A stretch of DNA of 64,000 nt, taken from NCBI RefSeq assembly GCF_000243335.1, contig NZ_JH597773.1:3342156-3406155 (forward strand), in the 5' to 3' direction. The position numbers and the translations under genes are program-made. The notes beneath the pieces are model-generated. The model worked only from the letters and a program-made list of their open reading frames with translations, did not search any database and was not told the origin of the DNA. Source of the DNA: Leptonema illini DSM 21528 (lineage in GTDB: Bacteria > Spirochaetota > Leptospiria > Leptospirales > Leptonemataceae). Positions 1 to 64,000 of this stretch are shown piece by piece (position 1 is the first letter of the stretch; every line of letters begins with the position of its first letter).

Positions 1-1197
1 GGCCGTAAGAATCTCGCCCGCCTTGCGCTGTCTCGGACGAAACTCGCCCGTTAATGCCGATTCGTCGGTTTCGGCCGATTCGCTGAGAAGACGTCCGTCG
101 ACGGGCAGCGCCTCGCCGTTACGCACAACAAAACGATCCCCTATTTTTACGTCTTCAAGCGGAGCGATTCTCACCTGCGACTCCTCGTCGAGGTCGTCGA
201 TATCGACGCCGGCGTTCAGAAGGCGTGCGAAATCTGGAATATGACTGATGAGGTTATGCGTATAATACCAGGTCTTCAAGCGGATGCGGCTTTCCAGAAA
301 GCGTCCGATTAAAATGGCGAAGACGACGAAGCAAACGGCGTCGAAAAAGACTTCTCCCTTGCCGGTTAACGTCACATAGACGCTGTAAAAATAGGCAAGC
401 GAAAGCCCCGACGCCGTCAGTATATCCATGCCGAGCACACGGTTGCGAATCGACGCCCAGGCGGCCTTGAAGAATTCAGAGGCGGAATAGAGATAAACGG
501 GTGTGGCCATCAGCCAGGCGACGAAATGAAAGAACTGCTTCGTCAGCTCGTCCATGAAACTGAACATGCCCGCATACAGCGAAAAGCTGATCAGCATGAT
601 GTTGCCGGTGAAGAATCCGGCGACGGCCATTTTTTTAAGAAGGCTGACCGAGGCCTTTTTCAGCTCGACGTTTTCCTTCTCCTGAACGGGTAGAAGTCGG
701 TATCCGACCTTTGAAACGGCCCGCGCAAGTCGCGCCAGATCCGTCTTCTCGGGATTCCACTTCAGATGAACGCGACTTGTTACCAGCTGCACTTCGGCCG
801 AGATCACTCCGTCGATATTCCGTAATATCTTCTCGTTCAGCCATACGCAGGAGGCGCAGTGGATTCCGCGAATCAGGAAGGTTCCTTCAAGAAAGCTCTG
901 CTCTCCGTCCTGTCCCTTCGATGCGATGCGATCTTCGAGCGCTCGATAAAGGGCCTCTTCGGGCATCTGCTTCTCGTCGGGCCGTGAGGCAAAGTCCGTG
1001 CGCGATTGATAATAGCTGCCGAGGCCTTCCTGTTGAATCAAGAGATAGGCGTTCTTGCAACCATTACAGCAGAAATGCAGCTCTTCAGCGGCGCTCTGCA
1101 AGCGAAAGGAATCGGTTTCAACGGGCAGGCCGCAGTGATAGCAGCCGTCTATCTTCCGGGACGAGTTGCCCGCAGTCTCACGAATCGGAGAGGTCAT
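1..1197 (-). CDS. ccoI: Cu-translocating P-type ATPase CcoI/FixI (partial, runs off left edge)
   Basis: N-terminal 399 residues of a heavy-metal P1B-type ATPase that supplies copper for cbb3 oxidase assembly at the inner membrane. I translated it directly from the minus strand. Cysteines lie at C19/C22 and C43/C44/C47 (an extra N-terminal metal site seen in FixI-type pumps), followed by a heavy-metal-associated domain with GIHCASC at about 111-117, then hydrophobic segments at about 165-275 and the actuator motif TGE at about 385. The P-domain (DKTGT) and ATP-binding domain lie outside the window. ATG at 1197; a weak AAGGA sits about 10 nt upstream. It is the last gene of the leftward cco locus but is separated from ccoS by a terminator-like hairpin and a small ORF, so it may be transcribed partly on its own. 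Confidence 0.9.
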   Translation of the reverse strand, partial: MTSPIRETAGNSSRKIDGCYHCGLPVETDSFRLQSAAEELHFCCNGCKNAYLLIQQEGLGSYYQSRTDFASRPDEKQMPEEALYRALEDRIASKGQDGEQSFLEGTFLIRGIHCASCVWLNEKILRNIDGVISAEVQLVTSRVHLKWNPEKTDLARLARAVSKVGYRLLPVQEKENVELKKASVSLLKKMAVAGFFTGNIMLISFSLYAGMFSFMDELTKQFFHFVAWLMATPVYLYSASEFFKAAWASIRNRVLGMDILTASGLSLAYFYSVYVTLTGKGEVFFDAVCFVVFAILIGRFLESRIRLKTWYYTHNLISHIPDFARLLNAGVDIDDLDEESQVRIAPLEDVKIGDRFVVRNGEALPVDGRLLSESAETDESALTGEFRPRQRKAGEILTA

Positions 1198-1248
1198 GAC
1201 TGTCAGATCCTTGCATGAATGCGCCCGGCAAAGTGAAAAAGCATAATA

Positions 1249-1455
1249 TCATCGAATCACGAGCCTTACGTATGCGGTCATAGCGGCGATAAACGCAGCT
1301 GAAAGAAGAACGAGCAACAGCACAAGGCGAGCACGCAACCATCGCCTCTGCCATAGCTGCCGCCTCTCTGCCTGACGACGCTCTCGTTCGAGTCGGCCGC
1401 CTCTAACGACTCGCAACGCAGGAATGCCTGACTTCTGTGAACTGCTGACGCTCAT
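1249..1455 (-). CDS. small basic single-pass membrane protein, unknown
   Basis: 68 residues with an Arg-rich N-terminal half (RGGRLERERRQAERR) and one hydrophobic segment near the C-terminus (about 44-64). No family recognised. It sits between ccoS and ccoI, where a small membrane assembly factor would fit, but that is only position-based inference. No clear Shine-Dalgarno; the ORF is open 15 nt further upstream to a TTG codon. It begins just past the hairpin that ends ccoS. It could be a chance ORF. Confidence 0.4.
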   Translation of the reverse strand: MSVSSSQKSGIPALRVVRGGRLERERRQAERRQLWQRRWLRARLVLLLVLLSAAFIAAMTAYVRLVIR

Positions 1456-1468
1456 ACCGTTCACAGAC

Positions 1469-1497
1469 AAAAAAGGCAGAGCGTTAAGCTCTGCCTT
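1469..1497 (-). terminator. rho-independent terminator overlapping ccoS stop
   Basis: On the minus strand an 8-bp stem GGCAGAGC/GCTCTGCC with a 5-nt loop is followed by six T. The ccoS stop codon (1484-1486) lies in the loop, so ccoS translation reaches into the hairpin. It probably ends or attenuates the ccoNOQPGHS transcript before ccoI. Confidence 0.8.
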
Positions 1498-1678
1498 CCT
1501 TTTTGGCGGATTTCTTTTTTATCGAAGTATCGACATCGTCTTCTTCATCAAGAACCATACGATGCCCTGGCATCTCGGGATCGTTATAATCTCCGTTCTT
1601 AACGCTCCAGAAAAAGAAAACCAGGAATCCCAGAGCGATGATCACGGCAATGGGAAGCATGATGAGAAGGCCCGGCAT
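1484..1678 (-). CDS. ccoS: cbb3 oxidase assembly protein CcoS
   Basis: 64 residues: one N-terminal membrane span (about 3-25) with a short acidic then basic cytoplasmic tail, the typical size and layout of CcoS/FixS, which is needed for cofactor insertion into cbb3 oxidase. It follows ccoH with only 1 nt between the genes. The last codons run into a terminator hairpin. Identification rests on size, topology and operon position more than on conserved residues. Confidence 0.75.
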   Translation of the reverse strand: MPGLLIMLPIAVIIALGFLVFFFWSVKNGDYNDPEMPGHRMVLDEEDDVDTSIKKKSAKKEGRA

Positions 1679-1679
1679 A

Positions 1680-2201
1680 TTACTGCACCGTCAGCTTTTT
1701 CGAGATATGGATGGCCGAATCGGCGTCGGGGCGAACCTCTACCGAAACCTCAACCACGCCTTTCAGCGAAACGTCGACCTTCTTGCTCATCTGCATCGTG
1801 TTGCCCGATCGCACAAAATCCGATGCCGGGAATTGAAGTTGCTTACGTCCCTCAACCGACGCCGGATGCGAAATCGTTACCAGCACGGCGTCACGGTCTG
1901 CCGGACCGAACTCGCCCGCCGGCTTCGACGGATCTTTCTCAAGCACGACATTCAGCGTATTCTCTCCCGCTTGAATCGATTCTGCATCGAAAAGATTGAT
2001 CTTCGCCGTCCAGCCGCGCGCTCTCGCTCGATCGAACTCGTCGTTGCGCTTCTGATAATCCAGTCCCTTCTCATGATAGGCCGGATCGGTCGGCGGCTCA
2101 TAGCTTTTCACCGCCGTCCGCACCGTGTAGAAGATGGCGACAAAAAAGACGGCGAAGAAAAGACCGATGACGATAAAGGCTCGTCTTAATGATGAACTCA
2201 C
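1680..2201 (-). CDS. ccoH: FixH/CcoH family cbb3 oxidase assembly protein
   Basis: 173 residues with one N-terminal membrane anchor (about 8-30), then an extracytoplasmic beta-rich domain, matching FixH (about 150-170 residues). CcoH associates with CcoN and stabilises the assembling complex. GTG start at 2201 chosen because GGAGG lies 5 nt upstream. It lies between ccoG and ccoS in the leftward operon. Confidence 0.85.
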   Translation of the reverse strand: MSSSLRRAFIVIGLFFAVFFVAIFYTVRTAVKSYEPPTDPAYHEKGLDYQKRNDEFDRARARGWTAKINLFDAESIQAGENTLNVVLEKDPSKPAGEFGPADRDAVLVTISHPASVEGRKQLQFPASDFVRSGNTMQMSKKVDVSLKGVVEVSVEVRPDADSAIHISKKLTVQ

Positions 2202-2226
2202 ATATTCCTCCAGATAATCCTGCGGC

Positions 2227-3558
2227 TCAGTACGGAAAGGTAAAGGTGCTTTTGATAACCTTCTTTACCTTCGGATCGGCCTGATCGGTCACCGTAAAGG
2301 TGATCGGCATGGCGTTCGCCACAGGACGTCCGAGCGATTCCGGATACTGAACAATATACCTGATACGTTCATAGCCGCCAGCAGAAATATGCAGGGAATC
2401 GTCAGTGCGGATAATCGTATAAGGCGATCCTTCTTCGGGATCGATTCTCACGTCGATATCGTGATGAGACAGGTTACCCACATGAATCTCGTATCCGTTC
2501 TGCCATCCCGTACCCGGAACATGAATGCTCGTAATCGCCTTATCGCGCACGGCATTAGCATAGATCGGTACACGTTTCACAAGAAGGAAGGCGAATACGC
2601 TAACAAGAATCGTCAGGATGACGCCATATACCATCGTTCTTCCGCGAAGATAGTGAATCTTCGCTTCGGGATTCGTCACCTGCTCAATCGTTCTGTAGTC
2701 GATAAGAGTCTCTTTCTTGAGCTTGCCCATCACCGTAGTGCAGGCGTCGACGCAGAGCCCGCAGGAAAGACAGCCGATCTGCAGGCCTTCCCGAATATCG
2801 ATACCCGTCGGGCAAACAAGGTTACACAGATCGCAATCGATACAGTCGCCTTTATGCTGGCCGACCTTCTGCGTTTTTTTCTCGCGTCTCGGTTCGCCGC
2901 GATTCACGTTATAGCTGACGATGGGCGAATGTCCATCCAGCATGGCCGTCTGGAATCTACCATACGGGCAGATCAGGCGGCACATATTCTCGCGAAAGTA
3001 TGCCATATTGCCCCAGGCGACTCCCACCGACATAATCATGAAAATAACCCAGGGAGCCGGAACCAGCGTGCCTTCGGTCAGGAAGTTCCCCTGAACGATA
3101 TCGCGAATAATCTCTTCGTAAGGCTTGAAGTAACCCAGAAAGACGAGAGAAAAGGCGATCGACATAACCGCCCATACAAAGTACACCCATGCCCATACGG
3201 CCTTTGATGCACCGGCCTTTCCGTGTCTGTTGCCTGTTAAGACTCTTGCTACTTTATCGTAGATCTCGGTGAAAAGCGTCTGCGGACAGGCATAGCCGCA
3301 CCAGATACGACCGAAAAGAGCCGTAACGGCAAAAAGCAGGAATCCGCCTAACAACAGAAGAACGTGCAGGAAGTATAACTCTTGAGGCCAGATTGTAAGG
3401 CCGAAGATGAAGAACTTGCGAGCAGGAATATCGAGAAGAATAAGAGGAATGCCACCGATTCGAATGAAGGGCGTGATCAGGAAGATGGCGAAGAGAATAA
3501 CGTTTATCTTGTTTTTAATGGCCCGGTATTTTCCGGTTACCGGCCTCGAAATAACCAT
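2227..3558 (-). CDS. ccoG: cbb3 oxidase accessory protein CcoG (polyferredoxin-like)
   Basis: 443 residues. Several N-terminal membrane spans with CGYACPQTLF, then a dicluster ferredoxin segment (CIDCDLCNLVCPTGIDI ... IGCLSCGLCVDAC) for two 4Fe-4S clusters, another span, and a C-terminal Ig-like FixG domain. CcoG has been implicated in reducing Cu(II) for delivery to the oxidase. The ORF is open to 3621, but the ATG at 3558 has a perfect AAAGGAGG 6 nt upstream and starts MVISRP, so I chose it. Confidence 0.93.
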   Translation of the reverse strand: MVISRPVTGKYRAIKNKINVILFAIFLITPFIRIGGIPLILLDIPARKFFIFGLTIWPQELYFLHVLLLLGGFLLFAVTALFGRIWCGYACPQTLFTEIYDKVARVLTGNRHGKAGASKAVWAWVYFVWAVMSIAFSLVFLGYFKPYEEIIRDIVQGNFLTEGTLVPAPWVIFMIMSVGVAWGNMAYFRENMCRLICPYGRFQTAMLDGHSPIVSYNVNRGEPRREKKTQKVGQHKGDCIDCDLCNLVCPTGIDIREGLQIGCLSCGLCVDACTTVMGKLKKETLIDYRTIEQVTNPEAKIHYLRGRTMVYGVILTILVSVFAFLLVKRVPIYANAVRDKAITSIHVPGTGWQNGYEIHVGNLSHHDIDVRIDPEEGSPYTIIRTDDSLHISAGGYERIRYIVQYPESLGRPVANAMPITFTVTDQADPKVKKVIKSTFTFPY

Positions 3559-3598
3559 GGAAGGCCTCCTTTTGCGAAATAACAGGTGAGAATCGCTC

Positions 3599-3691
3599 TT
3601 AGCGGATGCGACCTCTGGCAAAACACCGCCGGCTCCGCAATAGAACCGGCAGCTTCAGCACCAGTTTAATGATCGCCATATAGCGATACAT
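3599..3691 (-). CDS. possible 30-residue ORF between ccoP and ccoG
   Basis: A short ORF starting MYRYMAIIKLVLK and ending in an Arg-rich tail lies in the ccoP-ccoG gap. It overlaps the discarded 5' extension of ccoG. There is no convincing ribosome binding site, and it may be chance. It is listed because nothing else explains this gap inside an otherwise tight operon. Confidence 0.15.
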   Translation of the reverse strand: MYRYMAIIKLVLKLPVLLRSRRCFARGRIR

Positions 3692-3739
3692 CACTTTCGG
3701 TTCAGCCTGCTTGTTTGCAGACAGGACCGGGTTTCATTC

Positions 3740-4285
3740 TCAGTTCGCCTTCAGTGAGGTGTTCTTGCTGGCGATGAACGCCAGAATTTCAAGAACTCCT
3801 TTCGCCCCAACGCTCTGTTTGTGCGCGGGCATTGGGCCTTTCGGCGGGTTCAGCATGAGCTTATCGGCTTCGACACCATTCATGACCACGTCATAAATGG
3901 CCTGATCCGTATCGCCGTGCAGCCATGTCGTATCGACAAGACTCGGTCCGACAAGACCGGTCAGGTCGTTTTTATGGCACATCGCACAGCGCGCCTGAAA
4001 GCTTTTCTCGCCGGAAGCGATCGCCGCAGCGTCGCCACGGAATGGATTCGATCCATCGGCGTTCAGGCCGGCGCTCTGCTGAGGATGTTTCTGCTCGTGC
4101 AGAGCAACCTCTTCGGCGTATTGCTTTTCCTGGCTCCAATCAAGCATACCATGCATGATGATGGCAAAGCCGATGGAAAAGATGACTGCGCCAATGCCCA
4201 GCCAGCTCCACCATGCAGGCAGCCAGCCCCGATCGTCATCGGGAATTCCCTCGTCGAGGTATTCGTTCAGATCCTTATCAGACAT
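3740..4285 (-). CDS. ccoP: cbb3 oxidase subunit CcoP, single-haem form
   Basis: 181 residues. It begins with a short N-terminal segment and one membrane span (about 25-47), then a single periplasmic cytochrome c domain with the haem motif CAMCH (about 100-104) and a distal Met in GPMPAHK. Classical CcoP is about 290-300 residues with two CxxCH motifs; only one is present here, so the protein carries one c-type haem. It relays electrons from soluble cytochrome c toward CcoO/CcoN. It follows ccoQ by 11 nt and precedes ccoG. Confidence 0.9.
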   Translation of the reverse strand: MSDKDLNEYLDEGIPDDDRGWLPAWWSWLGIGAVIFSIGFAIIMHGMLDWSQEKQYAEEVALHEQKHPQQSAGLNADGSNPFRGDAAAIASGEKSFQARCAMCHKNDLTGLVGPSLVDTTWLHGDTDQAIYDVVMNGVEADKLMLNPPKGPMPAHKQSVGAKGVLEILAFIASKNTSLKAN

Positions 4286-4296
4286 AAGTTCCTCCG

Positions 4297-4491
4297 TTAT
4301 TTCGATTCTTCCTTCTGCCGGAATTTCTCGGACAGACCGGGATCGACGTCGTCGTCAAGCATGCTGAACCTGGCCTCTTCCATATCCTTCTTTTTTGAAG
4401 GGCGGTAAACATACCATCCGATGAAAAGCAGCACCATACCCAGAAGAGGAAGGCGAAGCCCTTTGTAGATTCCTATCAATTCTTGATCCAT
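4297..4491 (-). CDS. ccoQ: cbb3 oxidase small subunit CcoQ-like
   Basis: 64 residues with one membrane span (about 11-29) and a charged cytoplasmic tail. Its size, topology and place between ccoO and ccoP match CcoQ, a small subunit that stabilises the cbb3 complex. CcoQ sequences are poorly conserved, so the call rests on context. Confidence 0.75.
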   Translation of the reverse strand: MDQELIGIYKGLRLPLLGMVLLFIGWYVYRPSKKKDMEEARFSMLDDDVDPGLSEKFRQKEESK

Positions 4492-4563
4492 AACAATCGT
4501 CTCTCCCTGACTGAAGATCCGGAGCGGCGTTAACCACTCCGGACACAGGAGTCATGCAGAAGG

Positions 4564-5226
4564 TTATTTTTTCTGGTCGCGTCCCAGCTTCAGCAGATAC
4601 GCCACCAGAGCGTCGCCCTTGGTCATGCCCTTCACGCGTGCCGGGGCGCTCTCGATCTCTTCGTCGGAGTAAGGAACGCCGATCATCTTCAGGGCCTTCA
4701 TGTTGGCCTGAATCTGATCTGCATCGACCATCTCTTCGAAAAGGTGAGCGTAGGACGGCATGATCGAACCCGGGCTCATCAGCTGAGGATTCTTCAGGTG
4801 ATCAGCCTGCCATGTGGCGTTGTTGTTCAACGAGGCCTCATGCCAGAGGTCCGGGCCCGTACGCTTCGATCCCCAGAGGAACGGATGCTCATATACGTAT
4901 TCGCCCGCTTTCGAGTAGGGTTCCGGTCCGTATTCACGGTTGCGGTCCCAGCGGTCCGTTTCCCATTTAAAAGGACGGATCATCTGCGTATGGCAGTAGA
5001 AGCATCCTTCCTGCTGATAGGCGTCACGGCCGGCAAGCTCGACGGCGCTGTACGGCGTCACGTCTTTCGGAGTGTTCACCTCTCCCATAAGGAAGAAAGG
5101 AGGCAGCTCCACAAGACCGCCGATCAGAATGGCGATCGTCGTCCATACGGTGAATTGAAGACCTTTGTCTTCGAGTTTGTGCGAGAGTTTCTCGTACCAG
5201 GTCAGGTTTTCGTTAGAATGTGCCAT
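4564..5226 (-). CDS. ccoO: cbb3 oxidase mono-haem subunit CcoO
   Basis: 220 residues with an N-terminal membrane span (about 26-45) and a cytochrome c domain with the haem motif CFYCHTQM. It passes electrons from CcoP to the CcoN active site. ATG at 5226 (MAHSNENL) chosen because AGGAGG lies upstream; an in-frame codon at 5250 overlaps the ccoN stop and is less likely. Distal Met in the PGSIMPSYAH region. Tightly linked to ccoN. Confidence 0.93.
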   Translation of the reverse strand: MAHSNENLTWYEKLSHKLEDKGLQFTVWTTIAILIGGLVELPPFFLMGEVNTPKDVTPYSAVELAGRDAYQQEGCFYCHTQMIRPFKWETDRWDRNREYGPEPYSKAGEYVYEHPFLWGSKRTGPDLWHEASLNNNATWQADHLKNPQLMSPGSIMPSYAHLFEEMVDADQIQANMKALKMIGVPYSDEEIESAPARVKGMTKGDALVAYLLKLGRDQKK

Positions 5227-5246
5227 AGATCGCTCTTCCTCCTGAA

Positions 5247-6677
5247 TCAAGCGGCTTCTGCGCCTTCACGCAGATCCACGGGTACGAAGCCTTCGCCGGC
5301 GTTCCTGATCGTCATGATGAGGTTATACACCATCACGAAGAAACCGGTAAGGAAGGACAGACCGCCGATGGCGCGGATCAGTCGATACGGAGCAAGCTGC
5401 TGCACGATTTCGATCCAGTCGGGATACATCAGACCGCCTGTAGCCGGATCGATGGCTCTCCACATAAGACCTTCGGCAACGCCCGATACCCACATCGAAA
5501 CGACATACAGAAGAATGCCGATCGTAGCCGTCCAGAAATGCACCTCGGCCAGCTTCTCACTGTACAGTTTGGCGTTCCACAGACGCGGAACCAGATAGTA
5601 CAGAGCGGCGAAACAGATACCGCCAACCCAGCCAAGAGCACCGCCGTGAACGTGTCCGATCGTCCAGTCGGTGTTATGCGAGATGACGTTGACCGAACGG
5701 ATGGACATCATCGGTCCTTCGAACGTCGACATACCGTAGAAGGTGATGCCTACGAGGATGAACTTCAGAGTGGCGTCCGTGCGGAGCTTTTCTTTCGACT
5801 GAGTCAGCGTGAGGAAGCCGTTCAGCATACCGCCCCAGGAGGGAGCGATCAGCATGATCGAGAACAGCATACCGAGCGACTGGGCCCAGTTCGGAATCGG
5901 AGAATAGAGCAGGTGGTGAGGACCGGCCCAGATGTAGATGAAAATCAACGACCAGAAGTGAATGATCGAGATTCGGTGGCTGAAAATCGGCAGCTTCGTA
6001 TGCTTCGGCAGATAGTAGTACATCATACCGAGAATCGGAGTTGTGAGGAAGAAAGCCACGGCGTTATGCCCATACCACCACTGAATGCTCGCATCCGTCG
6101 CTCCGGAATAAACGGAGTAGGACTTGAACAGACCGGAAGGAATGGAGATGTTGTTAACGACGTACAGCACTGTGATGGTGACAATGGTTGCAATGAAGAA
6201 CCAGATCGCCACATACATGTGCTTCTCCTGACGGTTCTTGATCGTCATGAAGAAGTTCGTTGCCATCGTAAGCCACCATACGGCGACGAGAAGGTCGAGA
6301 GGCCACTCAAGTTCGGCGTATTCCTTGGACTGTGTGAAACCAGCGAGAAGCGTGAGAACCGCTCCAACGATGGTTACGATGAACATCCAGAAATGCGCAC
6401 GGGAAAGGGCCTTGGACCACATCGGCGTCTTGAGCAGACGTGGAAACGAATAGTACATCGATGCGAAGATCATACTGCCGGTAAAACCGAAGATGATTCC
6501 GTTCGTATGAACCGGTCGCAGACGTCCGAACGTGAGCCAGGGACCCAGGTTGAGCTCGGGGTAGACCATCTGGAAGGCAATGATAACGCCAATCAGAAGA
6601 GAGGCGCCTGCCCAGACCAGAGCGGAGATTACCCACCAGCGTACAATCTGGTTATCGTAATCGATCCTGTTTTGCAT
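5247..6677 (-). CDS. ccoN: cbb3 cytochrome c oxidase catalytic subunit CcoN
   Basis: 476 residues, about 12 membrane spans. Haem-copper oxidase landmarks are visible: RPVHTNGIIFGF in helix 2, WYGHNAVAFF (CuB ligand), WAGPHHLLYSP (two CuB His), and IGHVHGGALGWVGG (haem ligands). It reduces oxygen to water at high affinity and pumps protons. First gene of the leftward cco operon; ATG with AGGAG 7 nt upstream. The 5' region lies between this gene and the tRNA at 6767-6840. I saw no convincing FNR-type palindrome there. Confidence 0.95.
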   Translation of the reverse strand: MQNRIDYDNQIVRWWVISALVWAGASLLIGVIIAFQMVYPELNLGPWLTFGRLRPVHTNGIIFGFTGSMIFASMYYSFPRLLKTPMWSKALSRAHFWMFIVTIVGAVLTLLAGFTQSKEYAELEWPLDLLVAVWWLTMATNFFMTIKNRQEKHMYVAIWFFIATIVTITVLYVVNNISIPSGLFKSYSVYSGATDASIQWWYGHNAVAFFLTTPILGMMYYYLPKHTKLPIFSHRISIIHFWSLIFIYIWAGPHHLLYSPIPNWAQSLGMLFSIMLIAPSWGGMLNGFLTLTQSKEKLRTDATLKFILVGITFYGMSTFEGPMMSIRSVNVISHNTDWTIGHVHGGALGWVGGICFAALYYLVPRLWNAKLYSEKLAEVHFWTATIGILLYVVSMWVSGVAEGLMWRAIDPATGGLMYPDWIEIVQQLAPYRLIRAIGGLSFLTGFFVMVYNLIMTIRNAGEGFVPVDLREGAEAA

Positions 6678-6766
6678 GATTTGCTCCTGTCAGTTTTTAC
6701 GGAGCTCCGAAAACAAAAGGGACCGCCGGGGCGATGCCTCAGTTTACAGGAATCGGAATCTCCGTT

Positions 6767-6840
6767 TGGGCCCTCCAGGACTCGAACCTGGGACCAAGAG
6801 ATTATGAGTCTCCTGCTCTAACCGACTGAGCTAAGGGCCC
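6767..6840 (-). tRNA. tRNA with CAU anticodon, probably tRNA-Ile2 (lysidine type)
   Basis: A 74-nt cloverleaf on the minus strand. Acceptor stem GGGCCCT/AGGGCCC, D-arm TAGCTCAGTCGGTTAGAG, anticodon loop CTCATAA (anticodon CAU) and T-arm with GGTTCGAGTCC. The discriminator is A and CCA is not encoded. The D and anticodon arms (AGCAGG-GACTCATAATC) look more like tRNA-Ile2(CAU), which reads AUA after TilS modification, than elongator Met, but Met cannot be excluded by eye. Confidence 0.9.
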
Positions 6841-7345
6841 CCGAACAGGGCAGCGACGCTGCTTCAAGCCAGTTTTCGTCGCCGAGGGGCAGAAGGCAAT
6901 TCATTTCAGCCTCTGCCATCCTGTTCTTCCATAAACAATACACGTCAGCGACACTAAATCGCTTCATCGCAATATGACGATCTTTCCCGCTTTTACCGTC
7001 ATCTTTCAATCAACTTATGCCGAAAAACGGCCGGTCAATCACTATTTACAAAAACCGATATCAAAGCACGGATTTGCAAACACTGAGCCTACACCACGGA
7101 GCAAACGGCCTTTTCGCTGACAAATACTTTGATAAATTTACTAAAACAGAGATGATAACAAGAACGCTTCTCAAAACACTCCGAACATAGAATGGTTCTA
7201 AGTCCGCCAGTGCTGAACCTTTTTACAGGGTGCAACGCTCCTCCTGCCCGCAGAAAGCATGCTTGACGGTCTCTGTGGGGCCGGCATCGTACGAACCTGA
7301 ACGGACTTTGATCGTCTGTAAGAAGGAATCCACCTGGAGGAACCT
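6841..7345. other. 505-bp intergenic stretch, AT-rich, no gene seen
   Basis: Lies between the leftward tRNA and the rightward lipoprotein gene, so it must hold both promoters. AT-rich from about 6990 to 7200. Short ORFs on either strand have no family resemblance or ribosome binding site. A small hairpin-prone GCCGAAAAACGGC occurs at about 7019. No promoter is convincing enough to call. Confidence 0.5.
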
Positions 7346-7816
7346 ATGTTGCAAAGGATTATGATTGCCGGAATGGCGGCGCTGCTTGCCACGTGTGCAT
7401 CCGTCGACAGCGTGAACGGCGGCGAACAGCTTGAAGGATGGAAGCGCGAAGGAGAGATCGACGTTTATTACGTAAAAACACCTGCACGGGCAAGCGAACT
7501 TGCCATCAACAAAGGCGATCCGGCCATGATGAAAACAACATGTATGGAATCCTCGAAGCTGCAAGCCCTGGACAACATCATCCGCAAGATGGTCGGCGAA
7601 TCGTTAGAAGCGCAGTCGGGCATGCTCGACGGGCAGACGACCAATTACGCCATCACCTCGCTGCGAAACGGACAGATCAAAGGCGTTCAGCAAAAGGAAT
7701 GCGCTCCGACCGGAGAAGGCGGATCATGGCAGAACTGCGAATGCGTGCACTATGTCTCGGGCCCGAATCTCAAAAAACAGATTCAGATCGAGGTAACGAA
7801 GGCGGCGGAGCGTTAA
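7346..7816 (+). CDS. secreted or lipoprotein of unknown function
   Basis: 156 residues with a hydrophobic N-terminal signal (about 5-17) ending LLATC, a relaxed spirochaetal lipobox. The rest is soluble and ends with a Cys-containing segment (KECAPTGEGGSWQNCECVHYV). ATG chosen because GGAGG lies 5 nt upstream. Followed by a hairpin terminator shared with nth. No family recognised; probably envelope located. Confidence 0.75.
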   Translation: MLQRIMIAGMAALLATCASVDSVNGGEQLEGWKREGEIDVYYVKTPARASELAINKGDPAMMKTTCMESSKLQALDNIIRKMVGESLEAQSGMLDGQTTNYAITSLRNGQIKGVQQKECAPTGEGGSWQNCECVHYVSGPNLKKQIQIEVTKAAER

Positions 7817-7863
7817 CAGAGCGACCAAGCATCCGATCCAGCATTCATGACGAGCAAGAATGC

Positions 7864-8553
7864 TCAGTCCTGATGCAATGAAGGCCTGCCTTTCTTCGGG
7901 GCAGGCCTTTTAGTATCTACAGTTGATGACGGACATACATCTGAAAGCACACATTCGGTGCAGCGGGGTCGTCGGGCCACACAGGCGGAACGACCGAGGA
8001 AGATCAGATAAAGAGAAAGATCCATCCAGTATTTCGGCGGAACCTTTTGCATCAGATCCTTCTCCATGCGCACCGCATCCTTCGCATGACTGAGGCCGAG
8101 CAACCGGCTCAGGCGAAGCACATGCGTATCGACGACAAAGCCGCTTGAGATTCCGTATAGTTCTTGTAGAACGACGTTGGCCGTTTTACGACCCACTCCG
8201 GGCATCTTTACGAGCTCTTCGATCGTCTGCGGTACTTTGCCGCCATGCTCGTTTACGAGAGCCCTGCAGAAGCCCTGTATATTGCGAGCTTTGTTACGGT
8301 AAAAGCCCGTTGAATGGATGAGCCTCTCGACCTCGGCGACAGGTGCCTCTGCAAGCGAGCGGGGATCAGGGAAAGCCTTGAAAAGTTCGGGCGTGACGCG
8401 ATTCACCATCTCATCCGTGCATTGAGCAGAGAGGATGACGGCAACGCAAAGCTGGTAGGGTTTTTGATAGTGAAGGGGGCAGGAAACGGGGCCGAACTTG
8501 CGCTTCAGGCGCCCGTATATCTCGTCTATATAAAGAGCTTCTTTCTTGCTCAC
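7864..8553 (-). CDS. nth: endonuclease III (base-excision DNA glycosylase/AP lyase)
   Basis: 229 residues, usual length. Helix-hairpin-helix LVKMPGVGRKTANVVL at about 115-129 with the catalytic Lys at about 123, catalytic Asp in VDTHV at about 142, and a 4Fe-4S motif C-x6-C-x2-C-x5-C at 191-207. It removes oxidised pyrimidines from DNA. Its ATG overlaps the rpmB stop (ATGA), suggesting translational coupling. The C-terminus is extended and Lys/Pro-rich, and runs through the terminator hairpin. Confidence 0.96.
   Translation of the reverse strand: MSKKEALYIDEIYGRLKRKFGPVSCPLHYQKPYQLCVAVILSAQCTDEMVNRVTPELFKAFPDPRSLAEAPVAEVERLIHSTGFYRNKARNIQGFCRALVNEHGGKVPQTIEELVKMPGVGRKTANVVLQELYGISSGFVVDTHVLRLSRLLGLSHAKDAVRMEKDLMQKVPPKYWMDLSLYLIFLGRSACVARRPRCTECVLSDVCPSSTVDTKRPAPKKGRPSLHQD
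7881..7912. terminator. bidirectional hairpin between 7346 gene and nth
   Basis: A 10-bp perfect stem AAGGCCTGCC/GGCAGGCCTT with a 9-nt loop and short T/A tracts on both sides, between converging genes. The final codons of nth (minus strand) are read through the hairpin. Confidence 0.75.
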
Positions 8554-8798
8554 TTCGGAGCTTTGAGAACAGAGAGATCCTGGCCGTATTTTTTGATCAG
8601 AGACTTTGCGCCCTTCTTGTTCAGCGTTTTCAGCATACGAGCCGAAACACGCAGACGGACGGTGCGATTCTCGTCAGCGAGAAATACCTTCTTCTCGACA
8701 AGGTTCACCTTGAATTTGCGCTTCGTTTTGCGGTGCGAATGGGAGATCGTATTGCCGCTCGACGTCTTTTTTCCGGAAATATCACACTGACGGGCCAT
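8550..8798 (-). CDS. rpmB: 50S ribosomal protein L28
   Basis: 82 residues starting MARQCDISGKK, matching bL28 over its whole length (RVSARMLKTLNKKG in the second half). The ORF continues upstream to a GTG 9 nt earlier, but family alignment favours ATG at 8798. The Shine-Dalgarno is weak. Overlaps nth by 4 nt. Structural protein of the large ribosomal subunit. Confidence 0.95.
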   Translation of the reverse strand: MARQCDISGKKTSSGNTISHSHRKTKRKFKVNLVEKKVFLADENRTVRLRVSARMLKTLNKKGAKSLIKKYGQDLSVLKAPK

Positions 8799-8913
8799 AA
8801 AGGCCACGTACAGGGAACACTGTACCCGGTCAATCCGCTTTCCTCACTTCCGGGCGAGAGGACCGGAGGCACCCGGTTTTCTTCGCGAAACTCAGAAATA
8901 CGCCGGGTACGAA

Positions 8914-8940
8914 TTGACAGTCAGAATGGGCATGTACTAT
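8914..8940 (+). promoter_or_regulatory. candidate sigma-70 promoter for the 8951 gene
   Basis: TTGACA at 8914-8919 and TACTAT at 8935-8940 with a 15-nt spacer (or TATAGC with 18). The downstream ATG at 8951 would be only a few nucleotides from the start of transcription, implying a leaderless message. Confidence 0.45.
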
Positions 8941-8950
8941 AGCCCTCTGC

Positions 8951-9805
8951 ATGCTGTATCTTTCTGATATATGCGGCGAACTGCCCGATGAAGAACGAAG
9001 ACGCCTCGAACGTCGACTGGGCATCCTCCTTCGTCATCCGGAACGCAAGGCCGAGACATGTCGCTCTCTAATAGAGAAGATTCGAACCGATTTCAGGCCC
9101 GAGGCCTGCGAATGGCTTGGAATCAGTATTGAGAAGGGCGACCCCGTTCCGCGCACCGAACTCAGCTCCGCGGAACGAGAGGTTCTCGAACGCTCGCCGG
9201 TGATCCAGCTCGAAGGCCAGTTCTACATGCCGGCCGAATTCCTCGAAGCCTGGAAGACCGATACCTCGCCGACATCACAGCCTTTTCTGTTTCAGACGCT
9301 GCACCGGCTCAGCCTGGCCGAGAAGCGTGCCTTTCTCGTCTGGCTGAAAAGGCATACGGATCGTGAGGCCCTGGCACACCTGCCCTTCCAGTCGGTGGGC
9401 ATGCGGCTGTACCTGCTCATCCGACAGCTGCGAAGGGACTGGATCGAGCCCCCCGATTCGGCATCGCCCGAGGGCGACGGCCCCTGGAAGCTCGAAGACA
9501 TCTTCGGCGAGTTATGGCAGAAGCCTCCTCTCTACTGGTATGACCGCGAGGTGCTCCCTTTTTATCAGTGTCTTCAAGACCTTGAAAAAGAGCTGATGCG
9601 CAAGCATAAGAAAACGCCGGCCTCGTTGCCGCTCATTCAGCATGTGTATCACGGCCTGCGAACGGGTAGCTACTGCCTTGTCGAAGAAGAGCAGGGCTAC
9701 GGCCAGAAGCTATTGCCCGTGCTCTACCGAACCCGCGATTTTGCCGTGAATCCGACGGCTGCGATTATCGGACGGGCTCCACTTCAGGAAGATCGTCTGT
9801 TCTGA
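8951..9805 (+). CDS. hypothetical soluble protein, unknown function
   Basis: 284 residues, charged, no signal peptide or membrane span. No domain recognised. Features: a Glu/Arg-rich start (PDEERRRLERRLG), a Trp-rich middle (WLKRH, WIEPP, GPWKLEDIFGELW, YWYDREVLPFY) and a C-terminal part ending in LYRTRDFAVNP. No Shine-Dalgarno precedes ATG 8951, but a good promoter lies just upstream. Its 3' end overlaps the stop of the converging DUF423 gene. Codon use looks like its neighbours, so I think it is real. Confidence 0.75.
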   Translation: MLYLSDICGELPDEERRRLERRLGILLRHPERKAETCRSLIEKIRTDFRPEACEWLGISIEKGDPVPRTELSSAEREVLERSPVIQLEGQFYMPAEFLEAWKTDTSPTSQPFLFQTLHRLSLAEKRAFLVWLKRHTDREALAHLPFQSVGMRLYLLIRQLRRDWIEPPDSASPEGDGPWKLEDIFGELWQKPPLYWYDREVLPFYQCLQDLEKELMRKHKKTPASLPLIQHVYHGLRTGSYCLVEEEQGYGQKLLPVLYRTRDFAVNPTAAIIGRAPLQEDRLF

Positions 9806-10242
9806 ATCAGAGCAATGACGATCAGCGCCCAGCCAATCAAAAACGAAACTCCTCCGACCGGCGTGATCATGGCGGCCAGCCTCACTCCGGCAAGTGTGTA
9901 TATATAGAGCGTTCCCGAGAAAATCAAAGTACCGATGATAAGGAAGATGGCTGCGGTATTCAGCCGTTTGAGTAAGGTCGGAGTTCCGACCTGCGAGCTC
10001 AGAACTCGGATTCCGAGGCCCAGAGCTAAGAGTGCCAGGCCATGATACATCTGGTACTCGACGCCCGTCCGATATACTGTCAGCGCGGCCTCCGACAGTA
10101 CCTTTTTCAGGCCATGTGCTCCAAAGGCTCCCAGTGCAACGGCAGTTCCCGCGAAAAAGGCGCCGATCGCAGCGAGCTGCTGGCCTTTTCGCTCATACCG
10201 TTCCTTATCATTTTGAACATCCTGTTCTCTTGAATCGCTCAT
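9784..10242 (-). CDS. DUF423 family small membrane protein
   Basis: 152 residues, four membrane spans, with the family signature GAFGAHGLK near the N-terminus and GTLYIYTLAG and PVGGVSFLIGWALI later. Function unknown. ATG at 10242 (MSDSRE) chosen because GGAGG lies 5 nt upstream. The loop between spans 2 and 3 carries the peptide QVGTPT encoded by a palindromic repeat (9976-9991). A TATAAT box with a Fur-like palindrome over the -35 region lies upstream. Confidence 0.9.
   Translation of the reverse strand: MSDSREQDVQNDKERYERKGQQLAAIGAFFAGTAVALGAFGAHGLKKVLSEAALTVYRTGVEYQMYHGLALLALGLGIRVLSSQVGTPTLLKRLNTAAIFLIIGTLIFSGTLYIYTLAGVRLAAMITPVGGVSFLIGWALIVIALIQNRRSS
9976..9991. repeat. VGTPT palindromic repeat, copy 1
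   Basis: GGTCGGAGTTCCGACC, a near-perfect palindrome around a central GT. On the coding strand it reads Q-V-G-T-P-T within the DUF423 protein, in an inter-helix loop. Confidence 0.8.
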
Positions 10243-10308
10243 TACATCCTCCGACCTTGATCTTGCGCACAAATCGACGGAATGGTCCCGCTGAACCATT
10301 TCCGTGCC

Positions 10309-10338
10309 ATTATATCCGTTTTTTGAGACTCATTCTCA
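10309..10338 (-). promoter_or_regulatory. promoter with Fur-like palindrome upstream of DUF423 gene
   Basis: On the minus strand TGAGAATGAGTCTCA (10324-10338, a 7-1-7 inverted repeat with one mismatch) covers the -35 position of a perfect TATAAT -10 box (10309-10314). The palindrome resembles Fur-type boxes (TGAGAATnATTCTCA). No good -35 is present, which fits a regulated promoter. The ribosome binding site and ATG follow about 55 nt later. Confidence 0.45.
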
Positions 10339-10401
10339 CAGGCAAGGAATCGCGCACCTCGATTATCCGAGAGCGTGCGCCCTACCGCTGTGCCTGTAAC
10401 A

Positions 10402-11187
10402 TCAGTAACGTGCAGAATAAAGCGCTTCAAGCATTGCCGGAGCTCCATCGGTAAAGAGCGCCGGCCCGGGTTGTAGAATGATCTCGGATTCGATCTCATG
10501 CACCCGGCCAGATTGCACAGCCGGCAAAGTGCTCAGATGATCTTGAATCCATTGCCTGTTCATCGGCTTCCCGCACCAGGAACCGATGAGCACATCGGCC
10601 TCGGTCGCCCGCGCCTGTTCGAGCGTGACGATACGGTCTTTTGCCAGCGTCTTTTCCTTCAATGACGCAAAGACGTCCCGGGCGCCAAGCAGCTCGATCA
10701 GCTCCGACACCCATCGAATGCCGGTAATAAAGGGATCCTCCCACTCCATAAAAAGGGCCGTCGGAGTTCCGACCTGATCTGCCAGTTGCCTGCCCTGCAC
10801 GGCAAAGCGATCCAGATTCCGCTTCCACTCGCCGATCAGCCGCCCGGTCTTTTCTGCCGCACCGACAAGACAGCCGAGCATCTGCATCGTTTCGAGGATC
10901 TCTTCAAGGCTGCGCTGGTTCGTGATGAGCACAGGCAGGCCGGCAGAGATCAGATCACGGGCAAGGTTCGCCTGAATATCGCTGAAACCGATGATGAGAT
11001 CGGGCCTGAGAGCGGCGATTTTTTCAACGTTGCCGGCGATAAACGAAGAAACCTTTGGCTTCTCCTTTGCCGCTCGTTCGGGCCGTTTCGCATAGACGGA
11101 AATTCCTACAATACGATCTTCTTCGCCGAGCAAATACAGAAGCTCGGTCGGTTCTTCGGTCAGGCAGACGATTCGGCGAGGTCCCAC
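10402..11187 (-). CDS. cobalamin/siderophore-binding-protein-like (BtuF fold), no signal peptide
   Basis: 261 residues of the class III periplasmic binding fold: it opens RRIVCLTEEPTELLYLLGEEDRIVGIS and has LRPDLIIGFSDIQANLA, the TNQRSLEEILETMQMLG segment and a C-terminal helix. The family usually has a signal peptide; none is seen, so it may act in the cytoplasm or be made from another start. The GTG start directly follows the T-tract of the acs terminator and has no Shine-Dalgarno. A QVGTPT repeat (10760-10773) lies mid-protein. No transporter genes are adjacent. Confidence 0.8.
   Translation of the reverse strand: MGPRRIVCLTEEPTELLYLLGEEDRIVGISVYAKRPERAAKEKPKVSSFIAGNVEKIAALRPDLIIGFSDIQANLARDLISAGLPVLITNQRSLEEILETMQMLGCLVGAAEKTGRLIGEWKRNLDRFAVQGRQLADQVGTPTALFMEWEDPFITGIRWVSELIELLGARDVFASLKEKTLAKDRIVTLEQARATEADVLIGSWCGKPMNRQWIQDHLSTLPAVQSGRVHEIESEIILQPGPALFTDGAPAMLEALYSARY
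10760..10773. repeat. VGTPT palindromic repeat, copy 2
   Basis: GTCGGAGTTCCGAC on the plus strand; on the coding (minus) strand it reads V-G-T-P-T, preceded by D-Q, inside the BtuF-like protein. Confidence 0.8.
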
Positions 11188-11192
11188 GGGCG

Positions 11193-11218
11193 AAAAAAAA
11201 CCCGGCCATACGACCGGG
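11193..11218 (-). terminator. rho-independent terminator after acs
   Basis: Minus-strand stem CCCGGTC/GGCCGGG (one U-G pair, 4-nt loop) followed by eight T. It lies between the acs stop and the GTG of the BtuF-like gene. Confidence 0.85.
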
Positions 11219-11265
11219 CAAGGGGAAAACGGGAGCCTGGCTCCCGGTAGATACGGGTTGATGGT

Positions 11266-13224
11266 TCAGCTGTGATACTTCTGCTTGTCTTCGACAAGCG
11301 TCGCCACGACCGACGGATCAGCAAGCGTCGAGATGTCGCCCAGGTTCGAGAACTCGCCCTCGGCGATCTTACGCAGAATACGACGCATGATCTTGCCCGA
11401 TCGCGTTTTCGGAAGGCCCGGCGCCCAGTGGATGACGTCCGGACGAGCGATCTTACCGATCTTCTCGGCCACAAGCTCAAGAAGCTCCTTCTTCAGCTCG
11501 TCGTTCGTATGAACGCCGTTTTTCACGGTCACATAGGCGTAGATTCCCTGACCCTTGATGTCATGCGGATACCCCACAACGGCCGCTTCGGCGACGGACT
11601 GATGCTCTACAAGAGCCGATTCGACCTCGGCCGAGCCGAGACGGTGGCCCGACACGTTAAGAACGTCGTCCACACGACCGGTGATCCAGTAGTATCCGTC
11701 TTCATCGCGGTTTGCACCGTCACCGGTGAAATAATAACCCTTGAACTGCACGAAATAGGTGTTGAAGAAACGCTCCGGATCTCCATAGACTCCGCGCATC
11801 ATCGACGGCCACGGCTGCTTGATGCAGAGGTTACCCGATGCCGCTCCTTCGAGCTCTTTTCCGTCGTTATCGACGATGACCGGTTCAATGCCGAAGAATG
11901 GCTTCGTTGCCGAACCAGGCTTCGCGTCGATCGCTCCCGGAAGCGGAGAGATCATGATAGAACCCGTTTCGGTCTGCCACCATGTATCGACGACGGGACA
12001 ACGGCCTTTACCTACATTATGGTAATACCATTCCCATGCCTCCGGGTTGATAGGTTCGCCCACCGATCCAAGCAGTCGCAGCGTGTTCAGACGGTGCTTT
12101 TCGACCCACTTCACGCCTTCGCGCATCAGCGCACGGATGGCCGTCGGAGCCGTATAGAATACGGTGACGCCGAACTTGTCGCAGATCTGCCAGAATCGAC
12201 CCGCATCGGGATACGAAGGAACGCCTTCGAACATAAGAGACGTCGCGCCATTCGAAAGCGGTCCGTAAAGAATGTAGCTATGGCCCGTTACCCATCCGAT
12301 GTCGGCAGTGCACCAGAACGTATCGTCTGGTTTGTGATCGAAGACATAGTTGAAGGTCATGTTGGCGCCGAGCAGATAGCCGCCCGTCGTATGAAGAACG
12401 CCCTTGGGCTTGCCGGTGGAACCCGACGTATAGAGAATGAAAAGCGGATCTTCTGCATCCATCTCTTCAGGCGGGCATTCGTCAGAGAGGTCGGGGCTGT
12501 TCAGAATATCGCGCAGGTGATGGTCGCGACCTTCGTTCCATACGGTGTAGGTTTCGTTACCCACACGCTCGGCGACGATGACATGCTGCACCTTATGCTC
12601 GGACCTCTGAAGCGCCTCATCGATATTCTTTTTCATGTCGATGATACGACCGCCGCGAAATCCTGCATCGGAAGTGACGATCAAAGAAGGCTTGGCGTCG
12701 TCGATACGGCTCTGTAACGACTCAGGCGAGAATCCGCCGAATACCACGGAATGCACGGCACCGATACGGGTACATGCCAGAGCAAAAATGGCAAGCTCGG
12801 GAATCATAGGAAGATAGATAAGCACGCGATCGCCGCGCTTGATTCCGAAACGTTTGAGTACGTTGGCGTGCAGGCTGACCTCACGATGAAGCTGCTGATA
12901 GGTGTAGGTTCTCGTTTCGCCGGGTTTGTCGCCTACCCAGATGATGGCCGCTTTGTTTTTTGCGGGCGTTTGCAGATGACGATCAAGACAGTTATAGGCT
13001 ACGTTCAGTTTGCCGCCTTTGAACCACTCAACCTTAGCGTTGGCGAAGTCATGCTCCAGAACCTTATCCCATTTTTTGAACCATGTAAGACGTTCTGCCT
13101 GCTCCCCCCAGAAGCCTTCGGGGTCCGAGATGGACTTTTTGTACATCTCCTCGTACTGATCTTTCGTCAGGTTGCTATTCCGAACAAACTCTTCCGATGG
13201 AGCGTATTTTTTTGATTCGAACAT
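11266..13224 (-). CDS. acs: acetyl-CoA synthetase (AMP-forming)
   Basis: 652 residues, usual length. Activates acetate with ATP and CoA in the cytoplasm. Visible motifs: the phosphate-binding loop [11 protein letters not shown], the mid-domain [10 protein letters not shown], the hinge region [18 protein letters not shown], and the C-terminal [13 protein letters not shown] carrying the acetylatable Lys. ATG with AAGGAG 7 nt upstream. A clear terminator follows. The preceding 110 bp are very AT-rich and hold its promoter, with a poor match TTGCCT-17-AGAATA on the minus strand. Confidence 0.97.
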
Positions 13225-13335
13225 AACCCTCTCCTTAAAATTTCTCTGCCGTATTCTTGAAATTGGTTTGTAAAAGGCAAATAAAAAACCGATCGGATTT
13301 TGAAAATTACATTTTATTTATAAATTTCCATGAAT

Positions 13336-14118
13336 TCAGCAACCGGTGGAAGGGCGAAGAGCAAGAGGTGAACTCAGCCACTCGTAAAAGTCTTCTTCCA
13401 TTCTTTTAAGAAGTTTATAGTCACCTCCCAGCAAGATTAGAAATGAATCCTGTTCAGAATCCGCCGCTTTCTTTACAAGGTGGATAAACAGCCTGCGCTG
13501 CCACAGGAAGTAAGCAAAATAGCCTGCCAGCGCCGTTTCTTCATATATTCCTTTTCTTCGCAGCTCGGCGTCTCTGTTGACTGGCAGCGGGAGACGGCGT
13601 TGCAAGAGCCGCGACCGAAATCCCCGAAGGCCTTCTGGAAGCTGCAATGGTGCACCGCAAAGCGGACGTTTTCTGTCAGCAGACTGTAGAAGCAATGCCG
13701 CACCTTCCTGCATCCAGAATGGATAATCCTTGAATCTTGCATGCAGAACGGCATGAACGAATTCATGTCTCCAGCCCTCTTCGGCGATGTCGACGGGCAG
13801 ATGTACAATAGCCGTCCGCATGTGGAAATGCGCAAGCGAGTCCACCGAGCCCGGTCGAAAACGCGCATAACTCTGATGGTCCTTATAAAAAACGACTTTT
13901 ACGCGGCCGATATCGTATCCTGGAAAAAGCGACCCGGCAAGCCAGTCGCTAAAGAGGATCATCTCTGTGGTCTTTTCGGTGACGCTACGCTCGATACCCG
14001 GTTCGGCCCAGTATTGCAGTCTGCCTGATTCCTGTGCCGGTCCTTTTTTCCACGATGGCCCCGTACTCTGACAGCTCAGAAGAGCGAGCAGCAAGCAGAG
14101 AAGAGCCGACAGCCTCAT
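13336..14118 (-). CDS. lipoprotein with HExxH metalloprotease-like motif
   Basis: 260 residues. Signal peptide with lipobox LLSC (Cys at about 16), then a domain with HEFVH at about 118 in EEGWRHEFVHAVLHARF and a following Glu in FWMQEGAALLL. This matches the peptidase-MA type arrangement in which HExxH and a downstream Glu bind zinc. Probably an envelope zinc protease. It starts with ATGA overlapping the stop of the STAS gene, so translation is likely coupled, explaining the poor ribosome binding site. Confidence 0.8.
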   Translation of the reverse strand: MRLSALLCLLLALLSCQSTGPSWKKGPAQESGRLQYWAEPGIERSVTEKTTEMILFSDWLAGSLFPGYDIGRVKVVFYKDHQSYARFRPGSVDSLAHFHMRTAIVHLPVDIAEEGWRHEFVHAVLHARFKDYPFWMQEGAALLLQSADRKRPLCGAPLQLPEGLRGFRSRLLQRRLPLPVNRDAELRRKGIYEETALAGYFAYFLWQRRLFIHLVKKAADSEQDSFLILLGGDYKLLKRMEEDFYEWLSSPLALRPSTGC

Positions 14119-14441
14119 GCAAGCGGACGCAGCTCCAGAAATGGCCCCACCTGCATCAGACGCAGGACGTTGAGCATCGGAGGCTGCAAATCGACAAGCG
14201 CCATCTTCACTTCGCCTCCGCGAAGGGCGTCGCCAAATCGATTGTAGATGTGGATGATCTCAGTGATGCAGAGTGAATTGATATGTGAGACATAACGGAG
14301 ACTGAGCTCCACTCTGTCGACCGAGCCGTCAAAATACCCGTTTGCCTCAAGGTGGTTGATGAGATAGCGGTCCTCGATATAAGAAACGTCATCGACCGTG
14401 ATGGTGAGCAAAGAATCCGTTTTTTTGATTTGCGGTATCAT
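14115..14441 (-). CDS. STAS-domain protein (anti-sigma-factor antagonist-like)
   Basis: 108 residues starting MIPQIKKTD. Layout and motifs resemble STAS domains: a beta-rich start (SLLTITVDD), the helix after LRYVSHINSLCITEII at the position of the phosphorylatable Ser/Thr, and a C-terminal VDLQPPMLNVLRLMQVGPFLE resembling the 'v..ll...gl...l' end of the family. Upstream in-frame sequence looks non-coding. Divergent from the 14470 membrane protein with only about 28 bp between starts. Confidence 0.65.
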   Translation of the reverse strand: MIPQIKKTDSLLTITVDDVSYIEDRYLINHLEANGYFDGSVDRVELSLRYVSHINSLCITEIIHIYNRFGDALRGGEVKMALVDLQPPMLNVLRLMQVGPFLELRPLA

Positions 14442-14469
14442 ACATGAACGCTGAGCTGACCTACTGGCT

Positions 14470-15510
14470 ATGCTCAGAACCTCTTTACAGAATACAATTC
14501 TTTTCCTGCGCCGTCCTGTCGGAACAGGTTTGCTGACTCTTATCGTTTCGGTTCTTCTTTTCGTCGTGCAGCCGCAGCCCTGGCCAGTTGCCATGCGCCT
14601 GCTGCTCTCACTTTTGCCGGCTCTTATTCCGACGGCTCTCGCCGCCCTTGCCGTAAGATACCATGAACGAATGAATTCGGCAAAGCCCCGTCTCTTTCTT
14701 TCGGGGATCGCCCTATTTTCCTGGATTGCGCTACTTTTAGATATAGGACAGACCTTTCTTCCCTGGGTTCTCGTCTTTTGTCTTGCGCTGATTTTTTCGT
14801 TCGTGGCGGGACTTCGTTACACGGCCGTCTTCTCGCTCGGCATGATATTCTTCGCCTCTCTGTACGGAAGCCTCCGTCTGCATCAGGCCGAACAGCTGCT
14901 TTACCTGAATCTACTCGTAAGGCAGGAGCAGCGAAAGTCCGAGGTACAGTTTTCTATTAAAAAAGAAGGTGGTCGCATCCTGCTCTTTGAGAGCGGAGCG
15001 TCTGAGCCCGTGTTGACCGCTCCCCGGCCGGCAGCAATGCAGCAGCTTGCCGATGCAGAGTCCGATGGATTCTTCGGCCTGACGCCGGCCTTTGTGCTGA
15101 CGACCAATCCAGAAGACGCGAAGGCGATTCCCATGGCCGCCGTGCTTTTCGTTCCCGACGGATTCCCGGCAAAGCTCTGGAACGTTCAGGTAAGCAGCGA
15201 TCTTGATAAACTGCAGCGACAGGGAGGCATCGGCCGAGCAGAAATGCGAGAGCGCGAAAGCCGGTGTGGATCGCTTTCTTGCAACGAAACGCTCTGGCTT
15301 TACGAAGACCGGTTTCAGGCTAAGACAGTACAGGCCGGTTATGCTCTTGTGTCGGTTCCGATGGCCGGTCCTGGCGCCGGCAGTCGCACATTCATGCTAT
15401 GGTTTCGCGAGCCTTTCGTCGAAGGACTTCCTCATCATCCTTTCGTTCTCGAAATCATGAAAGGCCTGACCGTCGGCGGGATCACCGCAACGGAAGAGAA
15501 AGCAGACTGA
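14470..15510 (+). CDS. membrane protein with C-terminal soluble domain, unknown
   Basis: 346 residues: about five membrane spans in the first 140 residues, then a soluble C-terminal domain of about 200 residues (starting near LVRQEQRKSEVQFS). No known family recognised. Divergent from the STAS gene, and its 3' end overlaps the stop of the converging M23 peptidase by 29 bp. Start ATG has no clear Shine-Dalgarno. Confidence 0.7.
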   Translation: MLRTSLQNTILFLRRPVGTGLLTLIVSVLLFVVQPQPWPVAMRLLLSLLPALIPTALAALAVRYHERMNSAKPRLFLSGIALFSWIALLLDIGQTFLPWVLVFCLALIFSFVAGLRYTAVFSLGMIFFASLYGSLRLHQAEQLLYLNLLVRQEQRKSEVQFSIKKEGGRILLFESGASEPVLTAPRPAAMQQLADAESDGFFGLTPAFVLTTNPEDAKAIPMAAVLFVPDGFPAKLWNVQVSSDLDKLQRQGGIGRAEMRERESRCGSLSCNETLWLYEDRFQAKTVQAGYALVSVPMAGPGAGSRTFMLWFREPFVEGLPHHPFVLEIMKGLTVGGITATEEKAD

Positions 15511-16606
15511 GCGGATCGCCGGGAATACCCTGCACCCAGATCGCCAGGTGCAGATGGGCTCCCGTTACCATTCCCGTCGCTCCGACGTCGCCGATCAGCT
15601 GACCGGCCTTCACCGTATCGCCCACTTTCACGTGTATGCGATGCTGGTGCATATAACCCGTAAAGATACCGTTACCGTGGTCGACTAATGTGAATCCGCC
15701 CTCGAAATGCATGTCGTGCGCGAGCACCACCGTTCCAGGCGCTATGGCAAAGATCGGAGCGCCCGTAACGCCGCGAAAATCAAGGCCTCTGTGAATAGAC
15801 CGCACCGGCGGCAGATAGGTGCGCTTACCTCCTTCGTCTTTATACCGCTGATTCAGACGACTTGCATAAAAAGGAGACGTGATATAATGCATATCGCGCG
15901 GATGTGATAGCTCATTCGTAAAGGCCCAGGCCGAGCGATGAGAAAAGGCGCGACCTTTCATCGCTCGCTCCTCTTCAAGCCTCTTTGCAAGAACCGCCGC
16001 CTTGCTCTTATCGGGATCGACGAACTCTTTCGCGAAAGGAAGCACGCTTTTCGATTCGGGAAAGCTTTTCAGATGCACGGGAAGATGGAAGACGTCTTTG
16101 CGCGTATCGGCCTTAACCTTCTGCGTCCATGTAAGATACGTATCGCCGTTCTGATCGGGCGGAATCAAGAACAGTCCCTGCCATCCATCTGAAAAGGCAT
16201 GCAGATGGACCTGTCTCTGTATGGAGCCTTTATAATAGAGATGATGCTCGATGAGATCCACCGCTTCTCCTATCTTTTCCGTTTGAGACGCCCGTTCTGA
16301 GCGCGGGTTTTCGGTGTGAGCGTCTTTTTCAGCGGTTTGCTCTTCGGATTTCGGGCTGGCCTTCGAAGCGGGGCGTCTTACGATCTCTACATAGCAGAGG
16401 TCGCCTCGCGAGAAAGAGCGCGAAAAGACGATAAGCCTGTGTTCGCCGAAATCGAACTCACGACGCTGTGCCGTCGCCGGTCGCCAGCCCTTCGGCGCAT
16501 GCATCACCGTCGGACCGATGCGCAACGTATGACGAGGAGGGCTCTGGGCCACCAGCAGAGAAGACAGGAAAAGCAGAGGTGCAATAAAAAAGAGTTTTCG
16601 TTTCAT
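15482..16606 (-). CDS. M23-family metallopeptidase (LytM-like)
   Basis: 374 residues. Signal peptide (MKRKLFFIAPLLFLSSLLVAQ), a variable middle, then a C-terminal LytM/M23 domain with the zinc motif HRGLDF (His and Asp), the turn APGTVVLAHDMHFEGGFTLV, and HLH in GAHLHLAIW. Expected to cut peptidoglycan cross-links or activate an amidase in the periplasm. ATG at 16606 chosen over 16621 because it starts the signal peptide. Confidence 0.9.
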   Translation of the reverse strand: MKRKLFFIAPLLFLSSLLVAQSPPRHTLRIGPTVMHAPKGWRPATAQRREFDFGEHRLIVFSRSFSRGDLCYVEIVRRPASKASPKSEEQTAEKDAHTENPRSERASQTEKIGEAVDLIEHHLYYKGSIQRQVHLHAFSDGWQGLFLIPPDQNGDTYLTWTQKVKADTRKDVFHLPVHLKSFPESKSVLPFAKEFVDPDKSKAAVLAKRLEEERAMKGRAFSHRSAWAFTNELSHPRDMHYITSPFYASRLNQRYKDEGGKRTYLPPVRSIHRGLDFRGVTGAPIFAIAPGTVVLAHDMHFEGGFTLVDHGNGIFTGYMHQHRIHVKVGDTVKAGQLIGDVGATGMVTGAHLHLAIWVQGIPGDPLSLLSLPLR

Positions 16607-16704
16607 TCTTATCAAATACATTCGTCAGAGCCTGTTGAAACTCTTCCGGCGCTGCTTCGTGCGTAAAGGGTTTTTTCGCTGACGCGCTTGCGGACTAACG
16701 CAAT

Positions 16705-17178
16705 ATGAACACTTCTCTCTCTAAGATCTCAGCCGCTGTATCGCTTCTTCTTCTCGCATTCTTCAGCCTCTTTTTTTGCGGCCGGCCGCCCGCTTCAGGC
16801 ATTTCCTGGAATACCGATCTTGAAAAGAATCGCCCTGACGGAATGTTATCATCGCTGTCTGCTCTTGCAAAAAAAGAGGATCGTCCGCTTTTGCTTTACT
16901 TCCATGCCGACTGGTGCTCAAACTGCCATGAGCTTGAAGAACTGCTCGCCGCTGAGTTTGCTGATTCTATCGCCGCCGGCTGGATTCCCGTTCGCATAGA
17001 CATCACCGACTCCGCCATCTGGGAAGGCCCGGCCCTTGATCTGTTCGGCGTCTATGGCGCACCGGCTCTGGCATTCGTCGATCGGCAGGGCAACGTCCAG
17101 AAGCGCCTGACCCTTGTCGGTGCACATCCTCCGCGACGGGCGCTGCAATCCGTACTCGATCAACTCTCCGCAAGGTAG
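16705..17178 (+). CDS. thioredoxin-fold lipoprotein (DsbD C-terminal-like)
   Basis: 157 residues. Lipoprotein signal with LFFC (Cys at about 25), then a thioredoxin fold with the active site WCSNC in YFHADWCSNCHELEE and the cis-Pro segment YGAPALAFVD. This resembles the C-terminal domain of DsbD and related thiol reductases, so a role in periplasmic disulfide reduction is likely. Stops 14 nt before bioD. Confidence 0.85.
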   Translation: MNTSLSKISAAVSLLLLAFFSLFFCGRPPASGISWNTDLEKNRPDGMLSSLSALAKKEDRPLLLYFHADWCSNCHELEELLAAEFADSIAAGWIPVRIDITDSAIWEGPALDLFGVYGAPALAFVDRQGNVQKRLTLVGAHPPRRALQSVLDQLSAR

Positions 17179-17192
17179 CAATAGAGATCGCT

Positions 17193-17834
17193 ATGGCCCG
17201 CAAAGCACTGATCATCGCCGGAACCGACACCGATGCAGGCAAGACCGTCATCAGCGGCTCGCTGCTGCGGCAGTACGGTCCGCTGAACGACAATCTCTAT
17301 TACTGGAAACCCGTGCAGACGGGTTATCCGAAGGATGACGATACGGCGACCGTGCGCCGGATCTCGCGCTGCGATCGCGTCATCGCCGGCCTGCGTTTCA
17401 CAGAGCCGCTCAGTCCGCATCTTGCCGCCGAGCTTGAAGACAAAAGCATCGAACCGGAATCGATTCTCGAAGCGTTTCATAGCATGGACCATGATCTGAT
17501 TCTTGAAGGCGCCGGCGGCCTGCTTGTTCCGCTCAATCGAAATACGCTCTGGATCGACGTTCTTGCCGAAATGGATTCGCCCGTTCTGCTTGTGGCGCGG
17601 ACCGGACTGGGCACGATCAATCACACACTGCTGAGTCTCGAAGCCCTGCGTCATCACCAGATTCCCGTCGTCGGCATCGCCTTTTCTGGCCCTAAAGAAC
17701 GCTCAACCGAAGACAATATGCGCACGATCGCCGATTTCAGCGGCCTTCCTGTCTTCGGTCCAATACGGTACGACGATGCGGCAAAGTTGCAGATCGATCC
17801 CACGGGCCTGCTGCGCCACCTCCTGCTTGCTTGA
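17193..17834 (+). CDS. bioD: dethiobiotin synthetase
   Basis: 213 residues. P-loop GTDTDAGKT at about 10-18, WKPVQTG at about 40, and EGAGGLLVPL at about 111. It closes the ureido ring of dethiobiotin from DAPA, CO2 and ATP. No other biotin genes are adjacent. It sits between the thioredoxin-like lipoprotein and the LEA-type lipoprotein, all rightward. Confidence 0.93.
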   Translation: MARKALIIAGTDTDAGKTVISGSLLRQYGPLNDNLYYWKPVQTGYPKDDDTATVRRISRCDRVIAGLRFTEPLSPHLAAELEDKSIEPESILEAFHSMDHDLILEGAGGLLVPLNRNTLWIDVLAEMDSPVLLVARTGLGTINHTLLSLEALRHHQIPVVGIAFSGPKERSTEDNMRTIADFSGLPVFGPIRYDDAAKLQIDPTGLLRHLLLA

Positions 17835-17863
17835 CAGGAAAGAAGCGCCATGCAAAATCAATC

Positions 17864-18754
17864 ATGCTGTTCACACGACGTCTGACGCTTCTTGCCTCGA
17901 TGGCAATGATCGCCCTGCTGCCCTCCTGCTCCCTCTTTCAGAAGATACTCGCGAACGCCCAACCGGAGTTCAAGATCAACGCCTTTACGGTCAAAGATCT
18001 CAGTCTTGAATCGATTACCTTTCACATCGACGCCGAGCTTCTCAATCATCTTCCCGTTCCTCTTCCGCAGAGCCTGCTCAAGCTTGATGTGAAGATCAAC
18101 GACCAGCCGCTTACAAAGATGCAGAGCGGCCCGATCTCGGTTAAAGCCGGAGCATCGACTCCCGTTCCTCTTGATCTGACGCTGAAGTACGCCGATCTCT
18201 ATCGCATCGTGAGGTCGATGAGCCTTGTCGAATCGTTCAAGGTCGGATTTCAGGGAGCGGCCGATTTTCCCGTCACTCTTCCCGGAATGCCCGAGAAGAT
18301 CAGCGTTCCTTTTAACGTTGAGAAGACAGTGCCTTCATTCTTACCCGACGTCACCATCGATTCCGTGCAGATCCGCCGACCTGATCTGAGTTCCCTTGTA
18401 AGCTCGGTCTTTAAAGACGAGATTCCGCTTGGCATGGATGTCGACCTTACCGTGAACAATCGTGGAGGGGCGAAATTCAACTTTGATCAGATGGGTTATA
18501 CAATGATGCTCGGCGGCAGCCGCGTCTTCGAAGGTAAGACGACTTCGGCCGAGGCCGGCCCCGACGGGAAATCCTCGAAAATACGGATCAGCACGGACGT
18601 GCCGCTCAAAGAATCGGTAAAGGCTATCCTTCCTCTGCTAAAAGGAAGTGCGATTAACTATGAGTTGAAGGGAACGGCAGCCTTCAAATTCGCCGGCGTG
18701 GATCTAAGCGAGTTGAAGCTGCCGCTTAACAAAACCGGTTCAATCGGCTTTTGA
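17864..18754 (+). CDS. LEA type 2 (WHy-domain) family lipoprotein
   Basis: 296 residues. Signal peptide MLFTRRLTLLASMAMIALL with lipobox LPSC, then beta-rich sequence typical of LEA14/WHy domains (KDLSLESITFHIDAELLNHLPVPLP). Probably two such repeats. Function in bacteria is unclear; envelope located. A TTG at 17831 overlapping the bioD stop is also in frame, but the signal peptide supports ATG 17864. The 3' end overlaps the converging beta-lactamase-family gene by 15 bp. Confidence 0.8.
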   Translation: MLFTRRLTLLASMAMIALLPSCSLFQKILANAQPEFKINAFTVKDLSLESITFHIDAELLNHLPVPLPQSLLKLDVKINDQPLTKMQSGPISVKAGASTPVPLDLTLKYADLYRIVRSMSLVESFKVGFQGAADFPVTLPGMPEKISVPFNVEKTVPSFLPDVTIDSVQIRRPDLSSLVSSVFKDEIPLGMDVDLTVNNRGGAKFNFDQMGYTMMLGGSRVFEGKTTSAEAGPDGKSSKIRISTDVPLKESVKAILPLLKGSAINYELKGTAAFKFAGVDLSELKLPLNKTGSIGF

Positions 18755-20131
18755 CAGGCTCTTTTCACCTGTGGCTTGCTTCTCGTAGTAACCAAAGCCG
18801 TTAGCCAGGGCGACCACTTTGCCGGTCGCCGGGTCGACGACAAACTGATGTGTGAGGAAATCCCGACCGCCGTTAAAGACATGATGCGTCTCGGGAAAGA
18901 CCTCATAGGCCCATGATCCCCTGACCATGATATGCTGTGTCTCGGCGCGCTGCTCGGTATACACGACAAGCGTTTCGGACGTCTGCGGGTCAATATACAC
19001 CCCCGGGAACTGCGCCACCAGCTCGGGTTTCGGTGCATCAGCCTTCCAGGCATAGACCGGTTGTGGCGAGTTCGCGTAGGCGCCCGCCACATCGCCAAGC
19101 AGATACTGCACGCCGCTCAGATAGTTCATCAACGGATCGGAGTACTCGGGCGGATTGCCGAGATAGCAGATGCCCACTCCGTAACGCGGGAAAAGCTGAA
19201 GCCAGGCGCTTGTATAATTGGCGCCTCCGATATGGAACATCGTCACCACGCCTTTCTCGTCGGTTTTCACGCGCCAGCCGCGGCCGGTGAAATAGTTGTG
19301 GTCGGACTTAGGAATATGAAACCCCGGATGCACCATCTGCTCGATTGAGGCCTTGCTCAGAAGGCGTTTACCGTCGACGGTGCCTCCGTTCAGATACAGG
19401 CGGCCAAACAGCATGAGATCATGCAGCGTCGTAACAAAGCCGCCTGCTCCCGTTTTCGGGCCCGTAGATTCGGTCATTCCAAGCGGATCAAAGATCTCAC
19501 GCTTCATACAATTCTCTATCGAATCTCCACAGGTCTTTTCGAGGATATGGCCGAGCATGATATACCCGTGATTTGAGTAACGATAGTGCCGACCGGGCGG
19601 ATAGATGGGCATCGGCACCTTCAGATCGATCGACTCCATCTTGCGGAAATCGGGCTTCTTATAAAAACGCAGATCGGGGAAACCACCCGTATGTGTAATC
19701 AGATTCTGCAAGGTTACCGGCTCGTTATTCCATCTCAACTCCTGAAACTCAGGGAAGTGCCGGTCGATGGCCTCATGAGGCTGCAGGCGCTTGCGCTCCA
19801 GCTGCATTTGGAAAAGGGTCGCCGTCAGAAGCTTTGTTACAGAGCCGGTGGAATAGCTCTTGTTGGCGTCTGCATTGATATAGTAGGTGTACAGAAATCC
19901 GCGTCGATCAAAGACGCCGACGGCAAACGAGGGGAACAGACGGCGCGAATAGCTATGCAATATGAAGCGTTCAAGACGCTGCTTGCTTGCCTCTATGCGA
20001 TCTCCGTCGGTAACAGGGGCGATGGCTTCGGTAAAAAGACTGTCGCGCTCGGACCGCGACGATTCGCACCCCGAAAGCGGCAGCAGGGAAAAGACGCTGA
20101 TTGTAAACAGGTACGCGACGGAACGGAACAC
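18740..20131 (-). CDS. serine beta-lactamase-family (class C/EstB-like) lipoprotein
   Basis: 463 residues. Lipobox LSGC (Cys at about 22), then a beta-lactamase fold with catalytic STGSVTK (SxxK) and YRYSNHGY (YxN motif), ending with a beta-rich C-terminal domain. Members are esterases, D-Ala-D-Ala peptidases or amidases; the substrate cannot be read from sequence. A paralogue lies immediately upstream on the same strand. Confidence 0.9.
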   Translation of the reverse strand: MFRSVAYLFTISVFSLLPLSGCESSRSERDSLFTEAIAPVTDGDRIEASKQRLERFILHSYSRRLFPSFAVGVFDRRGFLYTYYINADANKSYSTGSVTKLLTATLFQMQLERKRLQPHEAIDRHFPEFQELRWNNEPVTLQNLITHTGGFPDLRFYKKPDFRKMESIDLKVPMPIYPPGRHYRYSNHGYIMLGHILEKTCGDSIENCMKREIFDPLGMTESTGPKTGAGGFVTTLHDLMLFGRLYLNGGTVDGKRLLSKASIEQMVHPGFHIPKSDHNYFTGRGWRVKTDEKGVVTMFHIGGANYTSAWLQLFPRYGVGICYLGNPPEYSDPLMNYLSGVQYLLGDVAGAYANSPQPVYAWKADAPKPELVAQFPGVYIDPQTSETLVVYTEQRAETQHIMVRGSWAYEVFPETHHVFNGGRDFLTHQFVVDPATGKVVALANGFGYYEKQATGEKSLSKAD

Positions 20132-20186
20132 AGCAACTCCGAAGGATTTCTCTCATCCTCTATTCCGTCAGACGATGGAAACGAGG

Positions 20187-21512
20187 TCAGAGTTCTTCTT
20201 TCGCGTAATAGGACGTGTAATCAGTCACACCGACAACTTTATTTTTTTCATCGAAAAAAAATTGATACGTCAAATACTGCGAATCGCCCTGGAATTCCCA
20301 GTCATTGATGGGCGCAAGAGGAATGACCTGCCCGGCTCGCTCAATGGCCAGACGATTGTTGCGTATCATCACCTTGATGGTGACGCCGTTGTATTCGCTC
20401 TTGTACTTACCAATGTACGATTTTGCCGGCGCCCGCGCCGAAGGTGTTCTCGGCGGATTGGGCAGCTGAGCCGTGCTCTTCGCCAGACGCTCTGCAAGAA
20501 GAGTCGAGTAAGCCATCATGCTTCCTTTGACATCCTGCACGGCTGCGGATCGGTAGTCGGGCGGATTGGCGAGATAGGAAAACGAAGCGGCATGCTGCGG
20601 ATAGATCATCAGAAGCGAAACGCCCTGATTCCAGTCTCCGGCATGATACATGCTGAAGATCTCGCCGTTCTTGAGCGTCACTCGCCAGCCAAGTCCGTAA
20701 TAATCCTGATTGCCTGTTGAGGGAACGCCGGCCGGCGGACGGGCCAGCTCCTGAATGAACGAACCTTCGCGATACAGCTCATAGTCCTGTATCAGAAAAT
20801 CTGCGAAGGCCGACATGTCGCTCGTCGTACTGACGACGCCCGACGAGCCATGTGCGTGCCCGGCAAGATGCGTATTCTTAAGATGAAGAGGACGAATGAC
20901 AAGCTCTTCCATGAGCTGCTTGAACGGCTTGCCGGTGACGCGCTCCATGATGGTGGCCACAAGCTCATAGTTCATATTCGAATACTCGAAATAACGACCG
21001 GCGGGAACGCGAGGTGCGGGCACATAGACGCCGTTTACAGAAATGCCCTTGCCGCCTGCATAGGGGATGCCCGAGCGATGCTGCAGCAGATGCCGCACCG
21101 TCACCGGGCGGCGGCGATCCAGTTCATGCTTTGCAAAATCCGGCAGGTATCTCGATATCGGAGCATCCAGATCGACCTTACCCTCACGAGCCAGTCGAAG
21201 CATGGCAAAGGATGTAAAAGACTTACTCGTCGAAGCGATCGATACAGGAGACGAAGGGCCGAGCTCCTTGCCGGCAACGACAACGGGCTCATGCAAGTAA
21301 TAGAATTCGTAGGATATGCCGGGAAGATCCGCCGTTCCGCCGTATTTTTCAACGACGCCCGTGAGCTGTTTGCGAACCGATTCGATTTCGGGGCCGATCT
21401 TATAGCTCGGTCGGCTGATCTTATCCTGGTCCTGATGTGCGTGCTCGGGCTGTGTGATGCCAAGCAGCATGAGAGCGGCCATAGAACCGATCATCTTAAC
21501 GGAATTGCGCAT
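20187..21512 (-). CDS. serine beta-lactamase-family hydrolase, paralogue of the next gene
   Basis: 441 residues with a signal peptide (MRNSVKMIGSMAALMLLG). SxxK in SIASTSKSF, YxN in EYSNMNY and a C-terminal domain ending VVGVTDYTSYYAKE resembling that of the neighbour. The track-length ORF opens at 21800, but the ATG at 21512 begins the signal peptide and has AGGA upstream. The pair is 55 bp apart and probably cotranscribed. Confidence 0.88.
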   Translation of the reverse strand: MRNSVKMIGSMAALMLLGITQPEHAHQDQDKISRPSYKIGPEIESVRKQLTGVVEKYGGTADLPGISYEFYYLHEPVVVAGKELGPSSPVSIASTSKSFTSFAMLRLAREGKVDLDAPISRYLPDFAKHELDRRRPVTVRHLLQHRSGIPYAGGKGISVNGVYVPAPRVPAGRYFEYSNMNYELVATIMERVTGKPFKQLMEELVIRPLHLKNTHLAGHAHGSSGVVSTTSDMSAFADFLIQDYELYREGSFIQELARPPAGVPSTGNQDYYGLGWRVTLKNGEIFSMYHAGDWNQGVSLLMIYPQHAASFSYLANPPDYRSAAVQDVKGSMMAYSTLLAERLAKSTAQLPNPPRTPSARAPAKSYIGKYKSEYNGVTIKVMIRNNRLAIERAGQVIPLAPINDWEFQGDSQYLTYQFFFDEKNKVVGVTDYTSYYAKEEL

Positions 21513-21644
21513 AGTCCTGATCCTGCCCGGTGGGCTTTCTTCCAGTTTCGGCCCGTGACGACGTAAAAAGGATCTTTTTCCGTAGCCCGAATGCCTTTTA
21601 AGGAATAAAGACCACAAAAACGAATTCGATATCTGAGCAACAAA

Positions 21645-21688
21645 TAAAAAAGCCCGCAAATTCGTTGTATGAGACATAAGCGGGCTTC
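21645..21688 (-). terminator. orphan minus-strand terminator-like hairpin
   Basis: Minus strand: AAGCCCGC, a 22-nt loop, GCGGGCTT, then a T-rich tail (six T). No minus-strand protein gene lies upstream of it before the divergent DUF1564 gene, so it may end an unannotated small RNA or be a leader element for the beta-lactamase-family gene. Confidence 0.5.
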
Positions 21689-21804
21689 CCGTTGCCCGAC
21701 TCCGACATTGGAAAACGATGACTGGTGCGAGAACCTGCCCCAAAGGTAATCGTTGCCGCAGGAATTCTTTTTCCAGTTTGGCCCTTTTTCGACCTTCCAC
21801 TTGT

Positions 21805-22287
21805 ATGAACGAACAGACTTGCGTGGATCAAGAGCCATACTACCGCTCTCGCTCAACACTACTCATTCCTGAATCGTATTTTAAGCGGTTCTTCTGGCGA
21901 AGCCCCTACATAAAAATCGGACATTGGGCTCTTGCCTCTTATCTGAGCGGGCTTATGAATGATCCAGAGCTGGATTACAAACTCGGCTTCCTTGAGAGGA
22001 CCGGTAAGTGGAAGAAGCAATATCAGGAAGGAGAGCAGAACCTGGTGCGTGTGAATTTTTACCCGGATGACCGGGATTGGGGGAGGCTGTCGGCGATTTC
22101 GAATGCTACGGGGTTTTCCCGGTGTTATATCTTCGTTTACCTGATGTTGATCGCAATGGGGGTACTCTCTCTGGACGATGGAGGAACTCCTTCAGTTTGG
22201 GAGAAGGACCACTGGAACCCAGTAGTCATCTGCACCATTTCGGTCGATGCGATCACCAGAAAACTCACGAGAATCCTGCAAACATAG
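21805..22287 (+). CDS. DUF1564 family protein (Leptospiraceae-specific)
   Basis: 160 residues. It has the DUF1564 pattern I know from Leptospira: an opening RSRSTLLIPESYFKRF, then LASYLSGLM, YQEGEQNLVRVNFYPDDRDWGRLSAISNATGFSRCYIFVYLMLI. Function unknown; the N-terminal part looks like a small DNA-binding ribbon-helix-helix, but that is inference. The ORF is open upstream to 21718, with 21805 matching the family start. Useful as a taxonomic marker. Confidence 0.8.
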   Translation: MNEQTCVDQEPYYRSRSTLLIPESYFKRFFWRSPYIKIGHWALASYLSGLMNDPELDYKLGFLERTGKWKKQYQEGEQNLVRVNFYPDDRDWGRLSAISNATGFSRCYIFVYLMLIAMGVLSLDDGGTPSVWEKDHWNPVVICTISVDAITRKLTRILQT

Positions 22288-22363
22288 CATCCGCCCGCCC
22301 CGTAACCCTGTACTCAGCCCTTATTCGTGCATGCCTGGGATTTACCGCGCCCGTATCGCGCCC

Positions 22364-23674
22364 TCATTGCTCGATAACGCCGCCTTCCTCCCCCGGATGC
22401 ACCGGCTGATAGACGGGCCCTTTCTGACGATCGCTGCGATAGTCGGCGATGACCTTTTCGTAAAGCGCTTCCAATCGATCAGCGCATTCGAGAATGTTAT
22501 GTTCGCTTGCGATCTCAAGGCTCTGAGTCGAGAACGCCTTATACAGCGCCGGATCTTTCAGAATCCTCTCGGTGCGCTCTGCCATGTCGATATGGTGCCC
22601 GGGTTTTACTACGAAACCGTTGCGGCCTTCCTGGATCAGCTCGGGCAGAGCAAAAGCGCTCACACCGACGCAAGGCAGACCGCAGGCCATCGCTTCAAGT
22701 ACGACAAGGCCCTGCGTTTCCATCGTCGAAGCGGTAAGAAAAAGATCGTAGTTCGGATAAACATCGGGCAGCGTCTCTCGCGAGACAAAGCCGTGAAACG
22801 TAACGTCGTCCAGCAGGCCGAGATGGCGCGCCTCAATCTTCATCGACGTCAGCGCCGGACCATCGCCATATACATCGAGCGTGATACCTGGAAAACGCTC
22901 TTTCAGCAGAGCCAGCGCCCGCAGTACAATTTCGACGTTCTTTTCGAATGAGATGCGGCCGACGTGGATCAGCTTCGGAGCACGCTGCGGAACCTCTTTC
23001 ACCGCACCATTACGAAACAGAGTAAAGTCCATCCCGTTTGAGATGACGGCAATCGGTTTCTTCACGTCGTGTTCGAGCAGCTCCTGCTTGATCATCTCGC
23101 TCGGCGTAATAATCGTCTCGCAGGTTTCGTATAACTTATTTGTCAGCTTCCAGATAAGCGCCTTTTTCAGGCCGCCCGTCGCTATCTGTTCGACCTTTTC
23201 AAGCTTTTCAAGGCGCTTCTTCACCTTCTTATCGGCCTTGAAGTAATCGAGAAGTTTATCCACCTTGAGCAGACGATAGAATGAGAGATACGTCTCCTGC
23301 TCTGAAACAAGCGTATGATATGTGCCCACCATGGGGATGCCATACATCTTCGAGGCAAGCACACCGTACTGGCCGAGCAGTCCGGGCGTTTGAATATGAA
23401 TGATATCGGCGTTGAAGTCACGCACCGCCTTCAGGATTTTTTTCTGCGATGGCAGGACGACCTTCACGTCGGGATACGACGGAAGAGATGTGTTCTTAAA
23501 TCGGTAGGTTTGGATGGCCGGACCATAATCGGGTTCTTCGCCCTCCGAATATTTCGGACAGCAGATGGTGAATTTGTGGCCTTTGTCGGCCAGAAGACGG
23601 CAGAAATGATCGACGGAAACGGCGATGCCGTCGATTTTCGGAAGAAAAGTATCGGTAAAGATGGCGATGTTCAC
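22364..23674 (-). CDS. family GT4 glycosyltransferase
   Basis: 436 residues, GT-B fold. It begins with the typical NIAIFTDTFLPKIDGIAVSV, has a linker coiled coil (KADKKVKKRLEKLEKVEQ), and a C-terminal donor-binding domain with the EX7E segment in STMETQGLVVLEAMACGLP. It resembles enzymes that transfer glucose or mannose to diacylglycerol-type lipids. GTG at 23674 begins this conserved start with TAGG 5-7 nt upstream; an ATG at 23710 is possible. Confidence 0.88.
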   Translation of the reverse strand: MNIAIFTDTFLPKIDGIAVSVDHFCRLLADKGHKFTICCPKYSEGEEPDYGPAIQTYRFKNTSLPSYPDVKVVLPSQKKILKAVRDFNADIIHIQTPGLLGQYGVLASKMYGIPMVGTYHTLVSEQETYLSFYRLLKVDKLLDYFKADKKVKKRLEKLEKVEQIATGGLKKALIWKLTNKLYETCETIITPSEMIKQELLEHDVKKPIAVISNGMDFTLFRNGAVKEVPQRAPKLIHVGRISFEKNVEIVLRALALLKERFPGITLDVYGDGPALTSMKIEARHLGLLDDVTFHGFVSRETLPDVYPNYDLFLTASTMETQGLVVLEAMACGLPCVGVSAFALPELIQEGRNGFVVKPGHHIDMAERTERILKDPALYKAFSTQSLEIASEHNILECADRLEALYEKVIADYRSDRQKGPVYQPVHPGEEGGVIEQ

Positions 23675-23742
23675 GGTGCCTACAGCATGCACATCATCCG
23701 CGGATGGCAAACAAAAAAGAGGCGGCCCCTGTTACAAAACGA

Positions 23743-24120
23743 TTACGGCTTCTGCCCTTCGCGGAATTGCTCGATCGCATCCTGCCGGAAGGGTTCCTGA
23801 TCCCTTTTCAGAGGACCGATGTAGAAGAACTGGCTGTGTAGCCAGAGCAGGACGTAGAGAATCACCGAGGTGCCCATTGCAAAGATGCTGCGGCGCAAAA
23901 TTCGGCTTTCGATGCGGCGAACCGGGCCGGTCGGATCAGAGGTCAGGCGCTCGAACTCCCCCTGTCTTCTTGCCTTCCAGAGCAGGGCGACCATAAACAG
24001 CGCAAGCGGAATCGCCACGGCCAGCACGACGGGAAAGAGAACGGGCACAAAGGCCAGCCCCAGCAGCAGAAACGAGAGGACGGACAGAAGAATCCAGCCT
24101 GTTTTTCGCAGCAGTCGCAC
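23743..24120 (-). CDS. small membrane protein, unknown
   Basis: About 125 residues with two hydrophobic segments in the first half (RKTGWILLSVLSFLLLGLAF...) and one at about 85-103. GTG 24120 is assumed; GGAGG lies 10 nt before it and 5 nt before an in-frame ATT, so the exact start is open. Sits between the glycosyltransferase and the divergent Yip1-like gene. No family recognised. Confidence 0.55.
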   Translation of the reverse strand: MRLLRKTGWILLSVLSFLLLGLAFVPVLFPVVLAVAIPLALFMVALLWKARRQGEFERLTSDPTGPVRRIESRILRRSIFAMGTSVILYVLLWLHSQFFYIGPLKRDQEPFRQDAIEQFREGQKP

Positions 24121-24218
24121 GAGAATGCTTTCCTCCGACGATTCGTGCGGGCAAGTACGAAACCGAGTCGGGAGAAAAAGGTTTACCGGACGGCCCTTAT
24201 GAAGGATCTGAGCACAGC

Positions 24219-24851
24219 ATGCGCGATCCGCTCCGCACGATACGATGGCTTGAGGCCATATTGAACGATCCCACAAGGGCTCTGCAAATACGCAAGGAGC
24301 GCACACCGGGACGCGGCATGCGAGATTTTCGCGAAGACCATCTGCCCTTTCTACTCGGTTATCTTGCGATTCTGCTTTTCAGCCCTTATCTCTGGTACCG
24401 CGTGCTCTCCTACGAGAATACTCCTTTGTTCAAGGCTCTGCTGACGACGGTTCGTGGCATGCTCATACCTGCCTTCATCGTATTGCTCTTTCTAACCTTC
24501 GTCGGCCTCTATGATCGCTTTCTCGAAAACCGTTTCACACCGGGCCCCACCCGGTCGGCCGAAATCGATCCCGAGCAGCATAACAGATCTCTGTTCTTTG
24601 CCCTGCCCGTCTCGGCCTCGCTTCTCTTCTTCTGGATTCATCCGCTTTTCGGATACCTGATGCTTCTGGCCGCCGTCGCCTACTCCCTGATTCAGATCGT
24701 ACACTTTCAGGCCCTGCACGAAAAGGCAACAATTCGCAGAACGGCGGCCATGCTTATCGCCTTCGGCGGAGTTTTTCTTCTGCCTGTCGTCGCTCTCCTA
24801 CTTGCTTATAATCTTCTTTTAACGACGCGCATACTGCTCGATCTCTTCTGA
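24219..24851 (+). CDS. Yip1-like membrane protein
   Basis: 210 residues with five hydrophobic segments after a soluble 40-residue start; RTIRWLEAILNDPTRA near the N-terminus and the span pattern resemble bacterial YIP1-domain proteins. Function unknown. AAGGA lies 11 nt before the ATG. Confidence 0.6.
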   Translation: MRDPLRTIRWLEAILNDPTRALQIRKERTPGRGMRDFREDHLPFLLGYLAILLFSPYLWYRVLSYENTPLFKALLTTVRGMLIPAFIVLLFLTFVGLYDRFLENRFTPGPTRSAEIDPEQHNRSLFFALPVSASLLFFWIHPLFGYLMLLAAVAYSLIQIVHFQALHEKATIRRTAAMLIAFGGVFLLPVVALLLAYNLLLTTRILLDLF

Positions 24852-24906
24852 CATCCGAAATGTTCTGAAGCAGGATCGTGCCGATGACTAACGAACGGAG
24901 TTTTTC

Positions 24907-26568
24907 ATGGACCATCACGGCCTGACCATCATACAGGACATCGGCTGGAGTATCGTCTTTGCCGGCGTCACAGCCTATCTGGCCCGCTTACTCAAGCAGC
25001 CTCTGCTTCTCGGTTATATCGTCGCCGGCGCCGTGCTCGGTCCGAATATCGGCATCGGTATCGTCAAGAACGAAGAGAGCATTCATCTGATTTCAGAGAT
25101 CGGTCTGCTGATGCTGCTTTTCATCATCGGCCTTGAGATCCGCCTGCCCGATCTCATGAAGCTCGGCAAAGAACTCTTTCTTCTCGGCGTTATCCAGTTC
25201 GTCGGATCGGTGGCCATAGGCCTGCTCGTCTTTCAGCTCGAAATCTTCAAGGTCGGTGACGGCCCCTACGACACGCTCTATCTTGCCGTCGCCACTTCCA
25301 TCAGCTCGACTCTGATCGTCGTCAAACTGCTTCAGGAGAAGTTCGAGATCAAGACCGTCGCCGGACGTATTACGCTCGGCATCCTCGTCTTTCAGGACCT
25401 GTGGGCCATCCTGTTTATGGGCGTGCAGCCGAACCTCAGCGATCCACAACCGTTAACCATCCTGCGTTCGTTCGCCGGCGTCGCCGGACTCGTCGTGCTT
25501 TCGTTCTCGATCAGCAAGTTCGTTCTGACGCGTCTTTTCTCGAGCGCATCAAGCAGTCCGGAGCTGGTGCTGCTTACGGCGATGGCGTGGTGCTTTTCCG
25601 TAGCGGGATTCGCCTCGTTCACGGGTCTTTCGCTTGAGATGGGCGCCCTTGTCGCCGGCATGAGTATCGCCGCCTTCCCGCAGGGCAACGACGTCATCTC
25701 GAAGGTATCGGGCATCCGCGATTTTTTCATTACCCTGTTCTTTGTCGCTCTGGGTATGAAGGTGCCGCTTCCGTCGCTTGAGATGCTCGGACTGGCCGCT
25801 CTGCTGCTTGTATTCGTCTTTGTTTCGCGCATCATCACGATGGTACCGACGGCCTATTTCACAGGTACCGGGCTTCGTGCCGGACTGCTCTCTTCGTTGA
25901 ACCTGTCGCAGATCAGCGAGTTCTCGCTCGTTATCCTTACACTCGGCGCCGGCTTTGCTCATGTATCGACGGAGCTGCAATCCCTTGTGCTTACGGCGAT
26001 GCTACTCGGAGCGCTCACGTCCACCTACACGATCCTGTTCAATGCACAGCTTGCGCGCATGTTTATGAAGCTCTTTGCCACGGTCGGATTTCGCGAAAAA
26101 GGAGAAAAGGATCGCGGCGACGAAGAAGAAGGCGATCACCGCGACATCGTGCTGCTCGGCTGCTACCGTATCGCTCAGGGACTGCTTGAGCGTCTGGAAC
26201 GCGAAGAGCCCGAACTCGTTAAGCGCATCCTTGTCGTCGATTATAATCCGAGCCTGCGCGCCTCGCTGGAACAGCGCGGTTATAAATGGGTGTATGGCGA
26301 CCTCGCACATCCGGAAAGCCTGCATCATAGCGGCATTGAAGAGGCCTCGCTTGTCATCTGCTCGATATCCGACGTTTTCTTGAAAGGCATCACCAACCGT
26401 CGCCTGCTTTCGGTCTTGAAGACGCTTGCTCCGCATGCACAGCATATCATGACCTGCGATGATCCACATGAGGCCGAAGAACTGAAGGCCGACGGCGCCG
26501 TGCATGTCGTCGTTCCTGGCTGGATCGCCGGACACGATCTTTACGAGCAAGTGAAACCGCTCGTCTGA
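24907..26568 (+). CDS. CPA2-family cation:proton antiporter (KefB/KefC-like) with TrkA-N domain
   Basis: 553 residues: about 12-13 membrane spans (1-390) with the CPA2 start LLKQPLLLGYIVAGAVLGP, then a cytoplasmic NAD-binding regulatory domain from DIVLLGCYRIAQGLLERLE to the end. Expected to exchange K+ or Na+ for H+. In the TrkA-N domain the usual GxGxxG is replaced by GCYRIAQG, so nucleotide binding may be altered. ATG with CGGAG 6 nt upstream. The downstream mpl gene starts 40 bp later. Confidence 0.9.
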   Translation: MDHHGLTIIQDIGWSIVFAGVTAYLARLLKQPLLLGYIVAGAVLGPNIGIGIVKNEESIHLISEIGLLMLLFIIGLEIRLPDLMKLGKELFLLGVIQFVGSVAIGLLVFQLEIFKVGDGPYDTLYLAVATSISSTLIVVKLLQEKFEIKTVAGRITLGILVFQDLWAILFMGVQPNLSDPQPLTILRSFAGVAGLVVLSFSISKFVLTRLFSSASSSPELVLLTAMAWCFSVAGFASFTGLSLEMGALVAGMSIAAFPQGNDVISKVSGIRDFFITLFFVALGMKVPLPSLEMLGLAALLLVFVFVSRIITMVPTAYFTGTGLRAGLLSSLNLSQISEFSLVILTLGAGFAHVSTELQSLVLTAMLLGALTSTYTILFNAQLARMFMKLFATVGFREKGEKDRGDEEEGDHRDIVLLGCYRIAQGLLERLEREEPELVKRILVVDYNPSLRASLEQRGYKWVYGDLAHPESLHHSGIEEASLVICSISDVFLKGITNRRLLSVLKTLAPHAQHIMTCDDPHEAEELKADGAVHVVVPGWIAGHDLYEQVKPLV

Positions 26569-26608
26569 ATGCGCTTTACCGGCACGGGGCGCTTTGCGAA
26601 CTGGAGCC

Positions 26609-28057
26609 ATGCGCATCCATCTGATCGGCGTCGGCGGAGCGGCCATGGGCAACCTGGCCGCCATGTTAAAAGAGGCCGGCCATACGATCACCGGCTCTGA
26701 TCAGGCCCTCTATCCTCCGATGTCGGACCGGCTTAAAGAATGGAACATCGAGGCCGGTCCGTTCGATCGCAGCCGCATCTATTCGGACGGCAGAGCGCAT
26801 GCCGATCTGTATATCGTCGGCAACGTCATCTCACGCGGCAATATCGAACTGGAAGAGGTGCTCGATCATAACCTGCCTCTTACAAGCATGTCGGGAGCGC
26901 TCTACGATTTCTTCTTAAAAGGACGCCGTGTGCAGGTCATCGCCGGCACACACGGCAAGACGACGACATCGTTCCTGCTACATCACATCCTGCATCATGC
27001 GGGACGCAAGCCCGGCCTCTTTGCCGGAGGCATCCGCGCCGATGGGCATCCGGGGTATGCTCTGCCCGGAGCCGAGCTTTTCGTGATCGAAGGCGACGAG
27101 TATGACACGGCCTTCTTTGATAAAGGGCCGAAGTTCCTGCATTACCGACCGACCGATCTGGTGCTCACGCATGTTGAGTTCGATCATGCCGATATCTACG
27201 AAAACTTCGAGGCCTACAAGCGCGCCTTCCGTCTGCTGCTGCGCTGGATTCCGTCGACGGGCAACGTCGCCGCCTTTGCCGGGTCGTCTGGCGTGCGCGA
27301 GGTGATGAAGTCGCTGCCGGCGGGGCAGTCTCTCTGGTATGGATCTGCGGCAGATGGGGATCTGCTGGATCAGGTCGGAACTCCGACCGGATTTTCGGGC
27401 TTTCGTCGGGAGGCCCGGCGCATCTACCTTGATGGAATCGGAGATGCCGACGTCCCCTTTATCGGCGCCCACAACACGGCAAACGCCCTCGGCGCTGCCT
27501 TGATCGCCCGGCAGCTCGGCGTTTCGGGCGAAAAGATCCTCGAAGCGCTGAGCAACTTCCCCGGCGTGCTGCGGCGACAGCAGATCCGCCGGCAGGTCGG
27601 AACTCCGACGGGAAAAGAGATCGTCTTTATGGAGGATTTCGCCCATCATCCGACCGCTGTGCAGGTCACCGTAGACGCCGCCAGGCAGGCGTATCCGCAT
27701 CATCACATCATCGGGCTTTTTGAGCCCCGCAGCGCCACCTCGCATCGCAACACCTTTCAGAAAGAGTATGAACAGGCCTTCTCGGCCCTCGACGAGGCCT
27801 TTCTCACCGATGTATTCAATCCGGGCAAGGTAGCGTCTGATGAAAGGCTGGACGTGGCGGGGCTGGTGGAGTCGCTCAAGCAGTCGGGGCGGAGCGCGCA
27901 TTTTGCCGCATCGCCCGATCAGCTGTTCGAGCAGCTTAAGGACCATCTGCAAAAAGGCGTCGGAGTTCCGACCTTGATCCTCGCCATGTCAAACGGCGGA
28001 TTTGGAGGCATCTATTCAAAGATCGATGCCCTTATAGACGCCTTACAGAAGGGTTGA
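26609..28057 (+). CDS. mpl: murein tripeptide ligase (UDP-MurNAc:L-Ala-gamma-D-Glu-mDAP ligase)
   Basis: 482 residues. Mur-ligase order: N-terminal Rossmann MRIHLIGVGGAAMGNLAAML, ATP-binding AGTHGKTTTSFLLHH at about 116-130, central domain with EGDEYDTAFFDKGPKF, and C-terminal domain with EDFAHHPTAVQV and FEPRSATSHRN. Recycles murein tripeptide in the cytoplasm. ATG 26609 has GGAG 5 nt upstream. Three VGTPT-type palindromes lie inside it (27373, 27596, 27959), each read in frame. The EDFAHHP segment appears about five residues longer than in my memory of E. coli Mpl exactly where one copy sits. Confidence 0.95.
   Translation: MRIHLIGVGGAAMGNLAAMLKEAGHTITGSDQALYPPMSDRLKEWNIEAGPFDRSRIYSDGRAHADLYIVGNVISRGNIELEEVLDHNLPLTSMSGALYDFFLKGRRVQVIAGTHGKTTTSFLLHHILHHAGRKPGLFAGGIRADGHPGYALPGAELFVIEGDEYDTAFFDKGPKFLHYRPTDLVLTHVEFDHADIYENFEAYKRAFRLLLRWIPSTGNVAAFAGSSGVREVMKSLPAGQSLWYGSAADGDLLDQVGTPTGFSGFRREARRIYLDGIGDADVPFIGAHNTANALGAALIARQLGVSGEKILEALSNFPGVLRRQQIRRQVGTPTGKEIVFMEDFAHHPTAVQVTVDAARQAYPHHHIIGLFEPRSATSHRNTFQKEYEQAFSALDEAFLTDVFNPGKVASDERLDVAGLVESLKQSGRSAHFAASPDQLFEQLKDHLQKGVGVPTLILAMSNGGFGGIYSKIDALIDALQKG
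27373..27388. repeat. VGTPT palindromic repeat, copy 3
   Basis: GGTCGGAACTCCGACC inside mpl, read as V-G-T-P-T (preceded by D-Q). Confidence 0.85.
27596..27609. repeat. VGTPT palindromic repeat, copy 4
   Basis: GTCGGAACTCCGAC inside mpl, read as V-G-T-P-T, just before the conserved EDFAHHPTA segment. Confidence 0.85.
27959..27972. repeat. VGTPT palindromic repeat, copy 5 (opposite orientation)
   Basis: GTCGGAGTTCCGAC inside mpl near the 3' end, read as V-G-V-P-T because the central dinucleotide is inverted relative to copies 3 and 4. Confidence 0.85.
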
Positions 28058-28087
28058 CGGCGCCCGCCTGTGAATTTTACTGATTCT

Positions 28088-28117
28088 CAGTCTCAGAAAA
28101 CTTGTTTTTCGAGACTG
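28088..28117. other. inverted repeat upstream of FMN-binding protein gene
   Basis: CAGTCTC and GAGACTG pair, with inner GAAAA/TTTTC pairs and a short loop. It ends 13 nt before the ATG and overlaps the ribosome binding region (CGGAG), so it could control translation or bind a regulator. No T-tract follows on the plus strand. Confidence 0.5.
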
Positions 28118-28130
28118 TTCGGAGACCACG

Positions 28131-28700
28131 ATGCACAGAACTCTCTCGAAATCTCACGGCCTCTTTGCGCCGCGGCGCTGGCTCGCTGGCCTTTTACTTG
28201 TCTCGCTCGCCCTGCCCGCCGCCGCCCAGGCCCGGGTATACACAACTCCCGAACAGGCGCTTGAGCAGGCCTTTGGCAAGAACTACGAAAAGAAGCGGCT
28301 GCATCTGTATCCGGCGCAGAAAGAGGCCATCGAGAAGAAGATCGGCCGTGACGTAAAAAGCCGACTCTACACCGTCTATGTCGGATTCGACGCAAACAAA
28401 AGGACGACGGGCTATGGCTTCTTTCATACCGAGCGCGTCCGCACAAAAGAACAGACGCTTTTCATCGTCGTCACGCCCGACGAGAAAATCCGCGACGTCG
28501 TGCTCATCAGCTTCTACGAACCCGACGACTATGCGCCCACCGATCGCTGGCTGAAGCTACTGCTCGGCAAATCGAAATCCGACGCGCTAACGCCCGGCGT
28601 CGATCTGCCCGCCATCAGCGGAGCGACGTTAACCACACGCAGCTCGGCCGATACGGCGAAGCTTGCCCTGGCCCTGACTGTTTACGCGAAGCAACTATGA
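28131..28700 (+). CDS. periplasmic FMN-binding domain protein
   Basis: 189 residues. Signal peptide (hydrophobic core about 18-33, AQA site), then an FMN_bind domain whose C-terminal GVDLPAISGATLTTRS carries the SGATxT-type threonine that binds FMN covalently in RnfG/NqrC relatives. Likely an electron carrier facing the periplasm. Its stop overlaps the next gene's ATG (ATGA), so the three genes 28131-29724 form one operon. GGAG 6 nt before the ATG. Confidence 0.85.
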   Translation: MHRTLSKSHGLFAPRRWLAGLLLVSLALPAAAQARVYTTPEQALEQAFGKNYEKKRLHLYPAQKEAIEKKIGRDVKSRLYTVYVGFDANKRTTGYGFFHTERVRTKEQTLFIVVTPDEKIRDVVLISFYEPDDYAPTDRWLKLLLGKSKSDALTPGVDLPAISGATLTTRSSADTAKLALALTVYAKQL

Positions 28701-29185
28701 AGTTCTTTATTACGGGAACAATCCGAAGCGAGAAAGGGCCGCGGGCCATTCTTACGTTCACGCTGCTTTTCTTTCTCGTCTTTCTCGCTATGAACGTCGC
28801 CCTGCTTTTTGCGCAGACCGGACTGCTTCCCTCGCAGATCGCCGAGCTACACGAGCCGTCGACCGTGATGCGCCTTGAACGCACGCATGTGCAGCTCTTT
28901 CTCTTCACGCTCGTCTATGTGATCAGCGCCTCGATCTTCTTCCAGACACGCATCGGTCCGGGATTCAAACGCTTCGGACTATTTGCCGGAGCACTGTTAA
29001 CCTTTTTCTACATCGTTTCGTATCCGCTGCTACTGACTGCAGATGCCTTGCCCGTATATCTTTATTCGATCGCTACGATTGCCGTGCATCTCTGGTACGC
29101 CTTACTCATCGGTTATCTTCTCTATGATCTGTATGCACCGGCCGGGCATCTTGCACCGGAACATCCGGTGTCTGGAGAGCATTGA
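28697..29185 (+). CDS. four-span membrane protein of redox operon
   Basis: 162 residues, four membrane spans. Histidines lie near span ends (HEPSTVMRLERTHVQLFLF; AVHLWYALLIGYLLYD), which could ligate haem, but no known cytochrome b signature is seen. Translationally coupled to the FMN-binding protein; probably its membrane partner. Function is inference. Confidence 0.75.
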   Translation: MKFFITGTIRSEKGPRAILTFTLLFFLVFLAMNVALLFAQTGLLPSQIAELHEPSTVMRLERTHVQLFLFTLVYVISASIFFQTRIGPGFKRFGLFAGALLTFFYIVSYPLLLTADALPVYLYSIATIAVHLWYALLIGYLLYDLYAPAGHLAPEHPVSGEH

Positions 29186-29724
29186 TGCGCGACCCCGATC
29201 TGAAAAAAGATCAGCGGTTCTGGAAGGTCATCCTCATCGCCTTTTACGCCTTCTCGTTTTTGCAGCTTCTCAGCGGCACGTATCTTTTCTTCGAAAAGAT
29301 CGGATGGCATCCGGCTGACATCGTCGAATACTACCACGGCTCAGAGGCGATGCTGGCTCAGTTTCCCGGTCGCCCTGACCGCTTCAAGAATCCGGCCAGC
29401 TGGGAGGGACGTCTGGAAACCGTATTTGCCCATGCCATCGCCTACTCCGTGCTTGTGCTTGGATTGACGCATCTGCTGCGTTCGTCCGTTAAGGGCGGGC
29501 GGCGCTTTTATGATGTAATCTCCTTCGTTTTCTTTGCCGCTGCGGCCGCCGACCTCGGGCTCGACTTCGGCATCCTGCTTGCTCCCTGGTGGGTGGCGCC
29601 GCTCAAGCTTCCGGCCTTTCTGCTCTTTGTCTCGTCAGGATTCCTGACGCTGTTCCTTCTATCGCTGCGCATGATGCGCGATGCATCCGTTCCTTTTTCA
29701 GACCGATCTCAAAAAGCAGATTGA
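29185..29724 (+). CDS. four-span membrane protein of redox operon
   Basis: 179 residues with four membrane spans. After span 1 comes a periplasmic-looking loop with YYHGSEAMLAQFPGRPDRFKNPASWEGRLETVFAHAI. This HGSE loop followed by a His in the next helix is a pattern I associate with membrane partners of FMN-binding proteins, but I cannot name the family. The ATG overlaps the previous stop by one base, with GGAG just upstream. Confidence 0.75.
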   Translation: MRDPDLKKDQRFWKVILIAFYAFSFLQLLSGTYLFFEKIGWHPADIVEYYHGSEAMLAQFPGRPDRFKNPASWEGRLETVFAHAIAYSVLVLGLTHLLRSSVKGGRRFYDVISFVFFAAAAADLGLDFGILLAPWWVAPLKLPAFLLFVSSGFLTLFLLSLRMMRDASVPFSDRSQKAD

Positions 29725-29755
29725 CGGCCGCCGTTTTTCGGAATCCGATCGACCT

Positions 29756-30790
29756 ATGAAATCCAACGTTCTTCGCCGCAGAGCTGCGGCGCTTGCAGTG
29801 ACATTTGCACTTGTTACAGGCGTGATCGCTTGCAAAGATAAAGCGACTCCGGCCGATCTCCAGGGCGCCATCCTGACTGCCGTCAGCGGACAGGTGACGC
29901 TGATCAAAGGAGATACGAAAACGACGGTAACGGCCGACAAGCTCTACTCAAAAGAGGCCATGCTTCTCAGCGGAATGATTCTCGAAACGGGAAAAGACGG
30001 CAAGGTAGACATGCAGTTCCAGACAGGCACGCAGCTCCGTGTCGGACCTTCCAGCCGCATCAAACTCGAAAACGCTCAGGTACTTACGGGCGAGAACTTC
30101 TCGCAGACGCTCATCCGCATCGACTCGGGCTCGCTTTATACAAAGGTGAATCGCCTTGAGAAGGGCTCGTCGTTCTCGCTCATCACTCCGACGGCGACGG
30201 CATCGGTGCGCGGCACGGACTTTCTCACGAAGGTTGAAGAAGGCGAATCCAGCGTTCTCGTACAGGACGGCGCCGTTGCCGTAACCGACGATGAATTCAA
30301 GAAGGAAGAGGTCGTCGAAGGCGGCAATAAGGCCGAGGTCGACAATGCCAGCGTCGACGTGAAGCCTCTTGATGAAGAGGATAAGAAAGAGCTTCAGGAA
30401 TACGGCTCGAATATCCAGGGCATCACCGAACAGGGACGTCAGCAGATCAACAGCATCTTACAGACCTTCGAAGAGAACAAGGCTGAGATCATGAAGGCCA
30501 TCGAAGGACAGAAAGAGGCCAACAAAGAACTGATCGAAGGCCAGAAGGAAAACAACCGAAAGCTTATAGAAGGACAGCTCGAATCCAACCGTCAGCTGAT
30601 GGAACAGCAGAAGGAACGCGACCGTGAGGCAAAAGAAGCCATTGAGTCGCAGGGCAAAGAGGATGTGAAGAAGAACGTCGAAGAAGGCCGTCAGGGCATC
30701 GAAGAGCAGAAAAGCCAGAAGCCGACGAATACACAGTCCGAAACGCAAAGCGAGCTTGATCGCATCAAGCAGCAAAAGCCCGGTAACTGA
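29756..30790 (+). CDS. FecR-domain lipoprotein with C-terminal coiled-coil repeats
   Basis: 344 residues. Lipoprotein signal with VIAC (Cys at about 26), a FecR domain (AVSGQVTLIKGDTKTTV ... GSLYTKVNRLEKGSSFSLITPTATASVRGTDF) and a long Glu/Lys/Gln-rich helical tail. The tail holds four 11-residue repeats at about 242-285 of the form IEGQKExNxxL. FecR-domain lipoproteins in spirochaetes are usually envelope or signalling proteins. ATG at 29756; the ORF extends upstream into the previous gene. A strong terminator follows. Confidence 0.88.
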   Translation: MKSNVLRRRAAALAVTFALVTGVIACKDKATPADLQGAILTAVSGQVTLIKGDTKTTVTADKLYSKEAMLLSGMILETGKDGKVDMQFQTGTQLRVGPSSRIKLENAQVLTGENFSQTLIRIDSGSLYTKVNRLEKGSSFSLITPTATASVRGTDFLTKVEEGESSVLVQDGAVAVTDDEFKKEEVVEGGNKAEVDNASVDVKPLDEEDKKELQEYGSNIQGITEQGRQQINSILQTFEENKAEIMKAIEGQKEANKELIEGQKENNRKLIEGQLESNRQLMEQQKERDREAKEAIESQGKEDVKKNVEEGRQGIEEQKSQKPTNTQSETQSELDRIKQQKPGN

Positions 30791-30798
30791 TAACGCAG

Positions 30799-30826
30799 AA
30801 GCCGCCCTGATCGGGGCGGCTTTTTT
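30799..30826 (+). terminator. rho-independent terminator after FecR-domain gene
   Basis: Stem GCCGCCC/GGGCGGC (extended by AA/TT) with a short loop, then six T. Marks the left border of the accessory region. Confidence 0.9.
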
Positions 30827-30871
30827 GTGCGAAGGGGGAGGAGCCGGGAGTCGGGAGGGGTAGAGCTGGGC

Positions 30872-30885
30872 CACAAAGAGTGGAG
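30872..30885 (+). repeat. toxin-module junction repeat, copy 1
   Basis: CACAAAGAGTGGAG. Read as A-T-K-S-G in the frame that continues into the HExxH toxin tip at 30915. An in-frame TAG lies 10 nt upstream of GCC ACA, so the tip is cut off from any larger gene. Confidence 0.65.
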
Positions 30886-30914
30886 TCGGGCTTGCGGATG
30901 ATCTGATTCGTCCT

Positions 30915-31316
30915 ATGGATGCGAGTGGGCTACCATTCAAAGGTCCAAATCAAACAGCTGGACAATTCCTTTCTGACACTATTGTAGCTCGAGAGCTGAA
31001 AGGTGTTAATTTTTCTTATAAACCAATTTATGATTCGAATTTGAAAAATGCTGGTGAAGCTGTCTTGGGACAAAAAAGCTTCATCGGACCACAAGCATTT
31101 AATCCAGAATTGATTGGCAAAAGAAGTTTGTTCTCAAAACCACTTACACAACGTCAAACAGCAGCATGGGTTCAATTGCACGAGGATCTTCATCAAAGAA
31201 TATTTCAACGCGCCGCGCAGTCCAGTAAGTGGAGACAATTGTTTAAGAATCCAACTGCTGAACACAAATATATGGACGAAGTTCTAAACCGATACTTTCA
31301 AATGCGAGGATGGTAA
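30915..31316 (+). CDS. displaced polymorphic-toxin tip with HExxH motif
   Basis: 133 residues from ATG 30915, but the frame is open back to the junction repeat at 30870. It has LHEDLH (His about 89, Glu 90, His 93) in a helix WVQLHEDLHQRIFQ and a downstream EHKYMDEVL, as in zinc metallopeptidase toxin domains. There is no signal, delivery domain or clear ribosome binding site. AT-rich, unlike the flanking genes. Followed 1 nt later by a small partner gene, the usual toxin-immunity order. The toxin identity is inference from motif, size and order. Confidence 0.6.
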   Translation: MDASGLPFKGPNQTAGQFLSDTIVARELKGVNFSYKPIYDSNLKNAGEAVLGQKSFIGPQAFNPELIGKRSLFSKPLTQRQTAAWVQLHEDLHQRIFQRAAQSSKWRQLFKNPTAEHKYMDEVLNRYFQMRGW

Positions 31317-31317
31317 A

Positions 31318-31608
31318 ATGATAGATGCAAATACTGTTCGAAATATATTACTAAATGGATCCTTGAAAGAAGTATTAGGATTGAAATGCCCAGAGTGTGG
31401 AAGATTGCTTGAAATTCAATACTCAAGTGGTTCTGGAGGATCATATGCAGTCAATTGTGAATGTTTTAAATTTGGCTTGCGGGGAGATGGTGTTCCTGAA
31501 CCTGAATGGGTAAAAGATGTGGATAGGAGTATGCGAGTATATGATATAGAATCCAAATATGAATTCAGGGTAACTATTGAACATGGTGAAATAATAAAAG
31601 AAGGATAA
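31318..31608 (+). CDS. putative immunity protein with zinc-ribbon start
   Basis: 96 residues. CPEC at about 25-28 and CEC at about 49-51 could form a zinc ribbon. GAGG 7 nt before the ATG. It directly follows the HExxH toxin tip, so it is probably its cognate immunity protein; no family recognised. Followed after 2 bp by the second junction repeat. Confidence 0.6.
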   Translation: MIDANTVRNILLNGSLKEVLGLKCPECGRLLEIQYSSGSGGSYAVNCECFKFGLRGDGVPEPEWVKDVDRSMRVYDIESKYEFRVTIEHGEIIKEG

Positions 31609-31610
31609 GT

Positions 31611-31624
31611 CACAAAGAGTGGAG
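31611..31624 (+). repeat. toxin-module junction repeat, copy 2, with poly-G tract
   Basis: CACAAAGAGTGGAG (GT precedes) followed by an eight-G run at 31624-31631. The V-T-K-S-G frame meets a stop just after the G run; losing two or gaining one G would join it to the papain-like toxin frame. Confidence 0.65.
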
Positions 31625-32126
31625 GGGGGGGTTAGTCGGTGTCGTTGGAGGTAGGGGGCTTCCTTATTTGTCTGAGAATCCAACTGTTCGCATGATTGCT
31701 CAAACAGAAGAAATGCCATGCGGGGTTGCGTGCAGTCGACAATTATTGAGAGAAAGTGGAGTTTTCGTTTCAGAAGATGCTCTAGGTCGCTACGAAATAT
31801 CATCCAAAAACGGGAACTGTCGCTGAAGATATTGCAGAGACCTTAAATCAACACTTCAGGACAGATAAGATATTGGGTGGAACTGCCGATGTTGATGATC
31901 TGGCCGCTTTTGCTAGGCAACATGATGCAACATGGATGGCTTTGTTGAAAAAACCTTCCGGCAACCACTGGGTAATTGTAGATGATCTGGATGAAGCTGA
32001 CCTCATGACGATAAGAGATCCTGCAAGTTTGAATGGTCTGGGAGGCGGTTTCGGCACTCGTGCGACAATGATTTTGACAGATTCTTAGAACAATGGCGAT
32101 TGTCTGGATATGGTGCAGTATGGTGA
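31611..32126 (+). pseudogene. papain/C39-like toxin tip 1, frameshifted
   Basis: Three reading frames together give one domain: G-LPYLSENPTVRMIAQ, then TEEMPCGVACSRQLLRESGV (catalytic Cys), then, after a frameshift near 31800, GTVAEDIAETLNQHF ... KKPSGNHWVIVDDLDEADL (catalytic His) and IRDPASLNGLGGGFGTR, then another shift near 32080 into DRFLEQWRLSGYGAVW. This is the Cys-His-Asp order of C39-like/Tox-PL papain-fold domains. The shifts mean it is inactive as read, unless they are sequencing errors. Confidence 0.6.
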
Positions 32127-32130
32127 TGCT

Positions 32131-32388
32131 ATGGAGATGGAAACAGCAAAGGAAAGATTAACCGAAGTGGGTTTACGAGCCCGAATTGACAGAGAGCATA
32201 GATCATTGTTCGGAGGGATACCTTCCTCTCGGGGCAGTGTGCTCATACATGGTTTCTTTATGTATGAGTCCGATGGTAAATGGATCGTGGAGTTTGCCGA
32301 TGACGGGCAAATTCCTGTATGCCATAAGCACGAAACCCTTGAGGAAGCGGTTCAGACTGTTGTAGGGCGTTTAAGGTCTGTCATGTGA
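32131..32388 (+). CDS. putative immunity protein for papain-like toxin 1
   Basis: 85 residues from ATG 32131 (MEMETAKERLTEV); the frame opens at 32110. Soluble, with GSVLIHGFFMYESDGKWIVEF and a C-terminal helix. It overlaps the end of toxin tip 1, as immunity genes do. No family recognised. Confidence 0.55.
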   Translation: MEMETAKERLTEVGLRARIDREHRSLFGGIPSSRGSVLIHGFFMYESDGKWIVEFADDGQIPVCHKHETLEEAVQTVVGRLRSVM

Positions 32389-32390
32389 GC

Positions 32391-32802
32391 TGGGGTGTCC
32401 ATAAAGGTGACGCAGAAATGTATGAAGCAATTCGGCGGATCGGTTTTGCGGATAATCTTGGTACAGGCGCTACGCAAACTGCAGAACTTCTTAATGGTGT
32501 ATTAGGCCGGAAAGCGTTTCAAGGCGGTAGTCTCCCCTATGAAACTATTCCTGAGGCAGCGGCTTGGTTAAAAGCCAATTCTAATGCAGAGTTCATGGCG
32601 GTATTACGTGGTGCTGGCGGAAAAGATCATATGGTCATCGTAGACGGCCTTGAAAAAGGTATTCGATCCTGGGGGGCCGAAAGTTCCGGAGGGCGGTTTT
32701 GGAACTCGAGGCACCATCTTATTTGATGATTTTATGGAAAAATGGCGGGCAGTCAAGTCAGCTAACTGGAGGAAATCAATATATGCGCCTTTTTCCACAT
32801 GA
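32391..32802 (+). pseudogene. papain/C39-like toxin tip 2, truncated and frameshifted
   Basis: Homologous to the second half of tip 1: LGTGATQTAELLNGVLGRKAF, AEFMAVLRGAGGKDHMVIVDGLEKGI (catalytic His region), then, after an apparent 2-nt deletion near 32667 (CGATCC for CGAGATCC), PKVPEGGFGTRGTILFDDF and EKWRAVKSANWRKS. The Cys half is missing, and it starts directly after immunity gene 1 without a junction repeat. A dead copy left after recombination. Confidence 0.6.
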
Positions 32803-32980
32803 AATACTCATAAAAAATCTGAAGCAGGAAATTCCCGTTGATGCAAAAAGACAGTATCTGACTCAAGAGCAAGCTTATGATAGGTTAAAAGCGTGGACGG
32901 GACAAGATTTTGGTCTGAATGTAAAGAAGTGGGAGGAATGGTTCCGAAAGGATGGTAAATTAAGTATGAAAAAACAATAG
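32783..32980 (+). CDS. putative immunity protein for papain-like toxin 2
   Basis: 65 residues starting MRLFPHEIL, with GGAGG 7-8 nt upstream, overlapping the end of toxin tip 2. Contains YLTQEQAYDRLKAWTG. Different from immunity protein 1, although the two toxin tips are related. No family recognised. Confidence 0.5.
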   Translation: MRLFPHEILIKNLKQEIPVDAKRQYLTQEQAYDRLKAWTGQDFGLNVKKWEEWFRKDGKLSMKKQ

Positions 32981-33017
32981 AGCAGTCGCACTTTTCGTAC
33001 TGTAGCTCTACACTGTT

Positions 33018-33030
33018 GTCACAAAGAGTG
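33018..33030 (+). repeat. toxin-module junction repeat, copy 3
   Basis: GTCACAAAGAGTG, read V-T-K-S before diverging into D-L-T-P-stop. It precedes the nuclease-toxin tail. Confidence 0.65.
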
Positions 33031-33046
33031 ACCTGACCCCTTAAAA

Positions 33047-33214
33047 TTGGAAAAAGAATGGCAAACTGCGCTCGATAGGGGAAGTGAGGTTACGGTTGAT
33101 ATCAAACCAACTTATCCTGGAAACTCACTTCGCCCGGATTCGATCGAAATACTATACGCGATTGATAATAAGCGATACTGGCGAAGCTTTGAGAATGTCT
33201 CTGCACTACAGTGA
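33047..33214 (+). pseudogene. C-terminal tail of a YeeF/NucA-type nuclease toxin
   Basis: 55 residues, from TTG 33047 (LEKEWQTALDRG) to stop 33214, containing VDIKPTYPGNSLRPDSIEI and DNKRYWRSFEN. This matches the end of DNA/RNA non-specific endonuclease toxin domains found with YezG-type immunity proteins. The catalytic part is absent, so it is a remnant. Confidence 0.6.
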
Positions 33215-33223
33215 GGTTTATAT

Positions 33224-33619
33224 ATGAATAGCACGATTGAAAGCATCTACCATCAACTTGGCACCTATGCGCTGGCCTATGCGGAAAGATTAAATGGAAA
33301 ACTGCTAATCTATGCGGAGATTGAAGAAGGCGTTATATCAGCAGATATGTTTTACCATGAAGGGAGTCGAAAAGTTGTAAGATTTCGTTTCTGTCCCAAA
33401 GAGATTCGAGAGTTTATCAAGGACCTCTGGAAAGAATGGCAGAAGGTGACGGGAAACAAGGAATGGAATGGAATGATTTTTATCCTTGAGAATACTAATT
33501 TTAATATAGAATATATATATCCAGATCAGATGATTGAGGATGGAGGTCTGCATGATCGCCGTGATAGAGTCGTGACGGATCATTTTGGTAACGCTGATAT
33601 CGACTATTCCAGCCCATGA
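33224..33619 (+). CDS. YezG/DUF600-type immunity protein
   Basis: 131 residues. It resembles the YezG (DUF600) family: start ESIYHQLGTYALAYAERLN, LLIYAEIEEGVISADMFY, the helix IREFIKDLWKEWQKV and WNGMIFILENTNFNIEYIY. The family neutralises YeeF-type nuclease toxins, and a YeeF-like tail lies directly upstream. Intact, with GAGG 7 nt before the ATG. The gene may still protect against a nuclease toxin delivered by other cells. Confidence 0.75.
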   Translation: MNSTIESIYHQLGTYALAYAERLNGKLLIYAEIEEGVISADMFYHEGSRKVVRFRFCPKEIREFIKDLWKEWQKVTGNKEWNGMIFILENTNFNIEYIYPDQMIEDGGLHDRRDRVVTDHFGNADIDYSSP

Positions 33620-34354
33620 ATAATGAACTGATTGTTGTCCTGATTCGTGTCCGCTGCCCTGCACGCTTGCGTGTGGAAATGAAAGAAAGGCGAGCTGTCC
33701 CGTCTCATTAACAATGTTTTCCGCTGAAACAGGCAGAAATTCATTGGGAGCTGGGATAGGGCAGGATTGGGGCGGGAAGGAGTATTTTACGGGTGAAACA
33801 AACATCGGCAATACATTCATGAACAGCCCATCATGGAGCCGGTCGCGCCAACCCGCCCGGTCATGCGTCCGGTTTTAATCAACACGTCGGTGCGTTCTTA
33901 TGCAGCGTCGGCCCAGTGAAAGCCATACGCAAGTGCTCTCTGTCAGCGTAAGAACGACTGAGGAGCTTCGCTTCCAGAGAAGGCTTTGGAGAAATCGGTC
34001 TTCCCGCCGGAGCATCGCCCGCAAGAGCAAGATGGGTGCTATGGCCGTTATACACACCCGCCCCCTTGTTGCATCTGCTCAGCGCCGGGCTTTTTGCGGT
34101 GAGCGGCGCGGCGGGTTGCGCCGCGAACAGGCAAAGCCCTTTCCCTCCTTTTGAGCACCCCCGAAAAGAACCCCCACCTATCAGAATCGGGAGAGGGAGC
34201 CCCTGCGCGCGAAAATGTGGACTATCCTGCATCGGCCGCCCGGCCTCCCCGTGAAGGAACGGAAACGATTGGACAACCGGCGCTGCTCGGGGCGTAGAAA
34301 AGGAGTGGACGGAAAGCCGTGAAGCGAAGAGCTTAGGAGGCGAGGAAAACGGTG
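33620..34354. other. gene-poor stretch between toxin modules and toxin-antitoxin array
   Basis: 735 bp without a convincing gene. From 33713 an ORF fragment reads MFSAETGRNSLGAGIGQDW then GGKEYFTGETNIGNTFMN before turning to nonsense at about 33840; it looks like another displaced module fragment. GC content jumps upward after about 33840. At 34053-34084 is a degenerate copy of the start of the toxin-antitoxin spacer repeat (TGCATCTGCTCAGCG), followed by G/C-rich hairpin-prone sequence up to the first antitoxin. Confidence 0.5.
34053..34084 (+). repeat. degenerate spacer repeat R0
   Basis: Contains CTTGTTGCATCTGCTCAGCG, matching the start of repeats R1 and R2 (TGCTGCATGTGCTCAGCG; CGCTGCATATGCTCAGCG). 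The remaining 270 bp to the first antitoxin do not align well by eye. Confidence 0.5.
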
Positions 34355-34594
34355 ATGGCGAAGATGACACTGGAAGAAGTGAGAGAAGCCGTGAAGGAGC
34401 TGAGCGAAGAAGAGCAGGAGATCCTTTACCTGTATCTTGCCGGCGCAATGGGAAAAGAGACTCCTGAACATGAAAAAGCCTGGCAGGGAGAAATCGAGCG
34501 GCGTGTGACAGAGATTCAATCCGGATCCGCGGTTCTTTATGATGGCGATGAAGTGATGGCAGAGGTCCGAGCGCTGGTAGATGAAAAGATATAA
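34355..34594 (+). CDS. antitoxin of the addiction-module (TIGR02574-like) family, module 1
   Basis: 79 residues, helical, acidic; pattern TLEEVREAVKELSEEEQEILYLYL then PEHEKAWQGEIERRVTEIQSG, as in the small 'addiction module component' proteins paired with RelE/ParE toxins. The start is ATG 34355 (an in-frame GTG precedes it). GAGG about 9 nt upstream. Overlaps the toxin by 14 nt. Confidence 0.75.
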   Translation: MAKMTLEEVREAVKELSEEEQEILYLYLAGAMGKETPEHEKAWQGEIERRVTEIQSGSAVLYDGDEVMAEVRALVDEKI

Positions 34595-34889
34595 ATTCGG
34601 CGAACATGCAAGGCAAGAGCTGATCTTAACGACAAAAGGTTATCGGGCAATATCCGCTTCACTCAGCAGACGATTTGTCAAGGAATTCCAAGCTACTCTA
34701 TCAACGATACGTCAGTTTCCCGAGATCGGGGTCCAGAGTTACGGCGGTGCACAGAAATTTCATCTTGATGTTTTCAAATATACAATTGTGTATATCGTGT
34801 TAGATGATATTGTTCATATCGTTGCCGTTGCCCCTCAGAGAAAAAAACCGGGTTACTGGAAAGATCGCCTGAGGAACATACATCAATAA
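34581..34889 (+). CDS. RelE/ParE-superfamily toxin, module 1
   Basis: 102 residues. ParE-like: KFGEHARQELILTTKGY start, RFVKEFQATLSTIRQFPEIG, then FKYTIVYIVLDDIVHIVAVAPQRKKPGYWKDR. RelE family members cut mRNA, whereas ParE members poison gyrase; which applies here is not clear. Paired with the upstream antitoxin by the usual 14-nt overlap. Confidence 0.8.
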   Translation: MKRYKFGEHARQELILTTKGYRAISASLSRRFVKEFQATLSTIRQFPEIGVQSYGGAQKFHLDVFKYTIVYIVLDDIVHIVAVAPQRKKPGYWKDRLRNIHQ

Positions 34890-34902
34890 ACCAGCCGCCC
34901 TC

Positions 34903-35046
34903 CTGCTGCATGTGCTCAGCGATGGCTCCTGGCAGGGAGGCCCGAGGCCGCGGACGGCCGCAAGGAGACAATCGCCCGCCGCCCCTCGAAAAACAGTAGA
35001 CTCCGCCGACAAACGAGTGATTTCTTGAAACGAGCGAGGTGAGGAC
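34903..35046 (+). repeat. toxin-antitoxin spacer repeat R1
   Basis: 144 bp from just after the module 1 toxin stop to the ATG of antitoxin 2. G/C-rich with the hairpin-prone GAGGCCGCGGACGGCCGC. The last about 60 bp (from AAAAACAGTAGACT to GAGCGAGGTGAGGA) are nearly identical to R2. It supplies the Shine-Dalgarno GAGG for the next antitoxin. Confidence 0.75.
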
Positions 35047-35286
35047 ATGAGAAAGACTCTGGCAGAAATAGAAAAGGATATAAAAGATCTAACCATTTCG
35101 GAAAAAGAATTACTTGTGGACGAACTTCTTCTTGACATTGATCAAACTCCACGGGCAGAAGTAGACCGGTTACGTCATGAGCTTATCAAGCGACGTTATG
35201 CTGATGTTATCGAAGGCAGAGTTCAAGGCGTTGATGGCGACGCAGTAGTTGAAAGAATCAGAACAAAGCTAAATGAAAAGAATTGA
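35047..35286 (+). CDS. antitoxin of the addiction-module family, module 2
   Basis: 79 residues: LAEIEKDIKDLTISEKELLVDELLLDID and HELIKRRYADVIEGRVQGVDGDAVVERIR. Same family as modules 1 and 3 but divergent in sequence. The start lies directly at the end of repeat R1. Overlaps its toxin by 14 nt. Confidence 0.75.
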   Translation: MRKTLAEIEKDIKDLTISEKELLVDELLLDIDQTPRAEVDRLRHELIKRRYADVIEGRVQGVDGDAVVERIRTKLNEKN

Positions 35287-35584
35287 ACTCCATCCAGAAG
35301 CCGAAGAGGATGTCGAGCAAGCAGTCAGTTACTATGAAGAAAGAAGGTCGGGTTACGGGAGCAAATTTCTTGATAATTATGTAAGCGCTACAAGTTTTAT
35401 CCGGCAATTCCCCGAGTCCGGAACCCGGTATTACGAAAGGGTATTGTTTACCACACTGAATGATTTTCCCTATTCTATTTTCTATTTGAATCTTGAAAGA
35501 AGCATCTTTGTTCTTGCTGTTATCCATGATAGACGCCGACCCGGTTTCTGGCTTGATCGCCTGAAGGGTGCTCAGTTCGACTAA
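35273..35584 (+). CDS. ParE-type toxin, module 2
   Basis: 103 residues: ELHPEAEEDVEQAVSYYEERR, GSKFLDNYVSATSFIRQFPESG, FPYSIFYLNLERSIFVLAVIHDRRRPGFW. This is the standard ParE layout with the C-terminal RRPGxW. Repeat R2 begins 15 nt after its stop. Confidence 0.85.
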   Translation: MKRIELHPEAEEDVEQAVSYYEERRSGYGSKFLDNYVSATSFIRQFPESGTRYYERVLFTTLNDFPYSIFYLNLERSIFVLAVIHDRRRPGFWLDRLKGAQFD

Positions 35585-35599
35585 CCACCGATCGGTCTT

Positions 35600-35723
35600 C
35601 CGCTGCATATGCTCAGCGTCGGCTCCTGGTAGTGAGGCCCGAGGCCAGGGACGGCCGTCCCACGAAAAACAGTAGACTTCGCCGACAAACGAGTGATTTC
35701 TTGAAACGAGCGAGGTGAGGAAG
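35600..35723 (+). repeat. toxin-antitoxin spacer repeat R2
   Basis: About 123 bp aligned with R1 over its length, with a deletion of about 20 bp in the middle (after GACGGCCG). Ends GAAACGAGCGAGGTGAGGA followed by AG and the ATG of antitoxin 3. Confidence 0.75.
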
Positions 35724-35957
35724 ATGGCGACACTGAAACAGGCAGAGCAGATTGTCAATGAATTGTCCGAGTCCGACAGGAGAGCCCTACTACAGAAACT
35801 CATCGACAGAGTCGATCCAGTTAGTCCAGAAATAGAAAAAGCATGGCTTGACGAATCGCGGAGCCGCCTTGAAGCGATGCGTGACGGTACGCTTGAATTA
35901 ATTGATGAAGAAGAAGCTTTCTCGCGGGCCTTCAAGTCTTTAGATGGAAAATCTTAA
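35724..35957 (+). CDS. antitoxin of the addiction-module family, module 3
   Basis: 77 residues: LKQAEQIVNELSESDRRALLQKLIDRVDPVSPEIEKAWLDESRSRLEAMRDG, the clearest family member of the three. ATG 35724 follows the ribosome binding site in R2; an in-frame GTG at 35715 is less likely. Its toxin partner is truncated. Confidence 0.75.
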   Translation: MATLKQAEQIVNELSESDRRALLQKLIDRVDPVSPEIEKAWLDESRSRLEAMRDGTLELIDEEEAFSRAFKSLDGKS

Positions 35958-36063
35958 GTTTAACCGATTTGCTCTTTACGAAATGATCGAAGCCGCACAG
36001 AATTTGACCAGTAAAGCTCTGACTGAGGGCATGATTCGGCCCCCTTTGCGAAAGCCAGAGTAA
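35944..36063 (+). pseudogene. truncated ParE-type toxin, module 3
   Basis: 39 residues: LKFNRFALYEMIEAAQ resembles the ParE N-terminus, then the sequence diverges and stops. It starts 14 nt inside the antitoxin like the other two modules. The toxin core and C-terminus are missing, leaving an orphan antitoxin. Confidence 0.55.
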
Positions 36064-36076
36064 AGGAACATCAACG

Positions 36077-36691
36077 ATGAAAAGCACTTATACCAACCCT
36101 CGCAGTGGCCCCCTGATGGTGCTATTCTACTTTCTTATTCTCACAGGCGTAGCCGTTGGATACTGGGTAATGCTCCAGCATTTAAAGAATGAAGGCTTTG
36201 CGTATTATTTCTTAATGTATTTTTTCTATCCGTTTGGTTTCATATCCGGAATATATATCTTCATATCAGAGATGCGTGGCGCCTATAAGATTCAATTCTT
36301 TGAAGAAGCACTGCGCACATTCAGTATCACAGGGAAGCCCACAACAGTTCCTTATGCAGATATAGAACACATTGGTGAACGGACTTTTGGCCATAACTCT
36401 CTCTTCTCTGAACTGTTTGTCAGAACGCACTCCGGTATGGAAATAATCGTAACCTGGGATACTCCGATGCTGGGCGAGATAGTGGAGCGCACTATTTCAG
36501 AATCCAAAAATCTCGAGTCTTTGAACTTGAACGTCAAGAAGATCAATCAAGGAATATGGAAGAAGCCGCCCGATACTCAACTTTTGGAAGAGGCCTATCA
36601 TCGCGCAGAAGAGAACCGAGGCCGCGGCACCCCCGCTCCCAAAAAACAGTCGACTCCGACGACAAACGACAGTTCGATCCCACATCGATGA
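36077..36691 (+). CDS. two-span membrane protein, unknown
   Basis: 204 residues: two membrane spans (about 14-34 and 42-63), then a cytoplasmic domain of about 110 residues with a PH-like beta pattern (TVPYADIEHIGERTFGHN). AAAGGA about 12 nt before the ATG. The C-terminal tail (NRGRGTPAPKKQSTPTTND) is encoded by the spacer repeat R3. The stop overlaps the next gene's ATG. Confidence 0.7.
   Translation: MKSTYTNPRSGPLMVLFYFLILTGVAVGYWVMLQHLKNEGFAYYFLMYFFYPFGFISGIYIFISEMRGAYKIQFFEEALRTFSITGKPTTVPYADIEHIGERTFGHNSLFSELFVRTHSGMEIIVTWDTPMLGEIVERTISESKNLESLNLNVKKINQGIWKKPPDTQLLEEAYHRAEENRGRGTPAPKKQSTPTTNDSSIPHR
36609..36676 (+). repeat. toxin-antitoxin spacer repeat R3 (partial, coding)
   Basis: Matches R1 in CGAGGCCGCGG and in AAAAACAGTnGACTCCGnCGACAAACGA. 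Here it lies inside the 3' end of the membrane-protein gene and ahead of the 36688 gene. Confidence 0.6.
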
Positions 36692-37170
36692 ATAGCAAAA
36701 CATTATGCGCCCTGATTCTATTCGCATCCACTCTCCATCCCTGTAGAGAGCCCATGCATGAAGCCCATGAAGCCATCCCGGCAAGAATGCCTGCCGCGAG
36801 TATCTCCCTGGCTAACTTTGAGACAGGCAAACGTCTGGAGCTTATCCCAATACCGGAATCCCTTCCATCCGGGACCCCCTCACATCCACTCTGGCTGACC
36901 GCCGACGGCAATGTTAAGAGCTCGAATATCATGCAGCAATGCGCCCCTGATCAGACGGGCTCATGGAAGCTTCAAAACGGCATTCTCATAGTTCACCTGC
37001 TCGAAACACACAGGAATCCTGTCTGCCTGGGGCAACGGGCGCCATTCAGGACAAGAACCACTCATTACAGGATTCTCGAATTGAATTGTGTCTATGCAGA
37101 GAACGGAAGAGGAGAAGGCCTGGCCCTGTCGGCTGAAAAAGTCAGATTCATGGTGCTTTGCGAGGATTAG
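36688..37170 (+). CDS. secreted/lipoprotein-like protein, unknown
   Basis: 160 residues starting MNSKTLCALILFASTLHPC, a signal with a possible relaxed lipobox. The remainder has four further Cys. No family recognised. The ATG overlaps the upstream stop (ATGA). The ORF extends upstream through R3, but the signal peptide fixes the start. Confidence 0.6.
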   Translation: MNSKTLCALILFASTLHPCREPMHEAHEAIPARMPAASISLANFETGKRLELIPIPESLPSGTPSHPLWLTADGNVKSSNIMQQCAPDQTGSWKLQNGILIVHLLETHRNPVCLGQRAPFRTRTTHYRILELNCVYAENGRGEGLALSAEKVRFMVLCED

Positions 37171-37239
37171 CCTTGCCGCTCCCTCCCCCGAAAAATCCCC
37201 CGCTTGCCATTCTCGGCCCTGCTCATTCCAGAGTATTTT

Positions 37240-37259
37240 TTGATTGACAAGTCAATCAA
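37240..37259. promoter_or_regulatory. TetR-type operator TTGATTGAC-AA-GTCAATCAA
   Basis: Perfect 9-2-9 inverted repeat, 24 bp before the GTG of the TetR gene. The position suggests autorepression, and control of the acyl-CoA dehydrogenases that follow. It resembles operators of fatty-acid-degradation TetR regulators. Confidence 0.75.
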
Positions 37260-37282
37260 TATCGGATGGTCTGAGAACAGCC

Positions 37283-37927
37283 GTGACAGACCTACCAGAA
37301 ACATCCCCCGAAACCGATCGCCAGGGCAAGAAGCGCAAGAACAGCCAGGACCGAATCTTTCGATCCGCTGTATCGGTGCTTGCTCAAAAAGGCTACCACA
37401 ATACGAGGATCACCGATATCGCACGCCATGCCGGCGTCGCCTACGGCCTTGTGTATCACTATTTCGGTTCGAAACAGAACATTCTCGAAGTCATCCTGAA
37501 CGAGGTCGGATTGCGCTTTAACGAACGACTCGACCGCATCGCCGCCGACGAAGGCAGCGTGCGCGAGAAGCTGGGCCGCGTCGCCGACTACATGTTCGAC
37601 TCCTATCTGGCGAACGAAGATATGATCCACCTGCTTGTGAACGAGGTCGTGCACGGGCCCGGCACGGAGCGCGGTATCGAGATCGCATCGGATCTGATCG
37701 GGCGCATCAGCCGCATGATCAGCGAAGGCGTTCAAGACGGCGAACTGCATCCAGGCCTTGAGCCGCAGGTGATCGCCCTGAGCTTCTTCGGATCGGTGCA
37801 GATGCTGTTAACCTCGCTTGTCGCCGGGTACTACGACCGCCGCGGACAGAAGCGCATCGCCATCGTCAAAAGCCTCAAACAACAGGTCAGATTACTGTTA
37901 CAGAACGGCAGCTACGGGAGTCTCTGA
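37283..37927 (+). CDS. TetR-family regulator of fatty acid/acyl-CoA genes
   Basis: 214 residues: helix-turn-helix RIFRSAVSVLAQKGYHNTRITDIARHAGVAYGLVYHYFGSKQNIL at about 25-69, then a ligand domain of FadR/PsrA-like length. GTG 37283 chosen; a TTG at 37244 would lie inside the operator. The stop overlaps the start of the first acyl-CoA dehydrogenase (TGATG), so the three genes form an operon. The likely ligand is an acyl-CoA. Confidence 0.85.
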   Translation: MTDLPETSPETDRQGKKRKNSQDRIFRSAVSVLAQKGYHNTRITDIARHAGVAYGLVYHYFGSKQNILEVILNEVGLRFNERLDRIAADEGSVREKLGRVADYMFDSYLANEDMIHLLVNEVVHGPGTERGIEIASDLIGRISRMISEGVQDGELHPGLEPQVIALSFFGSVQMLLTSLVAGYYDRRGQKRIAIVKSLKQQVRLLLQNGSYGSL

Positions 37928-39096
37928 TGAACTTCGCGCTGAACGACGATCAACTCGCCTTTCGCGATGCGGTGCGCCGCTTCGCCGTCGAGCACGTTCG
38001 TCCGAGCGTGGAGTCGCGAGATGCCGAAGAGCGGTGGGATGCCGATATCTGGTCGAAGATGGCGGCGATGGGCCTGCTCGGTCTGCCCTTTCCCGTCGAA
38101 TACGACGGTCAGGGCGCCGGATGTCTTGATACCGTTCTGGCCACCGAGGCCTTTGCCGAAGGATCGGCAGACGGTGGGCTAACGCTTTCCTGGGGAGCCC
38201 ATTCCATCATCGGCTCGATGCCCATCGTGCTCTGCGGCACCGAAGAACAGAAGCTCCGCTATCTGCCCGCCCTTGCTTCGGGCCGTATGATCGCCGGTCT
38301 TGCTTTAACCGAACCGGGCTCGGGCTCCGATGCGGCGGGTTCGATGCTCAGTCGCGCCGAGAAAAAAGGCGATCGCTATATTCTTAACGGCTCGAAGACG
38401 TTCATCACAAACGGTCCGATCGGCGACCTCTTTACCGTCATGGCCGTCACGCAGAAATCACGTGGACCTATGGGCATCTCGGTCTTTCTCGTGCAGCGCG
38501 ACTTCCCCGGCTTTCGCGTCGGCAAGCGCCTGAAGAAGATGGGCATGCGCACCAGTACGACATCCGAGCTGTTCTTCGACGACGTTGAGATTCCCGAAGA
38601 GAACCTGCTCTCGCAGATGAACTCGGGATTCCTTCGCGTGGGCCGGGCGACGCTCGAATGGGAGCGCACGGTGCTCGTCGCCGGAGCGTTAGGCTCCTTA
38701 CAGTATATGATCGACGAGGCCGTCCGTCATGCGAAGCAACGCGAGCAGTTCGGCGAGCCGATCATCCGCTTTCAGGCTATTCAGGAAAAGATCGCACGGG
38801 CCCGCATCGCCCTTGATACGGCGCGACTGCTTGTGTATCGGTCCGCACTGTTAAAGGATCAGGGTAAGGCCGCCCCGCTGGAATCGTCGGTGGGCAAGGT
38901 CTATGCGACCGAGGCCGTGATCCGCTCGGCCTACGAGCTCGGCCAGGTATTCGGCGGCTACTGCTTTCTGGCCGAGTATCCGATCGAACGCATGTATCGC
39001 GACGCCCGACTGTCGACGATCGGAGGCGGAACCTCAGAGGTGATGCGTTCGATCATCGCCGCACATCTCACTGCAAACGAACGCCTTTCGGCGTGA
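37927..39096 (+). CDS. acyl-CoA dehydrogenase
   Basis: 389 residues, three-domain FAD enzyme: ALTEPGSGSDAAGS (FAD/substrate loop), FITNGPIGDLFTVMA, a C-terminal region with RQAIQEKIA-like helices, and the end YRDARLSTIGGGTSEVMRSIIA. The YEGT catalytic-Glu position is GGGT here, as in enzymes that carry the base elsewhere. Introduces the alpha-beta double bond in acyl-CoA. Translationally coupled to the TetR gene. Confidence 0.9.
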   Translation: MNFALNDDQLAFRDAVRRFAVEHVRPSVESRDAEERWDADIWSKMAAMGLLGLPFPVEYDGQGAGCLDTVLATEAFAEGSADGGLTLSWGAHSIIGSMPIVLCGTEEQKLRYLPALASGRMIAGLALTEPGSGSDAAGSMLSRAEKKGDRYILNGSKTFITNGPIGDLFTVMAVTQKSRGPMGISVFLVQRDFPGFRVGKRLKKMGMRTSTTSELFFDDVEIPEENLLSQMNSGFLRVGRATLEWERTVLVAGALGSLQYMIDEAVRHAKQREQFGEPIIRFQAIQEKIARARIALDTARLLVYRSALLKDQGKAAPLESSVGKVYATEAVIRSAYELGQVFGGYCFLAEYPIERMYRDARLSTIGGGTSEVMRSIIAAHLTANERLSA

Positions 39097-39107
39097 TCGG
39101 AGGCCAT

Positions 39108-40310
39108 ATGCAAACGTTAACTGAAACGCTCGACTATGAGCTTGACCAGGGACAGCGTGAATTCCTTGCCTCGTTCCGCCGCTTTTTAGAGGCCGAGATC
39201 GAGCCTTCCGTTCTTGATATCGAGAAGACGGGCATTCCGCGATCGCATTTCGCCGCCCTCGGCCGCTTCGGATACAATGGCCTCCTGCATGAAGAACGAT
39301 TCGGCGGATCGGATGCCGATCACGTAACGACGATGCTCGCCGAGATCGAGCTTGCCGCCGTCTGCGGTTCGACCTTCTTCAGCGTCGGAGCGTCGGCGGG
39401 GTTATACGGCATCCCCCTTCGATTTCACGGAACGGAAGCGCAGAAAGAACGGCTGCTTCCGGCGCTGATTAAAGGCGAACTGATCGGCTGCCTCTCTGTT
39501 ACCGAACCGCAGGCCGGCTCGGACGTGCAGGCCATTGAAAGCGCGGCGGTGAATCACAACGGAACGATCTTGCTTAAAGGACGCAAGACCTATATTACGA
39601 ACGCACCGATGGCCGACCGCAGCCTCGTTCTGGCCCGCTACCATGACGGCAACCGTGACCGTGGCCTGACGCTTTTCGACGTAGATCTGAACGCAGAGGG
39701 CGTACATCGCAGCCGTCCGTTCGAGAAGATGGGGCTCCGCGGATCTAAGACCGGCGAGTTAACCTTCGACGACGTTTCGCTCACAGAAGATTCCATCGTC
39801 GGAACGCCCGGCCGCGGATTTCTCGCCGTCATGCAGGTCTTTGACGTCGAACGGCTTTCGATGGCCGCTTATGCGACGGGCGTTATGCGATCCTGCCTTG
39901 AAGATTCCCTGGCCTTTTCTCGCAGCCGCAAGGCCTTCGGCAAGCCGCTGTATAAACATCAGAGCGTCGCCTTCATGCTTGCCGATATGAAGACCGAACT
40001 TGATGCGACGATGCTGTATCTGCTTGAGACGGCCTATCTGTTTGATCGTGCGGGCGGCAAATCACGCCTCATCCACAACGGAGCGGTCGTTGATCTGAGC
40101 GCCCGGGCATCGGCCTTAAAGATACAGGCATCTGAGGCCGGCCGCAAAGTCGCTAACCTTGCCGTACAGATTCACGGCGGCGCCGGATACATGGAAGAGT
40201 ACAGAGTATGTAGACTGTATCGAGATGTGCGCCTTGCCGAGATCGGCGGAGGCACGACAGAGATTCAAAAGCAGATCGTCGCCCGTGCCGAAGCAAAGCG
40301 GGTGAGCTGA
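39108..40310 (+). CDS. acyl-CoA dehydrogenase, second copy
   Basis: 400 residues with the same architecture (SVTEPQAGSDVQAIES, YITNAPMADRSLVLARY, VQIHGGAGYMEEYRVCRLYRDVRLAEIGGGTTEIQKQIV). Sequence differs substantially from the first, so substrate range probably differs. ATG 39108 with GGAGG 4 nt upstream. The terminator hairpin at 40374-40405 lies just beyond. Confidence 0.9.
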   Translation: MQTLTETLDYELDQGQREFLASFRRFLEAEIEPSVLDIEKTGIPRSHFAALGRFGYNGLLHEERFGGSDADHVTTMLAEIELAAVCGSTFFSVGASAGLYGIPLRFHGTEAQKERLLPALIKGELIGCLSVTEPQAGSDVQAIESAAVNHNGTILLKGRKTYITNAPMADRSLVLARYHDGNRDRGLTLFDVDLNAEGVHRSRPFEKMGLRGSKTGELTFDDVSLTEDSIVGTPGRGFLAVMQVFDVERLSMAAYATGVMRSCLEDSLAFSRSRKAFGKPLYKHQSVAFMLADMKTELDATMLYLLETAYLFDRAGGKSRLIHNGAVVDLSARASALKIQASEAGRKVANLAVQIHGGAGYMEEYRVCRLYRDVRLAEIGGGTTEIQKQIVARAEAKRVS

Positions 40311-40373
40311 TCCTAATCGGCTCATTATTGTTCGACAGGTCTCGGAACGCCGGAGCAAATCAGAGCTCCCCGT

Positions 40374-40405
40374 AAAAAAAGGCGCAGGGGACCGAAGTCC
40401 CCTGC
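40374..40405 (-). terminator. rho-independent terminator of the globin/ligase/TetR set
   Basis: Minus-strand stem GCAGGGGAC/GTCCCCTGC (9 bp, TTCG tetraloop) followed by GCC and seven T. It may also slow transcription from the left, although no T-tract lies on the plus side. Confidence 0.9.
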
Positions 40406-40425
40406 TCGCAACCACTCGGTTCGAC

Positions 40426-41049
40426 TCAGCCCTTTTTCAGGACAAGAGCACGAATGCTCTCGCGGAAGAGCGCTTCGCGATTCGATTCATTTTTAAGAAC
40501 GTCAAGCAGAACGATGGCCGTCTGGATGAACGCATTGCGTGCCAGATCGGTTTTCATCCGCAGCAGCCCGTCGGAATTGAGCGGTCGCAGAACGGAATCG
40601 GTCTGACTCTGGATTTTGCTGACAAGCTCGGCAAGATCACCCGGATCATGCAGAATATAACGCAGCGCGAGCGTAAGGGCGTCGCCGTTTTCATCCCACA
40701 TTGCCGTATAGACTTCGATGAGATTGTCGAGGCCCTGCTGAGCGGTACCGGCCTTCTTCTCTTTCATAGCCTTGATGAGCTCTTCAAGAACGGGGCGGAT
40801 CACCTCACGGAGGATCTCTTCTTTCGATGCGAAGTGGCTGTAAAGCGTCGCACGTGAGATATCGGCCTCGTCGGCCACATCTTCGAGACGAACACGATCC
40901 AGACCGACGTCTACAAAGCGTTCGGTAGCAATCTCAAGAATGCGCTTGCGTGCACGCTCTCGTCTGCGTTCCACACGGGGCAGTCGCCTTTTCATGCGCG
41001 GTTCGCCGGCCGCACCCTTCTTTTCTGTTGTCTTGGTTCCTTTTTCCAT
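40426..41049 (-). CDS. TetR-family regulator
   Basis: 207 residues with a Lys/Arg-rich start, a helix-turn-helix (ILEIATERFVDVGLDRVRLEDVADEADISRATLYSHFASKEEIL) and an all-helical C-terminal domain. ATG 41049 with AGAGG 8 nt upstream; the ORF is open to 41154. Downstream of the acyl-CoA ligase on the same strand, so it probably controls lipid or globin genes; this is inference. An inverted repeat lies 22 nt upstream of its start. Confidence 0.85.
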   Translation of the reverse strand: MEKGTKTTEKKGAAGEPRMKRRLPRVERRRERARKRILEIATERFVDVGLDRVRLEDVADEADISRATLYSHFASKEEILREVIRPVLEELIKAMKEKKAGTAQQGLDNLIEVYTAMWDENGDALTLALRYILHDPGDLAELVSKIQSQTDSVLRPLNSDGLLRMKTDLARNAFIQTAIVLLDVLKNESNREALFRESIRALVLKKG

Positions 41050-41070
41050 TAACTTACCTCTCGGATCTGA

Positions 41071-41093
41071 GCGATTCCGGTCTGCCGGATCGC
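41071..41093. promoter_or_regulatory. inverted repeat upstream of TetR gene
   Basis: CCGG-TCTG-CCGG inside GCGATT...ATCGC, an imperfect palindrome 22-44 bp before the TetR start. It could be its operator or a leader hairpin. Confidence 0.35.
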
Positions 41094-41175
41094 CCTTTCT
41101 TTTATCTTTATATTCGACGTCTGATTCTTCTGCTATCTGGATATTTTTCCACACTGGAAAATTCTGTAAAACAAA

Positions 41176-43146
41176 TTAAGAATGACCTTCTCCGTACATA
41201 CGATCCATAACACCGGCATACATGTCGTAAACAACATTTCGTTTAATTTTCATCGTCTCTGTCATCTCACGGCCCTTCTCAAACTCTTTACCGAGAATGG
41301 CAAAGTGTGTAACCTTTTCAAAGGCCTTGAATCCATTCTGTGCCGATATGGAATGTTTGATCAATTCGTGAAAGAACTCCCGCACATGAGGGTCAGAATC
41401 CCACTCCGTCATCGCTTCCGGAGCCGTGTGGCCGACTTTTGTCAATTCTTCAGCTACACGATCTTTATGCGGAACGATCAGAGCGGCAAGACTCTTACGA
41501 TCCTGCCCGACAACGACGACCTGCGCTATATAAGGTGAGGCGGCCAGTCGCAACTCAATAGGGCCAGGTTCGACATTCTCTCCACCGGCAAGCACGATCG
41601 TATCTTTTGCCCTTCCCGTAAAACGGATCTCGCCCGTTGTCGTCCAGGCAAAAAGGTCGCCCGAGTTCAGCCATCCGTCTTGTAGAACCTCGTCGGTCTT
41701 ATCCTGTGCTCTATAATAGCCTTTCATAATATGAGGGCCTTTATGCCAGGCGACTCCGCGCTCACCGGGTCGCGTGATGATGCGGCCGTATTCGTCCCGC
41801 AGCTGAATATGAACTCCGGGCAACGGCGGCCCGACGCAGGCGCGACGCGGCCAGGGAAGGCGGCCCATCACCGAAACGGCCGTCGTCTCTGTCATCCCGT
41901 AGGCGTCCACAATAGGAATATAGACAGAACGAAAGAAATCGGCAATATGTCCTGGAAGAGCGCCGGCGCCCGAAATTGCATAGTTGAGCCGCCCGCCGAA
42001 GATATCTTTAACTTTTTTGAGAACGATCTGCGCTGGAAGATTCAACCAGAACGTAACAAGCAGCACAGCGACAGATATACCCTTACGAATCCATGTCTGT
42101 GCAGGTGTTTCTTCTTCTATTAGAGCAATACGATCGAATAGATTATCAAGAGCATCCATATGCAGACCGGCCACGTTAACGGCCATGTGAAAGATCTTCT
42201 GCTTCTCTTCGGGCTGTTTGCGCACGCCGTCCATGATACGCTTGTAAAGCTGCTCCCAGACGCGTGGAACGGAGACGAGAAGCGTGGGCCGGATCGTCTG
42301 TAGATCACCGGCCAGATGCAGGATGCTTGAATTCGCCATACTTGCACCACATGCAATCAGGGTCAGTTCAAGTACACGTTCGGCGATATGCCAGGGCGGT
42401 AAAAAGATAACGGCGCGATCCTTTTCGTTGAGCGGAGTACTGAGCTGAACCTGCGCCACCTCCCAGCAAAAATTGCGATGCGTGAGCATGACGCCTTTGG
42501 GCGTTCCGGTCGTGCCGCTTGTATAAATGATCGTTGCAAGGTCATCAGGTCGGATGGCCAGGCCGCGCTTGCGCAAGAATTCCTCGCCGTGCTTGCGAAT
42601 CAGCGCATGCCCTTTATCAAGTGCATCCACCAGAAAATGCAGCTTTACGTCGGGGGCCTTCGAATGCTTGACGGAGCGTTCTTCGGCAAAGCGCAGCTCC
42701 CATCGATCGTTGCGAAAGCCTTTCGGGCCTTCAATGCACAGAATATGCCGGATGTGAGGAAGCTCTCCGATCAGGTCGGCGATCTTCGAGAGCATCTTCT
42801 CATTCTCGACGATCAAGACGGAGCATTCCGTATGGTTGAGGATAAACAGGATATCCTGCTCGGTGGCGTCGCATCCGCGCGGAACGTCGACGCAACCGAT
42901 AGTGCTCAGGCCGAGGCTGATCAGATTCCATTCGTATCGATTATCGCAGAGGAGGCCGACCGCATCGCCATGATCGAGACCGAGCTCGAAGATCATGTAG
43001 GCCTGAAAGCGTTTCATATCGGCTCGCCAGCTGCTGTAAGAAACGGCGGCAAACTCCTGCTTTTCAAGCCTTACCCAGTAACACGGACGCTCCGAGAAGG
43101 TGCGCGTCGTCTGGTATACAAGATGATAGAGGGACTCCTTTTCCAT
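41176..43146 (-). CDS. long-chain acyl-CoA synthetase (AMP-forming)
   Basis: 656 residues, bacterial FadD15/ACSBG-like. AMP-binding loop TIIYTSGTTGTPKGVMLTHRN, the motif AYGMTETTAV, GDLFAWTTTGEIRFTGRAKDTIVLAGGENVEP, and a C-terminal domain ending MKIKRNVVYDMY. A hydrophobic stretch (ISVAVLLVTFWLNLPAQIVL) may attach it to the membrane. Activates fatty acids for oxidation or lipid synthesis. Start ATG with AGCAGG just upstream. Follows the globin gene by 51 bp. Confidence 0.92.
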   Translation of the reverse strand: MEKESLYHLVYQTTRTFSERPCYWVRLEKQEFAAVSYSSWRADMKRFQAYMIFELGLDHGDAVGLLCDNRYEWNLISLGLSTIGCVDVPRGCDATEQDILFILNHTECSVLIVENEKMLSKIADLIGELPHIRHILCIEGPKGFRNDRWELRFAEERSVKHSKAPDVKLHFLVDALDKGHALIRKHGEEFLRKRGLAIRPDDLATIIYTSGTTGTPKGVMLTHRNFCWEVAQVQLSTPLNEKDRAVIFLPPWHIAERVLELTLIACGASMANSSILHLAGDLQTIRPTLLVSVPRVWEQLYKRIMDGVRKQPEEKQKIFHMAVNVAGLHMDALDNLFDRIALIEEETPAQTWIRKGISVAVLLVTFWLNLPAQIVLKKVKDIFGGRLNYAISGAGALPGHIADFFRSVYIPIVDAYGMTETTAVSVMGRLPWPRRACVGPPLPGVHIQLRDEYGRIITRPGERGVAWHKGPHIMKGYYRAQDKTDEVLQDGWLNSGDLFAWTTTGEIRFTGRAKDTIVLAGGENVEPGPIELRLAASPYIAQVVVVGQDRKSLAALIVPHKDRVAEELTKVGHTAPEAMTEWDSDPHVREFFHELIKHSISAQNGFKAFEKVTHFAILGKEFEKGREMTETMKIKRNVVYDMYAGVMDRMYGEGHS

Positions 43147-43197
43147 GCCTGCCTGCTCGGTTCCGTTTCCGGGTATTCTTCCCGACGGAACGTGATG

Positions 43198-43683
43198 TCA
43201 AACGGAATCTTTTGCGGAGTTCACCATCCAGCCGGCGAAGGAAACAAGAAAGGCCTTGAATTCCTCTCGATCCTCTTCGGGAAAGGGCAGATCGTCCATG
43301 GCGCGAAAGAAACAATCCAGCCACACATCCTTTGCCCGATCGGTGATCTCAAAAGGCATATGCCGGGCACGCATGCGCGGAGGGCCGTGCTTCGTTGAAA
43401 AGTGAGGAGTTCCACCCATGAGCTGAATAAAGAAATCGGCGTTCTTTTGAGCGGCGAACTCGACGGCATCGGGCTCGGTCGGAAACATGTGGGCGATCGA
43501 ACTTTTCAAAAGATGATTATAGTGCAAACGGAGCAGCTGTCGCACGCCCTCTTCGCCGATCTTCTGGAGGATGTGTGGTCCCGGCGGATTTCCGGCCGGC
43601 GGGCCGGAAGAAGGAGTATGAAAATCTCTCATAATATAGGTAGGAATCTTCCTGGCCTCTGCAATGTCAATCGACCTCTGCAT
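43198..43683 (-). CDS. truncated haemoglobin (group II-like)
   Basis: About 161 residues. Globin features: LLRLHYNHLLKS (helix B Tyr), MFP in place of the CD turn, and GPPRMRARHMPFEITDRAKDVWLDCFFRAM, the proximal-His segment typical of truncated haemoglobins. It binds oxygen or NO. The start is uncertain: ATG 43683 is used, while ATG 43737 is in frame and overlaps the ATG of the divergent lipoprotein gene. No good ribosome binding site for either. Confidence 0.85.
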   Translation of the reverse strand: MQRSIDIAEARKIPTYIMRDFHTPSSGPPAGNPPGPHILQKIGEEGVRQLLRLHYNHLLKSSIAHMFPTEPDAVEFAAQKNADFFIQLMGGTPHFSTKHGPPRMRARHMPFEITDRAKDVWLDCFFRAMDDLPFPEEDREEFKAFLVSFAGWMVNSAKDSV

Positions 43684-43735
43684 CAAGTAAAGTGGCTTGT
43701 GCGCCAGATGCCGCTGCGAATCCTGATCTTCCGTC

Positions 43736-44125
43736 ATGAAATCCGCATTGCTACGAACGCTCTTCCTGGTCGGCGCACTCTCTGCCGGACTTCTATCCGG
43801 CTGCACGAAAGAGCCTCCGGTTAAGCCGGAAATTTTGAAAAAGCACGGACCGGCGGCAAAGGCCTTCTGCGAACAGATCGTCGAATGTGAACGAGAAGAG
43901 ATGCGACAGCGTCTCGCCGACGACGTGCAGCGACGCACCTATCTCGAAGGACGCATGACCGATGCTGCCTGCATCGAGGCCCAACTGCGACGCATTGAAG
44001 AACGACCGGATTCGGTCGAAGCGATGGTCACCTGCACGACCGCTCTTTCTGAAGCGTCGGATTGCAAGGCAAGGCTTCTGCTTTTGCGAGAGCATGAGAG
44101 TTGCCGCTCCGCTCTGAATCTCTGA
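43736..44125 (+). CDS. small Cys-containing lipoprotein
   Basis: 129 residues: lipobox LSGC (Cys about 23), then a helical domain with evenly spaced Cys (FCEQIVECEREEM, AACIEAQ, VTCTTALSEASDCKA, HESCRSAL). The pattern is of spirochaetal Cys-rich lipoproteins (a TIGR04454-like layout), function unknown. Its stop overlaps the prmC start (TGATG), so the two are coupled. Confidence 0.8.
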   Translation: MKSALLRTLFLVGALSAGLLSGCTKEPPVKPEILKKHGPAAKAFCEQIVECEREEMRQRLADDVQRRTYLEGRMTDAACIEAQLRRIEERPDSVEAMVTCTTALSEASDCKARLLLLREHESCRSALNL

Positions 44126-44970
44126 TGGCCTACCGCCTGCAACAGTGCACCGAGGCCGGCGCCCGGCTTCTGAAAGAGTTCATGGCCGGAGCAGAGGCCC
44201 GGCGCGAGGCGCGCACGTTGATGCGTCATGTGCTCAAGCTGTCCGAACACGACTTCTTCAAAGACCCGCTTGCGCGCCTCAATCGAAGCGACTTCCATCG
44301 TTTTGCCTCTTTGATTCGGCGCCGGGCTAAAGGCGAGCCGTTCGCCTATCTTGTCGGCAAACGCGAGTTCTTCTCGGTAGAGTTTCAGGTGAATCCGTCG
44401 GTTCTCATTCCCCGCCCCGAAACGGAGGAACTCATCGAGCACATCCTGAAAGAGCATACTCATGCTCCGGCACGCATCGTCGACATCGGCACGGGCTCGG
44501 GATGCATAGCGGCGATTCTCGCCATGCAATGGAAGGCCGGTGAAATCCTCGCCGCCGATATCTCGGTCGATGCACTTGAGACGGCGCGACGCAACATACT
44601 CGAACTGGGGCTTGAAGATCGTATCACGCTCATCCATTCCGATCTTTTCGAGAGGATTCAGGGCAGCTTCGATATCGTCGTTTCGAATCCGCCTTACATA
44701 AAAAAAGAAGAGTTCGCGACCCTTGACCGAGACGTGCGCGACTTTGAGCCCGGAACAGCCCTTGTCGTCGATAATCCCGAGACCTTTTATCGTCGTTTCT
44801 TCGCACAGGCCTTACAGCATCTAAATACAGGCGGACGCATCTACATGGAAAGCTCGCCCGCTCTTCTGCTTGCACAGCGTCTTCTTGCAGAGCAGGCCGG
44901 CTTTGTCGACATCCGAATCGAAAAGGATCTGTCGGGGAAGGAGCGCTTCTTGATCGCCCGGAAGGCGTAA
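44125..44970 (+). CDS. prmC: release factor glutamine methyltransferase
   Basis: 281 residues. N-terminal helical domain, then a SAM-binding motif (IVDIGTGSGCIAAILA) and NPPY (VVSNPPYIKKEE), preceded by PSVLIPRPETEELIE. Methylates the GGQ Gln of RF1/RF2. ATG 44125 starts MAYRLQQC; the longer ORF overlaps the lipoprotein. Confidence 0.95.
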   Translation: MAYRLQQCTEAGARLLKEFMAGAEARREARTLMRHVLKLSEHDFFKDPLARLNRSDFHRFASLIRRRAKGEPFAYLVGKREFFSVEFQVNPSVLIPRPETEELIEHILKEHTHAPARIVDIGTGSGCIAAILAMQWKAGEILAADISVDALETARRNILELGLEDRITLIHSDLFERIQGSFDIVVSNPPYIKKEEFATLDRDVRDFEPGTALVVDNPETFYRRFFAQALQHLNTGGRIYMESSPALLLAQRLLAEQAGFVDIRIEKDLSGKERFLIARKA

Positions 44971-45035
44971 GATGCGTTATCCGATAGCCCCGCTGCGACA
45001 GAGCCTGTCTTCAGGTCCGGGAAGCTCAGGATAGA

Positions 45036-45986
45036 TCAGGGCAGATCAAGCGAGCGCCTTCTTCTGACCTCGATGCGCTGCGTCGGATTGTTTTTCAGAT
45101 CCTCACGTATGGCGACAAACAGGCCGGTCTTTTCAAGCGTTAGCCATCTTTTATAGAGGTCGATCTGAGCGCTTCTTTGCGCATCGTCTTTCGGAATCAG
45201 GAAAAGCGACGTGTCATCTGATCTGCCAAGATACAGCAGCGGATAACGCTGCAAAGCCTGCGCTGCCGGCGATAGCGAAACGGGGAGCGATTCGAGTTCG
45301 GCGCGCAGCTCACGGATTCGTTTGATCAGCGGAACGCGAGCATCGGTATCTGAAAGCGAGAGCGTCTTGAGCTGGTTCTGCGCCTCGACGATCTGCGACT
45401 TGATCGCGGAACGCCTGCTGCGGCGTTCGTCTGAGATCCAGAGATCAAGCGCCTCGATTCGATCACTGCGCTCCAGCCATAGCTTCTCGGCCCGGGCCAG
45501 AGAGGTGCGGTATGCGTCATCCTGAAAGGCCGGGCCCGTAACCGCTTCGAGACGAAAGATCAGCCTTTCGAGCACGCCGGTCAGCTCTTCATTGAGGGGC
45601 TGCAGCTCGGTCAGCACGGGTTGAAGCGACCGCTCGTTGTCAAGGATCAGGGCGCCGGTGCGCTGCTGTTCGCCTTCAGGCAGGATTCGGATCATGACAA
45701 TCTCGTTATCAGCGGGGTTTTCGAGGATTTTCATCGGGCTGTAGCCCTCTTTTATGTCACGTCGGAACTCCGACACGGCCTTCTGTAGAACTTCAGACCC
45801 GGATTCGAGCGGATCTGCGGGCAAAAGCACCTGAATCAGAACCCCCTCATCGGCCTCAAGAAGCCGCTGCATCTGCAATCGCTCCTGTTCGGCATGCCTC
45901 TGCCACAGAAAAAAGACAGTGGCACCCGCCGCTACGGCAAAGAAGGCCAGAATAGAATAGAGACCGAATCGCTTTCCCGATTTCAT
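45036..45986 (-). CDS. membrane-anchored protein with helical periplasmic domain, unknown
   Basis: 316 residues: one N-terminal membrane span (about 8-27), then a long charged region with coiled-coil potential (AIKSQIVEAQNQLKTLSLSDTDARVPLIKRIRELRAELESLP). Family not recognised. A palindromic repeat (45761-45774) lies inside but in a different frame from the VGTPT copies (reads V-S-E-F-R-R). Divergent from the ABC-F gene. Confidence 0.7.
   Translation of the reverse strand: MKSGKRFGLYSILAFFAVAAGATVFFLWQRHAEQERLQMQRLLEADEGVLIQVLLPADPLESGSEVLQKAVSEFRRDIKEGYSPMKILENPADNEIVMIRILPEGEQQRTGALILDNERSLQPVLTELQPLNEELTGVLERLIFRLEAVTGPAFQDDAYRTSLARAEKLWLERSDRIEALDLWISDERRSRRSAIKSQIVEAQNQLKTLSLSDTDARVPLIKRIRELRAELESLPVSLSPAAQALQRYPLLYLGRSDDTSLFLIPKDDAQRSAQIDLYKRWLTLEKTGLFVAIREDLKNNPTQRIEVRRRRSLDLP
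45761..45774. repeat. VGTPT-type palindrome, copy 6, other frame
   Basis: GTCGGAACTCCGAC, the same sequence as copies 3 and 4, but the host gene (minus strand) reads it as S-E-F-R-R, not V-G-T-P-T. Confidence 0.75.
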
Positions 45987-46071
45987 GACACCAGAGGCCC
46001 TGCTCGGTCCGACACGACCATTCCTTTTTCAGTTTCCCCGCCGGAGCCGATCTGAGAACTGGAACAGGAAC

Positions 46072-47952
46072 ATGAAAACGGCCTTCACAATTCAGAATTT
46101 ATCTCGATCATTCGGCATCCGCACGCTCTTCAAAGATTTAAGTCTCTCCGTTCCGGCGAACGAAAAGATCGGCGTCATCGGACGCAATGGCGCCGGCAAG
46201 ACAACGCTCTTTAAGATGATCGAAGGCGTCGAGCAGGCCGATACGGGCAGTATTATATTCAACGGTTCCATGCGCTTCGGATTTCTCGAACAGCATGATA
46301 ACTGGAACGACGAGGAGTCCGTGCTCGATTATCTCATTCGCAAAAGCGAAGAAGAGCCCTGGACCTGCTCTCGCGTCGCGGCGAAGATGGGTATTCACCA
46401 GCACCAGCTCGATCTTCCGATTACCGCTCTATCGGGCGGCTATCGCATGCGGGTCAAGCTTGCCTCGCTTCTTGCGCGTAATCCGGATTTCCTGTTTCTT
46501 GACGAACCGACTAACTTTCTCGACCTTTCGACGCAGCTCTTTCTTGAAGCCTTTCTGAAATCCTGGAAAGGCGGATACATGATCATCTCGCACGATCGCG
46601 AGTTTCTCATGCAGACGTGCGAGATGACGCTTGAGGTTTCGCAGAACGAGCTCCTGCTTTTTCCCGGAGACGTGCAGGAATATTTCGCCTACGCCGAAGA
46701 GCGCCAGGAGCAGCTCGCCCGCCAGCAGAAGAACATCGACTCACGACGAAAAGAACTCATGGACTTCGTTAACCGATTCCGTGCGAAGGCGTCGAAAGCG
46801 ACACAGGCTCAGTCGAAGCTCAAGATGGCGGCGAAGCTCGAAGACGTGCAGGCCATAAAGAAAAGCCGCTCCGCCCGCATCAAGATCCCCGATGTGCGCG
46901 TAGCTAAAGGTCCGATCTTTGAATGCGAGATGGACATCGGTTATGGCGAGAAGGTCATCGCCGACTCGGTGGAATTAAAGTTAGGCGGAGGCGAGCGATA
47001 CGCCGTTCTCGGCGATAACGGTCAGGGTAAGTCGACGTTACTCAAGACGCTGGCGGGCGTGCTCAAGCCCGTGCGCGGCACGATGCGCTGGGCTCCGAGC
47101 AAGCGACTCGGTTATTATGCCCAACACCTTTCCGATGCGCTTCGCGAAAACGAGACGGTCTTTGAATCGCTGCGCCGCATGGCCGATACTACGGCGAACC
47201 GACAGGAAATCCTCGATATGGCCGGCGGCTTCCTGTTCAGCGGCGACGATGTCGACAAACCTGTTAAGGTGCTGTCGGGCGGCGAGCGCTCTCGCGTCTG
47301 TCTGGCCGCTCTGATGCTTCAGAAGAACGACATCCTGCTTCTTGACGAACCGACAAACCACCTTGACTTCGAAACGGTGGAACTGCTCGCCCTCGCACTG
47401 CGCGATTACTCCGGCACGCTTTTCTTCGTCAGCCATGACCGAACCTTCGTGAATACGGTCGCCTCGCAAATCATCGAGGTGAAAGACGGAAACATCATCC
47501 TTTACCCCGGCCTTTACGAGGATTACGTCTTCTATCAGCGCAGCCGCATTGCAAAAGAGCTCGAATCGGGCATCTCGGACGTGGCCAAAAAAGCGGCCGA
47601 GACGGCGGTCGATCCGGCACGCAAAGAGAAGCGCAACGGCAATACTCCGCTTCCCGTCACCCCACCGGGCGGGCCCGAAGAGAAAAAGGAGGCCCTTCTG
47701 CGTTTTCTCAATCTCGCACGCAAGGATCGCCAGAAAGAGATTCGCCGACTGCGGGACGAGTTGCGTAATATGGAAAAGCGTATGAAGGAGCTCGAGGCGA
47801 AGCGCGCCGAGCTGACGCAGATCCTTTCCTCCGGAGCCTACGATCAGGAAAAGTACAAGGCAATGGAAGAAGTGAGTAAAACGTTAGCCGAAATGGAACG
47901 GGAATGGATGGAGCTTCAGGAGCAGATCGATCTTTTCGAGGGAGAGATCTGA
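46072..47952 (+). CDS. ABC-F family ATPase (Uup-like)
   Basis: 626 residues, two ABC domains. First: Walker A GRNGAGKTTL, signature LSGGYRMRVKLA, Walker B FLFLDEPTN. Second: GDNGQGKSTL, LSGGERSRVCLA, ILLLDEPTN. A linker between them and a C-terminal coiled coil (RFLNLARKDRQKEIRRLRDELRNMEKRMKELEAKR) as in Uup. No membrane domain; acts on ribosomes or DNA repair intermediates. ATG 46072 with AGGAAC just upstream; the frame is open to 45985. Confidence 0.93.
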   Translation: MKTAFTIQNLSRSFGIRTLFKDLSLSVPANEKIGVIGRNGAGKTTLFKMIEGVEQADTGSIIFNGSMRFGFLEQHDNWNDEESVLDYLIRKSEEEPWTCSRVAAKMGIHQHQLDLPITALSGGYRMRVKLASLLARNPDFLFLDEPTNFLDLSTQLFLEAFLKSWKGGYMIISHDREFLMQTCEMTLEVSQNELLLFPGDVQEYFAYAEERQEQLARQQKNIDSRRKELMDFVNRFRAKASKATQAQSKLKMAAKLEDVQAIKKSRSARIKIPDVRVAKGPIFECEMDIGYGEKVIADSVELKLGGGERYAVLGDNGQGKSTLLKTLAGVLKPVRGTMRWAPSKRLGYYAQHLSDALRENETVFESLRRMADTTANRQEILDMAGGFLFSGDDVDKPVKVLSGGERSRVCLAALMLQKNDILLLDEPTNHLDFETVELLALALRDYSGTLFFVSHDRTFVNTVASQIIEVKDGNIILYPGLYEDYVFYQRSRIAKELESGISDVAKKAAETAVDPARKEKRNGNTPLPVTPPGGPEEKKEALLRFLNLARKDRQKEIRRLRDELRNMEKRMKELEAKRAELTQILSSGAYDQEKYKAMEEVSKTLAEMEREWMELQEQIDLFEGEI

Positions 47953-47964
47953 AATCGCAGTGAT

Positions 47965-48246
47965 ATGATCGCGCATCAGAACAGAGGCCGGCGCGAAGGC
48001 GACCAGATCGTCTGGCTGCTTTTCAATCATCGCATCGAATTCGTCGAATCGGAATTCGATGAGATCATCTATGCCATCCGCAACGGCGGCCTCTTTGCCT
48101 ATCTCGATCGAGAACGTCCGGCGCTTCGTTCGCGCATGAGCGGCATTCTTTCAGAGGAGCTTCCCGAAGGCGTGTTTGAATCGGCCGGCGATGAGGAGTT
48201 CTATCTCGAACAATGCCTGCTCGGGCTTGGTGATCGCGTGAGGTGA
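47965..48246 (+). CDS. small soluble protein, unknown
   Basis: 93 residues, acidic, no membrane span. It contains WLLFNHRIEFVESEFDEIIYAIRNGGLFAYLDRERP. Follows the ABC-F gene by 12 nt and is probably cotranscribed. No family recognised and no strong ribosome binding site. Confidence 0.6.
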   Translation: MIAHQNRGRREGDQIVWLLFNHRIEFVESEFDEIIYAIRNGGLFAYLDRERPALRSRMSGILSEELPEGVFESAGDEEFYLEQCLLGLGDRVR

Positions 48247-48284
48247 GCATAAAAGCATTCCTTCACGGACGGCAGAAAAAAGCT

Positions 48285-48677
48285 CTAAGGCATAAAGAGA
48301 TCAAACTTGATATGCTTCCGCATCAATGCAAAATGCTTGTCCAGCGAAAACAGTGACGCATTATTTTGAATACTGTTCTGCAAAATAATCAGATCAGGAA
48401 TGCCCACATTATTCACTCCGTGCCGGAGGTTAGCAGTCTGTAGGTCCATAATTTCGGCCCAGTCAATTCGAAATGGCAGCCTTTCCACAGACATCAGAAG
48501 CTCTATTATCTGCCTTTTTCTCTTCAACCGGAGAAAAGGAATCAACTCGGCCAGGATCAAATCATTGACAGAGATAAGCCCATAGTCGATCAAAGAGTCA
48601 AGTACCACGCCAGACTCAGATTCTTTTCGTCGAAAATAATCGATCCAAACTGACGAATCAACAAGAACAGTTTTCAT
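48285..48677 (-). CDS. vapC: PIN-domain toxin VapC
   Basis: 130 residues. PIN acidic residues: Asp in VDSSVWIDYF (about 7), Glu in ILAELIPF (about 44), Asp in IPDLIILQ (about 94) and Asp in SLDKHF (about 113). Mg-dependent RNase, usually cutting tRNA or rRNA. Its start overlaps the vapB stop by 4 nt. Confidence 0.9.
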   Translation of the reverse strand: MKTVLVDSSVWIDYFRRKESESGVVLDSLIDYGLISVNDLILAELIPFLRLKRKRQIIELLMSVERLPFRIDWAEIMDLQTANLRHGVNNVGIPDLIILQNSIQNNASLFSLDKHFALMRKHIKFDLFMP

Positions 48678-48865
48678 CGCTGCCGAAGCTTTCTCATATC
48701 TATATCAAGGTCAATACTACCCTTGAATTTTTTTAATTTCTTGATCTTTTCCCGCCTGATGAGTGCATGAAGTCCTTCCTGAATGACGACAGATTCGTCG
48801 TCAATTCGAGAGACATCCATAGCTTCTTTCAATAATTCTTCGGGCAAATCAATCGTTGTTTTCAT
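48674..48865 (-). CDS. vapB: VapB-type antitoxin
   Basis: 63 residues: MKTTIDLPEELLKEAMDVS (ribbon-helix-helix), a middle linker and a basic tail. Typical VapB of the type II module, coupled to vapC. The gene lies 78 bp from the left end of the IS256 element. Confidence 0.85.
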   Translation of the reverse strand: MKTTIDLPEELLKEAMDVSRIDDESVVIQEGLHALIRREKIKKLKKFKGSIDLDIDMRKLRQR

Positions 48866-48943
48866 AGATGCTACCTCATGCCAGAGTCATTGATACTTTT
48901 AACAATCACTCAGTCAACCTGTAACCCTTTCTGTCAAGAATTC

Positions 48944-50323
48944 GATTATGTCCCGAATTTAGTTAGAGTTTGAAAAGGCGGAACCCTGGCCCAAAATGGG
49001 CCGAACAACCACATTCCCTTACGGAGGGTTCCAAGTGAAGAAGAACGAACGGGCAGAAAACAGTCAAACACAAAGCCTGGCGGCCGATGAGTTTCGGGAT
49101 TATATTCGAACCAGCCTCGATTCCCGTGTGCGCGAATTTGCACTCGGCTACGTAGGAGCTTTGATTCTCGAAGAAATCGAAACGTTATGCGGCAAGACAG
49201 GGGAGCATAAGAGAGGCCGTGGATTTGCTCATCGAGGCGGCAGCCAGCGAGGTTCCATTGTGCTCGATGGAGAAAGGGTGGCCATCCAGAAGCCCAGAGC
49301 TCGACGTAACGGCAAGGAGGTGAAGCTGGAGCGATATGAGATCCTTCAGGATCGCTCTGATCTTCGCGAGCATGTTGAGCGCCTGATGCTGGCGGGCATC
49401 AGCACCCGGAACTATGAAAAGACGCTGAGAAAGACAGAAGCCTCTCTCGGCCTTTCGCGGAGTGCGGTTTCGCGGGAGTTTGTGAAGTCCAGCCGTGAGT
49501 CGCTCAATCATTTGAATTCACGCAGGTTTCCTGATCAGACATTCTGGTGTATTGTTCTTGATGGCATCGTATTCGGCGGCTCTGTCGTAATCGTTGCTCT
49601 CGGGGTCGATACGGCCGGAAACAAGCATTTTCTGGGCATTTCTGAGGGGTCTACAGAGAATGCTGATAGCGCACTCAGTGTCCTTCAATCAATCGAGAGC
49701 CGTGATATCCGCTTCACAGATCGTGTGCTTGTCGTCATGGATGGATCAAAGGCTACTTGAAAAAGCGGCCAGAGAGTTCTTCGGAAAGAAGGCAGAGATC
49801 CAACTCTGCTACCTTCATAAACAGAGAAATGTTCTTGCCAAGCTCCCACGGAAGTATCATGCAGAATTCTGCAAGAGATACAAGCAGGCATTCAGCGCTA
49901 ACAGTTACGAAGATGTCGCAAGCGAGATGCGGTCCGTTCTATCATGGCTCGAATCCATCAGCTACAGTGCCTCTCAGAGTCTTCAGGAGGGTTTAGAGGC
50001 ACTGTTAACGCTGCATCGCATCAATATGCCGCCGAAATTGAGAACATCCTTTTACACAACCAATCTGATCGATTCGGCATTCTCGAATCCCAGATCTCAG
50101 CTTAACCGGGTTAAACGGTCAAGGCCTCAGACAGACCAGGTGCTCCGATGGGTCGGCAGTCTCCTGCTATCACAGGAGGAACAATTCCGTAAGGTGCGGT
50201 CATACACTCATATCCATGAGTTCTTAAACAGCTTCCTGGATAAAAAGATTGACGAGCGGATCTCGGCATAGGATGCATTCAGTGGGTCCCGCCTCAAAGT
50301 CTAACTATCACTGGGACATAGTC
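48944..50323 (+). mobile_element. IS256-family insertion sequence, 1380 bp
   Basis: Terminal inverted repeats begin GAYTATGTCCC at both ends (48944-48954 and, inverted, 50313-50323), continuing as AGTTAGAGTTTGA / AGTTAGACTTTGA with several mismatches. The 8-bp direct repeat AAGAATTC flanks it exactly (48936-48943 and 50324-50331), the expected target duplication. The only gene is a transposase broken by one frameshift. It landed at the 3' end of the F420-reductase-like gene without breaking it. Confidence 0.9.
49035..50271 (+). pseudogene. IS256/mutator transposase, frameshifted
   Basis: DDE-type transposase: first frame GTG 49035 to TGA near 49758 with CIVLDGIVFGG (first Asp) and VLVVMDGSKA (second Asp); the second frame picks up at LEKAAREFFGKKAEIQLCYLHKQRN and ends RISA. 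Removing one T at about 49756 (AAGGCTACTT to AAGGCACTT) restores one ORF. The third acidic residue in TTNLIDSAFSNPRS is Asp where I expect Glu. GGAGG lies 8 nt before the GTG. Inactive unless programmed frameshifting occurs. Confidence 0.85.
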
Positions 50324-50329
50324 AAGAAT

Positions 50330-50959
50330 TCACCGCAACATCTTAAACGCATGCATCCAGTCGTTCTGTTTGAATCCCGGAATACACCAGAGCATGCAGA
50401 GCGGCTCTATGGCACGAGCGGCGACGGCAGAGCCCATATCGTCAACGTCCCATCCGAACTGATCGAGAATGGCCGTCGTCGTCTGTTTGGCCGCATCGTC
50501 GTTTCCGCAGATGAACATCGTCGGTCGGCCGCCAGAAAAGCCGGGGTTAACCATCGCGCCGGCACCGACGCTGCTGAATACCTTTACGAAGCGTGATTTC
50601 GGGAACTGGCTCTGCAGGCGCTCCATCAGCGACTGATTCAAATCAGTAAAGAAACGCAGCACGCCGTCTTCCGGTGGCTGATCGGCGATGGGATTCGTTG
50701 CGTCCAGAACGGGCTTGCCTTCTAATCCGGAGCCGGCAAGCTTCAGGACATCCATCGCAGCGCTACCCTTTACCGCGAGAACGACAATATCGCCGAAGGC
50801 AGCCGCTCCGGCAAAATCGCTGATCGCGCCGCCCTGGACGCTCCATTCCTTCAATTTATCGGGATTGCGCGTTCCCAGAATGACCTCGTGTCCGTGCTTC
50901 TTAAAGCCGGCCCCGAGTGTTTTCGCCACAATACCCGATCCGAGAATGCCTACTTTCAT
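50330..50959 (-). CDS. NADP-dependent F420 reductase/oxidoreductase-like protein
   Basis: 209 residues: Rossmann start MKVGILGSGIVAKTLGAGFKKHGHEVILGTRNPDK, with GTRNPDK binding NADP. Same family as F420H2:NADP reductases and 6-phosphogluconate-like proteins; whether F420 is used here is unknown. Its stop codon coincides with the IS target duplication, so the gene end is intact. ATG at 50959. Confidence 0.85.
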   Translation of the reverse strand: MKVGILGSGIVAKTLGAGFKKHGHEVILGTRNPDKLKEWSVQGGAISDFAGAAAFGDIVVLAVKGSAAMDVLKLAGSGLEGKPVLDATNPIADQPPEDGVLRFFTDLNQSLMERLQSQFPKSRFVKVFSSVGAGAMVNPGFSGGRPTMFICGNDDAAKQTTTAILDQFGWDVDDMGSAVAARAIEPLCMLWCIPGFKQNDWMHAFKMLR

Positions 50960-51005
50960 GAGAATGCCTCCGTTAACGGAAAGTAGGCATCTGCACCGCT
51001 ACTCG

Positions 51006-51848
51006 TCAATGATTTATCTTCTGAAACGGATCCTCAATCGTCGTGGTGCCTCGATCCTTCGTTCGCCGGTACTCGTCGTACTTCTTTGATTTCGTTTTGA
51101 ACAGGGTATCGGTGTACGAGAATAGAGACGAGTAGTTGCCATAGAACTTGGAATGATGAAAATCATGATAGGCCGGCCCGTCATAAAGGGGGATCATATG
51201 TGTCGGCGTCCAGGGAACAGAGATGCCCGAATGCTGCGAGGCCGCCTCCCACTGACGGACGACGACCCAGATCCAGATCGTTATGACATGCGCCCCGAAC
51301 AGGATAGGCCCGACAAAGACAAGCGTCGAGATGATCAGGAACTCGACGACATGCATATAGTTACCCGTGATCGCGATCGGCGTCGTCACCTGATGATGAA
51401 TGGAATGAACCGCCTTATATAGAAAAGGAATCTCATGCAGCCACCGATGCGCCCAGTAAAACAGGAAGTCGTCGATAATCGCAAAGGCGACCACCTGCGC
51501 GACGATGACATACCATGCAGGCAGAGGCCCATCATGGATGCCCGTTAACCGCAAGAGAGGCCAGGAGAGCACGCTTAGAAGAAAGGCCACGGCAAAGTTC
51601 CGGCCAAGGTGAATGAGTGAGCCGCGAATCAGGCGGCCATAATGGGGCTCCCTGCTCTGAATACGATACGGACGCACCCACTGTGGATTCCAGTACGCGA
51701 GCAGTGTAAGCGGAACACTCATCGCCAGAAAACTGAAAAGAGCGATCAGATTCGTTCCGATAATAACTTTTAAGAAGAGCGGCTCTTCATACATCGCAAG
51801 CAATTCGTTGAACACAGTTCCTCCGCCTGTCGGCCCTTTTTTTTCCAT
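51006..51848 (-). CDS. sterol desaturase/fatty acid hydroxylase family membrane enzyme
   Basis: 280 residues with about six hydrophobic segments and the family's three His boxes: HRWLH (HxxxH), HSIHH (HxxHH) and HDFHH (HxxHH), binding a di-iron centre. Likely oxidises a lipid substrate in the membrane. ATG 51848 (MEKKGPTGGG) used; the ORF opens at 51917. Divergent from the FAD oxidoreductase gene. Confidence 0.9.
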   Translation of the reverse strand: MEKKGPTGGGTVFNELLAMYEEPLFLKVIIGTNLIALFSFLAMSVPLTLLAYWNPQWVRPYRIQSREPHYGRLIRGSLIHLGRNFAVAFLLSVLSWPLLRLTGIHDGPLPAWYVIVAQVVAFAIIDDFLFYWAHRWLHEIPFLYKAVHSIHHQVTTPIAITGNYMHVVEFLIISTLVFVGPILFGAHVITIWIWVVVRQWEAASQHSGISVPWTPTHMIPLYDGPAYHDFHHSKFYGNYSSLFSYTDTLFKTKSKKYDEYRRTKDRGTTTIEDPFQKINH

Positions 51849-51989
51849 TCTGATCTCACCGGCCTTCGCGGGCAAGCCGCCTCCTCTGGATCGCACTTTT
51901 TTTTCTCGTCGTGTCACAAACCTCCGCCTTTATTCGTCTGCCTTCTGTCGGTCCCGAAAGGCAAGTCATCGGGCACGACAGGAGGATCT

Positions 51990-53129
51990 ATGAAACGCAT
52001 CGTCATCGCCGGCGGAGGATATGCCGGCATTCTGGCCGCCAATCGTCTTGCGGCCCAATCAAAGAAAGAAGGCTATTCGATTACTCTGATCAACGCCTCT
52101 GAAACCTTTGTGGAGCGCATTCGCGACCACCAGGCCGGCGCCGGTCAACCGCTTCCGCGCATGAGCGTGCGCGAACTGCTCAGGGCTCCCGTAGCCTTCT
52201 TGCACGATCGCATCGAGAGCATCGACGCCGTCGGTAAGACGGTGGGGACGCAGAGCGGATTCGTACCCTATGATGCGCTCATTTACGCACCCGGCAGCGA
52301 AGGCCGGCCGAGCTTTGCCGCCGAAAACAGCTACTGCATCGGAGCACCCGGCGAGGCGGATCGCCTTCGTCGAGCCCTGCCATCCGCAAAAGGAAGCGTC
52401 GTCGTTCTCGGAGCAGGGTTAACAGGCATTGAAACCTCGACGGAGCTCGCCGAGGCCCGGCCCGATCTATCGATCACAGTCGTGCATACAGGGAACCTTG
52501 ATCGCGAGTACTCGCAAAAAGGGGCGAATCACCTGCGTAAGGTCTTCCGGCGTCTTCAAATCCGACTGCTCGAAGATACGCGTATCCAGGCCATTCGCCC
52601 ATCGTCCGTTCTGCTTGCCGATGGTCGAACGCTACCCTCCGATATGACGATTCAAAGCGGAGGCCTTTTCGGCTCGCCTCTTGCAAGGATCTCAGGCCTT
52701 CCGGTCAACGATCGGGATCAGCTTCTCGTCGATGAAACCCTGATGGTGCCAGATTATGACGGACTTTTCGGCGCCGGCGATGCCATTGCGTTACCCGAAG
52801 GCTACGGCTTCATGCGTATGGGATGCGTAACGGCCATGCCGCTTGGCGCCCATGCGGCCGGTTCGGTATCACAGTATCTCGCAGGCGCAAAAAGACGAGC
52901 CTTTCGCTTCGGATTTCCCGGCAGATCGATCAGCCTCGGACGCAATGACGGCCTGATCCAGTTCACAGATTCGTTTGACGGCCCCGTAGAACGCGCCATA
53001 ACCGGACGATCGGCGGCATTCATTAAAGAACAGGTCTGCCGTTATACCGTGCGCATGCTTCGTCTCGAAAGAACAACAGGATGGAAGGTTTTCAGATGGC
53101 CGCAGGGACAATTACAGACAGCGAACTGA
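51990..53129 (+). CDS. FAD-dependent NAD(P)H oxidoreductase
   Basis: 379 residues: FAD-binding IVIAGGGYAGILAANRLA, second dinucleotide motif VVVLGAGLTGIETSTELAE and GLFGAGDAIALPEG. It resembles type-2 NADH dehydrogenases and related oxidoreductases but lacks a membrane helix. AGGAGG 5 nt before the ATG. Its 3' end overlaps the sigma-factor gene by 34 bp, so the two are coupled. Confidence 0.9.
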   Translation: MKRIVIAGGGYAGILAANRLAAQSKKEGYSITLINASETFVERIRDHQAGAGQPLPRMSVRELLRAPVAFLHDRIESIDAVGKTVGTQSGFVPYDALIYAPGSEGRPSFAAENSYCIGAPGEADRLRRALPSAKGSVVVLGAGLTGIETSTELAEARPDLSITVVHTGNLDREYSQKGANHLRKVFRRLQIRLLEDTRIQAIRPSSVLLADGRTLPSDMTIQSGGLFGSPLARISGLPVNDRDQLLVDETLMVPDYDGLFGAGDAIALPEGYGFMRMGCVTAMPLGAHAAGSVSQYLAGAKRRAFRFGFPGRSISLGRNDGLIQFTDSFDGPVERAITGRSAAFIKEQVCRYTVRMLRLERTTGWKVFRWPQGQLQTAN

Positions 53130-54112
53130 CCATCTTTCTCGAACATCGTCGCCTGCTCTTCTCCGTCGCTTATCGGATGATGGGCAGCGCGACCGATGCC
53201 GAAGACATCGTGCAGGAAAGTTATCTGCGATGGAGGAAGGCCTCGTCCAATCAAAAGATTCGCGATGCGAAGTCGCTACTCGTTTCGATTACGACCCGAC
53301 TCTGCATCGACGAATGGAAGAAGGCTCGCCGCAAACGCGAGGTTTATATCGGTCCTTTTCTTCCCGAGCCCGTTCCGACGGCGATGCTACATAGTGAGCT
53401 GCACGATGATCGCATCGATCATGCCTTCTTGCTTCTGCTCGAGCAGTTGAAGCCGGTGGAGCGAGCGATCTTTGTATTAAAAGAGGCCTTCGACTATTCG
53501 TATGCAGAAATCGCCGGCATCGTTCAAAAATCCGAGGCGGCATGCCGGCAGATATTCAGCAGGGCGCGGCGTTCCATTGACGTGAACAAGGCGCCCGTTT
53601 CGATTACGCGCACACAGGAGTTGCTTCTTCAGCGGTATCTGACGGCGTTAAGCACCGCCGACGCGAAGCTGCTGCTCTCTGTGATCGCCGAAGACGCACA
53701 GATCCATTCCGACGGCGGCGGCGTGGCCGGAGCGGCCCGGCGCGTCGTTCACGGACGCATTCCGGTGGCGGCGCTTCTGCTCGGCGTCACGCGCAAGGGC
53801 GGATCGGGCGAGGTCTACACGGCAAGCGTCAATGGAATGCCGGCTATCGTCATCTACCGAGACGGCAAACCCGTCCTTGTGCAGTGTCTTGCTATGGATG
53901 CGCAGATACGGACGCTTTTCGGCATCCTCAATCCTGGAAAGTTAGCCGCCTTCAAAGATCGAGAACGACTTATACGCGAGGGCGTGCTGTCGCCGGTTCG
54001 ATTCACGATAGTGATGCAACTGCGCTGGCTCTGGAACCGGTGGATCGGCCGACACTTCACCGTTCCGATGCTGCGTCGTCTCGAAACGGAGACTTCATAT
54101 TCACGCTCATGA
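53096..54112 (+). CDS. ECF41-type sigma factor with SnoaL-like C-terminal domain
   Basis: 338 residues. Sigma region 2 (LLFSVAYRMMGSATDAEDIVQESYLRW), region 4 (VERAIFVLKEAFDYSYAEIAGIV ... ACRQIFSRARRSI), then a NTF2/SnoaL-type domain. ECF41 hallmarks are visible: the linker GPFLPEPVP and DGGG in IHSDGGGVAGAARR. In ECF41 the C-terminal domain controls activity in place of an anti-sigma factor. Its usual partner is a cotranscribed oxidoreductase, as here. The 3' end overlaps the converging thioesterase by 56 bp. Confidence 0.9.
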   Translation: MAAGTITDSELTIFLEHRRLLFSVAYRMMGSATDAEDIVQESYLRWRKASSNQKIRDAKSLLVSITTRLCIDEWKKARRKREVYIGPFLPEPVPTAMLHSELHDDRIDHAFLLLLEQLKPVERAIFVLKEAFDYSYAEIAGIVQKSEAACRQIFSRARRSIDVNKAPVSITRTQELLLQRYLTALSTADAKLLLSVIAEDAQIHSDGGGVAGAARRVVHGRIPVAALLLGVTRKGGSGEVYTASVNGMPAIVIYRDGKPVLVQCLAMDAQIRTLFGILNPGKLAAFKDRERLIREGVLSPVRFTIVMQLRWLWNRWIGRHFTVPMLRRLETETSYSRS

Positions 54113-54878
54113 TGCGCTCCAGCTGCTCATCCGAGAAGCGATAGGGGCGCATGCGCTTCAGATCCATGAAGAGTCCGTGCACAAGCGAGCGCAAGAGCAA
54201 TCGACGCGAAGACTTCGAAAAGAGATCGTGCCGGAACGCAAGGCGTCCTTTTTCGCCCCGCTCATAAACGGTGGCGATGACAAGCTCGTCTCGAAACGTC
54301 ATCGGCGCAAAATAGTCGATCTCGGCTCTGTACACGACGGGGCCGATCCCCTGCTCCTGTAGCGAATCGATATCAAGGCCGGTCGCATAGCCCGATCGAA
54401 TCCGGGCATCGTCAAGATAATACTGGATCGTATGCAATCCGACTCTTGCCTCGGGCGTCATATGAGGCCAGGCGACGTCGACAGAGTGATAGACCGCATG
54501 CGGATAATCCTCAAGGCGATAATAGATCTGCGGCGCCTCGGCGTCTCGCAGATAGAATCGGCCCTGTGTGACCAGAGCTGAATCTGATGCGCGCAGGATC
54601 TCCTGTGAGATAAAGCGTCCTCGCTCATCGGTTAACAGCTCTGTCGTTACGATCGCCTCATCGGGATATTTCAGTTCTTTACGAAATTCAAGCTCGCACC
54701 GAGCTATTTCGAAGTCGCCGGGAAGCCGTTCATCGGTCTGTTTCAGAAGCTCAAACGCTTCTATTCGGGCCTCTTCGAAATAGCTCTGGTATGTGCCATT
54801 GTTTACATGTCCGTTCACGTCCAGGTCGGATCGCCGAACGCGAAGCGTCGTCTGGGTCTTTGTGCTGAGGGCAGTCAT
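54057..54878 (-). CDS. double-hotdog acyl-CoA/acyl-ACP thioesterase-like protein
   Basis: 273 residues with two hotdog domains: first RVRRSDLDVNGHVNNGTYQSYFEEARIEAF, second VGLHTIQYYLDDARIRSGYA and IDYFAPMTFRDELVIATVYERG. Hydrolyses acyl thioesters. ATG 54878 with GGAGG 5 nt upstream. Divergent from the TetR gene; two palindromic operators lie in the 175-bp gap and probably control both. Confidence 0.85.
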   Translation of the reverse strand: MTALSTKTQTTLRVRRSDLDVNGHVNNGTYQSYFEEARIEAFELLKQTDERLPGDFEIARCELEFRKELKYPDEAIVTTELLTDERGRFISQEILRASDSALVTQGRFYLRDAEAPQIYYRLEDYPHAVYHSVDVAWPHMTPEARVGLHTIQYYLDDARIRSGYATGLDIDSLQEQGIGPVVYRAEIDYFAPMTFRDELVIATVYERGEKGRLAFRHDLFSKSSRRLLLRSLVHGLFMDLKRMRPYRFSDEQLERIMSVNMKSPFRDDAASER

Positions 54879-54926
54879 TACATCCTCCATGCCGGTTTTT
54901 CGGATCCCGAGATCAAGGCCAGGGCT

Positions 54927-54964
54927 CCAGTATCAGGTAGACAGATCGGTCTACCTGATACTGG
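54927..54964. promoter_or_regulatory. TetR operator 1 (perfect 16-bp arms)
   Basis: Perfect inverted repeat with 6-nt centre AGATCG; core GGTAGACAGATCGGTCTACC at 54936-54955. Shares the half-site GGTAGAC/GTCTACC with operator 2. Confidence 0.85.
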
Positions 54965-54972
54965 TAATATAG

Positions 54973-55002
54973 TTTCTGGTAGACAATTCTGTCTACCAGA
55001 AA
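54973..55002. promoter_or_regulatory. TetR operator 2
   Basis: Perfect 13-bp arms around ATTC; core GGTAGACAATTCTGTCTACC at 54978-54997, 42 bp (about four helical turns) from operator 1. A TAATAT box lies between the two. Confidence 0.85.
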
Positions 55003-55053
55003 AACCTGAAATGCAAAGCTATCCGGCCCGAACAGGCCTCTTTCGAAGAGAAT

Positions 55054-55647
55054 ATGAGCGGCATCGAAATAGAAGAACCGGCCAGGGATCGCATATTAAG
55101 AGCGGCCAGTCGTCTGTTTTATGAGCAGGGGTATCCGAACACGGGCATCAACGAGATCCTCAGCGAAGCCGGCGCCTTCAAGAAAAGCCTCTATATTCAC
55201 TTCCCGTCTAAAACAGAGCTCGGGAAGGCATACGTGCAAGAGCAGGAGGCCTTTATTCTCGGGACGATCGAGCGCATCATCAAGCGTCACGATCGCTACG
55301 CCGAATTTATCGCTTCGTGGATGCGTGTGGTCCGACGTGGAATCAAGACCTCGTACAGATACGGATGCCCGCTTGCGAACCTGAGCAATCAGACGCACGA
55401 CGAGCCCGAGCTCGCATTCACGGTAAGGCAGGCGCTTGATCGCTGGACGACGCTCTTTCGCACCGAGCTGCTTCGCATGAGCTGGCCTCATCCGGTTAAC
55501 GAAGATCTGACGGCGGACTTTGCCGAGCGGATACTCTTCTACTACCAGGGAGCCATGCAGCTGTATGGCATGTCGGGCGATATCAAATACATCAAACGCC
55601 TTGAGCATGAGCTGCTGCGTATAGCGGAGGATGTCAGGGGATCATAG
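55054..55647 (+). CDS. TetR-family regulator controlling divergent thioesterase (inferred)
   Basis: 197 residues: helix-turn-helix ILRAASRLFYEQGYPNTGINEILSEAGAFKKSLYIHFPSKTELG, C-terminal helical domain with CPLANLSNQTHDE, as in TetR_C-type regulators of the YxaF/LmrA-like group. Two perfect palindromes upstream. Its 3' end overlaps the converging GNAT gene by 14 bp. Confidence 0.88.
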   Translation: MSGIEIEEPARDRILRAASRLFYEQGYPNTGINEILSEAGAFKKSLYIHFPSKTELGKAYVQEQEAFILGTIERIIKRHDRYAEFIASWMRVVRRGIKTSYRYGCPLANLSNQTHDEPELAFTVRQALDRWTTLFRTELLRMSWPHPVNEDLTADFAERILFYYQGAMQLYGMSGDIKYIKRLEHELLRIAEDVRGS

Positions 55648-56155
55648 TCATTGGCACATTCGCCTGCTGAAGATCTCTCGTCAAAACCACCATGTCCCGA
55701 CAGAGCAGGCCGTTCTCAACGATGGGCTCTGCGTAGTTGTCTGTAAAGAAGTCCTTTATGATATGATCCATTCGAAAGCCCAATTTCTGATAGAGACTCA
55801 GCTGGGTAAGGCTGGAGTTACCCGTCCCTATAACAATAGACCGGCTTCCGTTTTTCTGCGCCCATTCGATGGCGAATCGAATCAATAACGAGCCGATGCC
55901 CTTTCCCTGCTGTTCGGGCAGAACGGCGACATTCTTGATCTCGACGACATCGGATGCCGTAAAGGAAAGCACGATTGCCGCAATGACTCGATCTTCATGC
56001 ATGCCGACAAAAGTGTGCCCTTCTCTGATGTACCGTTCGATCATCGCGCGCGAGGGATCGGCAAGCAGAAACAGGTCGAAAAGCGAGGGGTCGGAGTATT
56101 CTTTCGTTTCGATGATTTTCATGCTGTTACATGCAACCGAACCATCAGGCGTCAT
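55634..56155 (-). CDS. GNAT-family N-acetyltransferase
   Basis: 173 residues: acetyl-CoA-binding motif VAVLPEQQGKGIGSLLIRFAIEWA, C-terminal LSLYQKLGFRMDHIIKDFF. Substrate unknown. ATG 56155 has GAGG 7 nt upstream and overlaps the cyclase-like gene by 11 nt; a later ATG at 56122 is also possible. Confidence 0.88.
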   Translation of the reverse strand: MTPDGSVACNSMKIIETKEYSDPSLFDLFLLADPSRAMIERYIREGHTFVGMHEDRVIAAIVLSFTASDVVEIKNVAVLPEQQGKGIGSLLIRFAIEWAQKNGSRSIVIGTGNSSLTQLSLYQKLGFRMDHIIKDFFTDNYAEPIVENGLLCRDMVVLTRDLQQANVPMTMIP

Positions 56156-57011
56156 GTAAAACCTCTTCTGCTCTTTTCGTGATACAGGCGCTCAAGAAAT
56201 CGCTGCGAACCGTCGTTATAAGATCGGGAATACGTCGTTCGATGCGCCAGGTGCCGTCGCTCTGCCGTTTGCTTTTCAGAAGATCGAGGGCCCTGTTCAT
56301 CGACGAATCACTGCGTCCCTCGCGGCGCAGCAGCCAGAGGATCTCAAGAAAATCGGAGTGGTACATATTTGGAAAGGTTAACTGGTCCGCGCCTCCGGCG
56401 AGAAGCCTTGCAGGATCACTCGAACTGTAACAGACCTCATGCAGCAGAATGAAATCGATACATCGCTGTATAAGTTGCTTGACGTTTTTCTTACGTCGAC
56501 GCTCTGCAAGAAACGAAAGCCCCTTTAAGAGCTTTGTTACGCCCCAGTAGCACGTATGCGCTCCGTAGCAGCTTTTATTGCGAAAATACGGAAAAGCGGA
56601 CGGCGTCTTGAAATCGCCGTCGTCAAAGCGCTGGTACTGCGCGAAGAAAGCAATGACGCGATCGTCATAATCCGACTCAAGGCCGAAATAGCCATGCAGA
56701 TACAGCATATTGCCGTTGAGACAGGGGATGGGAAAATGCGACTTCCCGATCGAATACACGCCGCTTTCGCGATCAAAGAAATGGTCGGTGATCGCCTGAA
56801 GAGGCCGGCGCAACTCGGGCAGAGCGGGATCGCACTCGATGTCGGCAAGCAAGATCAGCGTCCAGAGCGTCGATTTATAGTTCGGAGCATAATGCTTGAG
56901 CTCAGGATAATACCTGTCTCCAGGACTGAGCTGGTTCCAGCATCCGTCCTCGTCTTGAAGCGAGAGGATTCGCTCTACAAGTTCAGATCGACGATCGCTC
57001 AGCGCAGACAC
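56145..57011 (-). CDS. terpenoid-cyclase/prenyltransferase-like alpha-toroid protein
   Basis: About 288 residues made of helical pairs with QW-like repeats (LQDEDGCWNQLSPG, RQSDGTWRIERR) as in squalene/hopene cyclase and protein prenyltransferase toroids. Only about half the usual cyclase length, and no DxDD motif is seen, so activity is open. Start GTG 57011 chosen because AGGAG lies 6 nt upstream; a TTG at 57056 is also in frame. Between the CocE-type hydrolase and GNAT genes. Confidence 0.7.
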   Translation of the reverse strand: MSALSDRRSELVERILSLQDEDGCWNQLSPGDRYYPELKHYAPNYKSTLWTLILLADIECDPALPELRRPLQAITDHFFDRESGVYSIGKSHFPIPCLNGNMLYLHGYFGLESDYDDRVIAFFAQYQRFDDGDFKTPSAFPYFRNKSCYGAHTCYWGVTKLLKGLSFLAERRRKKNVKQLIQRCIDFILLHEVCYSSSDPARLLAGGADQLTFPNMYHSDFLEILWLLRREGRSDSSMNRALDLLKSKRQSDGTWRIERRIPDLITTVRSDFLSACITKRAEEVLHDA

Positions 57012-57061
57012 GACGGGCTCCTGAATGACAGGATAACGCCCGCCCGCCTGTTGCAAGGATT

Positions 57062-58816
57062 TTATTCCGTTCTGCCTGCTCCTGCCGAAGGGATAACAGG
57101 AATCAGCAGATGCGAATCGAACGGCCCTCCTGTGTGAATGATCGTGCGTCCCCTCCTGCCGGGAACCCTGCGCTGAAAGGGAGGCGCTGGAATAATCTCG
57201 CGCCCCGCAATGAGTAGCAACAAACCCTCTCCTTTCTTGAAGAACGTGGCGCTCGGGAGCATGGCGATCTCGACCGGCACGATCTCGTCAGGGCGAAGCG
57301 GTTGATGCGAAGTGCCGCTGAGGACGGGATGAAACGGCGTCGACTGATTCAGATCAAGCTCGCGGCGACTCAGTCGCAGACATCCGCGGCTGACGCCGTC
57401 ATGAATCAATCCCACCGATCCGTTGAAATAAACGATGCGACCGCGCGCATCGATCTTATGAAGAACGACGAAAAGATCGCCGTCGTCGGTCCCTCTCGAT
57501 TCCACAAAGAGCTTTAGAGCGAAGTATCCGCTGAGCTCCGTATCGACGTCAAATGTGTGACGAAGGCGTAGCGTCTCATTCCGGGAATCAAAGCCGATCT
57601 CCTGTCGGGTCGTCGGCGCCGTCGGAGTTAAAGCACTATTTTCGAAGTAAAGGGGCCTGTACTGCGTGCGCGCCAGAGGCCATTCGTTTTCGAATCGTCT
57701 CTCGTGAATGGTCTCGCGATTTGAGCGCACCTCAAGAGTTACCCTCGGTCTGCTCTCGAATCGATCCTTTTTGCCTTTCAAGAAACAGTCCATAAAATCC
57801 AGCGTCAGCTGCTTCACCTCGTCGGAGTAATAGGCGACCCACTTTCCCGTTCGGTGTGTGTATAACCATTTCTGCTTCGACCGGGCCCGCTCAAAGGCTC
57901 GCAGAGTGCCCATCGTATGCAGGCTGTGATCCGAAAAAGAGGCGCCGACGAGCATGGGCAGCTCGATGCTTTCCAGATCGGGAATCTTTGCCTTCCAGTT
58001 CTCATCAAGGAAGGGATGCATTTCGGTCCATGATAGCGGAAGGCCGCCCTCCGTTTCGATGATGGCTTGCTCACCGCCGCGAATCGTTTCGCTCATCTCA
58101 GTCTGCCACCAGAAAACGGGGAATCCGACCTCCTGAATGCCGCCGTTCATGAGCAGATCGCGATAGGGATCGCTGATGCCCTCCCACGGAGCGATACACT
58201 TCAGAGCCGCCGGCGGAGTCGACGCCGTTTTCGAGGCCACATAGTATTGCGAGATGGCGAGAAAGCTCACTCCGCTTAACCCCACGTTGCCGTCACACCA
58301 GGATTGAGCGGCGACCCACTCGATAGCCTCGCCGTAACAGCGACTCTGATGCTTTGAGAAGACGCTCGGCGGCCCTTCGCTCGATGCATAACCGGGCAGA
58401 TTCAGATTGACGACGGCGTAGGCATGTCGCACCCAGAAGTCCGGATCGGGCGCCTCCCATCCGGTTAACGTTGAGAAGACGGGACGTCCGCCGCATTGAC
58501 GGATCATCCGGTACTGCTTCGGTGGTCCTGAGAGCGGCGTCTTTTTCAAGGCAGGAATCAGGCTGTTATCGTAGGGATGGGCACACATCACGACGGGCAC
58601 CCTTTCGCCGCGCGCAGCGGCAGCTTTCGAACGAAACACATTTGCCGTGAGAAAGAAGCCCTCGCTCATCGGTATGCGTACATCATACTCGCAGAGGATA
58701 TCGGCATCGGGCTCGGTCAGCACAGCGGCCGGACGAAAGAGCTGTCCTCTTTGCAGGGCCCCTGCAAGGATCGGCAGTAAAGAACGCATCAGAATGCGGA
58801 ACTCATTGAACTTCAT
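57062..58816 (-). CDS. CocE/NonD-family alpha/beta hydrolase
   Basis: 584 residues: X-Pro dipeptidyl-peptidase-like catalytic domain with nucleophile GLSGVSF at about 183 (CDGNVGLSGVSFLA), acid/His region SFSDHSLHTMG and LYTHRTGKWV, then a beta jelly-roll domain. Hydrolyses esters or peptides; the substrate is unknown. Leftward with the AraC regulator upstream, and 51 bp before the cyclase-like gene (GTG). Confidence 0.88.
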   Translation of the reverse strand: MKFNEFRILMRSLLPILAGALQRGQLFRPAAVLTEPDADILCEYDVRIPMSEGFFLTANVFRSKAAAARGERVPVVMCAHPYDNSLIPALKKTPLSGPPKQYRMIRQCGGRPVFSTLTGWEAPDPDFWVRHAYAVVNLNLPGYASSEGPPSVFSKHQSRCYGEAIEWVAAQSWCDGNVGLSGVSFLAISQYYVASKTASTPPAALKCIAPWEGISDPYRDLLMNGGIQEVGFPVFWWQTEMSETIRGGEQAIIETEGGLPLSWTEMHPFLDENWKAKIPDLESIELPMLVGASFSDHSLHTMGTLRAFERARSKQKWLYTHRTGKWVAYYSDEVKQLTLDFMDCFLKGKKDRFESRPRVTLEVRSNRETIHERRFENEWPLARTQYRPLYFENSALTPTAPTTRQEIGFDSRNETLRLRHTFDVDTELSGYFALKLFVESRGTDDGDLFVVLHKIDARGRIVYFNGSVGLIHDGVSRGCLRLSRRELDLNQSTPFHPVLSGTSHQPLRPDEIVPVEIAMLPSATFFKKGEGLLLLIAGREIIPAPPFQRRVPGRRGRTIIHTGGPFDSHLLIPVIPSAGAGRTE

Positions 58817-58920
58817 GCGTTCAGTATGCTCCGATTTTCAAACGACATCGACCGAATGGATACAGACGGACGAAAAAAACATACGGACGTGAGCCATCCG
58901 AATAGAAACGAACGGTTCGT

Positions 58921-59991
58921 TCAGGGAGAGCCCTGTCGAAATTGCGTCGGCGTCTTTCCCGTCTCTTTTAAAAAGGCCGAGTTAAAAGAAGACTTTGAAT
59001 TGAAGCCAGACTCATAGGCTATTGAGAGCACTGTCTGATCGGGGTGATCGAGCAGCATACGCTTTGCATCGGCGATGCGATATCGATTGAGAAAGGCATG
59101 AAAACTGATGCCCAGATAGCCGTTAAAGAACTCGCTCAGCTGCTGCGGACGCAGACCGAGCCGCGAGGCGACGGAAGGCATATCGAGATCCTCTTCTTTA
59201 TAGAGATGCTCGTCTTCCATGAGCCGGCGCAGGCTTGCCTCGATATGATCGAGATCGAGATTTTTCAAGACGCTGTAACGATACTTCTCTGCCCGAGCGG
59301 CAAGCACAAGGTCGAAAAAGAAATGCGGATTGCGGCGGCTCAGGCCATGCATCAGGATGACGAAAAAGGCGACGATGAAAAGAACAATCTCGGTCAACTG
59401 GATCGACCGAAGCAGAACGGAAAGCACGGTTAACACACCGAGAAAGACGGTCGAGCATCCGATCAGCAGAATCAGACGCAGGGCCGAATCGGTAAGCCAT
59501 TTTTCGCGCGGAGAGCTTTTCAAAACGAGGCCGACGGCGTAAAGGGCGCAGGCGGCGCTGTAGCTCGCTCCGAGAAGAAAGATGAGCACGCCGACATCCG
59601 CCCCTTCCAACCGCAGAGTACGAACGGACTGAATCACCGCAATCTTCTCATCTGGAGACTGCAGATAAAGTGGAATGAGCGCCACGACGGCCAGCAGAAC
59701 GGGCACGGCATAGACCACGTCGGAGGGCGTCGGACGACGACGGTTCTCAAGGGCCATCTTACAATAAACGAGCACAAGCGGACCAAGCGCCCATGTAAAC
59801 GGCATCTCAAGCCTGAAAAGCCACAGCCGCTCTTCAAGGCCGCCATAAAAGAGAAAGTGGCCCTGCAGCAGGATAACGGCAAAAGAGATCTGGATGCCCG
59901 AATAGATATAGGTCTTCGCGCTGCGCTCGCGCACAAGCAGCTCTGAGAAGCCGAGAATCAAGGCAAGGGACGATGCGATAAGCAGGATCAC
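58921..59991 (-). CDS. membrane-anchored AraC-family regulator
   Basis: 356 residues: about seven membrane spans (1-225), then an AraC helix-turn-helix domain (MPSVASRLGLRPQQLSEFFNGYLGISFHAFLNRYRIADAKRMLL ... SSFNSAFLKETGKTPTQFR). The integral sensor domain suggests a membrane or small-molecule signal. GTG start without clear ribosome binding site. Upstream of the hydrolase gene on the same strand. Confidence 0.9.
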   Translation of the reverse strand: MILLIASSLALILGFSELLVRERSAKTYIYSGIQISFAVILLQGHFLFYGGLEERLWLFRLEMPFTWALGPLVLVYCKMALENRRRPTPSDVVYAVPVLLAVVALIPLYLQSPDEKIAVIQSVRTLRLEGADVGVLIFLLGASYSAACALYAVGLVLKSSPREKWLTDSALRLILLIGCSTVFLGVLTVLSVLLRSIQLTEIVLFIVAFFVILMHGLSRRNPHFFFDLVLAARAEKYRYSVLKNLDLDHIEASLRRLMEDEHLYKEEDLDMPSVASRLGLRPQQLSEFFNGYLGISFHAFLNRYRIADAKRMLLDHPDQTVLSIAYESGFNSKSSFNSAFLKETGKTPTQFRQGSP

Positions 59992-60140
59992 GGTTTTACA
60001 GCAAACAGCTTACGGACCGGGCCTTTCAACTAATTTGCGGCTGAGGCATTTCGAGTACAGAGAAAAACATCCGAACAAAGGCTTGCATTCCGGGGAATCG
60101 AGTGTCAGACAGGTTCTATCAGCCGGTTGGGGGATCACCG

Positions 60141-62303
60141 ATGAGCGAAATACATTTCCGAACCTGTCCGCTTTGCGAGGCGATGTGCGGATTGCGATTT
60201 GAGATCGACGAAGGCAGGATCATATCGATTCGAGGCGACAGCGAGAATGCTTTCAGCAGAGGTCACATCTGTCCGAAAGGCCCCGAGCTAAAAAACCTGC
60301 ACGAAGATCCCGATCGCCTGAAACGACCGATCAAGCGAGTCGGCGATCAGTGGGTACCGGTTTCGTGGACCGAGGCGCTCTCTGATATCGCCCGGCGTGT
60401 CGTCGAGATTCAGCAGCGATCCGGCCACGATGCAGTGGCCTTTTATGCGGGCAATCCGACGGTGCATAACTACGGCTCCATGCTGTTCGGCGATCGCTTC
60501 TCTAAGGCCCTGAAAACGAAGAATCGCTTCTCGGCGACCTCCGTCGATCAGCTACCCCATCAGCTTCTTTCTTATCTGATGTTCGGACATCAGCTGATGA
60601 TTCCCATCCCCGATATCGATCATACGAACTATTTTCTGATCATCGGAGGTAACCCCTTCGCCTCAAACGGCAGCCTGATGACGGTGCCCGACGTCAAAAA
60701 GCGGCTCAAGGCCATCCAGGAAAGAGGCGGCCGATACGTCGTCATTGATCCGCGGCGCACGGAAACGGCAGAGCATGCAAGCGAACATGTCTTTATTCGC
60801 CCGGGAACGGACGCCTTTCTTCTTCTGGCATTTGTTAACACCCTTTTCCAGAAAAATCTGATCAGGAAGACCGGTCTCTATACCGAAAACGATCTGAGCA
60901 CTCTTAAAACCCTGGCCGCCGAGTTTGCGCTCGATCGAGTGGAAAAGGTGACGGGAGTTCCCGCATCCACGATAGAAAGGTTAGTCGACGAGTTCACACA
61001 GGCAAAGGGCGCCGTCTGCTATGGAAGGGTCGGAGTTTCGATGCAGGCCTTCGGATCAATCTGCCAGTGGCTGATCAACTGCATCAATATTCTGACAGGC
61101 AACATAGACGTAAGAGGCGGTGCGATGTTCACGCTGCCCGCCGTCGACATGGTCGATCCGAATTCGGCGATGGGCGGCGCACGAGGAAGCTTCAACCGAT
61201 ATCGCTCCCGCGTGCGAGCGTTACCCGAATTCAGCGAGGAGCTGCCCGTATCGGTTCTTGCCGAGGAGATTCTCACGCCGGGCGAAGGCCAGGTCAGGGC
61301 TCTTTTCACGACGGCCGGTAATCCCGTACTCTCCACGCCGAACGGTCGACAGCTCGAAAAGGCGATCTCACAACTCGAGCTGATGGTAAGCTTCGATATT
61401 TATGTGAACGAGACGACGCGACATGCGCATTATATACTGCCTCCAACGTCGACCCTGGAGCATGATCATTACGATCTCATCTTCAACGTCTTCGCCGTCA
61501 GGAATACGGCGTATTACTCCAGGCCAATCTTCGAGCCCGAGGAAGGCAGTCTTCACGACTATGAGATCTTCGCCGATCTCACGAAACGTATTGAGCTTGT
61601 GCGCTCGAACAAAGCGCTTCCCGATAATCTCGTGAAAACGAGGATGACTCCTGCCGCCTTTATCGATCATGCGTTGAAGGCCGGTCCTTACGGAGAAAGC
61701 GGACCGAGGGCCATGGGCATGAGCCTTGAGCTTTTACAGAAGAGTCCGCACGGAGTCGATCTCGGTCCGCTTGAGCCCTGTCTTCCTGCAAGGTTATGCA
61801 CGGATGATAAAAAGATACGGCTTGTTCCCGACGAGCTGCTCGCCGATTTCGATCGCTTGAAAAAATCATTTCAGGCGGCCGCTTTATCGCAGGACACCTC
61901 GGAGCAGGACGCCTCGCTTCTGCTAATTGGAAGAAGGCATCTGCGCAACAACAACTCGTGGATGCATAACCTTCCGAAGCTGATGGCCGGCAAGAATCGA
62001 TGCACGGTGATGATCCATCCCGACGACGCTCAGGCGCTCGGCATTCACGAAGAAGACGCCGTTACCGTCGAGTCGGATGTAGCGACAATCACCCTGCCCG
62101 CTGAAATCTCGGACGGCATCATGAAAGGCGTCGTGAGCATTCCTCACGGCTTCGGACATCATCGCCCCGGTACGGCGCTAAACGTCGCCACGAAATTTCC
62201 GGGGGCGAGCATCAACGACCTCACAAGCGATCGTCAGCTCGACGAATTCTCGGGAAATGCCGCCTTCAGCGCTATCAAGGTGAGGCTTTCGAGAGGAGGT
62301 TAG
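60141..62303 (+). CDS. molybdopterin-dependent oxidoreductase (DMSO-reductase superfamily)
   Basis: 720 residues. 4Fe-4S motif C9-x2-C12-x3-C16-x27-C44 (CPLCEAMCGL ... GHICPKG), then bis-MGD domains (FYAGNPTVHNYGS; FLIIGGNPFASNGS; VIDPRRTETAEHASEHVFI) and a C-terminal molybdopterin-dinucleotide-binding domain (RHLRNNNSWMHNLPKLMAG ... HGFGHHRPG). No Tat signal, so cytoplasmic. Substrate unknown. ATG 60141 chosen; a GTG at 60102 is in frame. No ferredoxin or membrane partner is adjacent. Confidence 0.93.
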   Translation: MSEIHFRTCPLCEAMCGLRFEIDEGRIISIRGDSENAFSRGHICPKGPELKNLHEDPDRLKRPIKRVGDQWVPVSWTEALSDIARRVVEIQQRSGHDAVAFYAGNPTVHNYGSMLFGDRFSKALKTKNRFSATSVDQLPHQLLSYLMFGHQLMIPIPDIDHTNYFLIIGGNPFASNGSLMTVPDVKKRLKAIQERGGRYVVIDPRRTETAEHASEHVFIRPGTDAFLLLAFVNTLFQKNLIRKTGLYTENDLSTLKTLAAEFALDRVEKVTGVPASTIERLVDEFTQAKGAVCYGRVGVSMQAFGSICQWLINCINILTGNIDVRGGAMFTLPAVDMVDPNSAMGGARGSFNRYRSRVRALPEFSEELPVSVLAEEILTPGEGQVRALFTTAGNPVLSTPNGRQLEKAISQLELMVSFDIYVNETTRHAHYILPPTSTLEHDHYDLIFNVFAVRNTAYYSRPIFEPEEGSLHDYEIFADLTKRIELVRSNKALPDNLVKTRMTPAAFIDHALKAGPYGESGPRAMGMSLELLQKSPHGVDLGPLEPCLPARLCTDDKKIRLVPDELLADFDRLKKSFQAAALSQDTSEQDASLLLIGRRHLRNNNSWMHNLPKLMAGKNRCTVMIHPDDAQALGIHEEDAVTVESDVATITLPAEISDGIMKGVVSIPHGFGHHRPGTALNVATKFPGASINDLTSDRQLDEFSGNAAFSAIKVRLSRGG

Positions 62304-62337
62304 GCGGCCTTTTCTTGCCACGGAGAGGAAAGAGATC

Positions 62338-62369
62338 GACCCAGAAAAAATACATCGTTTTTCTGGGTC
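62338..62369. other. perfect 12-bp inverted repeat
   Basis: GACCCAGAAAAA and TTTTTCTGGGTC with an 8-nt loop, 34 bp after the molybdopterin oxidoreductase stop. Likely a terminator or attenuator, but the A/T run is inside the stem and no T-tract follows. Confidence 0.6.
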
Positions 62370-62498
62370 AGAAGTCACGAAAAATGGAAGAAAACGCCTT
62401 AAATAGATGCTTTTTCTTTATATCTGGCCATGGGAGGGGGTGGGCATTCTCATCAAAGGATTTGATGGGACGATGGTCACGTCAGCAGGCCGATACCG

Positions 62499-63245
62499 CT
62501 ATACATCTATATCAATAATCAGCGGCATGTGATCACTCAAACTGATCCAATCATCTCTATCGCCAATCTGAAGACTCGTTCTCGGAATCAGATCTTCTGA
62601 CACGAAAGCATAGTCGATATGATAACGTCTGATTGGATCCTTTCTGTGGTAGAGTGTAGGCATGGATTCTCGACCTGGCTTTTCATTCCTGCTAACATGA
62701 TACAAGCTCTGAAAGCCGAGGCTTGCAAGCTCCCGCTCTACATCTGAATGATTCCACCATCGGTCAGGTCTATCCCAAATCGCATTGCTGTTAAAGTCGC
62801 CCACGATAATGGTCCTTGATCGTGGCAAATCATTCTTATGTATTTGTAGAAACTTCCAGAATTGCCCGATATATCCGAAGGATGCAGAATTGGCTTCCTT
62901 GGTCCAAACGGCAAGAACGGTGAGCTCGCTCTTGAATGTAAAAGGAATAAACTGATGAAGATCCTGCGTTGACCATGACAACGCAGGGCTACCGTTCGAA
63001 ATACCCTTCATTGCGAAAGTGCCGCTCCATTCAAGCCGCGTCAATACTCCAGGTCTGGGCGTGAAAATGCCAATTCCATCTTTTTTGTCGGATTTTTCCC
63101 ACAGGGAACAATAGCCCTGAAAAGCTGTTGGTTGCATTTCAGGATTTTCTGATTCTTGAACGATCAGTAGATCCGGCTCCAGCTCCCCTACCCTGCAAAG
63201 CTTCTTGCCTAAGGAACGATTGCAGTTCCACGAAACTATTCGCAT
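62499..63245 (-). CDS. endonuclease/exonuclease/phosphatase family protein
   Basis: 248 residues with the EEP fold motifs: MRIVSWNCN, QESENPE (Mg Glu), GDFNSNAIWD, YHIDYAFVS and SDHMPLIIDI. Members include exonuclease III, DNase I and phosphoesterases. Weak ribosome binding site (GGTAAAA). The flanking stretch 62370-62498 shows nothing else recognisable. Confidence 0.85.
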   Translation of the reverse strand: MRIVSWNCNRSLGKKLCRVGELEPDLLIVQESENPEMQPTAFQGYCSLWEKSDKKDGIGIFTPRPGVLTRLEWSGTFAMKGISNGSPALSWSTQDLHQFIPFTFKSELTVLAVWTKEANSASFGYIGQFWKFLQIHKNDLPRSRTIIVGDFNSNAIWDRPDRWWNHSDVERELASLGFQSLYHVSRNEKPGRESMPTLYHRKDPIRRYHIDYAFVSEDLIPRTSLQIGDRDDWISLSDHMPLIIDIDV

Positions 63246-63263
63246 TTTTACCGGCCTTCCCCT

Positions 63264-63908
63264 CTAACCCTTTCTCAAAACGATATGCGCCGCCTTTTCA
63301 GATGCTACGGACTGCACGCATTCATAACCCAGCGCCCGCAGATCGATGCCTTCGAAGAGCGGCTCGCCTCGACCGAGCAGCACCGGTGAGATCGCTATAT
63401 GCAGCTCATCAATAAGCCTTTCGCGCAGATACTGTCGGATGGTGTTCGCCCCGCCTCCAATACGCACATCCTTGCCGGAAGCGGCGTTGCGCGCACGATC
63501 AAGCGCCTCGTGAATGCCCTCGGTTACGAAATGGAAGGTCGTGCCGCCCTGCATCTCAATCGGCGGACGGGCATGATGCGTCAGGACGAATACGGGAACA
63601 TGATAGGGAGGACTGTCGCCCCACCAACCCTTCCAGCTCATATCGCTCCAGGGGCCGCGCGTCGGCGCGAACATATTGCGCCCGAGAATCCACGCTCCGA
63701 CGTTCTGGAAGCCGCGGGCAGCGAAGTCGTCATCAACACCGGTCGTGCCGTCTTTATCAAAGAGAGCACGCTGCAAGGTGCGCGTAGGGAACAACCACTG
63801 ATGCAGATCCGGTCCGCCGATACCGAGCGGATTATCGAGGCTTTGATCGAGACCGGCTCCGAATCCGTCTAACGATATAGAGAAGCTTTCAACTCGAACT
63901 CGTGTCAT
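63264..63908 (-). CDS. RibD C-terminal-domain (dihydrofolate-reductase-like) protein
   Basis: 214 residues of the RibD_C/DHFR fold: start RVESFSISLDGFGAG, AWILGRNMFAPTRGPW, VFVLTHHARPP, IGGGANTIRQYLRERLIDELHIAISPVLLGRGEPLFEG. NADPH-dependent reductase, substrate unknown. AGGAAAAAAT lies directly before the ATG. The remaining 92 bp to the window edge show no feature I can name. Confidence 0.88.
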   Translation of the reverse strand: MTRVRVESFSISLDGFGAGLDQSLDNPLGIGGPDLHQWLFPTRTLQRALFDKDGTTGVDDDFAARGFQNVGAWILGRNMFAPTRGPWSDMSWKGWWGDSPPYHVPVFVLTHHARPPIEMQGGTTFHFVTEGIHEALDRARNAASGKDVRIGGGANTIRQYLRERLIDELHIAISPVLLGRGEPLFEGIDLRALGYECVQSVASEKAAHIVLRKG

Positions 63909-64000
63909 ATTTTTTCCTGTGGGTGGGCTCGTCTGCTTTCTCTCGCAAGTACGTTATCGCTTGTTCAGTCAGACAGGTCCACGACAAAAAAGGTTCCCTT

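Follow-up and report, generated by a model that had tools for sequence, protein, structure and literature searches.

A family of predicted single-toroid proteins with invariant cysteines and histidines, and a probable three-gene operon around one member in Leptonema illini

The alpha-alpha toroid is a scaffold common to several described protein systems. It occurs in squalene-hopene cyclase, MstE and drimenyl diphosphate synthase, and it holds zinc in the beta subunit of protein prenyltransferases and in LanC-type cyclases. N-acylglucosamine and cellobiose 2-epimerases also have a toroid, as has the thioester (TED) domain of complement and alpha-2-macroglobulin, where the motif is CGEQ and the Gln at Cys+3 forms the thioester. 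Here we compare with these systems a locus of Leptonema illini DSM 21528, lying in a 64,000-nucleotide stretch of DNA analysed as a whole (the window). The original prediction, made from the sequence, placed a half-size cyclase-like toroid at this locus beside a membrane AraC sensor, a CocE-type hydrolase and a GNAT acetyltransferase, and proposed that they jointly modify a lipid or small metabolite. Among the literature matches listed, we recognised no description of this gene set or of the toroid family.

Gene layout and the proteins flanking the toroid

Four open reading frames (ORFs), all leftward, are present within 55634-59991 of the window, at the coordinates originally given:

58921..59991, - strand: AraC-family regulator, 356 aa, GTG start, HTH_18 at residues 275-353
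58884..58900, - strand: terminator-like hairpin followed by seven T, between the AraC and CocE genes
57062..58816, - strand: CocE/NonD-type S15 hydrolase, 584 aa
56145..57011, - strand: single alpha-alpha toroid protein of the terpenoid-cyclase fold class (predicted), 288 aa
55634..56155, - strand: GNAT acetyltransferase, 173 aa

The small gaps or overlaps described for these genes are found at the CocE-toroid-GNAT junctions, with 50 nt between the end of the CocE gene and the likely toroid start, and an 11-nt overlap of the GNAT gene start with the 3' end of the toroid gene. They do not extend to the AraC gene, which is separated from the hydrolase gene by a 104-nt spacer containing the hairpin and its seven T. 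The hairpin has a predicted RNA folding energy of -8.9 kcal/mol (z -2.7), equalled by 2 of 200 shuffles, and positions 54800-60200 contain nine terminator-like sites against 4.9 in shuffles. Considering the 50-nt gap, the 11-nt overlap and the hairpin with T7 after the AraC gene, we conclude that the CocE, toroid and GNAT genes probably form one operon and that the AraC gene is a separate unit. The toroid likely starts at GTG 57011, which has AGGAG six bases upstream and near which several close relatives also begin. With this start the toroid is 288 residues long; its residue numbers in this text nevertheless count from the upstream TTG 57056 (303 aa).

The assignments of the AraC regulator, the CocE-type hydrolase and the GNAT protein are borne out by Pfam and NCBIfam profiles scoring over their cut-offs. 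The AraC protein matches HTH_18 (PF12833) with 80.2 bits (cut-off 33.6), and a hydropathy scan gave five hydrophobic segments within its first 214 residues, its N-terminal half being hydrophobic. It is one of 19 HTH_18 matches in the L. illini genome, scanned as three contigs totalling 4,522,760 bases (4,325,094 in the first), and AraC-matching proteins at E<=1e-10 occur in 40 of 61 genomes, with up to 25 in one genome. A palindrome on the AraC side was rejected as a repeated operator, being found at one place in the window (58907-58921), with the sole other listed match, at 40077, carrying three mismatches. The hydrolase matches Peptidase_S15 (PF02129) and PepX_C (PF08530) over their cut-offs, as well as CocE_NonD (TIGR00976) with 201 bits (cut-off 66.3), and the GNAT protein matches Acetyltransf_1 (PF00583) with 61 bits (cut-off 20.7). 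The probable catalytic triad of the hydrolase is S184, D296 and H321, read from a motif alignment in which the Asp and His are common to two of three aligned plasmid homologues. CocE/NonD plasmid proteins of Acidisoma, Variovorax, Rhizorhabdus and Novosphingobium share 36-40% identity with the hydrolase, and they have other genes as neighbours in the two records examined.

Fold, invariant residues and spread of the toroid family

The AlphaFold model of the toroid protein (pLDDT 91.1, pTM 0.90) has ten helices of at least 10 residues, which we read as five hairpins. Foldseek gave five matches at E<=0.001, namely four entries of MstE, a type II terpene cyclase, and a 345-residue squalene-hopene cyclase. 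VIA-align ranked a cellobiose 2-epimerase highest (Z 14.0, rmsd 4.6, 241 aligned residues), with squalene-hopene cyclase 3sqc 1.2 below it (Z 12.8, rmsd 4.5, 231 aligned). The model of a relative from the longer clade described below (L075; pLDDT 93.1) has six hairpins, the extra one being N-terminal, and its best match was drimenyl diphosphate synthase both in Foldseek (E 6.6e-6) and in VIA-align (Z 14.7, rmsd 4.4, 250 aligned), where complement domains followed close behind. The terpenoid-like scaffold that had been proposed was thus recovered by structure prediction, and on these models the terpenoid-cyclase fold class is well supported, although the nearest function is not.

Sequence profiles placed the L. 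illini protein itself in no known family. It matched no Pfam family at E<=1 and gave chance-level rows only against NCBIfam (E 0.077) and PDB sequences (E 0.047), and a 70-row profile of the toroid family had no PDB match at E<=1. At E<=0.01, SQHop_cyclase_C was matched by 23 of the 70 family members (best 1.8e-9), the L. illini protein not being among them, and PF00432 (Prenyltrans) weakly by eight of the 70, again without it; the seven Pfam families listed for the 70 relatives include no epimerase profile. The QW-like motifs reported previously were confirmed as QDEDGCW (34-40), QRFDDGDF (142-149) and QSDGTW (265-270), as was the length of about 288 residues, counted from GTG 57011. The term half-size is best taken to mean one small toroid, since most close relatives are of about the same length. 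The reported absence of a DxDD motif does not hold literally, as DYDD is present at residues 129-132, but it stands with regard to conservation: in those columns DxDD occurs in the L. illini row only (1 of 70), and anywhere in the sequence in seven of the 70 rows. Because it is private to this protein among the 70 rows, the DYDD is not a catalytic signature.

The family alignment derives from a single scan of genome contigs with the toroid as query, which returned 225 relatives; the best 80 of these were retained together with flanks of up to 7 kb either way. The resulting 70 rows (42 of a short clade and 28 of a long clade) take in 69 of the 80 loci, leaving out two fragments (L064, L073), three proteins of more than 370 aa (L085, L094, L101) and six loci without a matching ORF in the gene calls (L072, L074, L080, L081, L106, L109). 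Eight residues, C112, D145, C163, H167, C169, K175, H206 and S212, are identical in all 70 rows, and D235 is kept in 68; the short clade additionally keeps W171 (42/42) and C209 (41/42). Going by the helix limits of the model, C112 stands at the start of helix 111-124, H167 and C169 come before helix 170-181, H206 comes after helix 190-205, and D235 before helix 236-245. This would place the invariant Cys and His residues at or close to the N termini of every second, inner helix, and thus along one rim of the cavity. Among more distantly related toroids, represented by 10 of 12 loci after L006 and L022 failed the length filter, C112 is kept in nine rows, H206 in six, H167 in four, C169 in two and C163 in none. 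The full Cys/His set is therefore not universal in the wider superfamily.

The two clades (42 and 28 rows) are each supported at 100/100 in the toroid tree and are joined by long branches. The models suggest that the short clade lost one hairpin, the alternative being a gain in the long clade. Relatives of the toroid occur in bacteria and archaea, Lokiarchaeota included, and the short clade is found in Bacteroidota, Chloroflexota, Bacillota, Spirochaetota and Patescibacteria, among others. The L. illini toroid groups with Bacillota, a Spirochaetaceae bin and a Sericytochromatia bin with weak support (90/60), and its terminal branch is long (0.68) and springs from a fork that is itself weakly supported (91/54). 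Toroids were found in five of the 21 other genomes of the same family, all of them distant (24-25% identity). The tree grouping, together with the lack of a close toroid in these 21 genomes, suggests that the gene was gained horizontally, a pattern that contaminated bins can inflate.

Several carriers and links were considered and rejected, one of them tentatively. A search for the toroid in plasmid and phage collections gave no match. An integron-cassette origin, which the mixed neighbours had suggested, was set aside tentatively, since a direct-repeat search in 10 of 44 close-clade loci, judged by eye, gave no attC-like array. At one of the toroid loci (L059) a 34-nt repeat occurs four times, every copy a short way ahead of a gene, that of the toroid among them, and we read these repeats as putative promoters. 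A link to squalene or hopanoids was also rejected, the L. illini genome having no SQHop_cyclase_C match at E<=0.001 and two of the 61 genomes searched having one.

Conservation of the gene grouping

The 80 toroid loci, 38 of them with full 7-kb flanks, contain 1081 ORFs. With blastp at E<=1e-8 they yielded 75 toroid hits, a single one for AraC (30% identity) and none for the hydrolase or the GNAT protein, all among the best 80 of the 225 relatives. When the limit was relaxed to E<=0.01, one weak CocE relative was found 6.5 kb from the toroid of one locus (L049, E 6e-6) and, in another locus (L044, E 2e-5), one weak GNAT relative at a distance of 3.4 kb; AraC gave nine hits in eight of the 80 loci, the closest of them 1.5 kb away. 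In the reverse direction, none of 14 Spirochaetota regions around GNAT, AraC or CocE relatives had more than one of the four genes at E<=1e-8. Profiles of the ORFs adjoining close-clade toroids (123 of 133 listed ORFs scanned) gave 186 Pfam families, none of them in more than three ORFs. Acetyltransf_1 and Abhydrolase_6 were each found in 3 of the 123, and Abhydrolase_6 in 2 of 80 control ORFs located more than 3 kb from a toroid (80 of 90 listed ORFs scanned), these being few counts. The control ORFs also contain one Peptidase_S15 protein.

The distribution of the individual genes differs as well. CocE relatives were detected in one of eight host genomes of toroid relatives, that of locus L030, in two copies, neither inside the 7 kb around its toroid. 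At E<=1e-10, CocE is present in 10 of 392 genomes of the phylum, that of L. illini included, and no other genome of the same family has one of this type, whereas 10 other genomes of the family have GNAT relatives. Since this type of CocE is absent from the rest of the family and GNAT relatives are present there, the genes have different histories. The lack of shared neighbourhoods, the restriction of CocE to this one genome of the family and the presence of only distant toroids elsewhere in it indicate that the set was probably assembled locally.

A conserved cluster is therefore rejected, as the hydrolase and GNAT genes do not accompany the toroid in the 80 loci and no gene pairs were found in the 14 regions. 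The originally expected conservation of gene neighbourhood failed in the relatives examined (80 toroid loci, 38 with full flanks, and 14 regions), and they give no support to a conserved pathway, for a lipid or a metabolite, built on these genes. What is left of the proposed joint modification of a small molecule is that the toroid scaffold and the apparent co-transcription leave joint action possible in L. illini. Because neighbour conservation is missing, the three operon genes may lack a joint function.

This leads to the best surviving alternative, that the toroid, hydrolase and GNAT genes are chance neighbours that arrived singly and share only a transcript, with no common pathway. We regard it as somewhat improbable, yet to be taken seriously. 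It agrees with the absence of a conserved neighbourhood in the loci examined, with the rarity of CocE against the frequency of GNAT in the family, and with the differing G+C contents of the three genes (CocE 0.569, toroid 0.525, GNAT 0.506). On the other hand, genes that overlap by 11 nt, or follow one another after 50 nt with a good ribosome-binding site, look co-translated, and bacterial operons often join functionally linked genes.

Possible function and relation to known systems

The explanation that we tentatively favour, at slightly less than an even chance, is a three-gene operon, seen so far only in this genome, around a stand-alone toroid enzyme, probably acquired horizontally, with a Cys/His site. 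Judging from the model, the most likely task of the Cys and His residues at the rim would be to bind a metal, zinc for example, or to provide a nucleophilic thiol; the toroid would act on a small or thiol-bearing substrate and not by starting a carbocation cascade. The hydrolase may split an ester or amide, and the GNAT protein may acetylate an amine in that compound or in one related to it. The operon would then serve to modify or detoxify a small molecule, perhaps with the AraC protein as its regulator. For the family as a whole, it is plausible, if a little less than probable, that it represents an unnamed enzyme family on the terpenoid-cyclase fold, in which carbocation chemistry was dropped for a Cys3-His2, probably metal-dependent reaction, and of which the five-hairpin short clade passes from phylum to phylum as a lone gene. 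Should the site be catalytic, the family performs chemistry that we did not find described for this fold among the literature matches listed. The L. illini toroid, being small and without hydrophobic membrane segments, lends itself to testing; the cluster as such would matter little, having been seen in a single genome.

An unlikely alternative is that the toroid is non-catalytic, a scaffold or ligand-binding sensor in which the Cys and His residues hold a structural metal. Its being a stand-alone gene would fit such a role, as would a cluster of AraC-like ORFs (so labelled from their sequence) in 14 of 43 close-clade loci with a toroid call, of which, however, only two ORFs lie within 2.2 kb. 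A structural site, however, would hardly need the three further invariant residues D145, K175 and S212. More doubtful still is a sugar epimerase or isomerase akin to N-acylglucosamine 2-epimerase, in which H167 and H206 would form the acid/base pair. The cellobiose 2-epimerases do lead the VIA-align rows, ahead of 3sqc, but Foldseek puts terpene cyclases first for the L. illini model and both programs do so for the L075 model, the Pfam matches of the relatives are to SQHop and Prenyltrans profiles and to no epimerase among the families listed, and three invariant cysteines are left unexplained. A class II terpene cyclase using DYDD as general acid is very improbable despite the fold, the QW-like motifs and the literal DxDD, given that the motif is confined to one row and lies at the start of helix 129-141, after a loop behind helix 111-124, that neither this protein nor, at E<=0.001, its genome yields an SQHop match, and that there is one toroid only.

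The stand-alone toroid enzyme with a Cys/His site that we prefer can be set against each of the described systems. With the class II terpene cyclases (squalene-hopene cyclase, MstE, drimenyl diphosphate synthase) it has in common the alpha-alpha toroid, the QW-like loop motifs and the best Foldseek E-values, as well as the weak Pfam matches of part of its relatives (23/70), and it differs in its one small five-hairpin toroid, its invariant Cys/His residues and the lack of a conserved DxDD. With the N-acylglucosamine and cellobiose 2-epimerases it shares the toroid, at VIA-align Z values of up to 14.0, but its family has extra invariant cysteines and no epimerase profile among the Pfam matches of the 70 relatives. 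As in the thioester domain of complement and alpha-2-macroglobulin, an inner helix of the toroid has a Cys in its first turn (PCLNGNM); the L. illini protein, however, reads CLNG, and Gly, not the thioester Gln, is found at Cys+3 in 69 of 70 rows. The PF00432 profile of the protein prenyltransferase beta subunit matches eight of the 70 relatives weakly and the L. illini protein not at all, whereas the toroid fold class and the placement of Cys and His at one rim, as proposed here from the model, are features that it would share with both this subunit and the LanC-type cyclases.

Genes beside the toroid in other lineages

Around toroid genes of the long clade (the 28-row clade of the family), PadR-type related ORFs lie 5' of the toroid at four loci, adjoining it at L083 and L088 and separated from it by one ORF at L098 and L100. 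GyrI-like ORFs were found 3' of the toroid at L083, L088 and L100, and somewhere within the locus at L085; for both types the family scan covered the L083 copy. Five Lokiarchaeal loci (L084, L098, L100, L102 and L108) have mutually related ORFs immediately 3' of the toroid gene, and the one scanned, at L084, is a DUF3795 protein. Few neighbours recur in the long clade, and this related ORF is one of them.

Three Patescibacteria loci have in common a 315-339 aa ORF 3' of the toroid, directly after it at L052 and L067 and with one ORF between at L056; the L052 copy was scanned and had no Pfam match. On the same side all three also have an ORF pointing leftward, which by its sequence looks like an alpha/beta hydrolase.

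Repeats upstream of ORFs at L059

At another toroid locus, L059, a 34-nt repeat occurs in four copies (5537-9443; identity 74-100%), each stopping ~30-60 nt upstream of a predicted ORF, one of which is the toroid. The repeat may be promoter-like, or linked to gene insertion.

Palindromic elements in the window

58907-58921, minus strand: palindrome AACGAACCGTTCGTT, perfect 7-nt arms
54057-54890: thioesterase gene (family 4HBT), divergent from the TetR gene
55054-55647: TetR gene (family scan), divergent from the thioesterase gene
54927-54942/54949-54964: inverted repeat 1, arms checked as perfect
54974-54985/54990-55001: inverted repeat 2, arms checked as perfect

The palindrome is located at the AraC stop codon, immediately ahead of the terminator-like hairpin. 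Both inverted repeats, in the thioesterase/TetR gap, contain GGTAGAC...GTCTACC, and judged by sequence the pair (54927-55001) has the look of putative paired TetR operators.
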